The notes below the pieces were generated by a model that saw only the letters and a list, made by a program, of their open reading frames with translations, made no database searches and was not told where the DNA came from. From positions 1 through 59,029 of the forward strand of contig JALFBN010000008.1 of assembly GCA_022772085.1 (NCBI GenBank): a stretch of 59,029 nucleotides of DNA, given 5' to 3'. Each line of letters starts with the position of its first letter. The first letter of the stretch is position 1. A program made the position numbers and the translations under genes. Positions 1 through 59,029 of the stretch are shown piece by piece. The DNA comes from Porphyromonas sp. (lineage in GTDB: Bacteria; Bacteroidota; Bacteroidia; Bacteroidales; Porphyromonadaceae).

Positions 1-1
1 C

Positions 2-529
2 CTAAATGTCTTAAGGAAGCTGGCCTTGGGGATCGTTAAGGCTCAGAAAGACAAGCACTCTGTGAAGAAGAGAATGTTTAAGGCGGCGATGAATCCAGAA
101 TACCTCAGAAAGCTTCTCAGAATTTGATGCGGTTGCCCTGCACTTGATCCTAAGCAAACCAACAAGGCTTACCTCGCAGGTAGACTATTTGCTCTATTTG
201 AAGACATTCAACGACTTGCTCTTGGACAAAAGCTAAACAGAACTATTCGGGACTCCTATTACGGTACAGCGTCTAGTACTCCTCGTACCGTATTCGGACG
301 TCTGGATACTCTGTCAAAGGTACATTTATCCAAGCTGAGAAAAGAAAAACAAGCTATAGCTTTCATCAGAGAGAAACAGTTAGAGGAGGTTTACGACCTA
401 ATCCCCGGTAGTGAGCCTAAATTGCCAACACACTTTTCGCTAGACGATCAAAGTATCTTTGCGGTTGGTTATCACCATCAACGTGTGGAACTTTGGCGGA
501 AGAAAGAGAAAGAGCCATCAGAAGAGTAA
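2..529 (+). pseudogene. cas8c: cas8c (csd1), 3' part, interrupted by an in-frame TGA
   Basis: This is the C-terminal part of the large subunit of the type I-C Cascade surveillance complex, which recognises the PAM and target DNA. The gene begins before the window. The frame is open from base 2, meets TGA at 125-127, then stays open in the same frame to TAA at 527-529. The part after the stop carries typical Csd1 C-terminal features: a segment reading AYLAGRLFALFEDIQ, then SYYGTASSTPRTVFGRL, HLSKLRK and a late QSIFAVGYHHQR. The part before it (FKAAMNPEYLRKLL) also fits the Csd1 region just upstream, so the stop lies inside one protein rather than at a gene boundary. No start codon follows the stop before the conserved block. 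Either the gene is a nonsense pseudogene, the stop is a sequence error, or it is read through. cas7c starts 27 bp downstream. Confidence 0.8.
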
Positions 530-556
530 TTTCAAATAACATTTAACGACATTCAT

Positions 557-1426
557 ATGGAAAAAACAGCAATAAACAACAGATACGACTTCGTTTACCT
601 CTTTGACGTGCACGATGGCAATCCCAATGGGGATCCTGACGCAGGGAATATGCCTCGATTAGACCCTGAGACCGGTCACGGACTTGTAACCGATGTGTGC
701 CTCAAACGCAAGGTACGCAACTATATAGAGATCGTAACAAGTACAGATCCAAAAGATGATGGCACAAACAAGATCTTCATTAAAGAGGGTGCCGTCCTAA
801 ACAATATTATAGCAAAAGAGTACGATGCTACTGGACAGAACACAAAAAGAGCTGCAAGGGCACGCATGTGTGCAAACTACTATGATGTACGCACCTTTGG
901 AGCGGTGATGTCTACAGGAGAAAAAGAGAAAAATGCGGGACAAGTTCGAGGAGCTATTCAACTCACATTCGCCCGTTCAATTACGCCTATAATTACAAGC
1001 GATCATACCATTACACGTATGGCCGTTGCTACAGAAAAGGAAGCCGAAGATCAAAAAGGCGGTAATAGAACAATGGGGAGAAAAGCTACGGTGCCCTATG
1101 CGCTCTATCGTAGTCATGGTTTTATATCTCCTCATTTAGCCAGTGATACGGGCTTCAGCGAAGAGGATCTTGAACTCTTTTGGCAAGCATTAGAGGGTAT
1201 GTTTGACTTCGATCACTCGGCAGCTCGTGGACTTATGGCTGCAAGACGTTTGATCATCTTCAAACACAATTCAGCTCTAGGCAATGCACCTGCACATAAA
1301 CTTCTTGAGTGTGTACAAGTAAAACAACATGACCATTCCACTCCGGCTCGCTGTTTCGAGGACTTTGAGATCGTGATAGACCGAGACAAATTACCTCAAG
1401 GCGTTGAACTTATCGAAAGAATCTAA
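557..1426 (+). CDS. cas7c: Cas7c (Csd2), type I-C Cascade backbone subunit
   Basis: Cas7 family RAMP protein of 289 residues that coats the crRNA spacer as the helical backbone of type I-C Cascade. The N-terminus has the Csd2 signature: [21 protein letters not shown], then a conserved [15 protein letters not shown]. The middle contains [15 protein letters not shown], and [17 protein letters not shown] lies before the C-terminal third, all as in the family, whose usual length is 280-300 residues. It lies 27 bp after cas8c and 10 bp before the likely cas4 start, so it is surely cotranscribed with both. The gene is intact; the interrupted partner cas8c makes a working Cascade doubtful. Confidence 0.95.
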
Positions 1427-1436
1427 CGAGATTCGC

Positions 1437-2111
1437 ATGTCCACAATGCGCTATACGGAAGACGAAATGCTGATGCTTTCTGGTATTCAGCACTTCGCCT
1501 TTTGTCCTCGTCAGTGGTGGTTAATCCACGTGGATCAAGTATGGGCAGAGAATCGTCTCACGGCTCTAGGACAACAGATGCATCAGCGTGTCAATGATCC
1601 CGATCAAAGTGAACGTCGTGGTTCGATCATAACTCTTCGAGCGATATCGATTTCGTCCACCTCTCTCGGTATCTACGGTGTGGCAGATGCGGTCGAACTT
1701 CGAGGATCTTCATCTGAAGAGGGATTTGTACATCCGCGCTACCCCGGACATTGGGATCTCATCCCCGTAGAATATAAAAGGGGAACTCCCAAGCAATACA
1801 CAAAAGCTGATCAGCTGCAGCTCTGTGCAGAGGCAATCTGTTTGGAAGAGATGTATGGAGTAAATATCCCATTTGGGTATCTCTTTTATGGAGAAATTAG
1901 ACATCGATCAAAAGTAGTATTGACCTCAGAACTCCGAGCAGAAACGGAACAAATTACAGATCAAATGCACAAATATTTGTCCCAAGGAAAGACCATTGCT
2001 CCCAATCCGATTCCGGGGTGTCGCAAGTGCTCCCTTCTAGATTTGTGTCTTCCTTTGGTGATGCAACGCCCCTCCGTCTCCGATTATTACAAAAAACACA
2101 AAATCTTCTAG
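1437..2111 (+). CDS. cas4: Cas4, RecB-like exonuclease of type I-C adaptation
   Basis: Cas4 is an Fe-S cluster nuclease that trims prespacers and fixes PAM orientation together with Cas1-Cas2. With the ATG at 1437 the protein has 224 residues. It shows an N-terminal cysteine (C23 in HFAFCPRQWW), the nuclease motif PVEYKRG around residues 110-115, and the C-terminal cysteine triplet C195, C198 and C204 (PGCRKCSLLDLC), which together bind the 4Fe-4S cluster. A TTG further upstream in frame overlaps cas7c and is less likely; a second ATG at 1446 is an alternative start. cas1 begins 10 bp downstream. Confidence 0.93.
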   Translation: MSTMRYTEDEMLMLSGIQHFAFCPRQWWLIHVDQVWAENRLTALGQQMHQRVNDPDQSERRGSIITLRAISISSTSLGIYGVADAVELRGSSSEEGFVHPRYPGHWDLIPVEYKRGTPKQYTKADQLQLCAEAICLEEMYGVNIPFGYLFYGEIRHRSKVVLTSELRAETEQITDQMHKYLSQGKTIAPNPIPGCRKCSLLDLCLPLVMQRPSVSDYYKKHKIF

Positions 2112-2121
2112 GGATAATCTC

Positions 2122-3150
2122 ATGCGCAAACTACTCAATACCCTTTACGTTTTAAGCCCCAATGCCTACCTACAAAAAGATGGAGAAAATGTAGTAGTAC
2201 GCATTGATGACCAAGAGAGTTTTCGCATCCCAATCATCAATCTAGAGGCAATTATCAGCTTCTCGTACCTGGGGGCTTCTCCGGGGTTGATGGGGTTATG
2301 TACCCGTCATGGAGTCAGTCTCTCATTTCACACCCCTCGAGGACAGTACATTGGGAGCCTTGAGGGAGAGTTTCGTGGCAATGTATTACTCAGACGCACT
2401 CAGTTTCGATACGCTGATGATGAAGCGATGTCTACCTACTATGCTGCAGCATTCATTGCGGGGAAGATTGCAAACCAACGATCAGTTTTGGCACGATTTC
2501 TGCGAGACCATCATCCAGAGGAAAACGTTTCCACCCAAATCCAAGAAGTTGTCAATCAGCTCAAAATACTCATCCAAACACTTTCTCGACGTAGCTCAAG
2601 AGCAGAAGTCATGGGTGTAGAGGGGACTGCTGCACAGCTCTATTTCGGAGTATTTCGACACTTGATTCTCAACAAAGATTTTCCATTTGGAGGGAGAAGT
2701 AAATGCCCTCCAAGAGATGCCATAAATACACTTCTGTCGCTATTCTATACCTTGCTCTCCCACGATATCCGCTCCGCACTCAACTCAGTAGGCCTCGATC
2801 CTTATGTAGGATTTTTACACACTGACCGACCAGGACGTCCTAGCCTTGCATTAGATTTAATGGAAGAGTTAAGAGCCTACATGGTAGATCGCTTTGTCTT
2901 GTCCATTGTTAATAAAAGACAGGTTCGCCCATCGGATTTCGTAGAATATGGAGAAGAGAGCATCAGACTAAAGGACGAAGCTCGCAAAGACCTCATTAGC
3001 CTCTGGAAAAAGCGCAAGAAAGAAGAACTAACCCATCCCTACCTTGGAGAACGTATTCCACTCGGATTGCTTCCATATACACAAGCAATGTTATTAGCTC
3101 GAGCTATTCGTGGAGAATTAGAAGATTATCCGGTATTTCTTATTCAATAG
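2122..3150 (+). CDS. cas1: Cas1, CRISPR integrase (type I-C)
   Basis: Metal-dependent integrase that inserts new spacers at the leader end of the array as a Cas1-Cas2 complex. The length of 342 residues is normal for the I-C subtype. The three expected active-site residues can be seen: E167 in VMGVEGTAAQLYF, H233 in VGFLHTDRPGRPSLALDL, and an acidic residue at E248 in the following LMEELR. The N-terminal beta domain and the all-helical catalytic domain are both present, with no frameshift. It lies 10 bp after cas4 and 9 bp before cas2, so the adaptation module is compact and intact, unlike cas8c. Confidence 0.97.
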   Translation: MRKLLNTLYVLSPNAYLQKDGENVVVRIDDQESFRIPIINLEAIISFSYLGASPGLMGLCTRHGVSLSFHTPRGQYIGSLEGEFRGNVLLRRTQFRYADDEAMSTYYAAAFIAGKIANQRSVLARFLRDHHPEENVSTQIQEVVNQLKILIQTLSRRSSRAEVMGVEGTAAQLYFGVFRHLILNKDFPFGGRSKCPPRDAINTLLSLFYTLLSHDIRSALNSVGLDPYVGFLHTDRPGRPSLALDLMEELRAYMVDRFVLSIVNKRQVRPSDFVEYGEESIRLKDEARKDLISLWKKRKKEELTHPYLGERIPLGLLPYTQAMLLARAIRGELEDYPVFLIQ

Positions 3151-3159
3151 CACTACATC

Positions 3160-3450
3160 ATGTATATATTGGTAACTTATGATGTCCAAACGTCAAATCC
3201 TCAAGGAGCAAAACGCCTTAGAAAAGTAGCTCGTATTTGTAAGAATTACGGACAACGGGTACAGAATTCCGTTTTTGAGTGCCTTGTAACTCCGGCTCAA
3301 ATGGTCGCTTTAGAACAAGAATTAACCTCTTGCATAGATCACACTTCTGATAGTTTGCGTGTTTATCAATTGGGTTCGAACTACCAACGTAACATTAAGA
3401 TGATTGGTAAAGAGACCTCTTTCGATATTGAGGGAGAATTGTTAGTATAG
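3160..3450 (+). CDS. cas2: Cas2, CRISPR adaptation protein
   Basis: Small ferredoxin-fold protein of 96 residues that forms the core dimer of the Cas1-Cas2 integrase. It begins MYILVTYDVQTSNPQGAKRLRKVARICKNYG, with the conserved YDV strand, followed by RVQNSVFECLVT. Both are standard for I-C Cas2. It is the last cas gene. The CRISPR leader follows directly and the first repeat starts 170 bp downstream on the same strand. Confidence 0.97.
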   Translation: MYILVTYDVQTSNPQGAKRLRKVARICKNYGQRVQNSVFECLVTPAQMVALEQELTSCIDHTSDSLRVYQLGSNYQRNIKMIGKETSFDIEGELLV

Positions 3451-3557
3451 CAACCGCGAACCCAATGTTATCAGCAAAATCCCCTATTATTCGCAACACT
3501 TGATCCTCAGATTTATAGCACTCTAGCGATTGAGATTCTACGGAGTGTTTTTTATAT

Positions 3558-3566
3558 TACCTTTGC
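3558..3566 (+). promoter_or_regulatory. -7 box in the CRISPR leader
   Basis: TACCTTTGC matches the Bacteroidota -7 consensus TAnnTTTG. It sits in the 170-bp AT-rich leader between cas2 and the first repeat. Transcription would start near 3573, about 48 nt before the first repeat, and run in the orientation that gives crRNAs with a 5' ATTGAAAC tag. No good -33 TTTG is seen at the usual distance. Confidence 0.5.
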
Positions 3567-3620
3567 ACTCGCGAAAATGAGGATACAGAACCTTCTTTTA
3601 TCGAGCCTATGATCGCCGCA

Positions 3621-3908
3621 GTCGCACCCTTCACGGGTGCGTGAATTGAAACAGCAGACAAAGCCTGAGGCAGGCGAGCAATAATACGTCGCACCCTTCA
3701 CGGGTGCGTGAATTGAAACGCGAATAGTGACCGTATTATCCTCCATACTTTGGTTGTCGCACCCTTCACGGGTGCGTGAATTGAAACTCTAATGTTGTAT
3801 GGTGAAGAATCGGTTACAATCGTCGCACCCTTCACGGGTGCGCGAATTGAAACAGTGACAATCTTAAACGAGAGCTGGCGGAAGCAGAGTCGCAGCGTGA
3901 ATTGAAGT
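3621..3908 (+). CRISPR. Type I-C CRISPR array, four spacers, degenerate distal repeat
   Basis: Three identical 32-bp repeats (GTCGCACCCTTCACGGGTGC followed by GTGAATTGAAAC) lie at 3621-3652, 3688-3719 and 3756-3787. A fourth at 3822-3853 has one change (T to C in GCGTG). A fifth at 3889-3908 keeps GTCGCA and GCGTGAATTGAA but lacks exactly the central 12 nt that form the hairpin. Spacers are 35, 36, 34 and 35 bp. The palindromic core and the ATTGAAAC end are typical of type I-C, matching the cas genes upstream. The leader is on the cas2 side, so degeneration is at the old, leader-distal end, as expected. Confidence 0.96.
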
Positions 3909-3923
3909 TTAATGAAGGTATTA

Positions 3924-3954
3924 GTTGATCCCTTCACAGGAGTTCGAGGTAAAC
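3924..3954 (+). repeat. Possible further decayed CRISPR repeat
   Basis: This 31-nt stretch (GTTGATCCCTTCACAGGAGT then TCGAGGTAAAC) matches the array repeat at roughly two thirds of positions, including CCCTTCAC in the stem and the AAAC end. It is only 15 nt from the truncated fifth repeat, so a spacer would have shrunk. It may instead be chance, because it also lies in a short open frame starting at 3912. Confidence 0.35.
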
Positions 3955-4248
3955 GGCCTTTGAACGAAGCTTATAACTATCGGTACACTGTATATATTCG
4001 GAGAAAAGGTGATCGAAAAAACTAATAATGGTCAGCTCTACAACATGATTAAAGAAATGTTTCTTGAGAGAAACCTCTTTCTTAGTGTGGACCGAAAGGA
4101 CTACGACTTCTTAGCACACCTAAATAGATGCATCTCCCCGCTGTGAACTTTCCGAAAAAGAGGCGAATACATCGACAAATCCTTCGCATACGATTAGGCT
4201 CATGAGGAGGAACAATTGATATTTTAGATGCGTCATCGCCACAACAAG
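3955..4248 (+). other. Gene-poor stretch with short open frames, possible relics
   Basis: No complete gene is recognised here. One short frame runs from ATG 3912 for 37 codons (MKVLVDPFTGVRGKRPLNEA at its start). In another frame an open stretch without a start reads ...NMIKEMFLERNLFLSVDRKD... and stops near 4146. The composition looks protein-like but no family is recognised. They may be remains of genes once next to the array. Confidence 0.25.
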
Positions 4249-4283
4249 ATCCCCCTATACCCATAAATCATAGGGGGATTTTT
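4249..4283 (+). terminator. Rho-independent terminator
   Basis: A perfect 10-bp stem, ATCCCCCTAT paired with ATAGGGGGAT around an 11-nt loop, is followed by TTTTT. The T-run is on the plus strand, so it would end transcripts coming from the CRISPR array or the relics after it. Confidence 0.75.
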
Positions 4284-4477
4284 CATTCTCTAAACGAGAG
4301 CAAAGGCTTAATGAGAGTCTGCATCATAATGAATATGCCTCCGTCATGCAAAATCTCCTCAGGAAGAGTATCAAAAACCAAATCACTATACAAGTAAAAA
4401 GAGGCCTGGAACGATGTTTCAGAGGAGGAATCCTTCCTAAAAAGATCTATTGCATCACATTCTGCAATCCTTGTATT
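4283..4477 (-). pseudogene. Open frame without a start, possible gene remnant
   Basis: On the minus strand a frame is open for 64 codons before TGA at 4285-4283 and is bounded upstream by another TGA at 4480-4478. It has no ATG near its beginning. The translated stretch, including the pieces DAIDLFRKDSSSE, FYLYSDLVFDTLPEEILHDG and MMQTLIKPLL, has balanced protein-like composition. No family is recognised. A truncated gene remnant is possible; chance is not excluded. Confidence 0.22.
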
Positions 4478-4519
4478 TCAGTTTAGGGATAAGCCCCTAT
4501 CCAAAGACAAATTGATTCG

Positions 4520-4528
4520 TATCTTTGT
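4520..4528 (+). promoter_or_regulatory. -7 box upstream of the fucosidase gene
   Basis: TATCTTTGT matches TAnnTTTG, 47 bp before the ATG at 4576. No clear -33 box at the usual spacing. Confidence 0.5.
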
Positions 4529-4575
4529 CTTCGTAAAAAAGAGTAATACGGACCCTCTTCTCACAAAACCTCGAT

Positions 4576-6633
4576 ATGACAATGCGTAGAACGATTAGCC
4601 TTCTCCTACTTGGACTTTTGTCTCTCACCAACGCTTGGGCAGATTGGCAAGGAGACAAATACTCCCTATTCATCCATTACGGACTCTACTCCATAGCCGG
4701 AGGAGTCTGGAACAATCAGCCCGTAAAGAGTGGCTATTCGGAGCAGATCCTCACCTTTGGAGTGGGCTTTGCTGATGAATATGAAGCACTCACGGAGCAG
4801 TTCGATACTCGTCATTTTTCGGCACAAGATCTCGTACAACTGGCACTAGATGGCGGTATGCGCTCCATCATCATCACGAGCAAACATCACGATGGATTCT
4901 GCCTTTGGCGCACCGCGACAACCTCCTACAATGTCTATGATGCCACACCGGCCCGTCGCGATCTCATTGCCGAATTAGCTTCCGAATGTCATCGTAAAGG
5001 ATTAGGATTCGGCATTTACTTCTCACTCATTGACTGGCACTATCCCTACGCCATGCCCTTTACCTCACATAATGCAGACCCTATCACACCCCTGCACCAC
5101 GAGTACAATAAGCAACAAATCCGAGAGCTACTCACACAATACGGTGCCATAGACGAACTTTGGTTCGACATGGGATCAATGCAAAAGGAGCAGAGCGAAG
5201 AGATGTATCGCCTTGTACACCAACTGCAACCACACTGTATGGTTAGTGGTCGGTTGGGGAATGACTTCTCGGACTTCTCCGTAATGGCGGACAATGAATA
5301 TCCCGACTACACTATGGCTATGCCCTGGCAAACCGCAGCCTCTATATTCCCCGAAACGTGGGGCTATCGTTCTTGGCAAGAACGTGGCAAAGTGCAGGAT
5401 AAAGTCAAAGAGAAGCTGCAAGCTCTCCTACGAGTCGTCTCACAAGGGGGTAAGTATTTGCTCAACATCGGCCCCATGGGTAGCGGAGCCATTGTGGACT
5501 TCGAGAGCCAAGTCCTGCGTCAAATAGGGGCATGGATTGAACCTGTCAAGCAGGCAATATATGATACAAAACCTGCTCCTTGGGCAACGCAAGAAGGCTA
5601 TCCCCTTGCTACCCTATCACCTGACGAACGTACGATCTACCTCTTCATCCCCTCCACCGCAGGCTCCCAGTCCGTTGTCCTGCCTCCCATTCAAAATAAT
5701 ATAATCCGTATCGAATCACTTTACGGAGGGAGCAATCTATCAAGACTTCATCCTCGAGGTAAAGAGATCCATCTCATCATGCAGGATCCTGAACCCAATA
5801 ACCTATACAACGTCTTCGCTCTACACCTCGACTCACCGCTCTCCATCGCCATACCTCAACTCAAAGAAAAGAACCTTAATCCGATCAATGCCAATCCGCT
5901 TTTTACTCACTCCCAAATTGATTACTACACAGGATTCAAAAGCATTGTAGGGTATCAGTGGCATCCTGCACATTGGAGCAAAAAGGCAACCTTGACCTTT
6001 ACCGCTCAGGAGCGAGGTCGGGAGATCGGACTTCTTACCGATCAATCATCAACGACCTTGACCCTCACACCTCAAGACTCTTCGCTTTACACAACGCCCC
6101 TTCGGGCAATTCATTGGGATCGATTGTACACAGCACAAGGGCGGGGACGCTTTGGGGTCATTCCGCAAGAGCTATTCCAAGATAGTTGCTCCCGCTGGAG
6201 AGAGTCCCCAATGCACTTCACCCTTAAAGAAAGAGTATCACAAGGTACAGCTCGCTACCTCTGCTACACCCTCACTTTAGACGAAGATTTGGATCTTCCC
6301 CTCGCAGTCACTTTTTCGGAAGGAATGCTCTGCTTCGTCGATCAAAAGCCTCTAGCCGGAGCGATCTACCGCCCCACCAACCAAGAAACACCTCATCAGA
6401 AAATTCTACGAATACCTCTCAAAAAGGGGAAACACACCCTTCTTTTGAAGTTTTATAATCGAGAGAGTCGCACACTCCATGGCAGTATCATCCCACTCTC
6501 CACGCTTCGTCTCTATCATCAGACAGTTCAGCTCCCCACAAAGTCGACCTCTCATCTTCTCCAAATCACAAAAAAAATAGCCCCCCCTCTAGCCTTTCCT
6601 GCCCATCTCTACGGTTTAAGCCTTGAGATCTAG
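4576..6633 (+). CDS. GH29 alpha-L-fucosidase, secreted
   Basis: Hydrolyses terminal alpha-L-fucose from host-type glycans such as mucins. The 685-residue protein starts with a signal peptide (about residues 1-22, ending NAWA before DWQGDKY). The GH29 (beta/alpha)8 domain spans roughly residues 23-340, with HHDGF at 104-108 and the nucleophile D198 in ELWFDMG (usually LWFDG in the family), then a conserved YLLNIGPMGSG near 295. A beta-sandwich domain follows to about 430. The last 250 residues are an extra region, possibly carbohydrate-binding, that is not in minimal GH29 enzymes. A second ATG two codons in (4582) could be the start. The gene stands alone with its own promoter. No T9SS sorting domain is seen, so the periplasm is the likely site. 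Confidence 0.9.
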   Translation: MTMRRTISLLLLGLLSLTNAWADWQGDKYSLFIHYGLYSIAGGVWNNQPVKSGYSEQILTFGVGFADEYEALTEQFDTRHFSAQDLVQLALDGGMRSIIITSKHHDGFCLWRTATTSYNVYDATPARRDLIAELASECHRKGLGFGIYFSLIDWHYPYAMPFTSHNADPITPLHHEYNKQQIRELLTQYGAIDELWFDMGSMQKEQSEEMYRLVHQLQPHCMVSGRLGNDFSDFSVMADNEYPDYTMAMPWQTAASIFPETWGYRSWQERGKVQDKVKEKLQALLRVVSQGGKYLLNIGPMGSGAIVDFESQVLRQIGAWIEPVKQAIYDTKPAPWATQEGYPLATLSPDERTIYLFIPSTAGSQSVVLPPIQNNIIRIESLYGGSNLSRLHPRGKEIHLIMQDPEPNNLYNVFALHLDSPLSIAIPQLKEKNLNPINANPLFTHSQIDYYTGFKSIVGYQWHPAHWSKKATLTFTAQERGREIGLLTDQSSTTLTLTPQDSSLYTTPLRAIHWDRLYTAQGRGRFGVIPQELFQDSCSRWRESPMHFTLKERVSQGTARYLCYTLTLDEDLDLPLAVTFSEGMLCFVDQKPLAGAIYRPTNQETPHQKILRIPLKKGKHTLLLKFYNRESRTLHGSIIPLSTLRLYHQTVQLPTKSTSHLLQITKKIAPPLAFPAHLYGLSLEI

Positions 6634-6750
6634 AAGCTAAAATGACGAAAAATATCCTGTTTTACGAGCCGTCATTAAGAGATTCTGCAAACTAAGATAT
6701 ACTCTAACATTGGATCGTTATTACGGTAAAAACAGAATCCGATCCTAACA

Positions 6751-6787
6751 AGAAAATCCCCACTCAGGAAAAACCTGAGTGAGGATT
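6751..6787 (-). terminator. Terminator of the ferredoxin gene
   Basis: The inverted repeat CACTCAGG/CCTGAGTG is extended by AATCC/GGATT and is followed by TTTTCTT on the minus strand, 54 bp after the ferredoxin stop. It also faces the end of the fucosidase gene and may act in both directions. Confidence 0.65.
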
Positions 6788-6840
6788 ACTCTCTCTTTCG
6801 TTTGTCGTGGAGAGGGAATCACACCCCCACTTTTTACAGC

Positions 6841-7008
6841 TTATGCTTGAGCGATAGCTTCAGATGGACAAGCAGCAGCGCAAGAACCACAGTCAATGCA
6901 GGTGTCAGCGTCGATCTTGTAGATATCACCTTCAGAAATTGCACTAACGGGGCATTCATTGATGCAGGTACCGCAAGCTACACAATCATTAGAAATTACG
7001 TATGCCAT
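6841..7008 (-). CDS. 2[4Fe-4S] ferredoxin
   Basis: A 55-residue clostridial-type ferredoxin that carries electrons at low potential, for example to or from pyruvate:ferredoxin oxidoreductase. It starts MAYVISNDCVACGTCINECP and ends ACPSEAIAQA. Two CxxCxxCxxxCP motifs are complete: C9, C12, C15, C19 and C37, C40, C43, C47. Each set gives three ligands to one cluster and the last to the other. Length is exactly that of the bacterial two-cluster family. It has its own promoter at 7063-7071 and terminator at 6751-6787, so it is monocistronic. Confidence 0.95.
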   Translation of the reverse strand: MAYVISNDCVACGTCINECPVSAISEGDIYKIDADTCIDCGSCAAACPSEAIAQA

Positions 7009-7062
7009 AATCCTTAACTCTTATTTTATTATTCGTTATTGTTCTGTCTCTCTTTAGACAGT

Positions 7063-7071
7063 GCAAAGATA
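7063..7071 (-). promoter_or_regulatory. -7 box of the ferredoxin gene
   Basis: On the minus strand TATCTTTGC, a full match to the Bacteroidota -7 consensus, lies 54 bp before the ferredoxin ATG. Confidence 0.6.
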
Positions 7072-7205
7072 AGAAATCCTCTTTGAATATACTAACTATT
7101 AGGTAGTACAAATAATTCACCTTGCCAATAACGGCGAGATTAAAACACCGCAATTCTTTGAAAAACAGATATATAAAACAACATAAAAGTGGCGGTTAAA
7201 GAAAT

Positions 7206-8405
7206 CTAAAGATCAAAGAGATCACTAATAATCGTATCTACAAGGAGTATTCCCGTTCTCGTTGCTCGCAAATAGGGGGCATCACTCGCCTTTTCACCCA
7301 CAGCCCAAGGAAGTTGTTCCTGCTCCAGAGAATAGCGCATCGTGGTACCAAGCTCTAATAAGCCCTGCTCTAGATAAGGGCGGCTCCGAGCTATAAGACT
7401 CGCTCTCGTCCTCGTACCATAAATCTCCGAAATCAGTTGAAGATCAATCCCTTTTGAGGTACGGAGAGCAACCATAATCCATTCATTAAGACAATCTTGG
7501 AGGCTCAATTCTTCTCGAAAAACGCTTGGTTTCTGTCCCTCTTGAATGAGTTTGATGTACTGTTTGAGGTTGGCAACATTGGCATACCTACTCTCGGGTA
7601 TATAACTATGAGCCGAAGGACCAAATCCAAGATAGGGTATGCGTTGCCAATAGGATGAATTATGCCGAGAGTGCTTTCCTCTAAAGGCAAAATTAGAGAG
7701 TTCATAATGGTCATATCCTGCTTGAGCCAATGCATCAACCAAATAGTCATAATCTTGCAATGCCTCCTCGTCTGACTGCATAACCACACGCCCTCGGAGA
7801 GCCAATTGGGAGAGGCGTGTTTTTTCTTCATAAGTCAGATTATAAGCGGAGAGATGAGGCAAGTGCAGAGATAATGCTTCAGCGACATTACGCTGCCAAA
7901 CAACCCTGCTTTGAGCCGGAAGTCCGTAGATCAGATCAATACTGATATTATCAATTGAGGCCTCTCTCAGGGTATCAAGGGCTCTGTAGACTTCCTTGGC
8001 GGTATGCCTCCGCCCTAAGAATCGAAGTTCTTCATCCCGAAAACTTTGTACACCAAGGCTTACCCGATTGAACCCCAACGCACGAATAGCTTGTGCATAA
8101 GAGGGAGTAAGATCATCGGGATTGCCTTCCAGAGTCCACTCCGTTGTGGGCGATGTATCCAAATAGGGAGCAACAAAAGAGAGGATTTGCTCCAAAAAGT
8201 GAGGAGATAGCAGCGACGGCGTTCCCCCTCCAAAGTAGAGACTCTCAAAAGGAGCAAGCTGCACCAATTCATCTTGACGCAACTCCAACTCCTGACAGAG
8301 CGACTTCACAAAAACCTCTTGCAGGCTTGGATTCGTTTGAGAATAAAAGGCACAGTAGGCACAACGGCTTTTGCAAAAAGGAATGTGTATATAAAGACCC
8401 GACAT
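7206..8405 (-). CDS. hemW: HemW-type radical SAM protein (heme chaperone)
   Basis: Radical SAM protein of 399 residues of the HemW family, once annotated as coproporphyrinogen III oxidase but now regarded as a heme-trafficking protein. The cluster motif is C11, C15, C18 in PFCKSRCAYCAF. The HemW-specific HNxxYW motif is present as HNSSYW near residue 245, which separates it from true HemN. GGGTPSLL near residue 60 is the SAM-binding loop. It is the last gene of the queA-HMA-panC-GHL10-hemW row, 36 bp after the preceding gene. Given the heme operon nearby, a role in handling imported heme is an inference. Confidence 0.9.
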   Translation of the reverse strand: MSGLYIHIPFCKSRCAYCAFYSQTNPSLQEVFVKSLCQELELRQDELVQLAPFESLYFGGGTPSLLSPHFLEQILSFVAPYLDTSPTTEWTLEGNPDDLTPSYAQAIRALGFNRVSLGVQSFRDEELRFLGRRHTAKEVYRALDTLREASIDNISIDLIYGLPAQSRVVWQRNVAEALSLHLPHLSAYNLTYEEKTRLSQLALRGRVVMQSDEEALQDYDYLVDALAQAGYDHYELSNFAFRGKHSRHNSSYWQRIPYLGFGPSAHSYIPESRYANVANLKQYIKLIQEGQKPSVFREELSLQDCLNEWIMVALRTSKGIDLQLISEIYGTRTRASLIARSRPYLEQGLLELGTTMRYSLEQEQLPWAVGEKASDAPYLRATRTGILLVDTIISDLFDL

Positions 8406-8441
8406 TGCCGTATATGCCCCTCGTTCTTATTTGTGCTCTCC

Positions 8442-10058
8442 TTAGGGCTGAACCCAAAGAGCAACATCCGAAGCAGTTCCTCGCACATAGGTGCGACTGG
8501 AGGCTTCAATCCGAAAAGCCCAACGCATGCCACTCTTAGGAGAGCGAGGCAAGGCACTCATGGCGAGACGGTACTCTCTTGTAGGGATCAATGTAGCAAG
8601 CAAAAAGTCTCCCCCCGTCGAACCATTCTCGGTGAGTGGTGTGGCATAGAGATTGAATGTACCACTCTGAGCCGTCCATGAAGAGGGCATATTCCAAGAG
8701 AGAGTAACGAAGTTCCCCATCGTCGCCACACGCAGATTCGTTGGTTTGGGCGGACGAGTAGATCCTCGATGGGCAAAGGCAGGCATACGCACGGGGGCTG
8801 TAAAATGCTGTGCGATAATTCGATCAACGCCCTTACGATTGGGACGGATATTTTGTTCGCGGTAGAAGCAGATCCCGGCTGCACCAAGTTGTTTACTCAT
8901 CCTCATCTGATTGTCAATATCTCGGGAAGACCAATTGCTTTCATCTTCCAAACGATAGGGAGCAAGCCCCGGCACAATGGGAAGTCCGGGAATCTGCTCC
9001 CTCCAATCAGCGAGATAGGGATCAAACAGATCATTGCGGTAATACATCATCGGTGCGACAAAGTCCACAGCCCCCTCTCGGTGCCAAATGGCAGGATCTT
9101 GGTACACACTCTCACGAGCGGTCCAGCCCACATTTGGTTTCGAAGGCAAGACACGCAACTTTCCAAGGGGAGCGGCACTGACCAACATATAGGGCTTTAT
9201 AGCATGTACTTTGGTCGAAACCTCTTTGAGGAACGCGGTGATGTTGCCGGTACGCCACTCCTTGAGGGACTTTCCTTTACCGTAACGATAATAGAGATTA
9301 TTGTCATTTAATTTATCTGTTTTATCGGGATAGCGCACATAGTCGAAGTGCACACCGTCCAAATCATACCGTTGTACCATCTCACACACCACCGAGGAGA
9401 TATAACTGCGTGCCTCAGGGTGCCCCGGGTTTAGGTACCAGTCATTGTGCAACGTAAAGCACCAATCTCGATGCTTTTGCCACACACTATGACTCCCCAA
9501 TGAGGCTACGTGCGAATTATTTCCGAGGGGAAAGGTTACGACCCAAGCATGAATCGAAAGCCCTCTCTTGTGGCACTCCTCAATGGCAAATCGCAAGGGG
9601 TCATAATCCAAATAGTTGTTGCGCCCACCCGTAAAGACCGTCACACGAGGCTCTATATCCGAGGGATAAATCACATCACCACGATGACGTACTTGAAAAA
9701 AAACGGTATTGAAATGAGATGCTGCCAAACGATCGAGAATACGACAGAGCTCCTGTCGCTGCCTTGCCATGTCGGAGGATGAAGTGGCACGCTGCGAAGG
9801 CCAGTCCAATCCGTATATGGTTGTAAGCCATACACCTCGAATTGCATCAGCCTCCTCCGTTTGGATCGGATACTCCCGGTCGGGCGTCTCCATGATGGTA
9901 GGGGGCAGAACCGGCACAGAGGGGGATTTGATTTTTTTTCGCGTGGAGCAGGAGATAGCAAACAGCCCCGTGAAAAGCAAAAGAATAGCATATCTGAGGA
10001 GCGAACTCGTTCTCCTCACCCCTCTTTGCGCTCCGTCTAAAGCCGGGAAAATCCTCAT
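8442..10058 (-). CDS. GHL10 (YngK-like) family lipoprotein with C-terminal Fn3-like domain
   Basis: Lipoprotein of 538 residues. A hydrophobic stretch ends in the lipobox FAISC with C37 as the lipidated residue. Residues about 70-430 match the glycosyl hydrolase-like 10 family (DUF187, YngK): it opens RGVWLTTIYGLDWPS, has FQVRHRGDVIYPSDIEP, LDGVHFDYVRYP, and FVAPMMYYRNDLFDPYL. The C-terminal 90 residues look like an Fn3-type beta domain (PTNLRVATMGNFVTLSWN). The substrate is unknown; the family is thought to act on glycans in or near the envelope. The start ATG overlaps the panC stop by 4 nt (ATGA), so translation is likely coupled. Confidence 0.85.
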   Translation of the reverse strand: MRIFPALDGAQRGVRRTSSLLRYAILLLFTGLFAISCSTRKKIKSPSVPVLPPTIMETPDREYPIQTEEADAIRGVWLTTIYGLDWPSQRATSSSDMARQRQELCRILDRLAASHFNTVFFQVRHRGDVIYPSDIEPRVTVFTGGRNNYLDYDPLRFAIEECHKRGLSIHAWVVTFPLGNNSHVASLGSHSVWQKHRDWCFTLHNDWYLNPGHPEARSYISSVVCEMVQRYDLDGVHFDYVRYPDKTDKLNDNNLYYRYGKGKSLKEWRTGNITAFLKEVSTKVHAIKPYMLVSAAPLGKLRVLPSKPNVGWTARESVYQDPAIWHREGAVDFVAPMMYYRNDLFDPYLADWREQIPGLPIVPGLAPYRLEDESNWSSRDIDNQMRMSKQLGAAGICFYREQNIRPNRKGVDRIIAQHFTAPVRMPAFAHRGSTRPPKPTNLRVATMGNFVTLSWNMPSSWTAQSGTFNLYATPLTENGSTGGDFLLATLIPTREYRLAMSALPRSPKSGMRWAFRIEASSRTYVRGTASDVALWVQP

Positions 10059-10924
10059 TTAGAATAATGGATATTGTCAATAAGACGGACATCGCCACAA
10101 TAGCAAGCAATGCAACCCACAGGGTCGGCACTCTCTTCCCATGAGGAGATCGGTTGCAAACTTTCTCCATCAACGATCGTGTAATACTCCACTTCGAGAT
10201 GGGGGATCGCGTTCAGAGTTTGAGTAACCCACGACTCCACTTCACGGGGAGAAAGGCCTTGATTTTTCTGTTCGAGACTGGTGGTCAATACTTCGTATAT
10301 GCGAGGGGCCGAGGGGCGGGTCTCGGAGGTGAGTCGCTGATTGCGACTGCTCAATGCCAATCCGCTCTCCTCTCGTACAATCGGAACAGCAATGATCGTA
10401 AGTTTGAAGCCACACTGTGCTACCATGGAACGGATAATGGCAATCTGTTGGAAGTCTTTTTCACCGAAAAATGCTGCATCCGGAGCAACCAGATCAAAGA
10501 GTTTGCTCACGATGAGTGCCACTCCTTCAAAGTGCCCCGGACGTTGTACTCCCTCCATTACACGGCCAATTGCTCCAAAGTCGAACGTACGCTCCTCTTC
10601 GCTACCATCATACACCTCTTCTACCTGAGGCATAAATACATAGTGACACCCCACGCTATCCAAAAGAGCCACATCCTGTTCAGGTTGACGAGGATAAGTC
10701 GCAAGGTCATTCGGATTATTGAATTGACGGGGATTTACGAAGATGCTCACCACACAGACATCGTAGCGAGCAACCGCCTGCTTTACGAGGCTTAAGTGGC
10801 CATCATGCAGGGCCCCCATGGTGGGGACGAGGCCTATCGTCTTGCCCTTTTCTCGCTCGGCATCGAGTAATGCACGCAGCTCTTTTTTACTAGTTACCGT
10901 TATCATGATTTTTCTTCTCTTCAT
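10055..10924 (-). CDS. panC: Pantothenate synthetase
   Basis: Joins pantoate and beta-alanine with ATP to make pantothenate, the vitamin precursor of CoA. The protein has 289 residues, close to the usual 280. The HIGH-type nucleotidyl-transferase signature is seen as VPTMGALHDGHLSLV at about residues 34-48, followed by VSIFVNPRQFN, GAIGRVMEGVQRPGHFEGVA, FFGEKDFQQ and LALSSRNQRL, all family hallmarks. An ATG six codons downstream (10906) is an alternative start that gives a more typical N-terminus. It lies 13 bp after the HMA gene and overlaps the next gene by 4 nt. Confidence 0.96.
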   Translation of the reverse strand: MKRRKIMITVTSKKELRALLDAEREKGKTIGLVPTMGALHDGHLSLVKQAVARYDVCVVSIFVNPRQFNNPNDLATYPRQPEQDVALLDSVGCHYVFMPQVEEVYDGSEEERTFDFGAIGRVMEGVQRPGHFEGVALIVSKLFDLVAPDAAFFGEKDFQQIAIIRSMVAQCGFKLTIIAVPIVREESGLALSSRNQRLTSETRPSAPRIYEVLTTSLEQKNQGLSPREVESWVTQTLNAIPHLEVEYYTIVDGESLQPISSWEESADPVGCIACYCGDVRLIDNIHYSK

Positions 10925-10937
10925 TTCAAAACTGATT

Positions 10938-11147
10938 TCACTTCACAATACCGAAGCCCTCTTCACCGAGATTTTCGAGAAAAAGGGATTCATCAAAAGT
11001 TGATTCATCTACATTCATAGTCAAAGTACTCTGACCAAGCGAAACGTTTATATCAGATGTACCCGGGGCTTCCGAAGCCACACGAGTAACCGTTGCGACG
11101 CAATGCTCACAATGCATCCCTCGAATATGATATTGTTTAATACTCAT
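10938..11147 (-). CDS. HMA-domain metallochaperone (CopZ-like)
   Basis: A 69-residue single heavy-metal-associated domain. The metal-binding motif MHCEHC has C13 and C16, in the usual place after the first strand. The rest matches the beta-alpha-beta-beta-alpha-beta pattern (VTRVASEAPGTSDINVSLGQ...LGEEGFGI). Such proteins carry Cu(I) to P-type ATPases or regulators. No ATPase is in the window, so the partner is unknown. It sits between queA (27 bp upstream) and panC (13 bp downstream) without a visible promoter, so it is probably cotranscribed. Confidence 0.9.
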   Translation of the reverse strand: MSIKQYHIRGMHCEHCVATVTRVASEAPGTSDINVSLGQSTLTMNVDESTFDESLFLENLGEEGFGIVK

Positions 11148-11174
11148 TTTATTTATAGTTTGAGTTCTATTGAA

Positions 11175-12416
11175 TTAGAGACAACGTATAGAGCTCTTTT
11201 CAGGGAGTAAAAGCGACCCATCGCCGTAGCTCAAGAAGCGATAATCGTGAGCCAGTGCATAATTGTAAATATCATGCCAAGCCTCGCCCACAAAGGAGGA
11301 GATCATGAGGAGGAGCGTACTCTTCGGTTGATGAAAATTGGTCACAATACCCTCTACAATACGATAAGTGTATCCCGGAGCAATGAGGAGAGCTGTACTG
11401 AAGACAACCTCACGAATCCCCTCGGCATCCATCTTGTTGAGGAGATTTTGTAACGCATCACAAGGCGCAATAGTCGAAGATCCTGTTTCATAAGCTTCCC
11501 ACTGCGTAATGATCGGAATCCGATCCTCTAGGGCTATTTCGTCCAAATGATTCACAGCCAGGAGGTATAAACTCTCCAACGTGCGCACTGAAGTGGTACC
11601 AACAGCGATGATCGGATCGTATTGCCCCCGGGCTATTTGAGCAATGGTTTTCCGTGGAATATGACAGACCTCATGATGCATCTTATGATCGCCAATCTCA
11701 GCGGTTTTTACGGGGAGGAAAGTACCGGCCCCAACATGTAGGGTAACCTCCTCGATAGGAATCCCCTTGTCTTGAATAGACTTAAATACCTCTGTCGTAA
11801 AATGCAACCCTGCCGTAGGGGCAGCGACAGAGCCATCGCATTGCGCATAAATGGTCTGATAATCGGTATTATCCCGTTCTTCGGTATCTCGTTTGAGGTA
11901 GGGAGGGATCGGGAGTGTACCTATTGCCGTCAAGATCTCCCCAAAGGTATGGGCATCGCTATCCCACGAAAAATGGATGACATCTCCCTCACCCTTTTCG
12001 GCTCTGAAGACAATAGGTGTTGTCTCTGAAGGAAAGGTTACATTGGTTTCGAGGGTGCCAGCTTTCCACCGTCGGGCATTCCCGATAAGACAACGCCAAG
12101 AGCATCCTGAAGTTGCCGCTAGCGAACACTCATATTGAGCCGGAGCAACGGGATCCAAACACATGACCTCAATAGTTGCTCCTGTTGCTTTTTTGAGATG
12201 AATGCGAGCCCGTATCACGCGAGTATTGTTGCGAACAAGGAGTGCATTTCGGGGGATAAAATCAGCAATCTGCCAAAACTGCGTGGACACAATTCCCTCG
12301 GGGCGATATACAAGCAACTGACACGCAGCCCGATCCTCCAGAGGATAACGAGCTATACGTTCATCCGGCAAAGCATAATCGTAACTATCAATGGTTATTC
12401 GTTTGGTCTCATTCAT
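11175..12416 (-). CDS. queA: S-adenosylmethionine:tRNA ribosyltransferase-isomerase
   Basis: Forms epoxyqueuosine in tRNA by moving the ribosyl part of SAM to preQ1-tRNA. The ATG at 12416 gives 413 residues. Conserved blocks are YALPDERIARYPLEDR near the N-terminus, RARIHLKKATGATIEVM, GTLPIPPYLKR, QTIYAQCDGSVAAPTAGLHFT and VTNFHQPKSTLLLM. The frame can be extended upstream to a TTG at 12473, but this overlaps the -7 box at 12470-12478 and lies ahead of the expected transcript start, which excludes it. AAGGAG and AGAGG lie a few bases before the chosen ATG. It appears to be the first gene of the operon ending with hemW. Confidence 0.95.
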   Translation of the reverse strand: MNETKRITIDSYDYALPDERIARYPLEDRAACQLLVYRPEGIVSTQFWQIADFIPRNALLVRNNTRVIRARIHLKKATGATIEVMCLDPVAPAQYECSLAATSGCSWRCLIGNARRWKAGTLETNVTFPSETTPIVFRAEKGEGDVIHFSWDSDAHTFGEILTAIGTLPIPPYLKRDTEERDNTDYQTIYAQCDGSVAAPTAGLHFTTEVFKSIQDKGIPIEEVTLHVGAGTFLPVKTAEIGDHKMHHEVCHIPRKTIAQIARGQYDPIIAVGTTSVRTLESLYLLAVNHLDEIALEDRIPIITQWEAYETGSSTIAPCDALQNLLNKMDAEGIREVVFSTALLIAPGYTYRIVEGIVTNFHQPKSTLLLMISSFVGEAWHDIYNYALAHDYRFLSYGDGSLLLPEKSSIRCL

Positions 12417-12469
12417 TACCTCTTGTTCTCCTTGTGTTGGGGAAAGTATTTCCCTACGCCCAACCACGC

Positions 12470-12478
12470 GCAAAAGTA
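12470..12478 (-). promoter_or_regulatory. -7 box of the queA-hemW operon
   Basis: TACTTTTGC on the minus strand matches TAnnTTTG, 54 bp before the queA ATG. No other such box is seen between the genes down to hemW. Confidence 0.55.
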
Positions 12479-12652
12479 CACAAATATCCTAATTATGGAG
12501 TGTTTTCTCTTGATTCAGTCTAAGTTTGAGAACGAACCATCGGGTAAATGTTCTTGCCCTTCAGAGGAAATCTCTAAACAAAGAGACAAAGAAAAATAAA
12601 AGCCCCATAATCAAACACGAAAAATACACGTCGAAAAGACTCATCACACAGC

Positions 12653-12721
12653 CCGTGAAACAAAAAAGTGTAGGGCTGGAGATAAAAAACTCCAGGGCGG
12701 AGATTTTTCCACGTTTCACGG
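12653..12721. repeat. Nested inverted repeat in the queA-fhs intergenic region
   Basis: The outer arms CCGTGAAAC (12653-12661) and GTTTCACGG (12713-12721) enclose inner arms CTGGAG and CTCCAG separated by an A-rich loop. The 450-bp region between queA and fhs otherwise shows no gene; the minus-strand frames across it have no recognisable homology. The core at 12661-12700 resembles stretches near 40.5 kb and 48.5 kb, so this may be a copy of a dispersed intergenic element. Confidence 0.5.
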
Positions 12722-12884
12722 AACAGCTTCGCACATACCAACACCCCATGGGGCTCTTCCCCTTGCATCCCCATTCTACTCCACAGCCATCTAAAAACAT
12801 ATAATGATACCCACACACTATTCTATTGACACGATCTATACGGGAATTGCCCCATACAAGTTAGACTTATCAGCCGATAATCGT

Positions 12885-12893
12885 TATATTTGC
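12885..12893 (+). promoter_or_regulatory. -7 box of fhs
   Basis: TATATTTGC matches the -7 consensus 31 bp before the fhs ATG. A weak -33 candidate (TTAG at 12861-12864) is at the right spacing. Confidence 0.55.
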
Positions 12894-12923
12894 CTTAGAT
12901 ATAAGTAGAATAAGGATACGACA

Positions 12924-14594
12924 ATGAAAACAGACATTGAGATAGCTAGAGAGATCCGGCTAGCCCCGATCCAAGATATTGCACAGGATCTCGGGATCGG
13001 CTCCTCCCAAGTGGAGCCCTACGGGCACCACATTGCAAAAATAGGATTAGAGTGCCTTCGTCCCGAAAAGATTGCAAAAAACAATCTTATCCTCGTAACC
13101 GCCATTACCCCCAACAAGTCGGGGGTAGGTAAAACCACGGTATCTATCGGACTTGCCCTCGGACTTAACAAAATCGGCAAACGTGCCATCATTGCCCTAC
13201 GAGAACCCTCTCTCGGTCCCTGTTTTGGACTCAAAGGAGGAGCTGCCGGTGGGGGCTATGCTCAGGTACTTCCCATGGAAAACATAAACCTGCACTTCAC
13301 AGGAGACTTCCATGCGATCACATCGGCACACAACATGATCACGGCACTACTTGACAACTATATATACCAAAATAGAGATAGTTGTTTGGGACTCTCAGAG
13401 GTACTTTGGAAGCGAGTACTAGATGTAAACGACCGTTCCCTACGCAATGTTGTATCGGGTCTGGGAGGAAGCACCGACGGCATTCCACGCCAAACAGGAT
13501 TCGACATCACCCCGGCCTCTGAGATCATGGCAATCTTGTGCCTTGCTACCGACTTTGAGGATCTGCGTCGTCGTATCGAAAATATCCTTCTCGGTTATAC
13601 CCGAGAGAGACAACCCTTTACCGTCAAAGATCTCGGGGTAGCCGGTGCCATCACGATCCTGCTCAAAGATGCCATCAAGCCCAACCTTGTACAAACGACG
13701 GAGCATACGCCTGCCTTTGTTCATGGAGGTCCTTTTGCCAACATTGCACACGGGTGTAACTCGATTATCGCTACCAAGATGGCCATGTCTTACGGAGAAT
13801 ATACCGTAACGGAAGCGGGTTTTGGTGCGGATCTTGGTGCAGAAAAATTCTTCGATATCAAGTGTCGTATAGCCGGTCTTGAACCTAAACTCACCGTACT
13901 CGTGGCCACGCTATCGGCTCTGAAACTACATGGAGGACTGGACGAAAAGCGCATTAAAGATCCCGATTCGGAAGGAATCCGTCGGGGATTACTCAATCTT
14001 GACAGACACGTTCATAACCTACGTAACTTCGGACAACGTGTGGTAGTCTGCTTCAATAGATTTGCTTCGGATATTGATAGCGAAATTGAGATGGTACGCC
14101 AACACTGTGAACAGGAACTCGGAGTCGGCTTTGCAATCAACAACGCCTATATGGAGGGAGGTGATGGAGCGATAGATCTGGCAAAACTCGTAGTAGAGAC
14201 CATTGAGCAATGCCCCTCAATGCCACTGCAATTTGCCTACAAACTCGAAGATACAATCGAGACTAAAGTGGAAAAAATTGCAACCAAGGTGTATAGTGCA
14301 GGGAGAGTAACTTATAGCTCCAAAGCCACCAAGGCAATAGCCAAGATACGAGAACTGAATCTGGAACACCTCCCGATCTGTATCGCCAAGACGCAATATT
14401 CATTCAGCACAAACCCAAAAGATTATGGTGATGTACGTGATTTTGAAATGAAAGTTTCGGACGTGGTGATCAACCGAGGAGCTGAAATGATCGTAATCAT
14501 CATGGGTGATATTATGCGTATGCCCGGGCTACCTAAAGTGCCACAAGCCAACAATATGGATATTATCGACGGATATATTGAGGGATTGAGCTAA
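12924..14594 (+). CDS. fhs: Formate-tetrahydrofolate ligase
   Basis: Makes 10-formyl-tetrahydrofolate from formate, THF and ATP, feeding one-carbon units to purine and Met-tRNA formylation. The 556-residue length is normal. The P-loop is [17 protein letters not shown] at about residues 62-78, followed by [20 protein letters not shown] and [14 protein letters not shown]. The C-terminal part has [16 protein letters not shown] and [12 protein letters not shown]. It stands as a single gene with its own promoter. The mscL promoter overlaps its stop codon. Confidence 0.97.
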
Positions 14595-14600
14595 CTTTGC
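14592..14600 (+). promoter_or_regulatory. -7 box of mscL, overlapping the fhs stop codon
   Basis: TAACTTTGC matches the -7 consensus; its first three bases are the TAA stop of fhs. It lies 44 bp before the mscL ATG. Confidence 0.5.
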
Positions 14601-14644
14601 CCTCAAATGGAACGGAATAACCAATAAAAAAGAAAGGATTAAAG

Positions 14645-15085
14645 ATGTCTAAACTGATAAAAGAATTCAAGGAATTTGCCGTAAAAGGTAATGTAATGGA
14701 TATGGCCGTAGGTATCATCATCGGTGGTGCCTTCGGTAAAATCGTATCCTCTCTTGTAGCTGATATTGTCATGCCTCCTATTACACTACTGACCAGTGGT
14801 AGCAATATCCAAGACCTCAAATGGGTACTTCGTGAGGCTGTGATACAGGGAGAAGAGGTCGTTACCCCCGAAGTTGCCATGACGGTAGGAACCTTTTTGC
14901 AGGCAGTACTTGACTTCATCATCATAGCCTTCGTGATCTTTATGCTCATCAAAGGGATGAATAAGCTCCGCAAAGAGAAACCGGCAGAACCCGAAGCTCC
15001 CGCCGAACCTAGCGCAGAGGTCAAACTACTCGAAGAGATCAAAGAGCTCCTCAAAAAGCAGCAGTCCGACAAGCAACACTCTTAG
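14645..15085 (+). CDS. mscL: Large-conductance mechanosensitive channel
   Basis: Homopentameric inner-membrane channel that opens under membrane tension in hypo-osmotic shock. The 146-residue protein has the MscL signature at the start: KEFAVKGNVMDMAVGIIIGGAFGKIVSSLVADIV (N-terminal helix and first membrane helix). A second membrane helix is seen at about residues 80-103 (FLQAVLDFIIIAFVIFMLIKGMN). The charged tail ends in an amphipathic helix (VKLLEEIKELLKKQ) that bundles in the cytoplasm. A terminator follows about 100 bp downstream. Confidence 0.97.
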   Translation: MSKLIKEFKEFAVKGNVMDMAVGIIIGGAFGKIVSSLVADIVMPPITLLTSGSNIQDLKWVLREAVIQGEEVVTPEVAMTVGTFLQAVLDFIIIAFVIFMLIKGMNKLRKEKPAEPEAPAEPSAEVKLLEEIKELLKKQQSDKQHS

Positions 15086-15187
15086 AGTCCTGTGCTCCGG
15101 TACGATATCGCTTTCATTTTTCACCTATGAAGTCTTTCTATTCTACTTAACATAATCTCTAGATCGAAGCAAACCTCACAAAATAAG

Positions 15188-15233
15188 ACTTCCCCTCAAC
15201 CTCGAAAAGAAACCGAAAGAGGGGAAGTTTTTT
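15188..15233 (+). terminator. Terminator between converging mscL and hmuV
   Basis: The stem ACTTCCCCTC/GAGGGGAAGT is followed by TTTTTT on the plus strand. The minus strand also has a T-rich tail (CTTATTTTG), so it probably serves mscL and the end of the hmu operon. Confidence 0.8.
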
Positions 15234-15260
15234 ATGGTCCTTGTATTGAGAGGTAACTCT

Positions 15261-15593
15261 CTAGTCTTCGGGGATGTAAATAATCTCCCCATTCTCAAGC
15301 TGATAAGCCACTCCGATACGCCTGCCTTTTTCTCCATCTTGGGCAGAGGCTGAATCGTTACCGGGCGTGTATTTTTCAATCTTCTCGCCTTTTTTCATGA
15401 GAATTTCCATGTTGTCTTTCCCCGGGTTCTTGACTATCGTGTAGTCTTCTTTGCTGAAAACTTCCGTCATATTGAACTTAGAAACTAGAGCAACCATTAG
15501 GGCAAGTGCAAATACCATAGCCACATCAAATAGGTTCGATACGAGAGAAGAGGGATCTGCATCCTCTTCCTCAAAACACCTGCGTTTCTTCAT
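15261..15593 (-). CDS. hmuV: HmuV-like DUF2149 membrane protein
   Basis: Small protein of 110 residues matching the DUF2149 family found at the end of hmu-type operons. It has one membrane helix at about residues 20-40 (LFDVAMVFALALMVALVSKF), then a soluble domain ending RRIGVAYQLENGEIIYIPED. This layout recalls ExbD/TolR partners of ExbB-type proteins, and HmuU next to it is an ExbB-like protein, so the two may form a motor complex (inference). The frame extends 4 codons upstream to a TTG inside hmuU, but the ATG at 15593, one base after the hmuU stop, is more likely. It is the last gene of the heme operon. Confidence 0.85.
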   Translation of the reverse strand: MKKRRCFEEEDADPSSLVSNLFDVAMVFALALMVALVSKFNMTEVFSKEDYTIVKNPGKDNMEILMKKGEKIEKYTPGNDSASAQDGEKGRRIGVAYQLENGEIIYIPED

Positions 15594-15594
15594 A

Positions 15595-16176
15595 TTATTC
15601 TCCAAGTTTTTCGTTTACATAATCAAGCCAAATAAGATCATGATAGTGGTAATTGCGCAAGACGTGTAGTGCAATATATCCAACAGCAGAAGCAAACATG
15701 CCTATTACCGTGGTGGCAAAGGCGACCTGCATATTGTATGCCATACCGGCAATATCGCCGGAAGATAACCCCACAAGAGCAGGTCCCATAGGTATCAGAG
15801 TCCCCATAAGACCAAGTATAGGACCAAATTTTGTTAGTATTTTGGCTGCTCCCAGACGACGCTCCATGGTTAAATCATACTCCCCGATAAGGAGATCTCG
15901 ACGTACTCGATCGCTTTGGAGCAGCTCTCTCAGCAGATGGTCGAAAGGGCTTTTTTGTTGCTTCTCCAAGACTTTTTGCAACATCGTAATCTCAAATAAA
16001 TGCTCTTTACCGATCACCTTCGAATAGGCACCTTGTCGCTTGCGATAGGTTTGCCATGTGCCAAAAAGAGTACCAAGCATGAATAAAGAACGGATAAACA
16101 AGTAAAGTAGGGCTACTACTACGGGGACCAACAGTCCGTTGGAAACCCAAAACATAGCGTTGGATAAATAGTGCAT
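15595..16176 (-). CDS. hmuU: HmuU-like MotA/TolQ/ExbB family protein
   Basis: Membrane protein of 193 residues of the MotA/TolQ/ExbB proton-channel family. The first helix is near residues 12-36 (GLLVPVVVALLYLFIRSLFMLGTLF). The family core lies at about 110-175: RLGAAKILTKFGPILGLMGTLIPMGPALVGL and AFATTVIGMFASAVGYIAL, the two channel-forming helices. In known hmu operons this gene sits between hmuT and hmuV, as here. It probably powers a trans-envelope step in heme uptake with HmuV, by analogy to ExbB/ExbD; it is not an ABC permease despite the name. Confidence 0.9.
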   Translation of the reverse strand: MHYLSNAMFWVSNGLLVPVVVALLYLFIRSLFMLGTLFGTWQTYRKRQGAYSKVIGKEHLFEITMLQKVLEKQQKSPFDHLLRELLQSDRVRRDLLIGEYDLTMERRLGAAKILTKFGPILGLMGTLIPMGPALVGLSSGDIAGMAYNMQVAFATTVIGMFASAVGYIALHVLRNYHYHDLIWLDYVNEKLGE

Positions 16177-16194
16177 AGTATTGAATGTTGTCAG

Positions 16195-16953
16195 TTATGC
16201 TGTTTTTTTGAATTTAGTTCTAATTGTGGGAATTATCCGGAGAGAGAGCAAATATCCCAGAGTCCCCATTCCAAAGATGAAGCCGATGAGCAATGCCACC
16301 TCTTGCCATTGGATCGCAGCATCACAGCCCCGAACCGCACTATCGGGGTGCAATACTCCGGCCACAATGACCACAAAAAAAAGGAGGAGGGAGAGCAAAA
16401 CGGCAAGCTCTCGTAGCAGCTCCCTATCCACGCCTAGAGCTTGCAGTATGTAAGGTGCTACAAGGGTAACCAAAGCCACAATAGCCATCAGACCTAGAGT
16501 TACCCCAAGGAATGAGGCTCCGGGTAGGAGATAAAATAGTTTCAAACGTATGTAGAACAATGTGGGAAACATCATAATAGGGGCAAGACTGCGCGAGAGT
16601 GTGCGCCACCATTTACGAGAATAGGTACTCTGATGGATACACAAATACACCACATAGAGGAGATCCACCATCACAAAAAGAGACATATCCTGTAGGGCTT
16701 GTGGAGTATAGAGAAGGTCCTCTAGAGCATGCAACTTGCTGTTCATTGTAACAGAGTGTACAAGAGCAAGGAAGGCGATATACAACAGAGCATGCCCTCC
16801 TCGCACAAAATGGCTGAAGGCGGATAGTCTTTTCTCAGCACTCTTGGAGAACGACTCTTCGCCAAGACCGGAGGCAATCCCTGCATGCAGCCCTTCTTCC
16901 ACCACCCATTTGAGGAGGGCGAGGAGAGTCACAACCAATAATACCTCACTCAT
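16195..16953 (-). CDS. hmuT: HmuT-like multi-pass membrane protein (DUF2162 type)
   Basis: Integral membrane protein of 252 residues. At least six hydrophobic segments are visible, including LLVVTLLALLKWVV at the N-terminus, LLYIAFLALVHSV, FVMVDLLYVVYLCI, FLGVTLGLMAIVALVTLV, LAVLLSLLLFFVVIVAGVL and ALLIGFIFGMGTLGYLLSL. The position between the CobN-like gene and the ExbB-like gene is that of HmuT in Porphyromonas. The ATG at 16953 overlaps the hmuS stop by 8 nt; a longer frame to 17004 would overlap hmuS by 59 nt and is less likely. The exact function is unknown; a membrane platform for HmuS or HmuU is an inference. Confidence 0.8.
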   Translation of the reverse strand: MSEVLLVVTLLALLKWVVEEGLHAGIASGLGEESFSKSAEKRLSAFSHFVRGGHALLYIAFLALVHSVTMNSKLHALEDLLYTPQALQDMSLFVMVDLLYVVYLCIHQSTYSRKWWRTLSRSLAPIMMFPTLFYIRLKLFYLLPGASFLGVTLGLMAIVALVTLVAPYILQALGVDRELLRELAVLLSLLLFFVVIVAGVLHPDSAVRGCDAAIQWQEVALLIGFIFGMGTLGYLLSLRIIPTIRTKFKKTA

Positions 16954-19900
16954 CCTTTCGCTGACTTGACTTGCGCTTACGATAGATAATGAAGACAATG
17001 ACAAGGAGTACCACTACGCCTATGGACAGAGGGAGGAAGAGCTTGGAGGGCTGATCTATGACTGACGAGTTCTCATGTGTTAGTTCATCTTTTTTCAGTC
17101 GCTGAGCATCTTTGCTTTGTGCGTTTGAGAGGTTACGTACCTTTTGTATTGCTTCCTCATATTTTTTCTGCTGTTCGTTGGGAAGCTCCTTGGCAATATG
17201 GTCTCGTAACTTGGCATTATCGCAAACAAATGAACTGCACCCTGCTCCGAATTTTTCTACCTCTTGGGCATGTAGTTCTGCAATAGTTTTGCGTTGCTCC
17301 GAGGAAGCTTTCCACATTCCTTTGCGTATTGTCTCCATCATCACGGCAGTGATTTCTTGAAGTGCTGCAGGGTTATTCTGTTCAAAAAACGCTCTGATTC
17401 CTAAGTTTTTGTCATCCTTTACATAGGTATTGTATAAGTCGTCCCAGAGCTCATTGTCTATGACGGAGGGCTTCATTACATTCCAACCATAAGTATTACG
17501 AATAGTCTCGGCAAGAGCTGATGCAGCCCCTTGTCCCTCTTTTGTAACCTCTTTGATATAGGTCGGATTGAGTATTGTAGTACGAGCTTCTACACCGATG
17601 GCTTGCTTCATTTCCTGCACACGTGTCCGATGATGGTTGCGCAAGTCATTGAAATATCCTTCGGGATCTTTTCCCGTCACTTGACGCACGGCAAGGGTCA
17701 ATCCTCCCATAAATTCGTAAACGTGATCAAGGCTTAACGGTCCCCAGGAATTGCTCTGCCGTGGTTGTACAACGGCATCTACATTTTGTAGTGCAGCCTC
17801 GAAGAGCCCGGCTTCAAAGTCCCCCCAATGCTCTCCACTACCGTATATTGCCCCCATATTGTTGAGGTACACATCAGCAATCTCCGATTCTTTTTCCCAT
17901 CGGTCGCCACTCTCTACCATCTCTTGTATCCCCGTCCCATAATTGCCGTTGATACCTCCAAATACCCGTTGGGTACTTAGGGAACGTGCCTCTTTTGGGG
18001 AGAGCCCTTTCTCGAGAAGCACCCTCTCTGCATCCACAGCTCCCTTGGCCACTTCATTATCTATTTCGCCAGTCTCTTGAGCGGCTAGGTCCACAGCTTT
18101 CTGTATGAGGTACAGACGTGATGCAGCCAAATCCCTCAATTGTCCCGAGGTTTGTACCACTACATCAACACGTTTCCGCTTGAGTTCTTCTTTGGGGATT
18201 AGCTTGACATCCTGCACACGCCCCATCATATCTCGTACGGGTTCGCACCCCAAGAGGTAAATAATCTCTGCTATCGTAGCTCCTTCGCTTTCGATAAAAC
18301 TGCTACTCCAGAGGGAGAAACTTACTTTCTGAGGAAGTTCCCCATTGTGACGCTTTCGATAGTCGTCAAGGAGATCCTCTGCCATCTTCTTTCCCTTCTT
18401 CCACGCCATCAAGGTAGGAGTTGTTTCGGCATTGATAGAGTACAGATTGCGCCCTGTGGGGAGTGTCTCGGAGTTGGCAATATAATCTCCCCCGGGGGAT
18501 GGGGCTAAGTATCCACCATTAAGAGCATTGACAATAGCGGTTAGTTCTTGCTCAGGGCTTTGAATCAATTTATCGTAATACCCCACAATAGCATTGATGG
18601 AGTGGCGGAGTTGTTGTACACTTGCCACAAATGTTTTTTCTTGCGGAGATAATGACTCTTGTTGCGTGGATTTCATAGCCTCCATCATAGCTGCAGGCAT
18701 TCGTCCTCCCCTTTTTGGGGATATCCCATTGGCTTTCTTACTCGGGTGAGAGGCTTTTCCAGACTTGCTTTTCCCCGGCATCATGTCCGATTTTTTGCCT
18801 TTCATAGCTCCCAACGCCATCCCCATACCACTACTACCACTACTCTTCATAGCCTCCATCATAGCCATACTATTGGCTTCACTTTGAGCTATTAACTTGT
18901 CAGCTTGGGCTAACTCTTGTGGCGTAACACCTAAGGATGTTAGGATAGCCTCTGTATTTACTTGACGAGAGGCAAGTACCTGACGCACCACCCGCTCAGC
19001 CGGCAGTCTGTAGTTCTGAGAGAAGAATCGCTCACTATCCTGCTGAGTTTGGGTATATTTCCCCCTATGGCGATCAAGTGCCGCAAGGGCATAAGCAATA
19101 GGATCCGTTGCAATATGCAGTACAGAGCTGTGTACTTTTTCACTAGAGAAAGGGATTCCGGTACGGTACATACCTCCGGGTATTTTGCTCACTGCCAGTT
19201 CTTCGGCAAAGTCGGATATTTGTTCGATTTCCTGTCTACTATAAGGTTTTGTACATACAGAGTCAAGCCGAAGGTCTCTACTGAAACCTTTCCTTACTGT
19301 TAATGCCTTAATCTGTAGAGATAGTACTTGATCATCCATTTCGTCCGCAAGGTACTGATCTGTCAATTTGAGTAAATCGGCAACTTCGCCATTGAGTCGG
19401 GTTTCTATGAAAGGAGGAGCAAGATACGAAACAGTCCCCCCATAGCTACGACGTTTGGCTATCATCCCCTCACCAATGTTGGCAATGGTGTAATAGTAGA
19501 TGTGCGGACGGTCGTTGATCATACGGTCTGTCCAATCCTCTTGAGAGAGTGCAATCTGTTTCCCGTTAATGAATTCGAGACTACCATGTGTGCCAAAATG
19601 CATTACCACATCTGCTCGGAATCCTCTTTGCATCCAGAGGTACGAAGCCACATAAGGATAGGGAGGGATCGGGTTGGCTCCATGCACAGCTTTGAAGTCA
19701 TTTTCGCCAACGCCCTGTCCGGGTTGAGGGATAAGTACCACATTACCAAAGGGTATTGCCGTCACAGCAATTCCTCGGCGTCCTCCTTGTTGCATTGTGT
19801 AGAACTGACCCGGTGCCGGTCCATACCTTTTAGATAATGAATCAATCTGACTAGGAGTCAGCACATCATTCATCCAATTTGTAAGGCTATCGGTGGAGAC

Positions 19901-21238
19901 AAATTGAGGATACCCTTTGGCGATAAACTCAGCAATAGCAGCCTCAGCGTAGCTATTAAAGAGAGCACCTCGCGTCATAACCAATTGCTCGAAAGCCTCC
20001 TCCGTTTCTGGCAACCCGGAGACATTATACCCCTCCTCCTGAAGCCGAAGAAGCACATTATAGAGAGAAGGGAGTACCTCTATACCTTGAGCCACAAGAC
20101 TATTTTGCCCCGGTCCTTTAAAGTAGAAGATGGCTACACGTTTCTCGCTATTCGGTTTCTTCTTGAGCAAGATGTAGTTATTTACCAGACGAGTAAAGCT
20201 CTTCAGTCGGTCGGGGATGGCGTGAAAGTATTCAAGTCCCGTCTTACGATCTCTCTCAAGAGCTACGAGTGCATAAGGAACCATTGCCCCATCTATTTCC
20301 GGAGTAGAGACGCTCTGTGAAAGGAAACCTCCCACCATTCCTTGCTTATCGGCAAACCAATCTTGAGTCTCGGCGACAATGGTCAGAGGTGCGATAATCG
20401 GTACATTTTGTTGCTTGAGATAGTTGATAGCAGGGTCTGTATTGCCCGATAACATCTTGCCGTGAGGCATATAAATTACGAGATCGGGGTTGATTGCTCG
20501 GAGTATTTCCAAACGATCTGCCCCTGCCGAGAAGGGATATACATTCAGGCCACTCTCCTCTAGAGCAGCTACAATTTCATCTATATGCTCTCTATTGGAA
20601 TTCGTGGGCGAAGCAAAGCTAATAAGCATTGCCACCCGAGGCGCACCCTCTTTGTATCCTTTACCTTTATAGTAGGATTCATATTCTTTAAGGGAAGAGA
20701 ATAGGTCATCATCACTCTTCCCGAAGAATATATTTTCACCAAATTCTATCGGTTTTTCTACGCTACCCACTCGAAGCGATTTACCCAATATATCCTGTCG
20801 AATGTAGTTGAATCCCGAGCGGTAGTTCTTGGCTCCACCATTACCAAAATAGGCGGCAATAAGCTGTGATTGCTCCTCTGAGAGAGAAGAAATATCGTTG
20901 TCCGGGCTCGTGGCCATAATGACTTGCATATGGCACTTTCGCTCATCCACGAGTTTTTGTATTACCTCTCGATCTTGAGGAGACCATTTAAGTCCCATGC
21001 CAAATGCGAGTACAAAATCATAATGCCCCAGTCGGGAAAGGTCGTCTTCTACCTGTACTACTACGTTCTTTTCATCGGCGGAAGAGATAGCTCTTGCTAC
21101 CATAAACTGCGGAAAATTGACCAATGCCACCTTGATGGGACGAGGGCGGAAGATACCAAAAAGTAGAGCCGCAACAATGAGTACAATACCAACTAAGGCG
21201 AAGATTTTTGTTCGTTTCGATAGGTTCATAGGGTTCAT
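16946..21238 (-). CDS. hmuS: HmuS, CobN-like chelatase-family protein
   Basis: A 1430-residue relative of the CobN subunit of cobaltochelatase. In heme-auxotrophic Bacteroidota, which make no cobalamin with it, this family (HmuS) works in heme uptake and has been proposed to take iron out of heme. The CobN hallmarks are present, including VVMHFGTHGSLEFINGKQIALS near residue 560. A membrane helix is at residues 13-29 and another near the C-terminus (LFLPLSIGVVVLLVIVFIIY), so the large domain is tethered at both ends, probably in the periplasm. Residues about 785-860 are a low-complexity insertion rich in Met, Lys, Ser and Gly that contains AMMEAMKS twice. It lies 80 bp after hmuR and overlaps hmuT by 8 nt. 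Confidence 0.92.
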   Translation of the reverse strand: MNPMNLSKRTKIFALVGIVLIVAALLFGIFRPRPIKVALVNFPQFMVARAISSADEKNVVVQVEDDLSRLGHYDFVLAFGMGLKWSPQDREVIQKLVDERKCHMQVIMATSPDNDISSLSEEQSQLIAAYFGNGGAKNYRSGFNYIRQDILGKSLRVGSVEKPIEFGENIFFGKSDDDLFSSLKEYESYYKGKGYKEGAPRVAMLISFASPTNSNREHIDEIVAALEESGLNVYPFSAGADRLEILRAINPDLVIYMPHGKMLSGNTDPAINYLKQQNVPIIAPLTIVAETQDWFADKQGMVGGFLSQSVSTPEIDGAMVPYALVALERDRKTGLEYFHAIPDRLKSFTRLVNNYILLKKKPNSEKRVAIFYFKGPGQNSLVAQGIEVLPSLYNVLLRLQEEGYNVSGLPETEEAFEQLVMTRGALFNSYAEAAIAEFIAKGYPQFVSTDSLTNWMNDVLTPSQIDSLSKRYGPAPGQFYTMQQGGRRGIAVTAIPFGNVVLIPQPGQGVGENDFKAVHGANPIPPYPYVASYLWMQRGFRADVVMHFGTHGSLEFINGKQIALSQEDWTDRMINDRPHIYYYTIANIGEGMIAKRRSYGGTVSYLAPPFIETRLNGEVADLLKLTDQYLADEMDDQVLSLQIKALTVRKGFSRDLRLDSVCTKPYSRQEIEQISDFAEELAVSKIPGGMYRTGIPFSSEKVHSSVLHIATDPIAYALAALDRHRGKYTQTQQDSERFFSQNYRLPAERVVRQVLASRQVNTEAILTSLGVTPQELAQADKLIAQSEANSMAMMEAMKSSGSSGMGMALGAMKGKKSDMMPGKSKSGKASHPSKKANGISPKRGGRMPAAMMEAMKSTQQESLSPQEKTFVASVQQLRHSINAIVGYYDKLIQSPEQELTAIVNALNGGYLAPSPGGDYIANSETLPTGRNLYSINAETTPTLMAWKKGKKMAEDLLDDYRKRHNGELPQKVSFSLWSSSFIESEGATIAEIIYLLGCEPVRDMMGRVQDVKLIPKEELKRKRVDVVVQTSGQLRDLAASRLYLIQKAVDLAAQETGEIDNEVAKGAVDAERVLLEKGLSPKEARSLSTQRVFGGINGNYGTGIQEMVESGDRWEKESEIADVYLNNMGAIYGSGEHWGDFEAGLFEAALQNVDAVVQPRQSNSWGPLSLDHVYEFMGGLTLAVRQVTGKDPEGYFNDLRNHHRTRVQEMKQAIGVEARTTILNPTYIKEVTKEGQGAASALAETIRNTYGWNVMKPSVIDNELWDDLYNTYVKDDKNLGIRAFFEQNNPAALQEITAVMMETIRKGMWKASSEQRKTIAELHAQEVEKFGAGCSSFVCDNAKLRDHIAKELPNEQQKKYEEAIQKVRNLSNAQSKDAQRLKKDELTHENSSVIDQPSKLFLPLSIGVVVLLVIVFIIYRKRKSSQRKDE

Positions 21239-21318
21239 TCACTTAGTAAAGAGAGGAAGGAGGTGATAAATTGCATATGAGAAATTATCTGCTCCCCCCC
21301 TCTCTTCTCTTTTTTTCA

Positions 21319-23343
21319 TTAGAATTGAAGACGGAGGGTTGCGGAGTAGGTCCTTCCGGGGGTAGGAAGCACATTGGTGTTGATTACCTTAGGACGGTAA
21401 TCGAATAGGTTGTCTATGCTCAGATTAAGACGCAGATACCCTAGGATTTTTTGCTCTACACCCATGCGAGTTGTAGTGTAACCCGGGGTTGTTACAGAGG
21501 TTAGTAAATCCTTACTATCGAACTCCGAGGAGGTGAATCCGGACATCCAACGCAGGGTAAAGAAAGCACTGAGCGAGTAATCGTTGCTGAAGTATTTATT
21601 GTAGTCCAGTGACAAAAGCGCAGAATGGGGACGCGTAGTCGTTCGTAATCCCACATGTTCCTCTTTGTCTTTTACCTGATGCCAATCATAAGTATATGAG
21701 TAAGAACCTCGAAGTCTCAACCCCCACGGAAGAGCCTGCTGCCCTTGGATCTCAATACCATAGATTCGACTTGTGCCATCGATGTTACTATAAAGGAGCT
21801 CGCTCCTCTCGTCTTTTGTAACTCTTGCCAGTGGTTGAATGCGATTGTTCACACTATTGAAAAAGGTATTTACCATCAGACCGGTCTCCTTGGCTTTGTA
21901 CTCCGTTGATAAAGAGATCATATGGCTTTGCTCGGGCTTTAGCTCTTCGTTTCCATGAATCATAAACATGCCCATGTGGTCGAAGTACATGTAAAGCTCT
22001 TGCATCGAAGGGGCACGATACCCCTGTGCATAAGTGAGACGGAGAGCTACTTGTTGAGAGGGATTGTACATAGCGGAGGCCCGAGAGGTATAATGAGTAC
22101 CAAATCCGGAGTGAAGGTCTAGGCGTCCTCCATAGCTTAATGTCACTTTATCAAAAACAGAGAGGATACCTTGTGCATAGATTACACCACTCTGTATATG
22201 TTTGGGCTTACCATCATTTGTGGTATGTAGGCGAGATGAAGCCACCTGATCGAAAGTATATTCTCCACCCAAATTGAGGTGCTGAATGTCGTCAAAGTCG
22301 TAGTTGTACTGAGCCCGAGCATGGTGCATTTGCTGACGAAACACGGGAGCGTTCGCCTCCTCCGGTGCTTCCGGAAAGATGGAATCTCGTGCATAGTTAT
22401 TGTAGTGATACGAGAGATCAATTCCTTGTTTCTCGTCAAATTGCCAGCGCATCCCCGCTATACCATCGTAAGAATGATAGAGATAGTTGATCTTTGGATC
22501 CCATAGCTGCCTTCGTAAGTTGGCACGCCCCGAGAGAGTGAATTGTAACTTTTGGGAAGGAGCAATAGTGAGTTTTTCGGAAATGTCCCAGATCCTATTA
22601 CCCGACACATTTATCTCGCGGTTGCTCCCATTCTCTTGCGTGACGTAGCCATTATCTTTAATGTATTGTACACTTGTTTGGCTCGTCAAAAATTTCTTTT
22701 TAACACCAATAGACAGAGTCTCCTTGAGGTCGAGACGATTATCTATCATACTTGAGATTCCCACCCGAAGAGGTACTTTGGCTTGGCGGGTTATGATGTT
22801 TATGACACCACCAATAGCATTAGAGCCGTAGAGTGCAGACGAAGCCCCTCTCAGTACTTCGATACGTTCAATATCATCGGGATTGATACGATTAAAATCA
22901 ATATCACTCCCCATCCCCGAAGAAATACGCTCTCCATCAATGAGAAAGAGCAGGGAGCTCGCATCAAACCCTTGCATCTTGAGACGATCTTGAGAGCCAT
23001 GTTTGGTAAATTCCACCCCGGGGAGAACATACTGAAGCAGGTCCATAAAGTTCTGCGGTGCAAGTATTTCGATTTCTTTTGCCTTGATAAGTCGTATGGG
23101 AATAGGTTCGTTTTTCATCAACCGCATAGTACGACTTCCGGTGCATACCACATTGTCCAAAGTATTCTCTTGGGCTATGCTATCGGTTGAGTTTACATAG
23201 CCTTTGTACGTCCCTTGCCTCGTAGACTTGTGTACCGTAGCCTGTTGGGCCAAAGCAATGGGCCAGAAACTAGAGAGGACACACGCAAAAAGCAGGCCTT
23301 TTACAGCCTGCTTAATGGTATAACAATTCATGACGCTTATCAT
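21319..23343 (-). CDS. hmuR: HmuR-like TonB-dependent heme receptor
   Basis: Outer-membrane receptor of 674 residues that takes up heme in a TonB-dependent way. After a signal peptide (to about residue 32), the plug domain spans roughly 65-185 with LIDGERISSGMGSDIDFNRI and the typical RGASSALYGSNAIGGVINIITR. The rest is a 22-strand barrel ending in F (TLRLQF), the usual last-strand signature. The heme-receptor box YRAP is at 442-445, then FDHMGMFMIHG and NEEL at 465-468, where the family motif reads NPDL or NPNL. Another ATG at 23331 could be the start. It lies 32 bp after hmuY, the same order as in P. gingivalis. Confidence 0.93.
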   Translation of the reverse strand: MISVMNCYTIKQAVKGLLFACVLSSFWPIALAQQATVHKSTRQGTYKGYVNSTDSIAQENTLDNVVCTGSRTMRLMKNEPIPIRLIKAKEIEILAPQNFMDLLQYVLPGVEFTKHGSQDRLKMQGFDASSLLFLIDGERISSGMGSDIDFNRINPDDIERIEVLRGASSALYGSNAIGGVINIITRQAKVPLRVGISSMIDNRLDLKETLSIGVKKKFLTSQTSVQYIKDNGYVTQENGSNREINVSGNRIWDISEKLTIAPSQKLQFTLSGRANLRRQLWDPKINYLYHSYDGIAGMRWQFDEKQGIDLSYHYNNYARDSIFPEAPEEANAPVFRQQMHHARAQYNYDFDDIQHLNLGGEYTFDQVASSRLHTTNDGKPKHIQSGVIYAQGILSVFDKVTLSYGGRLDLHSGFGTHYTSRASAMYNPSQQVALRLTYAQGYRAPSMQELYMYFDHMGMFMIHGNEELKPEQSHMISLSTEYKAKETGLMVNTFFNSVNNRIQPLARVTKDERSELLYSNIDGTSRIYGIEIQGQQALPWGLRLRGSYSYTYDWHQVKDKEEHVGLRTTTRPHSALLSLDYNKYFSNDYSLSAFFTLRWMSGFTSSEFDSKDLLTSVTTPGYTTTRMGVEQKILGYLRLNLSIDNLFDYRPKVINTNVLPTPGRTYSATLRLQF

Positions 23344-23375
23344 ACAATAGATTAAAGAAGAGGAGGCACTATGGC

Positions 23376-24047
23376 TTATTTCACATTGTAGTCATATACG
23401 AAAGAGATAACGCCTCGTACTTTACCCGTTTTATCCCGATAGTCCGTAAACTGGATGCGTGCCACCTTACCATCGGCACACTTTACAAAGAATACCTTGC
23501 CGGAGAGACGCGCTTTGGGAGGCATATCGGTAAGATCAGTATCCAGCCAACCGCCACCAAGATCTCCACGCTTAGATTTTTTTCCCGTGATGATGTGATT
23601 GTAGCCGGTCTTTTCGTGATTGGCATCGTGCTGTCCACCACCCATACTGAACTTGACCGTGATGATCCCTTCTTTATCAACTTCCCAACCGGAAGTAGGC
23701 ACTTTGGTCGCCTTCTCCATATCAAGAGCATTTGCAAAAACAGCACCTCCCTGACCTTTGCCACTCTCTCCACAGTTGAGACGAATGTCGTAACGGTGAA
23801 AAGCAATATCCCAAGACAGATCATTTTTGTAATCGACTACTTTTACTTCTTTGTTGTCTTTTAGGGAGTAGTAGACCCAATTCTCATACTTTGAGGCATC
23901 CACCGATCCCTTTAGCCCCTTCACTTCAGAACTCTCAACGGGGGGAGTGGGAGGGGTAGGATTGGGCTCTTTTTTAGGGTCACAAGACGTAAAGCCGATC
24001 GTAAAGCTTGCCACTGCAACAAGGGCTAGAATGAACTTTGTTTTCAT
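23376..24047 (-). CDS. hmuY: HmuY-like heme-binding lipoprotein (hemophore)
   Basis: Surface lipoprotein that captures heme and hands it to HmuR. It has 223 residues with lipobox FTSC (C22) and a proline-rich linker. The match to P. gingivalis HmuY is plain from DASKYENWVYY, VVDYKNDLSWDIAFHRYDIR and LNCGESGKGQGGAVF to GKVFFVKCADGKVARIQFTDY. HmuY of P. gingivalis binds heme with H134 and H166. The first aligns with H140 here (MGGGQH), but the place of the second, after GGWL, is L172, with M175 close by (WLDTDLTDM). A changed ligand set, perhaps His-Met, is likely (inference). No promoter is seen in the 41 bp upstream. Confidence 0.93.
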   Translation of the reverse strand: MKTKFILALVAVASFTIGFTSCDPKKEPNPTPPTPPVESSEVKGLKGSVDASKYENWVYYSLKDNKEVKVVDYKNDLSWDIAFHRYDIRLNCGESGKGQGGAVFANALDMEKATKVPTSGWEVDKEGIITVKFSMGGGQHDANHEKTGYNHIITGKKSKRGDLGGGWLDTDLTDMPPKARLSGKVFFVKCADGKVARIQFTDYRDKTGKVRGVISFVYDYNVK

Positions 24048-24088
24048 ACTTTTCTGGAACTAATGAAATATGTGTTGTATTCTTTGAG

Positions 24089-25333
24089 TTATAAAAGTAT
24101 CTTAATACTTTGCTCTCCCACTTTGAGGATATAAGTTCCACCGGGAAGGTTAGCAACATCAAGCGACAAATTGCAAACTTGAGTTGTGCCATATTGTAGC
24201 AAGTCACCTGTTACAGTACAGAGGTAATAGGGCATCCCTACAAGGTGACCGGGGAGCTCGGTCGTAAGTATTCCATTTGAGATGCTGGATTTGAGGCTAT
24301 TCTCGACATCGCGAATAAGTATATTCCCCAATGGTTTTACACTCTCGTAAACAAACATTCCATCGGTGTCTTGCTTTGGTTCTTCTTCGTCTTCTGCACT
24401 ATCAGCCTCTTTGCTTTCCTCCTTTACGGGGACATAACTAGAGGGCGTGCAATGGAATGCAGGATACCCAAGCGAAAAGATAAACGTATTGCGCAACTCA
24501 GCCCAAAAACCTACAGCCATGGGAGGCACGGGGAAGAACACCTCTTCTCCTTTGATTTTTTTCTCGTCGTAAGTATATGTAAAGTTGAAACCTTCGCTAC
24601 CCGACCGCATAACGCGCCCCTCGTTGTCATATACAAACGAATAGGTCCTTACCATAGGACCTCCAGAGGCTTCATTGCTATATTCGATTTGGCTTATCTG
24701 TCCTTTACCATTGTATCCAAACTTTTCGTAAAGCAATACGGACTCCTCGTCCTCAGCATCCATTCGACGCAGTTCTGTAATACGTCCCTTGTCATCGAAA
24801 GTTGCTTTGCAGACACAAAACTTGGTCCAAACACCGGTCCCTGCCATATCTGTAGATATATCGACCTTCTCCTCAACCCCTTGGGCATTGTAGGTAACAA
24901 CGCCTTTTATTACGGGAGTAAGGGTATCGTCATCTTGGTCTACGCCCAATAGATTCCATATGGTAAAGTCTATCATTTGCCCCTTTTCGTTGCGCGTATA
25001 GGTCTCTTTATAACTGACTATATCAAACTCACCCGTTGCTAATCTTGGACGACCAAAAACACTTCTCTCTATGAGATAACCTTTGTCATTGTACTTGAAA
25101 ACATCTTTGGACACCAGTTTCGTCTCCCCCTCCATTACAACGAGGGAGGTAACATAGCCTTTTTCATCATACTCAAATGTGTGAATTTGCCCAAAGGATT
25201 GATAAGACTTGATGCGGTAATGGTACTTTGCAGGATCACAGAAATACTCCCGTACCGGTGTATGTTGTGCTAATGCACTCACTATAGCACTAACACTAAG
25301 AAGAATAGATAAGAAAAACTTGTTGGTAAACAT
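24089..25333 (-). CDS. YD-repeat protein with T9SS C-terminal sorting domain
   Basis: Secreted protein of 414 residues of unknown function. A signal peptide covers residues 1-22 (cut after VSALAQ). The middle holds several RHS/YD-like repeats such as FEYDEKGYVTSL, FKYNDKGYLIE, FGYNGKGQISQIEY and FVYDNEGRVMR. An acidic linker (KEESKEADSAEDEEEPKQD) near residue 315 precedes a C-terminal domain of the type A T9SS sorting kind, ending NLPGGTYILKVGEQSIKILL. So it is probably exported and anchored on the surface. It lies 41 bp ahead of hmuY on the same strand, and the only promoter seen is before this gene, which makes it the head of the heme operon here. A surface partner of HmuY is possible but unproven. 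Confidence 0.8.
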   Translation of the reverse strand: MFTNKFFLSILLSVSAIVSALAQHTPVREYFCDPAKYHYRIKSYQSFGQIHTFEYDEKGYVTSLVVMEGETKLVSKDVFKYNDKGYLIERSVFGRPRLATGEFDIVSYKETYTRNEKGQMIDFTIWNLLGVDQDDDTLTPVIKGVVTYNAQGVEEKVDISTDMAGTGVWTKFCVCKATFDDKGRITELRRMDAEDEESVLLYEKFGYNGKGQISQIEYSNEASGGPMVRTYSFVYDNEGRVMRSGSEGFNFTYTYDEKKIKGEEVFFPVPPMAVGFWAELRNTFIFSLGYPAFHCTPSSYVPVKEESKEADSAEDEEEPKQDTDGMFVYESVKPLGNILIRDVENSLKSSISNGILTTELPGHLVGMPYYLCTVTGDLLQYGTTQVCNLSLDVANLPGGTYILKVGEQSIKILL

Positions 25334-25386
25334 AAATAAAGGATTGCGTTTTATTTGTTTATGAGGTTATCGCTTTAACTCCGACT

Positions 25387-25419
25387 GCAAAGTTACCTAC
25401 ACAAATATGCTTTATCCAA
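25387..25419 (-). promoter_or_regulatory. Promoter of the heme-uptake operon
   Basis: On the minus strand TAACTTTGC (25395-25387) is a full -7 match and TTG (25419-25417) stands 21 bp upstream, within the usual spacing of the Bacteroidota -33 box. It lies 54 bp before the start at 25333. It is divergent from the protease promoter; the region between them is very AT-rich. Confidence 0.65.
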
Positions 25420-25517
25420 TACCAATAAGTAAGTATTTACCATTTACCTTTGGCTATTTATGGGTATAAAACAAACTTTTTTAGCTATTTGTCGGTTTTT
25501 TTAATGCAGCTTCTCTC

Positions 25518-25526
25518 TAACTTTGT
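25518..25526 (+). promoter_or_regulatory. -7 box of the C10 protease gene
   Basis: TAACTTTGT matches the consensus and would start transcription near 25532. A TTTG at 25488-25491 is a few bases too far for an ideal -33 box. A second -7-like TACCTTTG lies at 25445-25452. Confidence 0.5.
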
Positions 25527-25592
25527 GGAGCAATTGGTCTCATAATGGGCTTATTGCAACAGATACAACAAACACTTAAATCGTTCATTTTC

Positions 25593-28271
25593 ATGATGTT
25601 GAAAAGACTTTTATTGCTTGCTCTAGGAAGTATTTTGTACCTTGAAAGCGTGTGGGCTACCCCTATCACCCCGGAGACTTCGTTGCGTATTGCCCGGCAG
25701 TTTTTTGGAGACAATCAACTTCGCTCTTCGGGCTCACCCTTAACTCTAACTTACACTCATCGCCAAAAAAATATAGGGCTGAAGCGGGCAAACCCCAGGG
25801 CTGCAGTTTCAGATTTACCAGCCTACTATTTTGTATATAACAGGGGAGAAAACGAGGGCTTTGTAGTAGTTTCGGGAGACGATCGTTTGGAGCAGATTCT
25901 TGCCTACTCCTATGAGGGACATTTTTCTATCGATAATGCTCCTCGCGAAGTACTCTATTGGTTAGGGATATTCGACCGTGAGATTGAATCGCTTTACCGC
26001 TCGGGATTGCTTCGCCAAGCAAAACCAACCCGGCAAACTCCCTCGATTTCCAAGCCAAAGACACCTTTACTGGAGAGAGAACAGATTCGTTGGAATCAAA
26101 ACTATCCATTTAATAGTGAATGTCCAAGAGATGAAATATCGGGAGGACAGTGTGTTACGGGATGTGTAGCTACGGCTCTGGCTCAAGTAATGCGTTTCTA
26201 CAAATGGCCGGATGTAGGGCAAGGAGAGCACACCTATGTAGATGCATTGTATGAAGCTCACCCCGTCACTCGTCACGTTACCTTTAATACCCACTACGAC
26301 TGGCAACATATGCCGGGGATATTCAATAGCAAAAGTGCCGACAAGGATAAGATAGTAAAAGCGTATGGCTTGCTTATGCGAGATGCGGGACACGCCGTAG
26401 ATATGATGTATTCCTCCCGTGGTAGTGGTACTTGGGATACTTACATAGTGCATGCACTAAGAGAATTCTTCAAATACAGCAGGGGTACACACCTACTCTA
26501 TCGTGGACGAGTTGATTATGCGACATGGGAAAAAGCCATCCGTAAAGAGATCGATGAGGAACGCCCTGTTATCTTCTTTGGTCAGGGACAGGGAGGGCAT
26601 TGCTTTGTTTGTGATGGTTATGATGATCATGGTCTATTCCACTTCAATTGGGGGTGGGGAGGAACGGCTAATGGTTACTACCGCCTGACCTCTCTGCGAC
26701 CTACTGAGTTGGGGATTGGCTCGGGTATGGGTTTCTACGATTACTCCCAGTCCATAGTAGTGGGAGCCAAACCTCGGAAGGAAGGAGAGATCGACGAAGA
26801 AGCTCCTCTCAATACTCCCATGGTGGCCATTCGTGCCAATATAGTAGACGGATCTAAGCGTACTAAACTAGAACTCTCGGCTGCATTCATGCAAAATGCG
26901 GAGCTGAAGATGAAGTGTTCATTGCGTTTTGCAATGTACAATGATGTAAATGTACTTGTCAAAGAGATTAGTGCTTCCGACAAACAAGAGGAGCTGGCAG
27001 TGTACGTACCTTATAGCAGTAAAAAGACTTTGGATATATCCGGACTTAGCGATGGGGTGTATTCCATAAAGTTTGAATATGCCACAGTGGGAAAAGAATA
27101 TAAACCGATGCAATATTCCTATGATGAACCCTCTATTGCACTAGTTACGATCTGCAACCACGAAGTTTCTCATGTGGATTATGACACTCCGATAGATTGC
27201 CTTTCTGTAGATCCAAAATCGGTAAATACGGACTCTCTCTTCTGCTACGAAAATAGTGTTGTTACCTTTAAGATCCACAATACGAGCAAGCGTGAGATGT
27301 GCATGCCTGCCATACTTTATTGCGTGGACAGCAGAACTCATAGCGAAATGGAGTGCTTCCCCAATTATCGTTACGCGACGAACATGCAACTGATAACTGT
27401 GCCTGCCGAAGGCGATTCAGAGATTCGATTTGCAGGGTTTCGCCCCAATCTCCTCAAAGATACCAAGGTGAATCTATACCTTCAGATACCTCGTCTAAAG
27501 TTCTATGAGCCCGGTGGTCACTTTGGTTTTTATCAAGAGCGTCTCAAAGAATCAGCGGCTAAACTTATAGCAAGTGAGCGTGAAATAAAATTGCCCAAAA
27601 CCTATACCGAAGCCAAACTTGTGTGTACACTCAAGACTTCAAAAGAGGTAGAGGTGGAGTGTACGGCTAATGACGTGCGCCCCTGCAAAGTCTCTATTGC
27701 CAATAAGGGCTTGCTCTACGACCCTACAAGCTCCGGTGCGGTAATCCGTGGAATATTGGTCTCCGTGGACGATGCGGGTGGCGAGGATGTTATTGCAATT
27801 TCGCTTAACGGATTGTCTGGAAAGATTAGAGCGGGAGAAGAAAGAGATTTCGTTCCCCTTTTCTCTCTAGGGCGAGAGTTTGACTTCCTTAGCGAGACAA
27901 AAGGAGTTTTGCACATTCTTACGGTTTTGGTCAATCGGTTCACTATTACGGGTTTCGGACAACAAATCTTTGGCGACTCCGAGATCCCCGTTCGATTTGT
28001 TCGTAAGACCTCCGGAGATGGTATGGTGGCTCTTCCCGAGGATATACTACTCTATCCTAATCCTGCGACCTCAACAACGACCCTCCGAACGGCTAAGCCG
28101 ATAGCACAGATCTCGATAGAAAGTCTTGACGGGATTTGCCTTGCCCGGTATAAAGTATCTGATGTACAGCAATTTGTAATCCCCATCCACTCCTTGACTT
28201 CGGGGGAGTACATTGTACGCTGTGCCACGACAGATGGCAAGTCCCTTGTAACGACCTTGCTCGTTCGCTAA
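25593..28271 (+). CDS. prtT: PrtT-like C10 family cysteine protease, T9SS cargo
   Basis: Secreted cysteine protease of the streptopain (SpeB)/interpain/PrtT family. From the ATG at 25593 it has 892 residues; an ATG at 25545 in frame would add 16 and sits very near the predicted transcript start. A signal peptide ends at YLESVWA. The Spi-type propeptide covers about residues 23-165. The catalytic cysteine is C191 in GCVATALAQVMRFY and the histidine is H336 in GGHCFVCDGYD, followed by FHFNWGWGG as in SpeB. After the protease domain come beta domains and, at the end, a type A T9SS sorting domain (LYPNPATSTTTLRT ... GEYIVRC ... LLVR). PrtT also neighbours hmuY in P. gingivalis, so the synteny is old. 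It likely degrades host proteins and may help free heme. Confidence 0.93.
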   Translation: MMLKRLLLLALGSILYLESVWATPITPETSLRIARQFFGDNQLRSSGSPLTLTYTHRQKNIGLKRANPRAAVSDLPAYYFVYNRGENEGFVVVSGDDRLEQILAYSYEGHFSIDNAPREVLYWLGIFDREIESLYRSGLLRQAKPTRQTPSISKPKTPLLEREQIRWNQNYPFNSECPRDEISGGQCVTGCVATALAQVMRFYKWPDVGQGEHTYVDALYEAHPVTRHVTFNTHYDWQHMPGIFNSKSADKDKIVKAYGLLMRDAGHAVDMMYSSRGSGTWDTYIVHALREFFKYSRGTHLLYRGRVDYATWEKAIRKEIDEERPVIFFGQGQGGHCFVCDGYDDHGLFHFNWGWGGTANGYYRLTSLRPTELGIGSGMGFYDYSQSIVVGAKPRKEGEIDEEAPLNTPMVAIRANIVDGSKRTKLELSAAFMQNAELKMKCSLRFAMYNDVNVLVKEISASDKQEELAVYVPYSSKKTLDISGLSDGVYSIKFEYATVGKEYKPMQYSYDEPSIALVTICNHEVSHVDYDTPIDCLSVDPKSVNTDSLFCYENSVVTFKIHNTSKREMCMPAILYCVDSRTHSEMECFPNYRYATNMQLITVPAEGDSEIRFAGFRPNLLKDTKVNLYLQIPRLKFYEPGGHFGFYQERLKESAAKLIASEREIKLPKTYTEAKLVCTLKTSKEVEVECTANDVRPCKVSIANKGLLYDPTSSGAVIRGILVSVDDAGGEDVIAISLNGLSGKIRAGEERDFVPLFSLGREFDFLSETKGVLHILTVLVNRFTITGFGQQIFGDSEIPVRFVRKTSGDGMVALPEDILLYPNPATSTTTLRTAKPIAQISIESLDGICLARYKVSDVQQFVIPIHSLTSGEYIVRCATTDGKSLVTTLLVR

Positions 28272-28283
28272 GTATCTTGCTCG

Positions 28284-28315
28284 GGAGATACCTCTTTTTG
28301 CTAGGAGGTATCTCC
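28284..28315 (+). terminator. Hairpin after the C10 protease gene
   Basis: A perfect 11-bp inverted repeat, GGAGATACCTC/GAGGTATCTCC, stands 13 bp after the stop. The T-run is in the loop and the tail is A-rich, so it is an atypical terminator. Confidence 0.5.
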
Positions 28316-28483
28316 TATAAAAATAACAGCGGTGCTATATCTCGGTCCCTCCCCAAATGGTAAGAGGCACAGAGATACAGCATCGCTTCTTTCTTTCGCT
28401 ACTCAAGCATCTTTGCAACTCCCCCCGATGAACCGGTATCCTCGCTAAAAAAGAAAATGCTCAACCCACGGATTTCTGTAAGA

Positions 28484-29560
28484 TCAGTGTTTCATCGGGA
28501 TCAGCGTAGAGCTTGAGGTAAAGGAGAATCCGGCGAAGATACCCAACCCTCCCTCTATATTGGTGTGCACACGCACGGGCTCTGTTAGCGGATTGCCGGC
28601 TGCGGCACTTAGTGCATTCATACTCCGAAGAAAATAGTACGCCCCTTCGGTAAGTTGAGCAACTTGGACAACAACCTCAAGATCCTCGGGCAGATCGGAT
28701 TCTCGAACAAAGAGTTCTCCCCCCTGTTCAGTCTCTGTACGATACACAACCTTTGTTGAAAAAGAGAAGGGATAAGTCGCCCCTTTGAACTGTGTATCAC
28801 TTAGGATAAAGTAGTCCGAATTACCCGACTCATCCAAAAACGGAATTCCAAAAGAGGCTTCTTTGAAGTTAGGGTCATCGGTTTTGAATTTCCTGGATAC
28901 AATGATCGGTGTGCGCACCCCATCTATAACGCGATGCTCTACAGCCGTAATAGAAAGTAAATAGAAGTTACGCTGTTCCGTATCATCATACACAGAAAGG
29001 TCAAAATAAAAGCCTTTGGAATAAGTCGTCCTTATAATTTTGGTCTCCTGTCTCTTTCCCGTATTGGGGTCATAGGTGTACGTCGATCCCGTATGATCCA
29101 CCTCGGGCTCCTCCTCTTTCACTTTGTACGAAAGTTTCCCAATAGAGGGTATGGCAGGCAAGACAAGACTACTCGTCACAGGCTTCACCCCCGGGTATGT
29201 AGCGGATATAGTCACTCGATCTCCCGGTTGAGGTGCTTTTTTCGCCACCAAATTAGGATGTCCTCGATGCCCAAATATAGAATCAGGAATCATCTCCACA
29301 GGCACCTTTTCATCATTGATCAGCAAGGAGACTTCCAGCTGATCCGGATTTATATCACGTACCTTAATATCGTGAGAAAGATCACTAAAAAGCTGACTTT
29401 GCGAAACCTGAATGTAGATCGAATCCCCCGCAATCACATAAGAGTTTATCACCAATTTGCGCTCCTGATCCGTGGGGACAAAATAAATATTTCGCTCGCA
29501 AGACTGACTCACAAGAACAATGATCAGACCAACGATAAAGGAGTATATAGAGCGTTTCAT
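28484..29560 (-). CDS. DUF4249 lipoprotein, partner of a TonB-dependent receptor
   Basis: Lipoprotein of 358 residues, lipobox VSQSC near residue 21, then ERNIYFVP. The domain fits DUF4249, which in Bacteroidota is almost always encoded next to a TonB-dependent receptor with a carboxypeptidase-regulatory-like domain, as here. Typical pieces are LVINSYVIAGDSIYIQVSQS near the start, PGDRVTISATYPGVKPVTSS, and AGNPLTEPVRVHTNIEGGLGIFAGFS near the end. The ATG at 29560 is used; the frame runs back only to a TTG at 29572. The stop of the receptor gene is 17 bp upstream, so both form one operon. The ligand is unknown. Confidence 0.85.
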   Translation of the reverse strand: MKRSIYSFIVGLIIVLVSQSCERNIYFVPTDQERKLVINSYVIAGDSIYIQVSQSQLFSDLSHDIKVRDINPDQLEVSLLINDEKVPVEMIPDSIFGHRGHPNLVAKKAPQPGDRVTISATYPGVKPVTSSLVLPAIPSIGKLSYKVKEEEPEVDHTGSTYTYDPNTGKRQETKIIRTTYSKGFYFDLSVYDDTEQRNFYLLSITAVEHRVIDGVRTPIIVSRKFKTDDPNFKEASFGIPFLDESGNSDYFILSDTQFKGATYPFSFSTKVVYRTETEQGGELFVRESDLPEDLEVVVQVAQLTEGAYYFLRSMNALSAAAGNPLTEPVRVHTNIEGGLGIFAGFSFTSSSTLIPMKH

Positions 29561-29577
29561 ATTCTCGAACAAGTCTA

Positions 29578-32016
29578 TTAGAATTTATATGTATAACTGA
29601 TGGTGGGGATGATGGGGAAAATCGTGATCTGCCGAAGGACATTGATCCACTTACCATCCTTCTCTGCCATCCCCTTCTCGATAAGGAAAGGATTAAGCGC
29701 ACAATAGGCATTATAGATCGAGAGATTCCAAATACCCGTACGCCCCGATTTACGATACTTTCGGTAGAAGTTCAACCCCAAATCGAGGCGGTGCGTCGAA
29801 GGTAAACGGTAGTTGTTGCGTGACGATATATAGGGAATATCTAGAGGGAGCTTACCAAGAATCGGTCCATTTGGAGCATCTGATATGTTGTTATAAGATT
29901 GAAAATCAATCGTCGCCGTATTACCCGTACAATAGGTCCACGAAGCAGTTACATCGAATGCATCGCTAAACTTGTGCATCACCGTGATATTGAAGTCATG
30001 TATTCGGTCGTATTTTGCCGGGAATACCTCCCCTTCATTGAGTTCTTGCCCCGGGCGATTGAATTGGCGCAAAGAGCGAGACCAAGTGTAACCAACCCAC
30101 CCTGTTGTATTGCCGAACTGCTTCTGCCAAAGAAATTCCAAACCGTAGGCACGGCCATCACCCATCGCTACAAGATCTTCCCAACCTCGAGACTCCGCCA
30201 AAAATCCTGCACCATCTTTATACTCCAGCAGGTTATTCATCTTCTTATAATACCCTTCGATGGAGAAGTCTCCCCAATCGGGAAGGTGGTAAAATAGTCC
30301 GGCTGCCATCTGGTGCGAGGTCATCGGGGTAATGCGCTCTGTCGAGGGAACCCAGAGGTCCGTGGGGAGACTCACCAGATTGGCACTCAGCAGATGTATA
30401 TACTGCGACATCATGGCATACCCCATTTTGAATGAAAGTCTCTCGCCCAACATCACACGAGCACTGACACGAGGCTCTAATGAATGATAGGAGCGACCAC
30501 CAACAGCAAAGAGCGAATAGTGTAAACCCAAATTAGCTTTTAGGAAAGAGGCAATATCCCAGTCATCCTCAAAGAATAGGGTTGCCTCATGCGCAGGGAT
30601 ATTGGAAGCAACAAGTGTAGTATCCATGCGGATGGATTGGTCATTGATTTTACCCGATAGGTGAAAAGCACTGACATCGGGACGAAAGGTATGGAAGATG
30701 TATTCCGCACCTGCTTGTATGTTATGGTTGGGTGTAGGTTTGTAGTTAAGTTCGCTCCGTATGGCCAAATCTCGGACTCCCGAATTGTATGAGAAAGAAG
30801 CATATCCATCTGAAAAAGATCGCTCGGCAGCTGACAATTTGAGGTTGGACCGGTAGCGGTTAAACGAAACAGTTGAGTTAAGGAACATCTGTCCATTGAT
30901 CACATGATTCCACCTGAGGGCGGCAACGAGATTGCCCCAATCCCAATTCATCTTGCTACGTACGGAAAAATCTTTGGTCACATCGTCTAAAGCTCGCAGG
31001 GAGAAGCTCGCCACATCATCACCCATGTAGGCGGAGAGGAAAAGTTTGTCCCGATCGGAAACTTTGTGCGTCACCTTGAGGTTGAGGTCATAGAAGTTGT
31101 ATCCCGCACTTACTCGCTCGCTCATATTCTGCTTTTTTTGGACATACCACATGATCGGTCTAGTGATCAAGTCTAAATAGGTGCGTCGAGCCGAGATGTT
31201 AAAGGTCGTCTTGCCTTTAATGATTGGTCCCTCCACATTGATCCGGGAGGAGATCAAGCCGATGCTGGCCGTTCCGTGGTAATGCTGGTCGTCTCCATCT
31301 TTGGTGCGCACATCGATCACCGAAGATAGGCGACCTCCGAAGCGTGCAGGAAAGCTTCCCTTATATAAAGTTACATTTTTGATCGCATCTGAGTTGAAAT
31401 TGGAGAAGAATCCACCCAAGTGATTGACGTTATAGAGAGGGATCCCATCCATCATAATCAGATTTTGGTCAGGGCCTCCACCCCGCACATAAAGCCCAGA
31501 AGCCCCCTCCGTACCGCTCTGTACCCCGGGAAGCAATTGCAGGGCTTTGAGTACATCATTCTCGCCAAAGATGGCAGGCACACGCTTGATTTGCTCCGCA
31601 GGGATGGTCACGGCACTCATCTGCGTAGTCTGATTGTTGGAGGGATTGTAATGCCCCACAACGGTAACCTCACGAAGGGCTACGCCATCTTCAAGTGCAA
31701 AATTGATCATCGTATCAGCCGATAGATAGAAGGTGCGTTGCTCGGTTGCAAAGCCCATATAGGCACAAGTAAGATGTACTTCTCCCTCAGGGAGAGTCAA
31801 GGAGTAGCGTCCATAGTTGTCAGTCACAGTACCCTTGCCCGAACCTTGACTGATCAAAGTTGCTCCGATAAGCGTTTCTCCGCTTTTTGCTTCACTCACC
31901 ATACCGTGGATGGTGTACTTCTGTTGTGCGAGCGAACGCCCCACAGCTAAAGAGGCCAAAAGCCATAGGAAGAGACCACCCTTACGAGCGATCCAAAGAG
32001 TTTTTGTTGTGGTCAT
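29578..32016 (-). CDS. TonB-dependent outer-membrane receptor with N-terminal carboxypeptidase-regulatory-like domain
   Basis: Receptor of 812 residues. Signal peptide to about residue 30 (ending GRSLAQ), then a carboxypeptidase-regulatory-like beta-sandwich at 34-115 (YTIHGMVSEAKSGETLIGATLISQ), a plug domain at about 120-240 (GASGLYVRGGGPDQNLIMMDGIPLYNVNHLGGFFS), and a long barrel ending SYTYKF. The first domain marks the SusC-unlike group that pairs with DUF4249. Promoter TATCTTTGC at 32061-32053. A PepSY membrane protein is divergent, which points towards iron or siderophore uptake, but the substrate cannot be told from sequence. Confidence 0.88.
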   Translation of the reverse strand: MTTTKTLWIARKGGLFLWLLASLAVGRSLAQQKYTIHGMVSEAKSGETLIGATLISQGSGKGTVTDNYGRYSLTLPEGEVHLTCAYMGFATEQRTFYLSADTMINFALEDGVALREVTVVGHYNPSNNQTTQMSAVTIPAEQIKRVPAIFGENDVLKALQLLPGVQSGTEGASGLYVRGGGPDQNLIMMDGIPLYNVNHLGGFFSNFNSDAIKNVTLYKGSFPARFGGRLSSVIDVRTKDGDDQHYHGTASIGLISSRINVEGPIIKGKTTFNISARRTYLDLITRPIMWYVQKKQNMSERVSAGYNFYDLNLKVTHKVSDRDKLFLSAYMGDDVASFSLRALDDVTKDFSVRSKMNWDWGNLVAALRWNHVINGQMFLNSTVSFNRYRSNLKLSAAERSFSDGYASFSYNSGVRDLAIRSELNYKPTPNHNIQAGAEYIFHTFRPDVSAFHLSGKINDQSIRMDTTLVASNIPAHEATLFFEDDWDIASFLKANLGLHYSLFAVGGRSYHSLEPRVSARVMLGERLSFKMGYAMMSQYIHLLSANLVSLPTDLWVPSTERITPMTSHQMAAGLFYHLPDWGDFSIEGYYKKMNNLLEYKDGAGFLAESRGWEDLVAMGDGRAYGLEFLWQKQFGNTTGWVGYTWSRSLRQFNRPGQELNEGEVFPAKYDRIHDFNITVMHKFSDAFDVTASWTYCTGNTATIDFQSYNNISDAPNGPILGKLPLDIPYISSRNNYRLPSTHRLDLGLNFYRKYRKSGRTGIWNLSIYNAYCALNPFLIEKGMAEKDGKWINVLRQITIFPIIPTISYTYKF

Positions 32017-32052
32017 ATCATCTATCTATGTGTTGTTTTATCACCCAATAGG

Positions 32053-32061
32053 GCAAAGATA
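32053..32061 (-). promoter_or_regulatory. -7 box of the TonB receptor-DUF4249 operon
   Basis: TATCTTTGC on the minus strand, 37 bp before the receptor ATG; no clear -33 box. Confidence 0.55.
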
Positions 32062-32163
32062 TAGATAGTTCGGCACATAGCACTACCACCCCAAGGGATA
32101 AATCGTTCCACAACCCGAGAAAAATACCTATAAATAGGGAATATGGAGCATTCTTTTAGGTAT

Positions 32164-32172
32164 TACCTTTGC
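32164..32172 (+). promoter_or_regulatory. -7 box of the PepSY gene
   Basis: TACCTTTGC, 32 bp before the ATG at 32204. It is divergent from the box at 32053-32061; about 100 bp lie between the two, enough for a shared operator. Confidence 0.55.
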
Positions 32173-32203
32173 AGTAAAATACAAATAAACACTCTCAAGA
32201 ACT

Positions 32204-33355
32204 ATGACTAGAAAGCTATTCCGCACGCTCCATCTATGGCTATCCCTCCCCGTAGGGCTCATCATCTCTGCCATCTGTTTCTCGGGAGCAATGCTCATCT
32301 TTGAACGAGAAATAACCGAGATACTGCGCAATGATTTGTACTTCGTCTCCCCCGCAGAGAAGCCACTTCCTCTGGATCTCCTGCTTCAAAATTGCCAAAA
32401 AGAGCTCCCGGATAGTGTGGCAATCGTGGGCGTAGCAATATCTCAAAATCCCCGGCGAGCCTATCAGGTAAACCTCTCCAAACCTCATCGGGCTTCACTG
32501 TTTGTCGATCAGTACACGGGGGAGGTAAAGGGACGGTCTGAGCGCATCGCTTTTTTCGATACAATGAGCAGACTACACAGCAAGCTTCTGGCTCCAACAA
32601 AATCGAAAGGTTCCAAGACAGGTAAATTGGTCGTGGGTATCACAACGCTTCTCATGGTATTTATCCTCGTCTCAGGTATCATCGTATGGACTCCCCGCTC
32701 AATCAAAGGACTAAAAAAGAGTCTAAAAATTGAAGTTCGTAAGGGATGGAGACGACTTTGGTACAGCTTACATATAGCAGGTGGTGTCTACACGGCTTGC
32801 ATTCTTTTGGTCATGGCTCTTACGGGGCTTACGTGGTCTTTTTCGTGGTATCGCCAAGGCGTCTACGCGCTCTTCGGCATCAATGCTGAAGGTGATAGAG
32901 GCTCTAGGCATGGCATAAAAGAGGGAGCAAAGGAGACACCCCCTAAAAAGGAGAAGCGAGAGTCCTCTTCGGATTTTACCCATTGGCAAGCAGTGTTAGA
33001 CGAATTGGCGACAACACATAGTACTTACAAGCAAATCACAATCAATAAGGGTTTGGCTCGGATCAGTTATGACGGGATAGGTAACCAACGTGCCAGTGAT
33101 AACTACATTTTTGATGATAGCAACGGAACAATCTTGAGCGTGCAACCCTACGATGAACAGCCCGCTGTCGGAAAACTTCAAGGGTGGATCATGTCACTTC
33201 ACGTAGGCAATTGGGGTGGTATTTTGACGCGTATTTTAGCTTTCTTTGGCGCATTGCTTGGGGCAACCCTCCCACTCACAGGATATTACATGTGGATTGT
33301 TCGCAAACTTCCTCGTTGGCGCAAAAAGGGATTTAGGAGACAGAGGGCTATATAG
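32204..33355 (+). CDS. PepSY-associated membrane protein
   Basis: Inner-membrane protein of 383 residues of the PepSY_TM family, often iron-regulated and next to siderophore receptors, where some members act as ferric-siderophore reductases. Four membrane helices are seen: LWLSLPVGLIISAICFSGAMLIF near residues 10-33, LVVGITTLLMVFILVSGIIVW near 142-163, GGVYTACILLVMALTGLTWSF near 193-213, and ILAFFGALLGATLPLTGYYMWIV near 344-366. Periplasmic PepSY-like segments lie between helices 1 and 2 and between 3 and 4. Histidines inside or near helices (H10, H124, H191 and the SLHVGNWGG motif) could bind heme. It has its own promoter and terminator. Confidence 0.87.
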   Translation: MTRKLFRTLHLWLSLPVGLIISAICFSGAMLIFEREITEILRNDLYFVSPAEKPLPLDLLLQNCQKELPDSVAIVGVAISQNPRRAYQVNLSKPHRASLFVDQYTGEVKGRSERIAFFDTMSRLHSKLLAPTKSKGSKTGKLVVGITTLLMVFILVSGIIVWTPRSIKGLKKSLKIEVRKGWRRLWYSLHIAGGVYTACILLVMALTGLTWSFSWYRQGVYALFGINAEGDRGSRHGIKEGAKETPPKKEKRESSSDFTHWQAVLDELATTHSTYKQITINKGLARISYDGIGNQRASDNYIFDDSNGTILSVQPYDEQPAVGKLQGWIMSLHVGNWGGILTRILAFFGALLGATLPLTGYYMWIVRKLPRWRKKGFRRQRAI

Positions 33356-33449
33356 GACTAGCATGTCAGCAAAATTCGCAGGAAGAAGAATGCCAAAGTA
33401 AGGAGCTACATGCAGTAGAAACCCGGGCATAACGGTCAAAAATATACGA

Positions 33450-33509
33450 AAGTCGGTTCTGTTTTTATGAGGAGCATCTCCCCTCTAAACGGAACCGACT
33501 TCTTTTTTT
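33450..33509 (+). terminator. Terminator of the PepSY gene
   Basis: The stem AAGTCGGTTC/GAACCGACTT, with a loop of about 32 nt, is followed by C and seven T. Confidence 0.8.
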
Positions 33510-33558
33510 GCCAACCTTACAACAAGACGAGAACGAAAGGTTGGCGATGTATCCTCTC

Positions 33559-36018
33559 TTAGCGTACGATTACCTTCACAGCCTGCTGATCCATGAGGAC
33601 AATATACATACCGGGATTCATAGAGATCTTCGTACGTCCCTCTTGACATTGCATGGTATGTATGAGTCTTCCTTGCATATCATACACGCGAAGGTCCGCC
33701 ACCATTGAAGTCTCTATTTCAATGGCTCCATCAAGTCCCCGTACCGAAGAGAGCATCTTCTGAACGAGTTCTGAGGCTGTGAGAAGCTGAACCGCAATCC
33801 TATTGCTCGCCTCAGAGAGATAAGGATAGAAATTTTTCATCCGAAAAGCCGTAAGATCGTAACTATAAGCACCTCCGGCATCGAGATCCTTGAAAAGGAA
33901 TCCGCTCTTTGGAGCAAGCCCCACCTGCTCGAGTTCCTCTATCTTAAAGTTAGTCTTCGGAGCAAACTGAGCAATTTTTACTTCATCGAGGAAGAAAGCA
34001 CTACCATCCCTCGTCATGAAAGTGATGTAATAATTTTTGTCGGGTTTTAGTCCATATTGAGGGTGTTGCAAGGCATCCTTTAGGAAAACCACTTTGCTTT
34101 TATGTAAAGCAGCTTCGCCTTTTGGGAAGCCAAAAGGAATCCCCATTAACGCGGAAGGAGCTTCGGGAGCATCTGTAATCAATACCCAAAGAGTATCTGC
34201 TACCGTATTGTGTACAGCAAATTCGATCTGAAGGCCTTCTGCACTACCGATGGGTAATGCCGGAGTTATAATCTGATTGGAGGTGGGCTGCCATTCCGGT
34301 TTTGCAGTTACCCCGATCATTCCTTTAGCCCACTGTGGGCGAGTTACAATCCAATCCGTATTAGTAAATCCGGCTAAGAGAGTTTCCATTTTTGGAGTCC
34401 ACTCCTTAGGTTGAGCGGGAGCCTCTACAGATCCCTCTGTAATCTTATCAAACTTTTCCTCGAGAAGGGGTAGATATTCGCCATCGGCTTTAGCCAGGTG
34501 TGTTTTGTAGAGACGAACATAGTATTTCTCTGCATTGAGGATCTCCGTCCAATTCGCTCTGAAAGAATTCGAGGAAACTTCCGTTGCCTCCAATGCCACC
34601 GGAGTAACACCGATAATCCCATCAACCCAAACCATTGAAGTTGGCTTTGAGACAAGATCTCCTTGATAGCTCCACACTTGGAAGTAGTGTTCTTTGGTAG
34701 GATCCATATTTTCGACAGTAAAACAGGTGTCTTGTACCCTCTTCTTGTCGATAATTGTGTAAAGTTCCTTTTGCCCGGGATAGGTAATGGAGACGTCATC
34801 GACAATAAAGTCAATGGGATCCGCCTTCTGCAAGAAGTCGAGTTTGATCTGATAGATTTGCTCACCAATCTCATCTTCTGAGAAAGTTAGTTGATAGTTA
34901 TCAGTTGCAAGCATACTATTCGATAGGGCCGCAATACGTTCCCAATGACCATCGGCATGAAGTACTGACATAGAGATCAGGGTGTACTCATCGGATGATG
35001 GTTCCATATTCGAAGTAGGCTTGATCCAAACGGAAACTTTCTTGATAGGCTCAGTTGTCTTAGGAGTTAGAATATAGTCTCCAACGGCATCAAAGTAAAG
35101 AGCTTGCTTCCCGGACTTGTACTCTCCATCGGCTGTTGCAATTTCCTTCGGATTTTTGGGAGCTTGATTTTCCGTTAGGGAGATTGTCCATCCGAGAGGA
35201 TAGTTGGGATTGGAGGTATCGATACGTCCGTTATTTGCTTTGATGCCTTCAAAGTCTTCTGTATCAGTTTTATTCGATACTTTATCCTTATAGTAGCATG
35301 AGAAAAGATAGCCGTCAACGCCTGAAACGGGCTTCCAAGTAGCTTGGAATGACGATGTTGATAGATTTGTTAAACTCGCAACTATCGGTGTTGGCAAGAC
35401 ATTTCGTTTGCGTGTGACCTTGATATCATCAAGAAAAATTTCTCCATTTATTGCTTGGAACTGAATCGTGTGCGTATTTTCAAAACCAGCCTTATCAGTA
35501 GTCCAAGTATAGGTCTCCCATGATGAGGTTAACTCAAAATCTTTCGAGACACTATTCCCTTGTATATTTTCTACCAATACTAATCTTAGAGCCCCCGTAG
35601 CAGCACGTTTACGCGCACGTATTGTCACCGTGATTTCTCCATAGTACTCACCTAAAGGAGATGCAAAAAAGCCCCAGTCGGGAGATCCATAGTAATCATA
35701 CTCCTTAATAAGAGCGCATCCCCCTGCTGCGACAAAATGAGAACCTCTCCAACCGGGTGTTTTAAAATATCCCGATTTTACGGCATAACCATTCGAGGAA
35801 CTCCCTCCCAAATTCTCAGCATCAGGAGCTGCTTCTGAGCCCTTGGAGAAGTTTGAAAAATCTTCCTCAAACATAACAACTGTTGGGATCTCTCCACCTG
35901 ATCGAATTTGCTCTGTTCGTTCTGCCATGGTAGGGCTGAAAGGATGAAAAGATTGAGCCCTCATAGACAAACCCAATCCAACAACCCCCGCAATAAACAA
36001 TAAGTAGTGTCGTTTCAT
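33559..36018 (-). CDS. T9SS cargo protein with Fn3-like and jelly-roll domains
   Basis: Secreted protein of 819 residues, function unknown. Signal peptide to about residue 22 (GLSMRAQ). Residues about 48-205 form a beta jelly-roll of the cleaved-adhesin/carbohydrate-binding type (VMFEEDFSNFSKGS ... FLDDIKVTRKRN). Fn3-like modules follow (PTPIVASLTNLSTSSFQATW near 212; VALEATEVSSNSFRANWTEI near 480), each paired with another DFEGI/EEKFDKI jelly-roll. The end is a type A T9SS sorting domain (VADLRVYDMQGRLIHTMQ ... GMYIVLMDQQAVKVIVR). The layout resembles surface antigens and hemagglutinin-type adhesin domains of Porphyromonas. It has its own promoter at 36058-36050, and a terminator lies between it and the upstream lipoprotein gene. 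Confidence 0.85.
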   Translation of the reverse strand: MKRHYLLFIAGVVGLGLSMRAQSFHPFSPTMAERTEQIRSGGEIPTVVMFEEDFSNFSKGSEAAPDAENLGGSSSNGYAVKSGYFKTPGWRGSHFVAAGGCALIKEYDYYGSPDWGFFASPLGEYYGEITVTIRARKRAATGALRLVLVENIQGNSVSKDFELTSSWETYTWTTDKAGFENTHTIQFQAINGEIFLDDIKVTRKRNVLPTPIVASLTNLSTSSFQATWKPVSGVDGYLFSCYYKDKVSNKTDTEDFEGIKANNGRIDTSNPNYPLGWTISLTENQAPKNPKEIATADGEYKSGKQALYFDAVGDYILTPKTTEPIKKVSVWIKPTSNMEPSSDEYTLISMSVLHADGHWERIAALSNSMLATDNYQLTFSEDEIGEQIYQIKLDFLQKADPIDFIVDDVSITYPGQKELYTIIDKKRVQDTCFTVENMDPTKEHYFQVWSYQGDLVSKPTSMVWVDGIIGVTPVALEATEVSSNSFRANWTEILNAEKYYVRLYKTHLAKADGEYLPLLEEKFDKITEGSVEAPAQPKEWTPKMETLLAGFTNTDWIVTRPQWAKGMIGVTAKPEWQPTSNQIITPALPIGSAEGLQIEFAVHNTVADTLWVLITDAPEAPSALMGIPFGFPKGEAALHKSKVVFLKDALQHPQYGLKPDKNYYITFMTRDGSAFFLDEVKIAQFAPKTNFKIEELEQVGLAPKSGFLFKDLDAGGAYSYDLTAFRMKNFYPYLSEASNRIAVQLLTASELVQKMLSSVRGLDGAIEIETSMVADLRVYDMQGRLIHTMQCQEGRTKISMNPGMYIVLMDQQAVKVIVR

Positions 36019-36049
36019 ATCTTAATATATTATTCAAAACATTTACACG

Positions 36050-36058
36050 CCAAAGATA
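36050..36058 (-). promoter_or_regulatory. -7 box of the 819-residue T9SS cargo gene
   Basis: TATCTTTGG on the minus strand, 32 bp before the ATG at 36018. Confidence 0.5.
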
Positions 36059-36130
36059 ATGAAAAACAAAACACAATAAACCATGAATTAGCGAAGAATA
36101 CTGCCGCTCGTATTGGCGGTTTACTCTAAA

Positions 36131-36175
36131 AGAAAAAGAGAGGAGAAAAAGGCATCAGCCCTCTCTCCTCTCCTT
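36131..36175 (-). terminator. Terminator after the His-rich lipoprotein gene
   Basis: On the minus strand GGAGAGGAGAGAGGGC pairs, with bulges, with GCC...CTCCTCTC around TGAT, followed by TTTTTC. It closes the receptor-lipoprotein-lipoprotein operon. Confidence 0.65.
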
Positions 36176-36204
36176 TAAGACCTAAGTATTACTACTAAGC
36201 AAAA

Positions 36205-37185
36205 TTACATATGATAGTGCTCTGCACCCTCTCCCTCTATAGGAGCATTCCAAGACTCTTCGTAGAGCTCATCCATTTTTTTACGATCAATTCCGAACTC
36301 AGCACAAAGATCCGTGAGGTAAGTATCTTCATCATCATCACCGGGAGATTGTGTGAAGACACGAATAGGGATCGTTAGTTCAAAGGCAGTCAATGCCGTG
36401 AAAGCATTATCCCATGCCAAAGCAGGGCGGTAGGCTCCATTATGCTTTTTGTCTGCAGGTGTTGCAAAGCGCACCATGCGGAGATGGAGGTCATAGGTTA
36501 GGTATCTTTCTTTAATCCCTATAAATGACTGTTCGGTAGCGGAATTGTGAAAATACCCTTTGAGACCTACACATTTACCCGAGAGTGTCACCTTGGGAGC
36601 TCCTGAGTGATGGTGACCATACATTCCGTCTTCGGGATTGGTATCTCGATAGACAAAAGGCGCACCAACCTCACCAAAAGTAGTTGTAACAGGCTCCCCT
36701 GCCGTTTTACTTCCGGGAGTGTACTTACGGAAGTTGTCCGCTGTGATGAAGAGCTGAAAGAGATCTTCCGCACCATTTTTTACAAAGTTATTGTTGATGC
36801 GTTCACCCTTTTTGTTGAGACAAACCATCTCTACAGACCAAATGATGTGAGACTTCCAACGCACAGGATTGTTGCCTTCGGCAATGCTGTAAGTCTTGCC
36901 ATCGGCATTGAGCTTGAAACTCACCTTCTGAACACCCTTATCGGGAAATTCAATATTACTGAACGAAGGATTGCCATGGAAGCTGGTGCCATGGAGGTGA
37001 CCTGCGTGCATTTCAATTGAGATCGTTGCAGGCATTTCGATCTTTTCCTCCGGAGGTGTTGGAATGTCGGGATTAACCGGATTAACCGGTTTGACAGGGA
37101 CTTTAGGTTGGTCTTTTTGACAACTCGATAACCCAAGCGTAAGTGCTGCAATAAAGGAACATGCAGCCAAAATTGTTTGTTTCAT
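36205..37185 (-). CDS. Histidine-rich lipoprotein, probable metal binding
   Basis: Lipoprotein of 326 residues, lipobox LSSC (C22), followed by a Pro-rich linker. Histidines cluster at H60, H63, H65 and H70 (HAGHLHGTSFH), at H191-H193 (YGHHHSG) and at the very C-terminus (AEHYHM). No catalytic motif or named family is recognised. The middle and end (GERINNNFVKNGAEDLFQLF; LKGYFHNSATEQ; FELTIPIRV) align with the lipoprotein encoded 27 bp upstream, so the two are paralogues and this one has gained the His segments. As part of an operon with a TonB-dependent receptor it probably captures a metal ion or metal complex at the cell surface (zinc, copper, nickel or cobalt); this is inference. Confidence 0.75.
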   Translation of the reverse strand: MKQTILAACSFIAALTLGLSSCQKDQPKVPVKPVNPVNPDIPTPPEEKIEMPATISIEMHAGHLHGTSFHGNPSFSNIEFPDKGVQKVSFKLNADGKTYSIAEGNNPVRWKSHIIWSVEMVCLNKKGERINNNFVKNGAEDLFQLFITADNFRKYTPGSKTAGEPVTTTFGEVGAPFVYRDTNPEDGMYGHHHSGAPKVTLSGKCVGLKGYFHNSATEQSFIGIKERYLTYDLHLRMVRFATPADKKHNGAYRPALAWDNAFTALTAFELTIPIRVFTQSPGDDDEDTYLTDLCAEFGIDRKKMDELYEESWNAPIEGEGAEHYHM

Positions 37186-37212
37186 TGCTAAAAGGAATAT
37201 TTTGGTTTACTA

Positions 37213-37893
37213 CTATTTCAATGTTACAGGAATATACAACTCCAAATCGCGCGTACCCATGGTACGACTTGGCTTGTCAAAAGGATAAAAGGTATTCTCC
37301 TTACGATTGATTTTGGTGGCAGGGGGCAATACGTGTACCAGAATTATATTCAAAAAGAACTGATCGGGCGTAGCACTATCGAGTACCTGAAAAGCTCCAT
37401 CAAAACCGATGGGATTACGTTTTCCCTCCAACATCAAGGTTTCGGCATACTTATAAACTATATTACTTTCAATTGTGCGGTAGACCTTTTTATTATCCTC
37501 TTTGAGAACCTTGGAGATGAGAAAGAATTGATGTAGGAGAGCCTGCTCCGGGGTTACGTACTGATCATTGATGCTTTCGCCGGCAAAATTTTTGAGAACG
37601 ACTTGCAGATGATACCATGTACCTCGCTTGAGTGCAATGGGTTCATGATTGGGCTTTTCGTTGGAGAAGGTCCATGTGAAGGACTCTCCCTTATCGATAA
37701 TCTTATCGACAAACATACCGCCGGTACCCTCTACTTGGCAAGGTGTAAAGATAAAATCCGTGCTGTAAGGCATGTCATGTCCACGCTCCTCCGCCTGATT
37801 GATAGGCTTTTCGGGGGTGATTTTTTTGCACGCTCCGAGCATCGTAAGCACGATGAGCAGTGCAAGACCGGTACATAATTGTAGCTTCTTCAT
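37213..37893 (-). CDS. Lipoprotein related to its His-rich neighbour
   Basis: Lipoprotein of 226 residues, lipobox MLGAC near residue 22. The ATG at 37893 is used; the frame reaches a TTG at 37929 that overlaps the receptor gene. It shares with the next gene the blocks GESINDQYVTPEQALLHQFF, IGFDGAFQVLDSATPDQFF and a closing DLELYIPVTL, in the same order and near the same spacing. No known domain name can be given with certainty. It sits 32 bp after the receptor gene and 27 bp before the His-rich gene, so it should be cotranscribed and act with both on the cell surface. Confidence 0.75.
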   Translation of the reverse strand: MKKLQLCTGLALLIVLTMLGACKKITPEKPINQAEERGHDMPYSTDFIFTPCQVEGTGGMFVDKIIDKGESFTWTFSNEKPNHEPIALKRGTWYHLQVVLKNFAGESINDQYVTPEQALLHQFFLISKVLKEDNKKVYRTIESNIVYKYAETLMLEGKRNPIGFDGAFQVLDSATPDQFFLNIILVHVLPPATKINRKENTFYPFDKPSRTMGTRDLELYIPVTLK

Positions 37894-37925
37894 TTCTTTG
37901 TTGTTTCTATTTTTTGTGTTACTAA

Positions 37926-40271
37926 TCAAAAGTAGTAGCCCACGAGGAGTTGTACATCTCTCCCCTTTTCATGGGCAAAGTATCGGAAGCGATTGGTGTA
38001 CTCCTTGTAGAGGTGATTCAGTAGATTGGTCGATCGCAACGTGACCTCCAACGATTCGCCTTGGCGAAAGGTGTGTTTGTACGAAAGTGAAGCACCCAAC
38101 AGATGATATGCCTTGGGCGTCTCGGGCAAAAAATCAATCTCGGGGGAGAAGCGTTTTTGCTGTGTGACATACAACCAATTGACCCCGACAGAGAAGCAGT
38201 TCGCACCCTCCCCCTCATGGCTCTGCCACTCCAGCGACTGGCGATAACGATCTGATGGAATGTAGGGGAAGTAGCCCCCTGTCTTACGATCGACTGCACG
38301 GATCCATTGCCCCTCTAGCGAATAGCGCCACCCCTTGAGGGGACGCCACTGCATCTGCAAGTCACCGCCCCAAAAGCGAGCATCAGCCTGCTGATAGCGA
38401 AATACAGGGAAGACCCCGGCGACCAACTCCTTAACCGCAATCCCTCCCGTTGAGGGATCGTGTTGCGGACAGGCATAGATATAATTTCCAATAGTTTGTA
38501 CGAAGGCAGTAGCCGTAACCTGAATCCAAGAATTGGCATAACGTATTTCATTATTCCACTTCCATGAGGCTTCGGGTCGTAGCGAGGCATCACCCTCTTC
38601 ATAGGCGGCTGCCCCGTGGTGTAATCCGTTGCTATAAAGTTCATTGACATCGGGAGCACGCCAAGCCAAACCAAGATTGGACGAAATGGAAACACCCTGC
38701 CAGGGGCGAAGCATCCCCGAGAGAGAAAAAGAGGGACTATTGTAATGCTGCTCTCCACCATACTCTTTTCCTGAGAAGTCATATCCCAACGCATTGAGAT
38801 ATTTATAGTCATAACGACCTCCAAAAGCTACCTCAGCCGACCGCGCAACCCACTTGGCAATGCCATAGAATCCCGACGTAAAAGAGGCATAATTGGGAAT
38901 CAACGGCACGGTGCCCGTATTGGTAGTTTTATTTTGTTGCAACAGAGAACTTGACCCTACAATGAACTGAAATGGATTCTTTTTGCATGATTCCCACGTC
39001 ACCTGTGCTCCATGACTTGCAAGGAGCAGCCCCAAAGCAGGCTTATCAGCATATTTGCCGACACGGATTTCGTACTCCCGACGATCATCGTTTTGGAAAT
39101 CATATTGCAACTTCCAGAGGCTTCCCCCCACTCCCCTATACTCACCTCTCAGGCGTACCAAAGCGTGTTTTACCTCCTGCCGAGGGGCGGCAATTGCATA
39201 TCCTCGAGGGGCAAAATCTTGCGGTTCTCCCAATTCAAAGCGGTCTAAAAGATCTTCGAGTGTACCGATATGCGAACCGGTAAAAACACCTAAAGTCGCA
39301 TCATAATAACTCACAAAAAGACTCGATGCAAAGCGAGGGCGGTCAATCCCAATCACTCCCGTAAAGCTTCCCTCTCGAGTACCCGTATTATTCAGTACAT
39401 ATTTGGCAGTGGAGTAATCTCCCGACAAGCCATAAGAGGCTTGAGTACGCCAGCGAATACTCGGCATTGCAGAGATACTACCCGAGAGATCACCATCAAC
39501 CCCCATACCCAAGTCGTTGGATGTGGCTTGCAGCTGCAGGTGCCCTTTGACCTGCTCTGCCTCCAAGGGGAGGGTTGCCGTCTCCAAAAGAATTACACCT
39601 CCAATAGCTCCGGCTCCGTAACGGATGGACTCTGCTCCCTTAATGACCTCCAGACTCGTAGCACTAGAGACATCGATCTCGGGTGCATGATCACTGCCCC
39701 ACTGCTGCCCCTCTTGCCGTACTCCATTATTGATCAAGAGGATACGACTGCTGTGCATTCCTTGGATTACGGGCTTCATAATGGTAGCACCACTGCTGAT
39801 GCTACTCATCCCGGGCACCTCTTGAAGCACTTGAGCCAGTGAACTTTTGACCTCTCGACGGAGGGCATTCTCACCTAATCGTACAGCAATAGTCGTCGCA
39901 TCACTCTTGGGTTTATCGCCCACGACAAGCACCTCTCCTAAACTTTTAGGCACAAGATGTAGACATAATACTCGATCTTGTGGGGTAACCGTACACGTAC
40001 AATCGTTGTACCCTACCATGCGGATCTGCAATTCGCCCTTACGTTTAGGAGCGGACAGGATGGCTTTTCCCTCTGAGTTAGAGAGTACCCTTTCCCCGGC
40101 CCATTCGACCCGAGCCCCGGGAATCGGTTCTTCAGTACCCTCCTCCAAAATCGTGACGATAAGCTTAGGGCTCACCCCTTGAGCTTTTGAAACTATAGGG
40201 ACGGAAAAACCGAATATAATCAGTACAAGGAAAAGGGGAAAGAGATGGTTATTGCGTTTTATTGTGTGCAT
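37926..40271 (-). CDS. TonB-dependent outer-membrane receptor, possible metal transporter
   Basis: Receptor of 781 residues. Signal peptide to about residue 30, a carboxypeptidase-regulatory-like domain at 36-110 (ILEEGTEEPIPGARVEWAG), a plug at about 125-240 and a barrel ending QLLVGYYF. In the plug, VRQEGQQWGSDHAPEID at about 184-200 holds an SDHA stretch that recalls the PDHA motif of ZnuD-type zinc receptors. Together with the His-rich lipoprotein downstream this suggests a metal ion or metal complex as substrate (inference). Heme cannot be excluded. First gene of a three-gene operon; promoter at 40368-40360 with a palindromic operator candidate just upstream. Confidence 0.85.
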   Translation of the reverse strand: MHTIKRNNHLFPLFLVLIIFGFSVPIVSKAQGVSPKLIVTILEEGTEEPIPGARVEWAGERVLSNSEGKAILSAPKRKGELQIRMVGYNDCTCTVTPQDRVLCLHLVPKSLGEVLVVGDKPKSDATTIAVRLGENALRREVKSSLAQVLQEVPGMSSISSGATIMKPVIQGMHSSRILLINNGVRQEGQQWGSDHAPEIDVSSATSLEVIKGAESIRYGAGAIGGVILLETATLPLEAEQVKGHLQLQATSNDLGMGVDGDLSGSISAMPSIRWRTQASYGLSGDYSTAKYVLNNTGTREGSFTGVIGIDRPRFASSLFVSYYDATLGVFTGSHIGTLEDLLDRFELGEPQDFAPRGYAIAAPRQEVKHALVRLRGEYRGVGGSLWKLQYDFQNDDRREYEIRVGKYADKPALGLLLASHGAQVTWESCKKNPFQFIVGSSSLLQQNKTTNTGTVPLIPNYASFTSGFYGIAKWVARSAEVAFGGRYDYKYLNALGYDFSGKEYGGEQHYNSPSFSLSGMLRPWQGVSISSNLGLAWRAPDVNELYSNGLHHGAAAYEEGDASLRPEASWKWNNEIRYANSWIQVTATAFVQTIGNYIYACPQHDPSTGGIAVKELVAGVFPVFRYQQADARFWGGDLQMQWRPLKGWRYSLEGQWIRAVDRKTGGYFPYIPSDRYRQSLEWQSHEGEGANCFSVGVNWLYVTQQKRFSPEIDFLPETPKAYHLLGASLSYKHTFRQGESLEVTLRSTNLLNHLYKEYTNRFRYFAHEKGRDVQLLVGYYF

Positions 40272-40359
40272 AAGCGAGAAGTGGCATCTCCGATGCTAAA
40301 AATCAATCTATCGAACTAGTTATCAATTATATTACGTAGCTATCTAATTCAAACTAAGT

Positions 40360-40368
40360 ACAAAGATA
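40360..40368 (-). promoter_or_regulatory. -7 box of the receptor-lipoprotein operon
   Basis: TATCTTTGT on the minus strand, 88 bp before the ATG at 40271. No TTTG at normal -33 spacing; a palindrome occupies that place. Confidence 0.55.
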
Positions 40369-40380
40369 AGTCTTTATTTT

Positions 40381-40408
40381 GGACTAAGTCCTATTTGAGA
40401 CAAAGTCC
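40381..40408. promoter_or_regulatory. Palindromic operator candidate
   Basis: GGACTAAGTCC at 40381-40391 is a near-perfect palindrome. A second half-site, AAAGTCC, follows at 40402-40408, so AGGACTT occurs twice in the same direction on the minus strand. The site lies 12 bp upstream of the -7 box, where the -33 element should be, suitable for a regulator that replaces or blocks it. Confidence 0.4.
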
Positions 40409-40535
40409 TGTAAAAATAAATCTGCTTACTTTAAGATCAGGGGTAGACGTAGCCCCTCCGAAAAGATCTGAACCAACCGCCATTCGATCCTCTGCAAACA
40501 AACTCTATCTCTTTTGCCCAAAAGCAATCAAACTG

Positions 40536-40585
40536 CTGGGCTACACTTTTTTTGCTCGAGAGCTGTAATTTTTGAACTCCAGGCC
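40536..40585 (+). repeat. Partial copy of a dispersed intergenic sequence
   Basis: CTGGGCTACACTTTTTTTG and, 20 bp on, AACTCCAGGCC resemble parts of the elements near 12.7 kb and 48.5 kb. The surrounding 444-bp region between the receptor operon and the acyl-CoA dehydrogenase gene holds no gene, only the promoter, the operator candidate and a terminator. Confidence 0.35.
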
Positions 40586-40636
40586 TCTACTTTTAGACCT
40601 CTTTCAGGTCCCTCTTCTCTCGTTCGGTACAGATAC

Positions 40637-40676
40637 AAAAAAGAGGGTATGCTCCCGTTACGGAACACTCCCTCTT
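40637..40676 (-). terminator. Terminator of the pdxH-acyl-CoA dehydrogenase operon
   Basis: On the minus strand AAGAGGG pairs with CCCTCTT, with an inner TTCCGT/ACGGGA pairing, followed by TTTT. A smaller hairpin (CCTCTC/GAGAGG) lies between it and the gene. Confidence 0.7.
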
Positions 40677-40715
40677 GAGACTCAAAGTAGGCCTCTCTGT
40701 AGAGAGGTCTATTTA

Positions 40716-42443
40716 TTATGCTTCAGCCGTCATTGTATTGCGGTAATCAGCAAGTTCTTCTACGGCAAAGTTACGTACAAATCGCTCAATCTTATCTTGC
40801 TCAGCCAGGGCGTAACGATGATACACACGAGCACTCTTGGCGAAGAGTTCGGGCTCGTCATTAGCAGCAAGGAGCAACAAATGCCCAAAGAGTGCGTGCG
40901 AAGTCATCTCCACAAGCCTACGAGCGTGGAAGTCAAGGAGTTCAGAATCTTTTTGATCCACCACGAACTGTGTGAGTTGGTGCGCGCGTTCATTCATTTC
41001 GGCAAGACTCGCCTTCATTGCTTGCCACTCGGATTTCACCTCCGTTGCCTGATACTCTTGCATACGCTCGTAGTAAGTTCCCGTCGTGACGTGGCGGATG
41101 GCAGCAACCACCTGCAACTGTGTTGTACCTTCGTAGATATTGGTAATACGGACATCACGATAGAGACGCTCACACGTATAATCCTTCATATACCCGCTAC
41201 CGCCGTGAATCTGTACACAATCGTACACATTCTGATTGGCAAACTCGGTGCTAAGCCCCTTACCGATAGGTGTAAAGGCGTCCGCAAGACGAGTATAGTA
41301 TTTGAGTTCTTTGCGCTCCTCGGGTGTGAGTTTACGCTCTCGCTGGATATCTTCGAGCGTCTTATACATATCTACGAAGCGGCAAGTTTCGTAGAGGTGA
41401 GCACGAGAAGCATCGGTTTTTGCTCGCATGATGGAAAGCATTTCATACACAGCAGGGAAGTTATCGATGGTTTTACCAAATTGCTTGCGCTCGATGGCAT
41501 ACGCATACGCCTCCTGATAAGCAGCTTCGCTCAGGCCGACAGCTTGTGACATAATGCCCAAACGTGCACCATTCATCAGAGCCATAATGTACTTAATAAG
41601 CCCCAAACGACGCTCACCACAAAGCTCTGCTTTGGCGTTGGAGAAGACCAACTCACAAGTGGGAACACCCTTGATACCCATCTTGTGCTCAATGCGACGC
41701 ACCGTTACCCCGGGGTTATTCTTGGCATCGAAGATGAACATGGAAAGCCCACGACCATCACGCGTACCCTCTTCGCTACGAGCTAGTACAAGGTGAATAT
41801 GAGAGTCTCCATTGGTGATGAATCGCTTCACTCCATTAAGATACCAAGCCCCATCGGCTTCGTTGTAGGTAGCCTTAAGCATAACAGCCTGCAGGTCGCT
41901 ACCGGCATCGGGTTCAGTGAGATCCATAGACATAGTCTCCCCGGCAGAGATACGGGGGAGGAAACGAGCCCTTTGATCATCGCTACCAAATTCGTACAAC
42001 GTGGTAGCGCAATCTTGCAAGCCCCAGAGGTTTTCAAATCCGGCATCACTGCGCGAAACGATATCGGCTGCCATGATATAAGGGGTGATGGGGAAGTTGA
42101 GTCCATCATAACGACGAGGGAGTGCAATCCCCATAAGCCCGGCCTGACGCACAGCATCAAGATTGGCCTGCGTGTAAGGATCGTAAACGGCACGACCATC
42201 CACAAGAGAGGGCCCCGTTTGATCTACATTTTGGGCATTGGGAGCAATCACTTCTCCACAAAGCTCTCCCACGATGTGAAGCACCTGCTCGTAACTATCG
42301 AGGGCATCTTCATAATTCTGAGGAGCGTAATCATACTTATCTTTGTCCGCAAAGTCCCGCTCACGAAGAGCTACAATGCGCTGCATCAATGGGTGGTGCA
42401 GGTGGTATTTTAGTTGGGGGGTATCCGTATAGAAATTAGCCAT
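40716..42443 (-). CDS. Acyl-CoA dehydrogenase
   Basis: FAD enzyme of 575 residues that oxidises acyl-CoA, or reduces enoyl-CoA in the fermentative direction, with ETF as electron partner. Typical blocks are SMDLTEPDAGSDLQAVMLKA (FAD and substrate binding), YLNGVKRFITNGDSHIHLVLARS, GIKGVPTCELVFSNAKAEL, and the catalytic-base region ITNIYEGTTQLQV with its glutamate. It is longer than the usual 380 residues, having an extra C-terminal helical domain after about residue 440, as in the long dehydrogenases with the Acyl-CoA_dh_C extension. It is encoded 24 bp after etfA and is probably the last gene of the operon. In Porphyromonas such a set is thought to serve butyrate formation or amino-acid fermentation. 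Confidence 0.9.
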   Translation of the reverse strand: MANFYTDTPQLKYHLHHPLMQRIVALRERDFADKDKYDYAPQNYEDALDSYEQVLHIVGELCGEVIAPNAQNVDQTGPSLVDGRAVYDPYTQANLDAVRQAGLMGIALPRRYDGLNFPITPYIMAADIVSRSDAGFENLWGLQDCATTLYEFGSDDQRARFLPRISAGETMSMDLTEPDAGSDLQAVMLKATYNEADGAWYLNGVKRFITNGDSHIHLVLARSEEGTRDGRGLSMFIFDAKNNPGVTVRRIEHKMGIKGVPTCELVFSNAKAELCGERRLGLIKYIMALMNGARLGIMSQAVGLSEAAYQEAYAYAIERKQFGKTIDNFPAVYEMLSIMRAKTDASRAHLYETCRFVDMYKTLEDIQRERKLTPEERKELKYYTRLADAFTPIGKGLSTEFANQNVYDCVQIHGGSGYMKDYTCERLYRDVRITNIYEGTTQLQVVAAIRHVTTGTYYERMQEYQATEVKSEWQAMKASLAEMNERAHQLTQFVVDQKDSELLDFHARRLVEMTSHALFGHLLLLAANDEPELFAKSARVYHRYALAEQDKIERFVRNFAVEELADYRNTMTAEA

Positions 42444-42467
42444 AATCTTACTTATCTAGTGCGGTGC

Positions 42468-43487
42468 TTATTTACTATTCTTTCTGTAAGCTGCGATCAT
42501 TTTGGGGATCACCTCTTCCACTCTACCCGTGATCACATAGTCGGCAATCGTATTGATAGGAGCTTCGGGGTCGCTATTGATCGAGATGATGAGCGAGCTC
42601 TCTTGCATACCTGCTACGTGCTGAATCTGACCACTGATACCGCAGGCTATGTAGAGTTTCGGGCGTACGGTAACACCCGTTTGACCAATCTGACGGTCGT
42701 GTTCGGCGAATCCGGCATCCACAGCAGCACGGGAAGCACCCACTTCAGCACCTAGTACGTCAGCAAGTTGGAAAAGCAAACCAAAACCCTCTTTACTACC
42801 CATACCATATCCACCGGCAATAACGATAGGGCTTCCGCCCAAATTCACCTTACTCTCTTCGATATGACGTTCAATGATAGAGACTACAAAGTCGGCATCT
42901 GATACGTAGTCCGCCACGTTGTGCTCTACCTCTTCACCCCTATAGTTGATATCGAAAATCTCTTTTTTCATTACCCCCGGGCGTACCGTTGCCATCTGAG
43001 GACGACAGTCGGGATTGACAATCGTCGCCACGATGTTACCACCAAAGGCGGGACGGATTTGATACAGAAGTTGGGGATAGTGTTGTTTTGTTTTGGTATC
43101 GGTGTACTCTCCAATTTCCAGCGAGGTGCAGTCCGCCGTGAGTCCGCTATGCAATGCAGACGAAACAAGAGGACCCAAGTCACGACCCAAAGTAGTTGCA
43201 CCGAGCAAGGCTATTTGAGGCTTCTCCTCTTCAAATAGCTTGGTAACAATCGTACCATAGGGCTTGGTCGTGTAGTATTGCAAGTTGGGAGCCTGGAACG
43301 AATGCAGGCGATCTACGCCATAAGGGAAAACCTGTTCGGCTATTCCTTGGGTGCAGTGCGATATGGCCACCGCTTCTAATTGACATCCAAGGTGCGTAGC
43401 CAAAGCACGACCTTTGGTGAGGAGCTCCAAACTTACCTCCTGCACGATGCCATTTTCTATTTCGAGGTAAACAAATAAGTTGTTCAT
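42468..43487 (-). CDS. etfA: Electron transfer flavoprotein, alpha subunit
   Basis: Large ETF subunit, 339 residues, holding the FAD. The C-terminal FAD domain is clear: IVIAGGYGMGSKEGFGLLFQLADVLGAEVGASRAAVD, then QIGQTGVTVRPKLYIACGISGQIQHVAGM and SINSDPEAPINTIADYVITG, all conserved in ETF-alpha. It passes electrons between the acyl-CoA dehydrogenase encoded next (24 bp) and a further carrier. It lies 24 bp after etfB, so the two subunits are made together. Confidence 0.96.
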   Translation of the reverse strand: MNNLFVYLEIENGIVQEVSLELLTKGRALATHLGCQLEAVAISHCTQGIAEQVFPYGVDRLHSFQAPNLQYYTTKPYGTIVTKLFEEEKPQIALLGATTLGRDLGPLVSSALHSGLTADCTSLEIGEYTDTKTKQHYPQLLYQIRPAFGGNIVATIVNPDCRPQMATVRPGVMKKEIFDINYRGEEVEHNVADYVSDADFVVSIIERHIEESKVNLGGSPIVIAGGYGMGSKEGFGLLFQLADVLGAEVGASRAAVDAGFAEHDRQIGQTGVTVRPKLYIACGISGQIQHVAGMQESSLIISINSDPEAPINTIADYVITGRVEEVIPKMIAAYRKNSK

Positions 43488-43511
43488 ATAAAATATTCTC
43501 TTTCGGTGGTG

Positions 43512-44378
43512 TTATCCTATCGTATGGTTGTCTATAAGTTCGACGATGAGCGAAGAGATGCTCTCCTCGGTAGCCTCGTAGTGACGTGCTTCTTTAGCTT
43601 GGAATACCACATTTTGGATGGTTTTCACCTTTGTGGGAGAGCCAAGGAGACCGCATTGATCGAGTTCGGCCTTTACGTCAGCGGTGCTCAGCTCTGCAAT
43701 TTGCAAGTAGGGACGTGCCTCAAAGAGCGTACGTTGCATTTCATTAGCCCCTTCGAATTCATTAGGCACCATGGCATATTTGAACTTTTGGAGGGCCTTG
43801 GCATTGCGTGGACGGCAGGGAGCAGAACTTCCGTTTACAGTTACAAGGAGCGGAAGAGCCGCCTTGACACGCTCAACACCACGCTCCAGACGACGACGTA
43901 TAACAACCTCTTCAGAGGAAATTTCTTCGATCTCTTCGGCATACGTTACAGCAGGGAGTCCCAATTTATGAGCCACCTGAGGTCCCACCTGAGCAGTATC
44001 TCCATCAATTGCCTGACGTCCTGAAAGGATCAAGTCGGGCATCCCGATATGGCGGATAGCCATGGCAAGTGCATAGCTCGTAGCGAGCGTATCGGCACCG
44101 GCAAATGCGCGATCGGTGAGGAGGTAGCCTCGATCGGCACCTCTGTATAATGCTTCACGGATAACATCGGCGGCACGAAATGGTCCCATCGTGAGCACCG
44201 ATATGGTAGTATCGGGATACTGGTCTTTGATGCGGAGTGCCTGTTCCAAGGCATTAAGGTCTTCGGGGTTAAAGATGGCTGGTAGGGCGGCACGGTTTAC
44301 AGTTCCGTCTTCGCGCATAGCATCTTTGCCCACGTTGCGAGTGTCTGGCACTTGCTTAGCAAGGACTATAATATTCAT
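43512..44378 (-). CDS. etfB: Electron transfer flavoprotein, beta subunit
   Basis: Small ETF subunit, 288 residues. It starts MNIIVLAKQVPDTRNVGKDAM and has NPEDLNALEQALRIKD, GRQAIDGDTAQVGPQVAHKLGLPAVTYAEEI and the RRRLERGVERVKAALPLLVTV block, all ETF-beta hallmarks. In this order (etfB, etfA, dehydrogenase) the genes form a working unit. The 50 bp to tsaB upstream shows no -7 box, so transcription may come from the pdxH promoter. Confidence 0.96.
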   Translation of the reverse strand: MNIIVLAKQVPDTRNVGKDAMREDGTVNRAALPAIFNPEDLNALEQALRIKDQYPDTTISVLTMGPFRAADVIREALYRGADRGYLLTDRAFAGADTLATSYALAMAIRHIGMPDLILSGRQAIDGDTAQVGPQVAHKLGLPAVTYAEEIEEISSEEVVIRRRLERGVERVKAALPLLVTVNGSSAPCRPRNAKALQKFKYAMVPNEFEGANEMQRTLFEARPYLQIAELSTADVKAELDQCGLLGSPTKVKTIQNVVFQAKEARHYEATEESISSLIVELIDNHTIG

Positions 44379-44428
44379 TGGTTACGGGTATATTGGTTTG
44401 ATGTTTTTATTCTATGACTCTAATTTAA

Positions 44429-45124
44429 TTAGCGATTAAGCACTTTATTTTTAGCAACGACGGCATTGTAGGGCTTGATGTAATCGGGTGCCCAATAGGC
44501 AACGTCAGCGACGCGTCCTTCCTCCAAAGCTCGCCAAGCGGGTAAGCGTAAGTGAGAAGCCAAAGATTCGGTAGGCTGGATATGAATATGTGAAGCCGTA
44601 AGGACTTCGGCACACTTAGCCGCACCATTACCAACTAAGTAGATAGGAGTACCGGCAAGATCAGCATAACTCTCGGCATGAATGATCTCAGCATGAGGAG
44701 CAACCAATTGCACACCATCTGAGGAGTAAGTGGCAGCATAGACCTCCATGCGCCCTGCGTCAACCATCGGTACTATGAGGGCTTCGGAGGGAATGGTTCC
44801 GCCTTCAATAGCTCCCCATGCAAGAGACTCTAAAGTTGAGATGGCAAGTAGCGGGATCTCTGCAGCAAAGCAGAAGCCCTTAGCGAGCGAAGCCCCGATA
44901 CGCAGTCCCGTATAACTCCCCGGACCTCCACTGGCAGCAACAGCCACGATCTCGTACCCTTTTTGAGATGCCTCTGCTTGGAGTTCATCAACGAAGCGTG
45001 CAATAAGAGCTGCGTGTTCGTTGCCCTTGCGATCGACACGCTCAGCAAGCACGCCCTCATGGGAGAGGAGAGCTAAGGAGCAGACGTTAGTCGAAGTATC
45101 TATCGCGAGCATTGCTTTCTTCAT
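44429..45124 (-). CDS. tsaB: TsaB, subunit of the t6A tRNA-modification complex
   Basis: Actin-fold, catalytically inactive partner of TsaD in making N6-threonylcarbamoyladenosine at position 37 of ANN-decoding tRNAs. Signature pieces are MLAIDTSTNVCSLALL at the start, GNEHAALIARFVDEL, and AASGGPGSYTGLRIGASLAKGF. From the ATG at 45124 it has 231 residues. ATGs at 45133 and 45148 are in frame; the latter overlaps the pdxH stop by 4 nt (ATGA) and would suit coupled translation, so the start is uncertain. Confidence 0.93.
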   Translation of the reverse strand: MKKAMLAIDTSTNVCSLALLSHEGVLAERVDRKGNEHAALIARFVDELQAEASQKGYEIVAVAASGGPGSYTGLRIGASLAKGFCFAAEIPLLAISTLESLAWGAIEGGTIPSEALIVPMVDAGRMEVYAATYSSDGVQLVAPHAEIIHAESYADLAGTPIYLVGNGAAKCAEVLTASHIHIQPTESLASHLRLPAWRALEEGRVADVAYWAPDYIKPYNAVVAKNKVLNR

Positions 45125-45144
45125 CTCGGGCATAACTGGGGCGG

Positions 45145-45792
45145 TCATGGGGCAAGTCGATCTAAATTCCACCCCGTACCATCATCATTAGGTGTATAGA
45201 GGAAGCGGTCGTGTAGGCGACTCTCTCTCCCTTGCCAAAACTCAATCCGCTCGGCTCTCACGGCAAATCCTCCCCAATTGTCGGGGCGAGGCACCGTACG
45301 TCCCACGTACTTGAGACTTTCAGCAGCAAAGGCAACCATGATATATTCTCGATTGGGAATGGGATGGCTCTGAGGAGAAACTCGAGCTCCTACTCTACTC
45401 TTGTAGGGACGCTGGGCAAAGTAAGCATCACTCTCTTCGGCAGAAAGTCGTCTCACCGTGCCTTCGATATGAATTTGTCGCTCCATCTCGTGCCACAAGA
45501 AGGTAAGTGCCACATGGGGATTGGCACTGATCTGTTCCCCCTTGCGACTCTCGTAATTACTATAAAAGACGAACTCATTGTTCAGCACCTCTTTCAGCAA
45601 TACAGTGCGCATACTCGGACGTCCATCCGGCGTACTCGTCGCTACGATCACTGCCGTTGGCTCCAGCACATTCCCCTCGACAGCCTCTTGCAACCACTGA
45701 TTGACCTTGTCAAAGGGATTGCCAGGCATCTCCTTGCGCGAGAGACTGTGCTTCTTATATTCGCGCCGATAGTCCTCTAAATGTTGATCCAT
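45145..45792 (-). CDS. pdxH: Pyridoxamine 5'-phosphate oxidase
   Basis: FMN enzyme that oxidises pyridoxine or pyridoxamine 5'-phosphate to pyridoxal phosphate. The 215 residues match family length. Key blocks are PTAVIVATSTPDGRPSMRTVLLKE, FVFYSNYESRKGEQISANPHVALTFLWHEMERQIHIEG, SRVGARVSPQS and the C-terminal EFWQGRESRLHDRFLYT with the substrate-binding RLHDR, ending WNLDRLAP as usual. First gene of the row pdxH-tsaB-etfB-etfA-dehydrogenase, with its own -7 box and divergent from sdaA. Confidence 0.97.
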   Translation of the reverse strand: MDQHLEDYRREYKKHSLSRKEMPGNPFDKVNQWLQEAVEGNVLEPTAVIVATSTPDGRPSMRTVLLKEVLNNEFVFYSNYESRKGEQISANPHVALTFLWHEMERQIHIEGTVRRLSAEESDAYFAQRPYKSRVGARVSPQSHPIPNREYIMVAFAAESLKYVGRTVPRPDNWGGFAVRAERIEFWQGRESRLHDRFLYTPNDDGTGWNLDRLAP

Positions 45793-45852
45793 GACCTACT
45801 GTTTCTTTATCTATGTACTCAGATCTTCTCTGAGTGTGCAACTTTCAGCACG

Positions 45853-45861
45853 ACAAAGTTA
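45853..45861 (-). promoter_or_regulatory. -7 box of pdxH
   Basis: TAACTTTGT on the minus strand, 61 bp before the pdxH ATG. Confidence 0.5.
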
Positions 45862-45873
45862 CTCTTTTTTTGA

Positions 45874-45881
45874 TACCTTTG
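45874..45881 (+). promoter_or_regulatory. -7 box of sdaA
   Basis: TACCTTTG, followed by transcription from about 45888. It excludes the upstream GTG (45834) as a start and supports the ATG at 45921 or 45924. It lies only 12 bp from the opposing pdxH box. Confidence 0.5.
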
Positions 45882-45920
45882 ATGCCTATTAGAAAGGAGA
45901 ATTTATCAACATTGCCAATT

Positions 45921-47201
45921 ATGATGGACACCATCAAGCAGATTTACCGTATAGGTAATGGCCCAAGTAGTAGTCACACTATGGGTCCTAAGCGTGCTGC
46001 CACCATGTTTCTTTCCCAAATTCAAGGGCTGCCAATTGCCTCTTTTGAGGTGACACTCTATGGAAGCTTGGCTGCTACGGGCAAAGGACACATGACCGAC
46101 CAAGCCATACTTTCGGTACTCAACCCCTTGCATCCTACGGAGATTTTATGGGAACCGAAGATCGAACCGAAATTCCACACCAACGGTATTCTGTTCAGAG
46201 CTTTGGATCAATCAGCCAAAGAGCTGAAGCGTTTTATGGTTTATAGTATCGGAGGGGGAACCTTGGCGAATGAATCGTTTAATGAACAGGTCTCGCGTGA
46301 AGTGTACAAACTCTCCCACATTGACGAGATGATGCCCATACTCCAAAAGTACGGGATGTCCTATTGGGAGTATGTAGAGCATTGCGAAGGGGTGGAGATC
46401 TGGGATTACTTAGCGGAGGTATGGTCCGTGATGAAGCAAGCAATCCACGATGGATTGGAGGCCGAAGGGGTACTCCCCGGAGGATTGGGTTTGAGACGCA
46501 AGGCTGCCGAATATATGGTGCGTTGTCTCAGCTACTCGGAGAGTGTCCGTTCTCGCGGCAAAGTCTACGCTTACGCCCTAGCCGTAAGTGAACAGAATGC
46601 CTCAGGGGGATTGGTCGTTACTGCACCCACTTGTGGCTCCTGTGGTGTTATTCCGGCCGTACTCTATCACTTACAAGAGACCCGCCACTTTACGGATAAA
46701 CGGATTTTGCGCGCTCTGGCTACAGCCGGACTTTTTGGTAATGTGGTACGCACCAATGCTTCCATCAGCGGAGCGGAAGTAGGCTGTCAGGGCGAAGTGG
46801 GCGTAGCCTGCTCCATGGCAGCGGCAGCAGCAAGCCAACTCTTCGGGGGCACGTTGGCACAAATCGAATATGCGGCAGAGATGGGATTGGAACACCATTT
46901 AGGACTCACCTGCGACCCCGTATGCGGATTAGTACAGATCCCTTGTATTGAACGCAATGCCTTTGCAGCCAGTCGAGCATTGGATGCCAACACCTACGCC
47001 AATTTTACTGACGGCAAACATCGTGTCAGCTTCGACCGTGTGGTAGCGACTATGCACCAGACGGGTAAGGATCTGCCAAGCCTATATAAAGAGACTTCTA
47101 CGGGAGGACTCGCAACCCACTCCGACATGGATGAAAAGAATATCCATACTGACGAATCCAAATTCTCGGAATTGGACACGCCTCACACCTCGCCCTGCTA
47201 A
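45921..47201 (+). CDS. sdaA: L-serine ammonia-lyase (single-chain L-serine dehydratase)
   Basis: Iron-sulfur enzyme that turns L-serine into pyruvate and ammonia; amino-acid fermentation fits an asaccharolytic lifestyle. From ATG 45921 it has 426 residues (the next codon is also ATG). The N-terminal beta domain begins [23 protein letters not shown]. The catalytic alpha domain carries [18 protein letters not shown] and [16 protein letters not shown], whose cysteines hold the 4Fe-4S cluster. It ends with [22 protein letters not shown] plus a short acidic tail. A single-chain fusion of both domains, as in enteric SdaA. A terminator follows. Confidence 0.95.
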
Positions 47202-47222
47202 TTCCTTCAGAACCCTACAACA

Positions 47223-47267
47223 AAAAGCCTTCGACCTTACTAAAAGGTAGAGGGCTTTCTTATTTTA
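47223..47267 (+). terminator. Terminator of sdaA
   Basis: AAAGCCTTCGACCTT pairs with AAGGTAGAGGGCTTT (two small mismatches) around a short loop, followed by CTTATTTT, 22 bp after the stop. Confidence 0.75.
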
Positions 47268-47338
47268 CCAAAAATCAACAGCCACCCCTCCCCCAGCCGA
47301 GCGATCGACTGTACAAACGAGGGACCAACACACAGCTC

Positions 47339-47722
47339 CTATTTCACCGCTTCTTTGGAGAGGATCTTCTTGAGAGCAAAACGTCGATTCGAATCATCTT
47401 GAGGGGGATTGGCTAAATGCGTTATCAGCACTTCTATACGATATTTATACCCAACCTGATACTCAAAACCACTAATCCCATTTACAGGGACATAAAAGGT
47501 CTCTGTGAATGAGGAGGCACAGCTCTTGACCACTATACATTCGACCTCCTCGGCAGTCATTCCGGGAATGATCCTCTTTTCGGTTTGATGTGCGATCTCC
47601 CATGTTTCTTCCGTTGTGTAATCTCCTTTAGGGGTCCTTTGGCAGGAGGAGACCGCAACAATCAAGCAAAGAAGTGATCCCCAAACGAAGAAGCACTTAG
47701 CTGAATTAAATACTTTTTCCAT
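47339..47722 (-). CDS. Small lipoprotein with DUF4377-like domain
   Basis: Lipoprotein of 127 residues with a long hydrophobic signal and lipobox VSSC (C27). The C-terminal half (YVPVNGISGFEYQVGYKYRIEVLITHLANPPQDDSNRRFALKKILSKE) fits the DUF4377 pattern seen in many bacterial envelope lipoproteins of unknown role, including META/HslJ-like ones. It follows another small lipoprotein by 55 bp without a visible promoter, so the two may be cotranscribed. The function is not known. Confidence 0.75.
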   Translation of the reverse strand: MEKVFNSAKCFFVWGSLLCLIVAVSSCQRTPKGDYTTEETWEIAHQTEKRIIPGMTAEEVECIVVKSCASSFTETFYVPVNGISGFEYQVGYKYRIEVLITHLANPPQDDSNRRFALKKILSKEAVK

Positions 47723-47777
47723 CTGTTTTTTGTATTTCAGGTTCGTAATGTGTTTATAATCCTGATGGCAAAAAAGG

Positions 47778-48257
47778 TCACTTCAAGCGTGTAAGGAGGA
47801 GACCATCAGCAAAGGAAATGGCTTTTTTGTCTCGGAATGCACCTCGGGAGAAGTCCGCATTATAGGTATAGTTCCTCTCTCCAAACATATCATGAGACAA
47901 GATATAGGTATCATTTCCTTTGAGTAGGGCAACTTCACAATCCGATAGCATCCCCTCTTGCATAGAGTGATAAATCGCAAAAAGGGTATCCCCTTGAAAA
48001 GAAATACTATGGAGCGTACCCACACGACTACCCGTTTCGTAGGGGAGGAAGTCCAATCGCCCCTCGATCGACTCTTCCGATATATTAAGTTCGAACTTGA
48101 CGGTATCCCGACCCTCTACATAGACATAGAGTTGATCTTCGGAGACTCTCTTTTCGAGTTGCGTACAGCTCTGTTCTTTTTTGTTATTGTTACCACAAGA
48201 GGAGAACAAGAGGGCTACACCGAAAGAGAGCAAGATGAAATACTTTATCCGCTTCAT
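47778..48257 (-). CDS. Small lipoprotein of unknown function
   Basis: Lipoprotein of 159 residues, lipobox LFSSC near residue 20 followed by GNNNKKEQ. The mature part is a compact beta-rich domain (LYVYVEGRDTVKFELNISEESIEGRLDFLPY; TLHSISFQGDTLFAIYHSMQEGM). No named family is recognised with certainty. The -7 box at 48291-48283 lies inside the longer frame that reaches a TTG at 48305, which fixes the start at the ATG 48257. Confidence 0.75.
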   Translation of the reverse strand: MKRIKYFILLSFGVALLFSSCGNNNKKEQSCTQLEKRVSEDQLYVYVEGRDTVKFELNISEESIEGRLDFLPYETGSRVGTLHSISFQGDTLFAIYHSMQEGMLSDCEVALLKGNDTYILSHDMFGERNYTYNADFSRGAFRDKKAISFADGLLLTRLK

Positions 48258-48282
48258 AAAATCCCAATTTTGATTGTGCACC

Positions 48283-48291
48283 ACAAAGGTA
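48283..48291 (-). promoter_or_regulatory. -7 box of the two-lipoprotein unit
   Basis: TACCTTTGT on the minus strand, 26 bp before the ATG at 48257. Confidence 0.5.
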
Positions 48292-48443
48292 CAAAATCCG
48301 ACCAATATAATTATATTTTTAAGAGAATATTTCTAAGTAAAAACTCTAAACCACACAATTGGTCTATGCTCTCCCATTAAAACCATAACAACAAAAGACA
48401 AACGCCTGGTCTCTCAACCATCAACGACAATGAACCAAGTTCT

Positions 48444-48534
48444 AAAAATTCTGCCCTGGAGTTTCAGAGGCATAGCGCAAGAAGCAAAAAACTCTTGCCC
48501 TGGATCTTCCTGGTTTTATACTACACTTTATTTG
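48444..48534 (+). repeat. Partial copy of a dispersed intergenic sequence
   Basis: AAAAATTCTGCCCTGGAGTT at 48444-48463 closely matches the minus strand of the element near 12.7 kb (AAAAATCTCCGCCCTGGAGT); CTACACTTTATTTG at 48521-48534 matches its CTACACTTTTTTG end. The 486-bp region 48258-48743 contains no gene, only this, a promoter and a terminator. Confidence 0.4.
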
Positions 48535-48667
48535 ATGAGAGAGAAAGTCCAAAAAATTATGGAGATGGTAGAAGTACAAGACGGATTGGCACCCCACACT
48601 CTTTGACCCCGAGAAGCCTCGATTCAAAACTGAAAAAGCAGAATCATCTATCCGATAAAAGATAGAC

Positions 48668-48708
48668 AAAAAATAGGGGGCTCCCACACACACTGGTGGA
48701 AGTCCCCC
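48668..48708 (-). terminator. Terminator of the har-tkt operon
   Basis: On the minus strand GGGGGACTTCCAC pairs with GTGGGAGCCCCC and is followed by TATTTTTTG, 36 bp after the tkt stop. Confidence 0.8.
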
Positions 48709-48743
48709 TCTATCACATCACAAATGTAATCGAATGCGCTCTC

Positions 48744-50777
48744 TTAGCCTAGGATTGTGCGGATCTTGTCAGCAACAGCCTCAGGTGTAAAGCCCAACTT
48801 TTCATCCAATACCGTATAGGGTGCAGAATAACCGAAACTTTCCAATCCGTGGATCATACCGTGGGTACCCACCAAGCCTTCGAGATTGATCGGCAGCCCT
48901 GCCGTGAGACCAAAGCGAGGCATCTCCTCGGGGAGTACTTCTCTGCGATAGCTCTCAGGCTGATCCATAAAGAGCCCCTCGCTGGGCACTGATACAACAC
49001 GTAACTTGCGCCCTTCAGCTCGGAGAATTGCGGCAGCCGCCTCAAGCGTAGCCACTTCACTACCCGTTGCCACGAGAGCCATTTCTGCCCCTTCGTCATC
49101 ACTCACAATATATCCTCCACACATCATCCGTACAGCACGGGCATAAGGAGTAAGACCTTCATTGGGTAAGTCGTCGATATTTTGGCGAGAAAGAATCAAG
49201 CCCGTGGGCGTTTGATCGTTTTCCATAGCCATCTGCCAAGCTACCGTAGTCTCATGCACATCCGCGGGACGAAGTACCAACATAGAGCGTTGCCCTGCAT
49301 GATTGTGGAGTTTTTCCATCAAACGGATCTGAGCCTCCTGCTCTACGGGTTCATGTGTCGGCCCATCCTCTCCTACACGGAATGCATCGTGCGTCCAAAT
49401 AAACTTGACGGGAACTTGCATCAATGCTGCTAAACGGATCACAGGCTTTTGGTAATCCGAGAAAACAAAGAAAGTTCCACAGGCGGCAATGACACCTCCA
49501 TGAAGCATCATACCAACACAGAGAGCAGCCATTGTAAGTTCGGCGACCCCGACCTGCAAGAAGCGTCCACCATAGTTATTACGACTCATCGCTTCCGTGC
49601 CTTTAAGGAACCCATCAGTCTTGTCCGAGTTCGAAAGGTCGGCTGAGGAGACGATCATGTTGGGGACACGCGCCACGAGTTCTTTGAGGACAGTGGCAGA
49701 AGCCGAGCGAGTCGCTTGACCACTCTTTTGCTCAATGGCAGCCCAATCAATCATAGGTAACTTGCCACTGAACCACTCCTCCATCAGTGCGGCATCTTCG
49801 GCATGAGCCGATTGCCACTTAGCAAACGTAGCATCGTACTGTTTCCACAATGCACGAAGCTCCTCATCACGCTTGCGGTAAAGTGCATCAACCTCCGGAG
49901 CAATAACAAAAGGATTGGCGGCATCGAAGCCCATAGCCTCAAGTGTTTTTTCAATCGAGACCCCTGCCTTGCTCAGTGGTTGCCCATGCGTGGGAATGCG
50001 ATTGACAATCTCTTGTCCCTCTTCATCCAGGGCCTTATAAGCCATGCAAGTCTTTCCAATAATAAGCGTAGGACAACCCTTGGTTGCCAATGCTTCGTCC
50101 AAAGCCTTACGGATCTCTGTTACATCATTGCCCTTGATGGTGAGGACCTTCCACCCCCAAGCTTCGTATTTACGAGCTACATCTTCGGTATCTACCTCAT
50201 CGACCATTGTAGAGAGTTGTACGTCGTTGGCATCGTAAAACATCGTGAGATTGTCTAAGGCCAAGTGCCCTGCGATACGACCGGCACCCTGCGAGATCTC
50301 CTCCTGAATCCCACCATCAGAGATAAAAGCGTAAATGCGCTGGGGCATCACCTGATCTCCAAAACGGTGACTAAGGAATTTGGCAGCAATAGCAGCTCCC
50401 ACGGCAAGTGTATGCCCTTGACCAAGAGGTCCACTCGTATTTTCTATACCACGCTGAATATCGCGCTCGGGGTGTCCTGGTGTAGGACTGCCCCATTGGC
50501 GAAAAGCTTGGATCTCGTCTAAAGAAAAACGCCCCATAAGAGCCAACTGAGCATAAAGCATCGGAGACATATGACCGGGATCAAGGAAGAAACGGTCACG
50601 CGCATGGCGATGAGGACAATCGGGATCAAAACGAAGATATTCCGAAAAAAGTACGTTCACAAAGTCAGCTCCACCTAGAGCACCTCCGGGATGACCGCTC
50701 TTGGCCTTCTCTACCATGGAAAGAGCTAGGCAGCGGATATTGTCGGCTGCTTTGTTCATGAGTTCTATCGCGTTCAT
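48744..50777 (-). CDS. tkt: Transketolase
   Basis: Thiamine-diphosphate enzyme of the non-oxidative pentose-phosphate pathway that moves two-carbon units between sugar phosphates. From ATG 50777 it has 677 residues (the frame starts two codons earlier at a GTG). The N-terminal domain has MVEKAKSGHPGGALGGADF and GPLGQGHTLAVGAAIAAKFL. The ThDP motif reads SDGGIQEEISQGAGRIAGHLALDN, with SDG in place of the usual GDG. The pyrimidine domain includes FLQVGVAELTMAALCVGM and WTHDAFRVGEDGPTHEPVEQ. Last gene of the operon, ended by a strong terminator. Confidence 0.96.
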   Translation of the reverse strand: MNAIELMNKAADNIRCLALSMVEKAKSGHPGGALGGADFVNVLFSEYLRFDPDCPHRHARDRFFLDPGHMSPMLYAQLALMGRFSLDEIQAFRQWGSPTPGHPERDIQRGIENTSGPLGQGHTLAVGAAIAAKFLSHRFGDQVMPQRIYAFISDGGIQEEISQGAGRIAGHLALDNLTMFYDANDVQLSTMVDEVDTEDVARKYEAWGWKVLTIKGNDVTEIRKALDEALATKGCPTLIIGKTCMAYKALDEEGQEIVNRIPTHGQPLSKAGVSIEKTLEAMGFDAANPFVIAPEVDALYRKRDEELRALWKQYDATFAKWQSAHAEDAALMEEWFSGKLPMIDWAAIEQKSGQATRSASATVLKELVARVPNMIVSSADLSNSDKTDGFLKGTEAMSRNNYGGRFLQVGVAELTMAALCVGMMLHGGVIAACGTFFVFSDYQKPVIRLAALMQVPVKFIWTHDAFRVGEDGPTHEPVEQEAQIRLMEKLHNHAGQRSMLVLRPADVHETTVAWQMAMENDQTPTGLILSRQNIDDLPNEGLTPYARAVRMMCGGYIVSDDEGAEMALVATGSEVATLEAAAAILRAEGRKLRVVSVPSEGLFMDQPESYRREVLPEEMPRFGLTAGLPINLEGLVGTHGMIHGLESFGYSAPYTVLDEKLGFTPEAVADKIRTILG

Positions 50778-50815
50778 AACCACAAGAGTATTAAGGATTG
50801 CAATTCAAACGTTTA

Positions 50816-52201
50816 TTACTTCTTTTTGTTGGGCAATTCGAGTCCGTACCCCTTCTTCTTATCTACTGCCTTAAGGTACAAACTCAAAAGAAGAGCTGCT
50901 ACACCAAACGAAGCAAAGATCAACATAGGAAGGTAATACTTACCACCCGTGGCATCCAACACACTACCAATGACGATGGGGGTAATCATCAATCCCACAT
51001 TTTGGATCCAAAAAGTTGCCGAATAAGCAGATCCCAAAACTTTAGCATCAATCAGCTTAGGCATCGAAGGCCATAGAGCTGCAGGCACGAGAGAGAATGA
51101 AACTCCCAACAATACAATAGCCGAATAAGCCACTACCGTAGAGAGCGTATCTCCGGTTTGGAATGGGAACAACGCAAATGTTGTATGGCAGATGATCATA
51201 AGTATAGAACCAAGCATCAACATCGTTGCACCCTTGCCCTTGAAATCGAGGAATGCACCGAGGAACGGTGTGATGATCATAGCCCCTATGGGGAAGTAAC
51301 TAAAAATGGCAGAAGCGGTCTCTGCCGATAGACCAAGGTTGGTTTCAAGCATTCCCGTTGCGAACTTTTGGAAGGGGAAAATCGCAGAGTAGTAAAGAAC
51401 ACAAAGAAGGGCAACAATCCAGAAAATACCACTACCAAAGACTTTTCCAAGATCCTTGAAACGGAAAGGTTCTTCCTCTTCAGCCTCCTTGAGGTTCCCA
51501 GCGGTTTTTTCCAAACGAGCATCAAAAATACCATAGATGAGATAGAAAAGAAGCCCTATACAAAGGAGGATAAGACAGAGGATAACAGGTGCTTGTACAC
51601 TCTGGAAGTGCTCCGCAATAGGAGCAGACATACGGAATACAGCAAACACACCAAGGCGTGCAACAGCCATCTCCAAGCCCATGGCAAGAGCCATTTCCTT
51701 ACCTTCGAACCACTTAACAATCGCACGAGATACGGTCACACCGCCCATCTCACAACCGCAACCGAAAATCATAAAGCCGACACAAGCGAGCTTAGCCGAG
51801 GGGGGCATAGTGGTCATGAAAGAATTGAGCATATCGAATCCAAATCCACCGCCATTGAAGGTAGCACTGAGAGCGTATACCTTAATGAGAGCACCAATCA
51901 CCATCAGTGCTCCCGACAACACTGCCGTAAAACGAACCCCCATTTTATCCAAAATAATCCCGGCAAAAATGAGGAAGAAAAAGAACACATTGAGGAAAAA
52001 TTCACTGGATCCATAGGTTCCGAATACCGTGGATGACCATCCAAGACCGCCCTCTTCGGCTGTTTTTTCCAACATGGACTTCAGAGGAGAAAGTACGTCT
52101 ACGAACATGTAGGCAAAAAACATGGTCAAGGCGATAAGTACCAGCACCGTCCACCTTGCCCAGGCTTTGTCGCGGAGCGACTGTTGAATTGCTTGAGTCA
52201 T
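50816..52201 (-). CDS. MFS transporter
   Basis: Major facilitator superfamily protein of 461 residues with about twelve hydrophobic segments, e.g. WTVLVLIALTMFFAYMFVDVLSPL, FFFFLIFAGIILDKMGVRFTAVLSGALMV, LILLCIGLLFYLIYGIFDARL, IFWIVALLCVLYYSAIFPFQ and GVAALLLSLYLKAVD. The loop DKMGVRF after helix 2 and DFKGKGATMLMLG after helix 8 fit the MFS motif A positions. The substrate is not predictable; the nearest described groups are nitrate/oxalate-like and sugar-phosphate-like transporters. It lies 12 bp after folC and 38 bp before tkt, so it is within the operon. Confidence 0.88.
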   Translation of the reverse strand: MTQAIQQSLRDKAWARWTVLVLIALTMFFAYMFVDVLSPLKSMLEKTAEEGGLGWSSTVFGTYGSSEFFLNVFFFFLIFAGIILDKMGVRFTAVLSGALMVIGALIKVYALSATFNGGGFGFDMLNSFMTTMPPSAKLACVGFMIFGCGCEMGGVTVSRAIVKWFEGKEMALAMGLEMAVARLGVFAVFRMSAPIAEHFQSVQAPVILCLILLCIGLLFYLIYGIFDARLEKTAGNLKEAEEEEPFRFKDLGKVFGSGIFWIVALLCVLYYSAIFPFQKFATGMLETNLGLSAETASAIFSYFPIGAMIITPFLGAFLDFKGKGATMLMLGSILMIICHTTFALFPFQTGDTLSTVVAYSAIVLLGVSFSLVPAALWPSMPKLIDAKVLGSAYSATFWIQNVGLMITPIVIGSVLDATGGKYYLPMLIFASFGVAALLLSLYLKAVDKKKGYGLELPNKKK

Positions 52202-52213
52202 AAAAAGTTTGAG

Positions 52214-53545
52214 CTATTTGATGTTAATAAAATTCGATTCCAAGACATGAGGGAAACAGGTTCGAAGCGCATCGGCTACGACATAATTGCTCCCCCCAAC
52301 GTATATAAGATCATCCGAATGTGCCTCAGCAAAAGCTTGACGACACCCCTCTTCAATCGAGGGGTAGACCTCGCCTCGCAATCCCAATGCCCGAGCCTCC
52401 TCACAGAGATCGTGTGCCGATAGAGCACGCTCGCTCTCAGGTTGCACGAAATAGTAGTGGGCAGACTTGGGAAGCAGGCGCAAAACAGAATGCCAATCCT
52501 TATCTACCACCATGCCGAATACGATGTGCAAATCTCGGTATTGCTCGTGCCGCAATTGCTCTACTACCAGACGAATACCTGCCTCGTTATGCCCGGTATC
52601 GCAATAGGTCGTGGGCTCCTCGGAAACCTTTTGCCAACGGCCCAAAAGGTGCATGCGCTCTACAACGTGAGCAAAGGCCTCACGTACGGCCTCTTGCGAT
52701 ATTTTATAAAGAAGTTGATGCACCAATATATCAATGGCCGCAAGGATCGTACGTGCGTTAATCTGTTGAGCACAACCGCCCAACTGCCCCCACAAAGAAC
52801 CATAATCTCGTGTATCGAGGAGCAAGCCCCCTTGAGGGTCGGACTCAACCCGAAGCAAGAGCCCCTGATCCTCTGCAAAAAAGAGTGGACAAGCTACTGC
52901 TTCGCTTCGAGAGCGGAAGACTTTACGAAGGGGCTCCGATGCCTCTCCAACAAGGGCCGGAACATCTCTTTTGAAGATTCCGGCCTTCTCACTTGCAATC
53001 TCTTCTAGTGTATTACCCAAAAATTGCGTGTGATCCAAACTAATGTTGGTCACCACAGCCAAATCGGGCGTTATGATGTTGGTACTATCGAGTCTTCCAC
53101 CCATACCAACCTCAATAACAGCGACCTCCACCTTTTGATGGACGAAGTAATCCAAAGCCATGAGCGTCGTAAGCTCAAAGAAAGAGGGAGAGTAACGGGC
53201 AACAAGAGGATGGACACGCTCTACAAAGTCTACCACAAACTCGGGACTTATAGGCGTACCATCAATGCGAATACGCTCTCTGAAATCAACTAAATGGGGA
53301 GATGTAAACAATCCTGTACGATACCCCGATGCTGATAAGACAGCGGCTAAGGTACTCGACGTAGAGCCCTTGCCGTTAGTACCCCCGATATGAATAAAGT
53401 GAATCCCCTCTGCTTGATGAGGATTGCCGATAACCTCCGCCATGGCGAGCACACGCTCCAACCCGGGCTTATACGCACTGCCACCCTGCTTCTCGAACAG
53501 GGGAGTAGCGGCAAAGAGGAAGTCTATGGTCTGTTTGTAAGTCAT
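52214..53545 (-). CDS. folC: Bifunctional folylpolyglutamate synthase/dihydrofolate synthase
   Basis: Mur-ligase-family enzyme that adds glutamate to dihydropteroate and folates. The 443 residues include the P-loop HIGGTNGKGSTSSTLAAVL at about 52-70, TGLFTSPHLVDFRERI, VIEVGMGGRLDSTNI, TNISLDHTQFLGNTLEEIASEKAGIFK and YCDTGHNEAGIRL, all FolC signatures. A TTG one codon earlier (53548) also opens the frame; the ATG at 53545 is used. It lies 42 bp after purA. Confidence 0.96.
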   Translation of the reverse strand: MTYKQTIDFLFAATPLFEKQGGSAYKPGLERVLAMAEVIGNPHQAEGIHFIHIGGTNGKGSTSSTLAAVLSASGYRTGLFTSPHLVDFRERIRIDGTPISPEFVVDFVERVHPLVARYSPSFFELTTLMALDYFVHQKVEVAVIEVGMGGRLDSTNIITPDLAVVTNISLDHTQFLGNTLEEIASEKAGIFKRDVPALVGEASEPLRKVFRSRSEAVACPLFFAEDQGLLLRVESDPQGGLLLDTRDYGSLWGQLGGCAQQINARTILAAIDILVHQLLYKISQEAVREAFAHVVERMHLLGRWQKVSEEPTTYCDTGHNEAGIRLVVEQLRHEQYRDLHIVFGMVVDKDWHSVLRLLPKSAHYYFVQPESERALSAHDLCEEARALGLRGEVYPSIEEGCRQAFAEAHSDDLIYVGGSNYVVADALRTCFPHVLESNFINIK

Positions 53546-53587
53546 CAATACGCTACACGCTCCAAAGTGGAGAAATAATGAGCGATC

Positions 53588-54862
53588 CTACTTACTTCCA
53601 CGAACAATCGTTTGCTTACGATCGGGCCCCACCGACAGGATGGCGACGGGTATTCCAAGCTCACGCTCTAGGTAAGCCACATAATCGAGGAAAGCTTGGG
53701 GCAGCTGCTCCTCGCACTCGAAGGAGGTTAGATCACACTGCCACCCTACAATTTCGTCATAAACAGGTTCGATCTGTTGCTCTATGGAGTAGGGAAAGTC
53801 GCGCATTTCCACGCCGTTAATCTTGTAAGCACGGCATGCTTTAATGGTAGAGAAAGTATCAAGTACATCACTTTTCATCATGATCAGTTTGGTTACACCA
53901 TTGACCATAATTGTATAGCGCAGAGCCACAAGATCGATCCATCCGCAACGGCGGGGACGTCCCGTAACAGCACCAAACTCATGCCCACGCTCAGCCATCT
54001 GACGGCCATCTTCATCGAATAATTCGGTGGGGAATGGACCTGCACCTACCCGTGTGCAATAGGCTTTGAAGATACCATAGACCTCTCCTATCTTCGAGGG
54101 TGCAATACCTAAACCGATACAACTACCTGCACAGATCGTATTACTCGAAGTGACAAAGGGATATGAACCGAAGTCAATATCCAACATAGAGCCTTGTGCC
54201 CCTTCTGCCAAAATATTTTTCCCGGCACTGAGAGTGTTATTGATCTCAAACTCGCTATCAACAAAACGGAATTGGCGGAGATACTCCACAGCAGCGAAGA
54301 AGTCCGCTTCGATCTCCGTAAGGTCAGGGATCTCCACCCCCATACCGCGCAACATTCCGAGGTGGCGCTCCTTGGCCCGTGTATAGCACGCCACAAAATC
54401 GCCCTCCAGATCTCCGACACGTACTCCGTGACGGCTCACCTTATCGGTGTAAGTAGGACCGATACCCTTACCCGTAGTGCCCACCTTTTGACTTCCAAGA
54501 GCCTTCTCGCCCGCTGCATCCAAAAGGCGATGCGTAGGTAAGATCAAGTGCGCCTTGCGACTAATGATCAATCGATCAGTAAGGGGGTGTCCGCTCTTGA
54601 GCAGACTCTCCACCTCTTCTCTGAAAAGGATCGGATCAAGCACGACCCCATTGCCTATCACATTGATTTTATCACCTTGGAATATCCCGGATGGGACGGA
54701 ACGGAGGACATACTTCTCGCCTGCAAACTCCAGTGTATGCCCTGCATTGGGACCACCCTGAAAGCGTGCAACCATGTCGTAATTAGGAGTAAGGACATCT
54801 ACGATCTTACCCTTGCCTTCATCTCCCCATTGGAGTCCCAAAAGGACATCTACTTTTCCCAT
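53588..54862 (-). CDS. purA: Adenylosuccinate synthetase
   Basis: GTP-dependent enzyme that makes adenylosuccinate from IMP and aspartate in AMP synthesis. The protein has 424 residues. It has VLLGLQWGDEGKGKIVDVL at the N-terminus (GTP loop with catalytic Asp), GPNAGHTLEFAGEKYVL, VGTTGKGIGPTYTDKVSRHGVRVGDL, EGAQGSMLDIDFGSYPFVTSSNT and TRVGAGPFPTELFDE. All catalytic motifs are intact. It lies 38 bp after the Fur-like regulator gene; this pairing is also found in Porphyromonas. Confidence 0.97.
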   Translation of the reverse strand: MGKVDVLLGLQWGDEGKGKIVDVLTPNYDMVARFQGGPNAGHTLEFAGEKYVLRSVPSGIFQGDKINVIGNGVVLDPILFREEVESLLKSGHPLTDRLIISRKAHLILPTHRLLDAAGEKALGSQKVGTTGKGIGPTYTDKVSRHGVRVGDLEGDFVACYTRAKERHLGMLRGMGVEIPDLTEIEADFFAAVEYLRQFRFVDSEFEINNTLSAGKNILAEGAQGSMLDIDFGSYPFVTSSNTICAGSCIGLGIAPSKIGEVYGIFKAYCTRVGAGPFPTELFDEDGRQMAERGHEFGAVTGRPRRCGWIDLVALRYTIMVNGVTKLIMMKSDVLDTFSTIKACRAYKINGVEMRDFPYSIEQQIEPVYDEIVGWQCDLTSFECEEQLPQAFLDYVAYLERELGIPVAILSVGPDRKQTIVRGSK

Positions 54863-54900
54863 ACTATTATTTTTATTTTGTGTAAAGGTGAATGCTTCTT

Positions 54901-55440
54901 TTATTTGCTACTAGACTTACGCTTCTTGGTAAGTTTACTTTTTTGAGTTGAATCTGTATTTTTCCGAGGAGAGGCTTCGCCCGCATCCGAAGAACTACGG
55001 TTCGTACAGTCGTTGCACTCGCCAAAGACAACCATCACAGCCTGCGTGGGCGAGAAGCGAGGCGGTTTAAGGTATTGCATCTGCTTCGACAGATTTTCTT
55101 GCCGAAAGAGATTGAGCTTACCACACTCACTACACAGCACGAGGGCGTAACCCTTACAGCGCCATGCCAGTATGTAATTGCCTCCTAAATTACGAGTTAA
55201 ATGAATAAGAATGCCACAACGACAGAGCAGGTCAATCGCACTGAAGACGGTACTTCGGCTGATCTGCTTCCCCTCCGTCTCTCTCAATTTCTTGTAAACA
55301 CTATCGGCATCAAAAGGTTTCTCAAGCTGATACACATGCTCTAGAACAAGGTTACGTGTATAGGTCTCCTTGAGGTCGTGAACCTCTAGATACTCGCGCA
55401 TAACGCTACGTAGCTCTTCCAAACTCAGCTCTCGTTTCAT
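54901..55440 (-). CDS. har: Fur-family transcriptional regulator (Har-like)
   Basis: DNA-binding regulator of 179 residues in the ferric uptake regulator family. The winged-helix domain covers about residues 20-85 (TYTRNLVLEHVYQLEKPFDADSVYKKL ... ISRSTVFSAIDLLCRCGILIHL). The dimer domain follows. The classic HHDHxxCxxC metal site is altered: it reads YALVLCSECGKL, keeping C103 and C106 but none of the histidines; C142 and C145 (GECNDC) form the second CxxC, so a structural zinc site is intact while the regulatory iron site is missing. This agrees with the P. gingivalis Fur orthologue Har, described as hemin-binding. A Lys/Ser-rich tail of about 30 residues is extra. Likely controls heme genes, perhaps the hmu operon in this window (inference). 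Confidence 0.88.
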   Translation of the reverse strand: MKRELSLEELRSVMREYLEVHDLKETYTRNLVLEHVYQLEKPFDADSVYKKLRETEGKQISRSTVFSAIDLLCRCGILIHLTRNLGGNYILAWRCKGYALVLCSECGKLNLFRQENLSKQMQYLKPPRFSPTQAVMVVFGECNDCTNRSSSDAGEASPRKNTDSTQKSKLTKKRKSSSK

Positions 55441-55486
55441 TACCTATGTATACGTACACACCTGTTTTCGGTGCCTCTTACCGTGT

Positions 55487-55495
55487 GCAAATATA
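55487..55495 (-). promoter_or_regulatory. -7 box of the har-purA-folC-MFS-tkt operon
   Basis: TATATTTGC on the minus strand, 46 bp before the har ATG. No -33 box at standard spacing. Confidence 0.5.
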
Positions 55496-55648
55496 CAGCC
55501 TTTTGGTGAGTTTGGAGCTATTTCTCCACCCGATGGGGACATTCCGAGATCGAGTGCGTGGACAGATCGGCTAAACGAACCAAATCAGCCTCTCTATATC
55601 AGGATTAAAGGGGCATCAACACTCCCTCTACACCTCATGTATAAGAAT

Positions 55649-55685
55649 CCCCCCTGGCACCTCACAAAGATACCAGGGGGGGGGG
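55649..55685 (-). terminator. Hairpin with a G10 tract and an internal -7-like element
   Basis: CCCCCCTGG (55649-55657) pairs with CCAGGGGGG (55673-55681); the G run goes on to 55685, ten in all. It lies 46 bp after the stop of the gene at 55731, so it probably ends that transcript, although no strong T-run follows. Inside the loop the minus strand reads TATCTTTGT (55672-55664), a -7 match directed towards har. Confidence 0.5.
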
Positions 55686-55705
55686 AACCATCCACGCTCT
55701 ACCTC

Positions 55706-55720
55706 AGAGAGAGAGAGAGA
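55706..55720. repeat. AG dinucleotide repeat
   Basis: AGAGAGAGAGAGAGA, seven and a half AG units, lies between the 55731 gene stop and the G10 tract. Confidence 0.85.
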
Positions 55721-55730
55721 CAAAAGCCGT

Positions 55731-58700
55731 CTACTGCTTTATAACGTGCTGCACAAAATGTTTGCCATTGTAGACAAATTCGATGAAGTAATGCCCAGAC
55801 TCCAAAAATCTAAGATCTATGGTTTGATTGGTTCTGACCTTGGAGTGGTGACGCAATCTACCGCTCGGATCCTTGACAAACATCTCAATTTCCAAATCGA
55901 GACTTGGGTACTGCCCTCCATCTTGATACTCGACAAGTTGATTTTCATGATCGATCCAACGTACCGTGGAGGTCTCTTCAAGGAATACAGAAGGAATCAC
56001 AATGGGCTTGAGCCCGACATCTTCTCCCTCATTTTTGAGTGAAAGGATAAATGGCTTGCTCCAATTGCCAACTCCGGCCTCATTCTCCAGTTGTAATTCT
56101 AACTCAACCTGATCCCGGCCTGAGAAGTTTTGAAATGCGGGAACAAAGAGATACATCTTTGTTGTTTTGGGGAGATCCTTGATAATATTCTCCCACCCTG
56201 GAGGATAACCGGGACCTGTTACCGGAGGATCCGGTTCAAAGTGCACTCCTCCGGGGATATACGGAAGATCATCATCCCCCTCTAAAGAGCCGGTCAGAGA
56301 ACCCATTTTTCTCACACCACCGGTCTGTGGATCCCTTTCAAAAGCACCAATAAGCAACATTTTATTCTCACCGCCCGAGGTATTGACAACTCCATTTTTG
56401 GTTTGTCCGATACGATTTTCTGTTGTAATGGGTTGTTTGCTGTCACTATATCTCCAGTGGGCATCCAGAATATCCCCATACCCTTTCCACTTCACCAATA
56501 CGGCAGGCATGGCATAACGCAGGTTCTGCTCGTCGCTCAATCTGAAAGTCATCGAAAGTTGTTGTATCTCGAAGTCATCTCGATGTGGAGGCCCATTGTA
56601 TATCGGGTGTACCACACTATCCACGATGGGATGCCCATTGACCTCTCGAATAGATCTTGCACACACATAAACTTTCTTGAAAACATAGATGTTTTCATAA
56701 TCGGTGGGATCTACGAGACTAACGACTCTTGCTGAAGTTGCATCTAACTGATTTGTCATTAGGTTGGGGTGAGTGTAGAACTCATAACGGGCATTCGCTA
56801 GAGGATTCTTGATCTTGACAATCATCTCTTTGTTAAGGACATTACTACCCTCAACCGCTACGTGATAATCCTCCTCAAGCAACTCCTCTCGCAATTCCCT
56901 CTGATAATGACTTAGATATTCGTGCCCTAGGGAAGTATCCGCCTGAACACAATAAAAACGATCAAAGGGATAGAGCTTTGTGCCAATTTCCAGAGACGTA
57001 TACAGCGAACTATATCTGGGAATAAAACCAATTGAGTTCGTGATATACGTACCGTATTTACCCTCTCCAGCCAACCAATTAAGAATCCTCGAGAAGAATC
57101 CATCCCCAAAGGAAAACTTATTAGAAAGATATTTCTCATCGACCATCATCTTGGATTTAATCCCCAAAGTAGAGCAAACAGAACGCTCTCTGACACCATA
57201 TTCGCCGTATGGATAGTTTTGTGTCGCAGATATGCTGTGGTAAGAAAACGGGATAATCCCAAATAAATTCTTCTTTATTTTGAACAGAAACTCAAATTCG
57301 GGATAGGACGAGGATATCAACCGAAGTTTCAAATCAAGTAAAATATCGGTACTTCTAGGGAAAAAATTCAATCCGATAGGAGAAAAGTCATCCAAAATCC
57401 AATCAAGAAAGATCTCAAGAAAATGAAACAGAGCTGAAGTTCCTACCCCTACATGAGCATCCCCTCCAAAAGAAAAAAGCAAAAGACTGTCAATCTTCGG
57501 GTATTTTGCCTTTTGAGAGGCATTGCTGAAAGCGATATTCACAGTCCGAGTTGGAAGACCTAGTTCCCAATACTTTGCCATGAAATCATCATGAATCGCT
57601 CTATCCTCTTCTGCTGTTGATAGAAGCATTTGCCTCCCTGCCATGGTATACCTAATAGCCCCTAAATTGTCCATCCAACTTTTTATCTCAGGCTTTAAAG
57701 CTCCTGCAACAGTGAATAAATGAGAGTTATATAATAACGGATAGAGATAATCAAAAGCTGCAAATGCCGCAAAAGGCACAGTGGCTCCACGATGAGGAGA
57801 GTCTAGAGAGATATATTTCTTGGTATCATGATCTTCGTTTGCCAGCTCCATTTGACGAAGCGCAATGGCAGCGACCAACCCTCCCATGCTATACCCCATT
57901 ACAATGTTTTCCGAGGAGCCCTCTTTATTGGCATTCACCCAACGAATAGCATCTTTCATAAGTTCTGCATTACACCAAATATCATCCGTCGGGTCATTGT
58001 AATCTAGATATATAATATCACGAGGGATGTAGTAATTCAAATAATTTCCAACTGCAAGCGTCGAACTTACAAAAGAACTTAAATCAGCATTCTTAATAAA
58101 TCCAAGACTTGATATTTCAAAGCCCTCTGCAATGATTAGGGGATTTTTAAGCTTTTGTATGGTGGAGTCCGCATAACAAATCTGAAGCGTTCCCCCTTTA
58201 TGCACTCCATACTTTGCAGGAATTGATATTGCCGGATAGGCTTTTTTTGAAGTTTCATCCTCCGATTTCAACTCTTTTGGTATTGAGATCTGGATATTCG
58301 TCTGACTCTGCAGAGAGCGACCATCTTTGAGCCTGATCTGAAAAACAATGCGATGAATCCCCTCTCGTTGGTAATGATGAGAGATGGGTTGTGAGGGCTC
58401 AACCGTCTCAAATGGAGTATTTTCTTCGAAGCAAATCTCTAAGCCTCGGATTTCTCCCTGCATATTACTCCAAATTAAATTTGGTGGTAATATAAATGAC
58501 ACATCATAGGAATCCCAAACTACTCGCTTGGGGGCTAGGGAGAAGACCTCTCGTTGTTGGTACAGCTGTTGCGACGACGGATCTAGAAAGGATAGACTAT
58601 TATTGCCATTTCGTTTGATCAATCCGTCTCGGCAAGCCTGCTCCCGAAGCGTACTATAACGGAAGAGTAACAAACTCAAACTTTCGCCGGGAGCTTTACT

Positions 58701-59009
58701 CATAACCGACAAATAACGTTTGGGTTCCATATCTTTAAGGATATCATCCCTAGAGGAGGCAAGAGACAAATAGAGCATCGCCTGAGAGGAATAGTCGGAG
58801 TAATTACTATCCCTTAGCACACCGTCGTAGGCGTCAAAGGGGAGAAGCTCTACGGCTCGTTCTGCCAATATCCCCGTTGGGATTCGATCAAAATCCAACC
58901 CCAACAACGGGGCATCTAGGTTGCGTCTCAGTTCCGCGAAATTTTGAGCATGTGCACCGTTCACCACCGCAAGGAGGAATAAGATGACTAGTAATAAATT
59001 CTTTTTCAT
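55731..59009 (-). CDS. Large secreted alpha/beta-hydrolase-like protein with T9SS-type C-terminus
   Basis: Exported protein of 1092 residues. Signal peptide 1-22 (cut after GAHAQ). A central lipase/esterase-like region at about 285-560 has LIIAEGFEIS, a stretch of aspartates near 336-343 and the nucleophile elbow NIVMGYSMGGLVAAIAL with S374, followed by YISLDSPHRGATVPFA; this resembles PGAP1/triacylglycerol-lipase-like hydrolases. The N-terminal 280 residues and the region after 600 match nothing I recognise; long beta-rich stretches are seen. The last 75 residues (PSLDLEIEMFVKDPSGRLRHHS ... FLESGHYFIEFVYNGKHFVQHVIK) look like a type A T9SS sorting domain. So it is likely a surface or secreted esterase. 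The substrate is unknown. Confidence 0.75.
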   Translation of the reverse strand: MKKNLLLVILFLLAVVNGAHAQNFAELRRNLDAPLLGLDFDRIPTGILAERAVELLPFDAYDGVLRDSNYSDYSSQAMLYLSLASSRDDILKDMEPKRYLSVMSKAPGESLSLLLFRYSTLREQACRDGLIKRNGNNSLSFLDPSSQQLYQQREVFSLAPKRVVWDSYDVSFILPPNLIWSNMQGEIRGLEICFEENTPFETVEPSQPISHHYQREGIHRIVFQIRLKDGRSLQSQTNIQISIPKELKSEDETSKKAYPAISIPAKYGVHKGGTLQICYADSTIQKLKNPLIIAEGFEISSLGFIKNADLSSFVSSTLAVGNYLNYYIPRDIIYLDYNDPTDDIWCNAELMKDAIRWVNANKEGSSENIVMGYSMGGLVAAIALRQMELANEDHDTKKYISLDSPHRGATVPFAAFAAFDYLYPLLYNSHLFTVAGALKPEIKSWMDNLGAIRYTMAGRQMLLSTAEEDRAIHDDFMAKYWELGLPTRTVNIAFSNASQKAKYPKIDSLLLFSFGGDAHVGVGTSALFHFLEIFLDWILDDFSPIGLNFFPRSTDILLDLKLRLISSSYPEFEFLFKIKKNLFGIIPFSYHSISATQNYPYGEYGVRERSVCSTLGIKSKMMVDEKYLSNKFSFGDGFFSRILNWLAGEGKYGTYITNSIGFIPRYSSLYTSLEIGTKLYPFDRFYCVQADTSLGHEYLSHYQRELREELLEEDYHVAVEGSNVLNKEMIVKIKNPLANARYEFYTHPNLMTNQLDATSARVVSLVDPTDYENIYVFKKVYVCARSIREVNGHPIVDSVVHPIYNGPPHRDDFEIQQLSMTFRLSDEQNLRYAMPAVLVKWKGYGDILDAHWRYSDSKQPITTENRIGQTKNGVVNTSGGENKMLLIGAFERDPQTGGVRKMGSLTGSLEGDDDLPYIPGGVHFEPDPPVTGPGYPPGWENIIKDLPKTTKMYLFVPAFQNFSGRDQVELELQLENEAGVGNWSKPFILSLKNEGEDVGLKPIVIPSVFLEETSTVRWIDHENQLVEYQDGGQYPSLDLEIEMFVKDPSGRLRHHSKVRTNQTIDLRFLESGHYFIEFVYNGKHFVQHVIKQ

Positions 59010-59029
59010 GATGATTATATTGTTGGATA

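Follow-up and report, generated by a model that had tools for sequence, protein, structure and literature searches.

The locus described here raises the question of what a TonB-dependent outer-membrane receptor does in the company of two lipoproteins encoded directly downstream of it. The locus lies on a 59,029-nucleotide stretch of a Porphyromonas sp. genome of 2,056,487 bases (contig JALFBN010000008.1; this whole stretch is called the window below). A first-pass annotation of the window had proposed the three genes as a candidate new metal-uptake system, in which two paralogous lipoproteins would hand over a metal or metal complex to the receptor in two steps, one copy having gained a metal site.

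The operon and its receptor

The three genes follow one another on the minus strand (Table 1), with 32 bases between the receptor and Lp1 and 27 between Lp1 and Lp2. The mechanically called Lp1 frame (37929-37213) begins with TTG, and the ATG at 37893 is the likelier start. The outer bound first given to the region, 40408, takes in the promoter region. At the other end, a hairpin 3' of Lp2 has the longest stem among the ten terminator-like sites of the region (shuffle mean 4.4) and, judging by its sequence, is the probable end of the operon. The next gene (36018-33559), which has a type IX sorting-domain match below threshold, therefore probably lies outside it. No common metal theme was found among the genes flanking the operon (10 proteins scanned from seven loci).

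Table 1. Features of the receptor-lipoprotein operon, with positions in the window.
Feature	Position	Strand	Basis or conservation
Three-gene operon	receptor 40271-37926 / Lp1 37893-37213 / Lp2 37185-36205	-	ORFs
Palindrome GGACTTAGTCC, candidate operator	40381..40391	-	same place in P. endodontalis
Box TATCTTTG, inferred promoter	40361..40368	-	sequence; conserved in L079
TonB-dependent receptor, ZnuD/OprC-like, 781 aa	37926..40271	-	Pfam, NCBIfam, solved-structure profile search
Plug motif GSDHAPEID, residues 192-200; candidate metal ligands D194/H195	39672..39698	-	alignment to ZnuD
Lp1, first lipoprotein, 226 aa from ATG, site B only	37213..37893	-	lipobox LGAC
Lp1 His121 (site B)	37531..37533	-	H in 39/39 single and 37/37 first copies
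Lp1 His187 (site B)	37333..37335	-	H in 38/39 single and 37/37 first copies
Lp1 Asp216 (site B)	37246..37248	-	D in 38/39 single and 37/37 first copies; 0/37 second copies (3 Glu)
Lp2, second lipoprotein, 326 aa, site A and extra His loop	36205..37185	-	lipobox SSC
Lp2 GHLHGTSFH, residues 62-70; His63/His65/His70 = site A	36976..37002	-	His63 in 35/37, His65 and His70 in 37/37 second copies
Lp2 His191-193, His loop of variable length	36607..36615	-	sequence and relatives
Terminator-like hairpin, 18 pairs	36134..36176	-	3' of Lp2

Both the plug and the barrel domain of the receptor exceed their Pfam cut-offs. When the profile of the receptor family was searched against solved structures, the zinc receptor ZnuD of Neisseria came first (E 1.2e-29) and the copper receptor OprC of Pseudomonas second (E 4.2e-21), the best-scoring stretch of the latter covering the plug. 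The first-pass annotation had remarked that the plug motif recalls ZnuD, and the alignment bears this out: GSDHAPEID stands opposite SPDHAIMVD of ZnuD, with D194-H195 facing the Asp-His of the zinc site. In the accessible text of PMC4557270, the high-affinity site of ZnuD is written D90/H100/E340/H499; the number of the Asp is unsettled, since in the alignment the residue immediately preceding the presumed H100 is an Asp. H499 would fall on H551 of the window receptor if the numbering offset is constant, at a position that is variable in the family (the region reads LHHG in the window versus NELG in Bacteroides and many Prevotella-type receptors), and E340 lies outside the aligned parts. His195 is conserved in 77 of 79 receptors, and all 79 have His369 and His767. 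When named genomes were scanned, the closest receptor came from Porphyromonas endodontalis (71% identity).

Three named NCBIfam assignments were tried for the receptor and rejected: ZnuD by NF038289 (82 bits, E 3.9e-23, against a cut-off of 950 bits), OprC/TonB-copper by TIGR01778 (58.5 bits against 472), and haem/haemoglobin receptor by TIGR01785 (133 bits against 316.85).

ZnuD carries His/Asp-rich capture stretches in its own loops (accessible text of PMC4557270), whereas here the His-rich loop is on the partner lipoprotein Lp2. The window receptor has at most two His in any 12 residues, and 13 of the 79 receptors, a set that includes it, have four or more. As to OprC, the CxxxM that forms part of its copper site has no counterpart in the window receptor, the aligned plug stretch of which contains neither Cys nor Met, and the accessible text of PMC8610252 names no lipoprotein partner for OprC.

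Two related lipoproteins and two candidate sites

Lp1 and Lp2 had been called paralogous on the strength of common blocks (GESIN...LLHQFF and LELYIPV in Lp1, GERIN...LFQLF and FELTIPI in Lp2), and profile-profile comparison confirms the relationship. Two alignments of 14 sequences each, with no shared rows, matched with Prob 100 and E 1.8e-39; the E-value was 6.7e-33 on mature parts, with signal peptides removed, and mature parts of the window clade alone (five against five) still gave Prob 96.7 and E 3.3e-10. Likewise, across 38 family genomes an Lp1 query matches Lp2 relatives and vice versa. The genome of the window has nine matches to the receptor, but Lp1 and Lp2 are matched only once each, within the operon.

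Neither lipoprotein could be assigned to a named family: no Pfam or NCBIfam model exceeded its cut-off for Lp1, Lp2, or their scanned relatives (12 for Pfam, 11 for NCBIfam). The AlphaFold2 models are confident, with a mean pLDDT of 91.7 for Lp1, which is mainly strands, and of 86.2 for Lp2, made of strands and C-terminal helices. Profile searches of the PDB with both proteins returned weak matches only, mostly at the signal-peptide end. Foldseek and VIA-align, in a comparison that for Lp1 took in RhoGDI-like/NPC2-like beta-sandwiches, gave common beta-sandwich arrangements and no convincing fold relative, an absence that in such searches proves nothing. In 85 of 107 lipoproteins, counted without a control set, there are acidic residues at positions +2 to +5 relative to the lipid Cys; they recall a published lipoprotein export signal (accessible text of PMC5080379); an exact match to that signal is absent from window Lp1 (CKKITPE) and Lp2 (CQKDQPK).

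As the first-pass annotation had observed, only the second lipoprotein has His clusters, of which there are three (GHLHGTSFH, GHHHSG, and EHYHM) against none in Lp1. The His loop has grown to HHHGDHDHDHGDHDHDHGDH in P. gingivicanis (L077), with ten His in 20 residues. From aligned residues we defined two candidate metal sites, A (HxH...H) and B (His-His-Asp), and followed them through 114 lipoprotein domains, classed by gene order alone as 39 single, 37 first, and 38 later copies.

The claim that the second copy alone has a candidate metal site is not supported by this census: single and first copies almost always have the three site B residues of Lp1, two isolated His and an Asp. Site B is complete in 38/39 single and 37/37 first copies (75/76 together). 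In second copies H121 is found in 4/37 and H187 in 3/37; when the third copy is included and Asp or Glu counted, 33 of the 38 later copies have no site B residue, two keep one, and three (L086, L133, and L151) have H/H/E. Site A behaves in the opposite way: it is complete in 36/38 later copies, and His63, His65, and His70 are present in only 4, 3, and 2 of the 37 first copies, 32 of which combine site B with no His of site A. Full A with no B is the state of 31/38 later copies, and both sites occur together in just two first copies, those of Olivibacter (L088 and L094).

In the single copies, His63, His65, and His70 occur in 23, 33, and 32 of the 39; full A and B are carried by 21, and ten more have full B with two of the three His of A. 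These proteins speak against the gain of a metal site by one copy. Judged from the aligned residues, it is likelier that the first copy kept B and the second kept A after duplication, so that two old sites were divided rather than one gained. A single ancestral protein carrying both sites is likely on the same grounds; it is not proven, because in the single copies A (21/39) is less complete than B. The earlier observation was thus correct and wider than a single operon could reveal, its reading as a gain of a site being probably the wrong way round.

A tree holding 36 first-copy-type rows as one clade was rejected (p-AU 1.7e-5), a value not to be taken at face value because the group was named after seeing the tree, the site columns were kept in, and a long-branch warning was raised. 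The group consisted of first copies, fused N-halves, window Lp1, and the lone copy of L123, with L088 and L094 left out as having both sites. From the rejection it follows that the division apparently took place more than once. In Capnocytophaga the genus's own two copies cluster, with support of just 87/90.

One could suppose that these residues have a structural role or mediate receptor contact, the lipoproteins acting as lids on the receptor without binding metal. Linkage to the receptor alone would look no different, and the fold searches yielded nothing beyond common beta-sandwich arrangements. However, all three site B residues are lost jointly in 33 of the 38 later copies, while the neighbouring Tyr149 and Asp151 do not follow the A/B division and are kept in 37/37 second copies; a purely structural role is disfavoured because it should not track duplication so cleanly, and we give the lid explanation little credence.

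A second alternative is that the lipoproteins bind a metal complex (haem, a metallophore, or a host metal protein), the His sites recognising the complex. Receptors paired with a capture lipoprotein exist in the same phylum: HmuR-HmuY is one such pair, and the cargo of HmuY is haem. XusA-XusB shows the same division of labour and acts on a siderophore complex (accessible text of PMC12574912). The haem receptor subfamily rejected above also gives the receptor its best NCBIfam score. However, ZnuD itself was first misannotated as a haem transporter owing to shared motifs (accessible text of PMC4557270), the His-His-Asp and HxH...H residues are of a kind suited to bare ions, and no match to a haem-carrier family was found in Pfam for the window proteins and the scanned relatives. 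Nor did we find a relation in Pfam or NCBIfam between XusB or HmuY and Lp1/Lp2. We regard a complex as cargo as decidedly improbable.

Linkage across the phylum and the leader ORF

The receptor scan of named genomes, taken to the best 80 of 160 relatives, gave 79 loci, or 78 after L143, in which the receptor ORF was not found, was dropped. The first-pass annotation proposed a search for joint occurrence of the lipoproteins with the receptor, and such linkage was found: a member of the lipoprotein family lies directly downstream of the receptor in 75/78 of these loci, although the receptor query alignment was built from loci found via the lipoproteins, which favours linkage within Porphyromonas. 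In 74 of them the lipoprotein lies within about 5 kb of the receptor, and L142 was added because the start of its ORF overlaps the receptor; the receptor has no adjoining member of the family in L091, L110, and L125. The loci cover Porphyromonas, Capnocytophaga, Bacteroides, Phocaeicola, Prevotella and relatives, Pedobacter, Olivibacter, Rufibacter, and others, with intergenic gaps mostly below 100 bases.

Several loci depart from this arrangement. In the Porphyromonas family, a fused double lipoprotein comes directly after the leader ORF in L063 (6061-8310) and L073 (5670-7845), without an intervening receptor gene. In the same family G006, G008, and G009 retain an Lp1-like gene on its own, the receptor query finding nothing in them at E 1e-20, and three related genomes encode a single Lp1-like lipoprotein that is likewise without a close receptor (L068:5905-6567, L070:6354-7016, and L071:5812-6471), that of L068 adjoining a yedF-like gene. 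The operon is enlarged in L124, L138, L141, L145, and L149, where the lipoproteins are long (420-522 aa) and additional ones are present; in L124 and L138 one extra lipoprotein each matches DUF4876. Two 208-aa ORFs of L133 (15510-16136 and 17351-17977) have the same start and score 74 bits each as partial Lp2 relatives; they are perhaps duplicated fragments. A Bacteroidota-type operon on a contig filed under Desulfitobacteriaceae (L140) probably reflects mis-binning. Finally, the leader and lipoprotein genes of Bacteroides xylanisolvens (L107) and Phocaeicola vulgatus (L108) are nearly identical and an integrase lies just downstream in L107, which suggests recent transfer.

The leader ORF is a further recurrent element. 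In 56 of the 78 loci an ORF with a Cys and a RAPP-like end precedes the receptor, as against 12 of 2454 control windows taken from the same loci. The test called for an ORF ending in [RKHN][AGSF]PP, a motif wider than RAPP, with a Cys 44-51 residues before it, and misses some true leaders, such as that of L107, which was seen otherwise. The version with CxxC is found in 37/78 loci against 2/2454 control windows, 19 of the 56 leaders failing this narrower test; where both motifs are found, 43-47 residues separate them. Pfam DUF2946 (PF11162) was not matched above its cut-off of 23.7 bits by any of seven leaders scanned: two reached 15.0 and 12.9 bits (E 0.044 and 0.2), and the other five were unmatched.

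These leaders share the Cys, the RAPP-like end, and the spacing with CruR of Bordetella, which heads a receptor operon and in which CXXC senses copper, RAPP is needed for arrest, and the spacing is 45 residues (accessible text of PMC9426467). Unlike the CruR/DUF2946 leader, they fall below the Pfam cut-off, have variant motifs, and are absent from the window lineage. The variants include HSPP, HAPP, NSPP, KAPP, and KGPP, Prevotella-type leaders ending in HSPP/HAPP/NSPP and Sphingobacteria-type leaders in KGPP/KAPP/RGPP; leaders with variant ends are those of L104, L109-L112, L114-L115, L117, L119-L122, L127-L129, and others. According to the accessible text of PMC12992588, RAPP/RGPP leaders before receptor genes are widespread in Gram-negative bacteria, and copper-related ones are missing in Bacteroidota. 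The class of leader is therefore not new. A RAPP/RGPP scan would miss most Prevotella- and Sphingobacteria-type leaders because of their HSPP, HAPP, NSPP, KGPP, and KAPP ends, and what may be new is the tie of the class to this receptor-lipoprotein operon, together with the H/K/N variants of the motif.

The leaders provide an argument for copper as cargo of the same anatomy, in which the leader would sense copper as an arrest peptide of CruR type and the receptor would import copper as OprC does. The Cys and RAPP-like motif, their CruR-like spacing, and the rank of OprC as second-best solved relative agree with it. However, a third of the leaders (19/56) lack CxxC by our test and the window has no leader at all, CutF-like leaders are not necessarily copper-specific (accessible text of PMC9973294), and the CxxxM plug ligands of OprC are unmatched in the window. 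Furthermore, the 38 family genomes have few copper enzymes by the two families searched, Cu-oxidase_2 being found in 0/38 and COX1 in 4/38, none of them the window's own genome. The four COX1 matches, frames of 750-758 aa, are presumably nitric oxide reductases, and copper demand looks low in these genomes. We consider copper unlikely.

In the window no leader ORF was found in any frame of the 450 bases upstream to the next gene, and none was found in P. endodontalis, P. circumdentaria, P. gingivicanis, and P. crevioricanis. Upstream of the window receptor stands the palindrome of Table 1, a candidate operator, and P. endodontalis (L079) has GGACTAAGTCC at this place; beside it lies the conserved box TATCTTTG, which we take to be a -7 box of Bacteroidota type. 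The consensus GGACTWWGTCC occurs at five sites in the genome, with four forward and three reverse matches against one and two for the reversed control. A regulon is not shown by these sites: of the other four, the one inspected lies inside a 973-aa ORF, presumably uvrA.

A possible protein relay for zinc

Taking the receptor, the sites, and the linkage together, we think it moderately probable that the operon takes up a divalent metal, most likely zinc, without a metallophore, by way of capture by Lp2 and Lp1 and a ZnuD-like receptor. At the cell surface, Lp2 would pick up the metal with site A and the variable His loop, and Lp1 would hold the ion at site B. One or both lipoproteins would then pass it to Asp194-His195 of the receptor plug, where it would be bound as in ZnuD; TonB energy would drive it into the periplasm, from which an inner-membrane ZIP transporter would take it in. 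In species with a single copy, one protein would do both capture and transfer. The two-step hand-over of the first-pass annotation thus stands as a possibility, its order being something that we infer, as are metal binding, surface location, and the identity of the metal.

A wider and more tentative reading, which we hold to be possible though not the more probable outcome, is that of a phylum-wide family of two-site surface metal carriers, repeatedly split into capture (A) and transfer (B) proteins, that serve a ZnuD-like receptor under a CruR-type nascent-chain sensor in most lineages and a promoter operator in the window lineage.

With moderate confidence we rank zinc first, before copper, because of the ZnuD-like plug, the His/Asp ligands, the presence of a ZIP transporter in the window's own genome, and the little sign of copper enzymes. 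Against zinc stand the leader ORF, which resembles a copper sensor and not a known zinc sensor, and the inconstancy of the H499 region of ZnuD in related receptors. ZnuA was not found in the window's own genome or in G003, G004, G005, and G007, its nearest operon-bearing relatives. ZnuA and ZIP do not track the operon: one or the other is present in the operon-bearing family genomes except G004, and also in 13/15 without the operon.

The first-pass annotation knew of no described system of this make-up. This holds for the lipoproteins, no paper on the Lp1/Lp2 family having been found in the open-licence literature searched, but not for the make-up as such, which resembles that of Xus. In the literature searched, the passage of zinc or copper across the outer membrane of mouth and gut Bacteroidota is little described. 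If the proposed uptake is right, the operon would offer a defined gene set, two exact sets of residues, and proteins that occur naturally in single, split, and fused form for the study of a metal relay, and would connect nascent-chain metal sensing of the CruR type with an operon of Bacteroidota; if the family of two-site carriers is real as well, it would represent a protein-only zinc relay outside the cell.

The window contains a second TonB-dependent receptor gene (29578-32016, minus strand) beside a divergent gene for a PepSY-type membrane protein (32204-33355, plus strand), the two probably forming a separate uptake locus.
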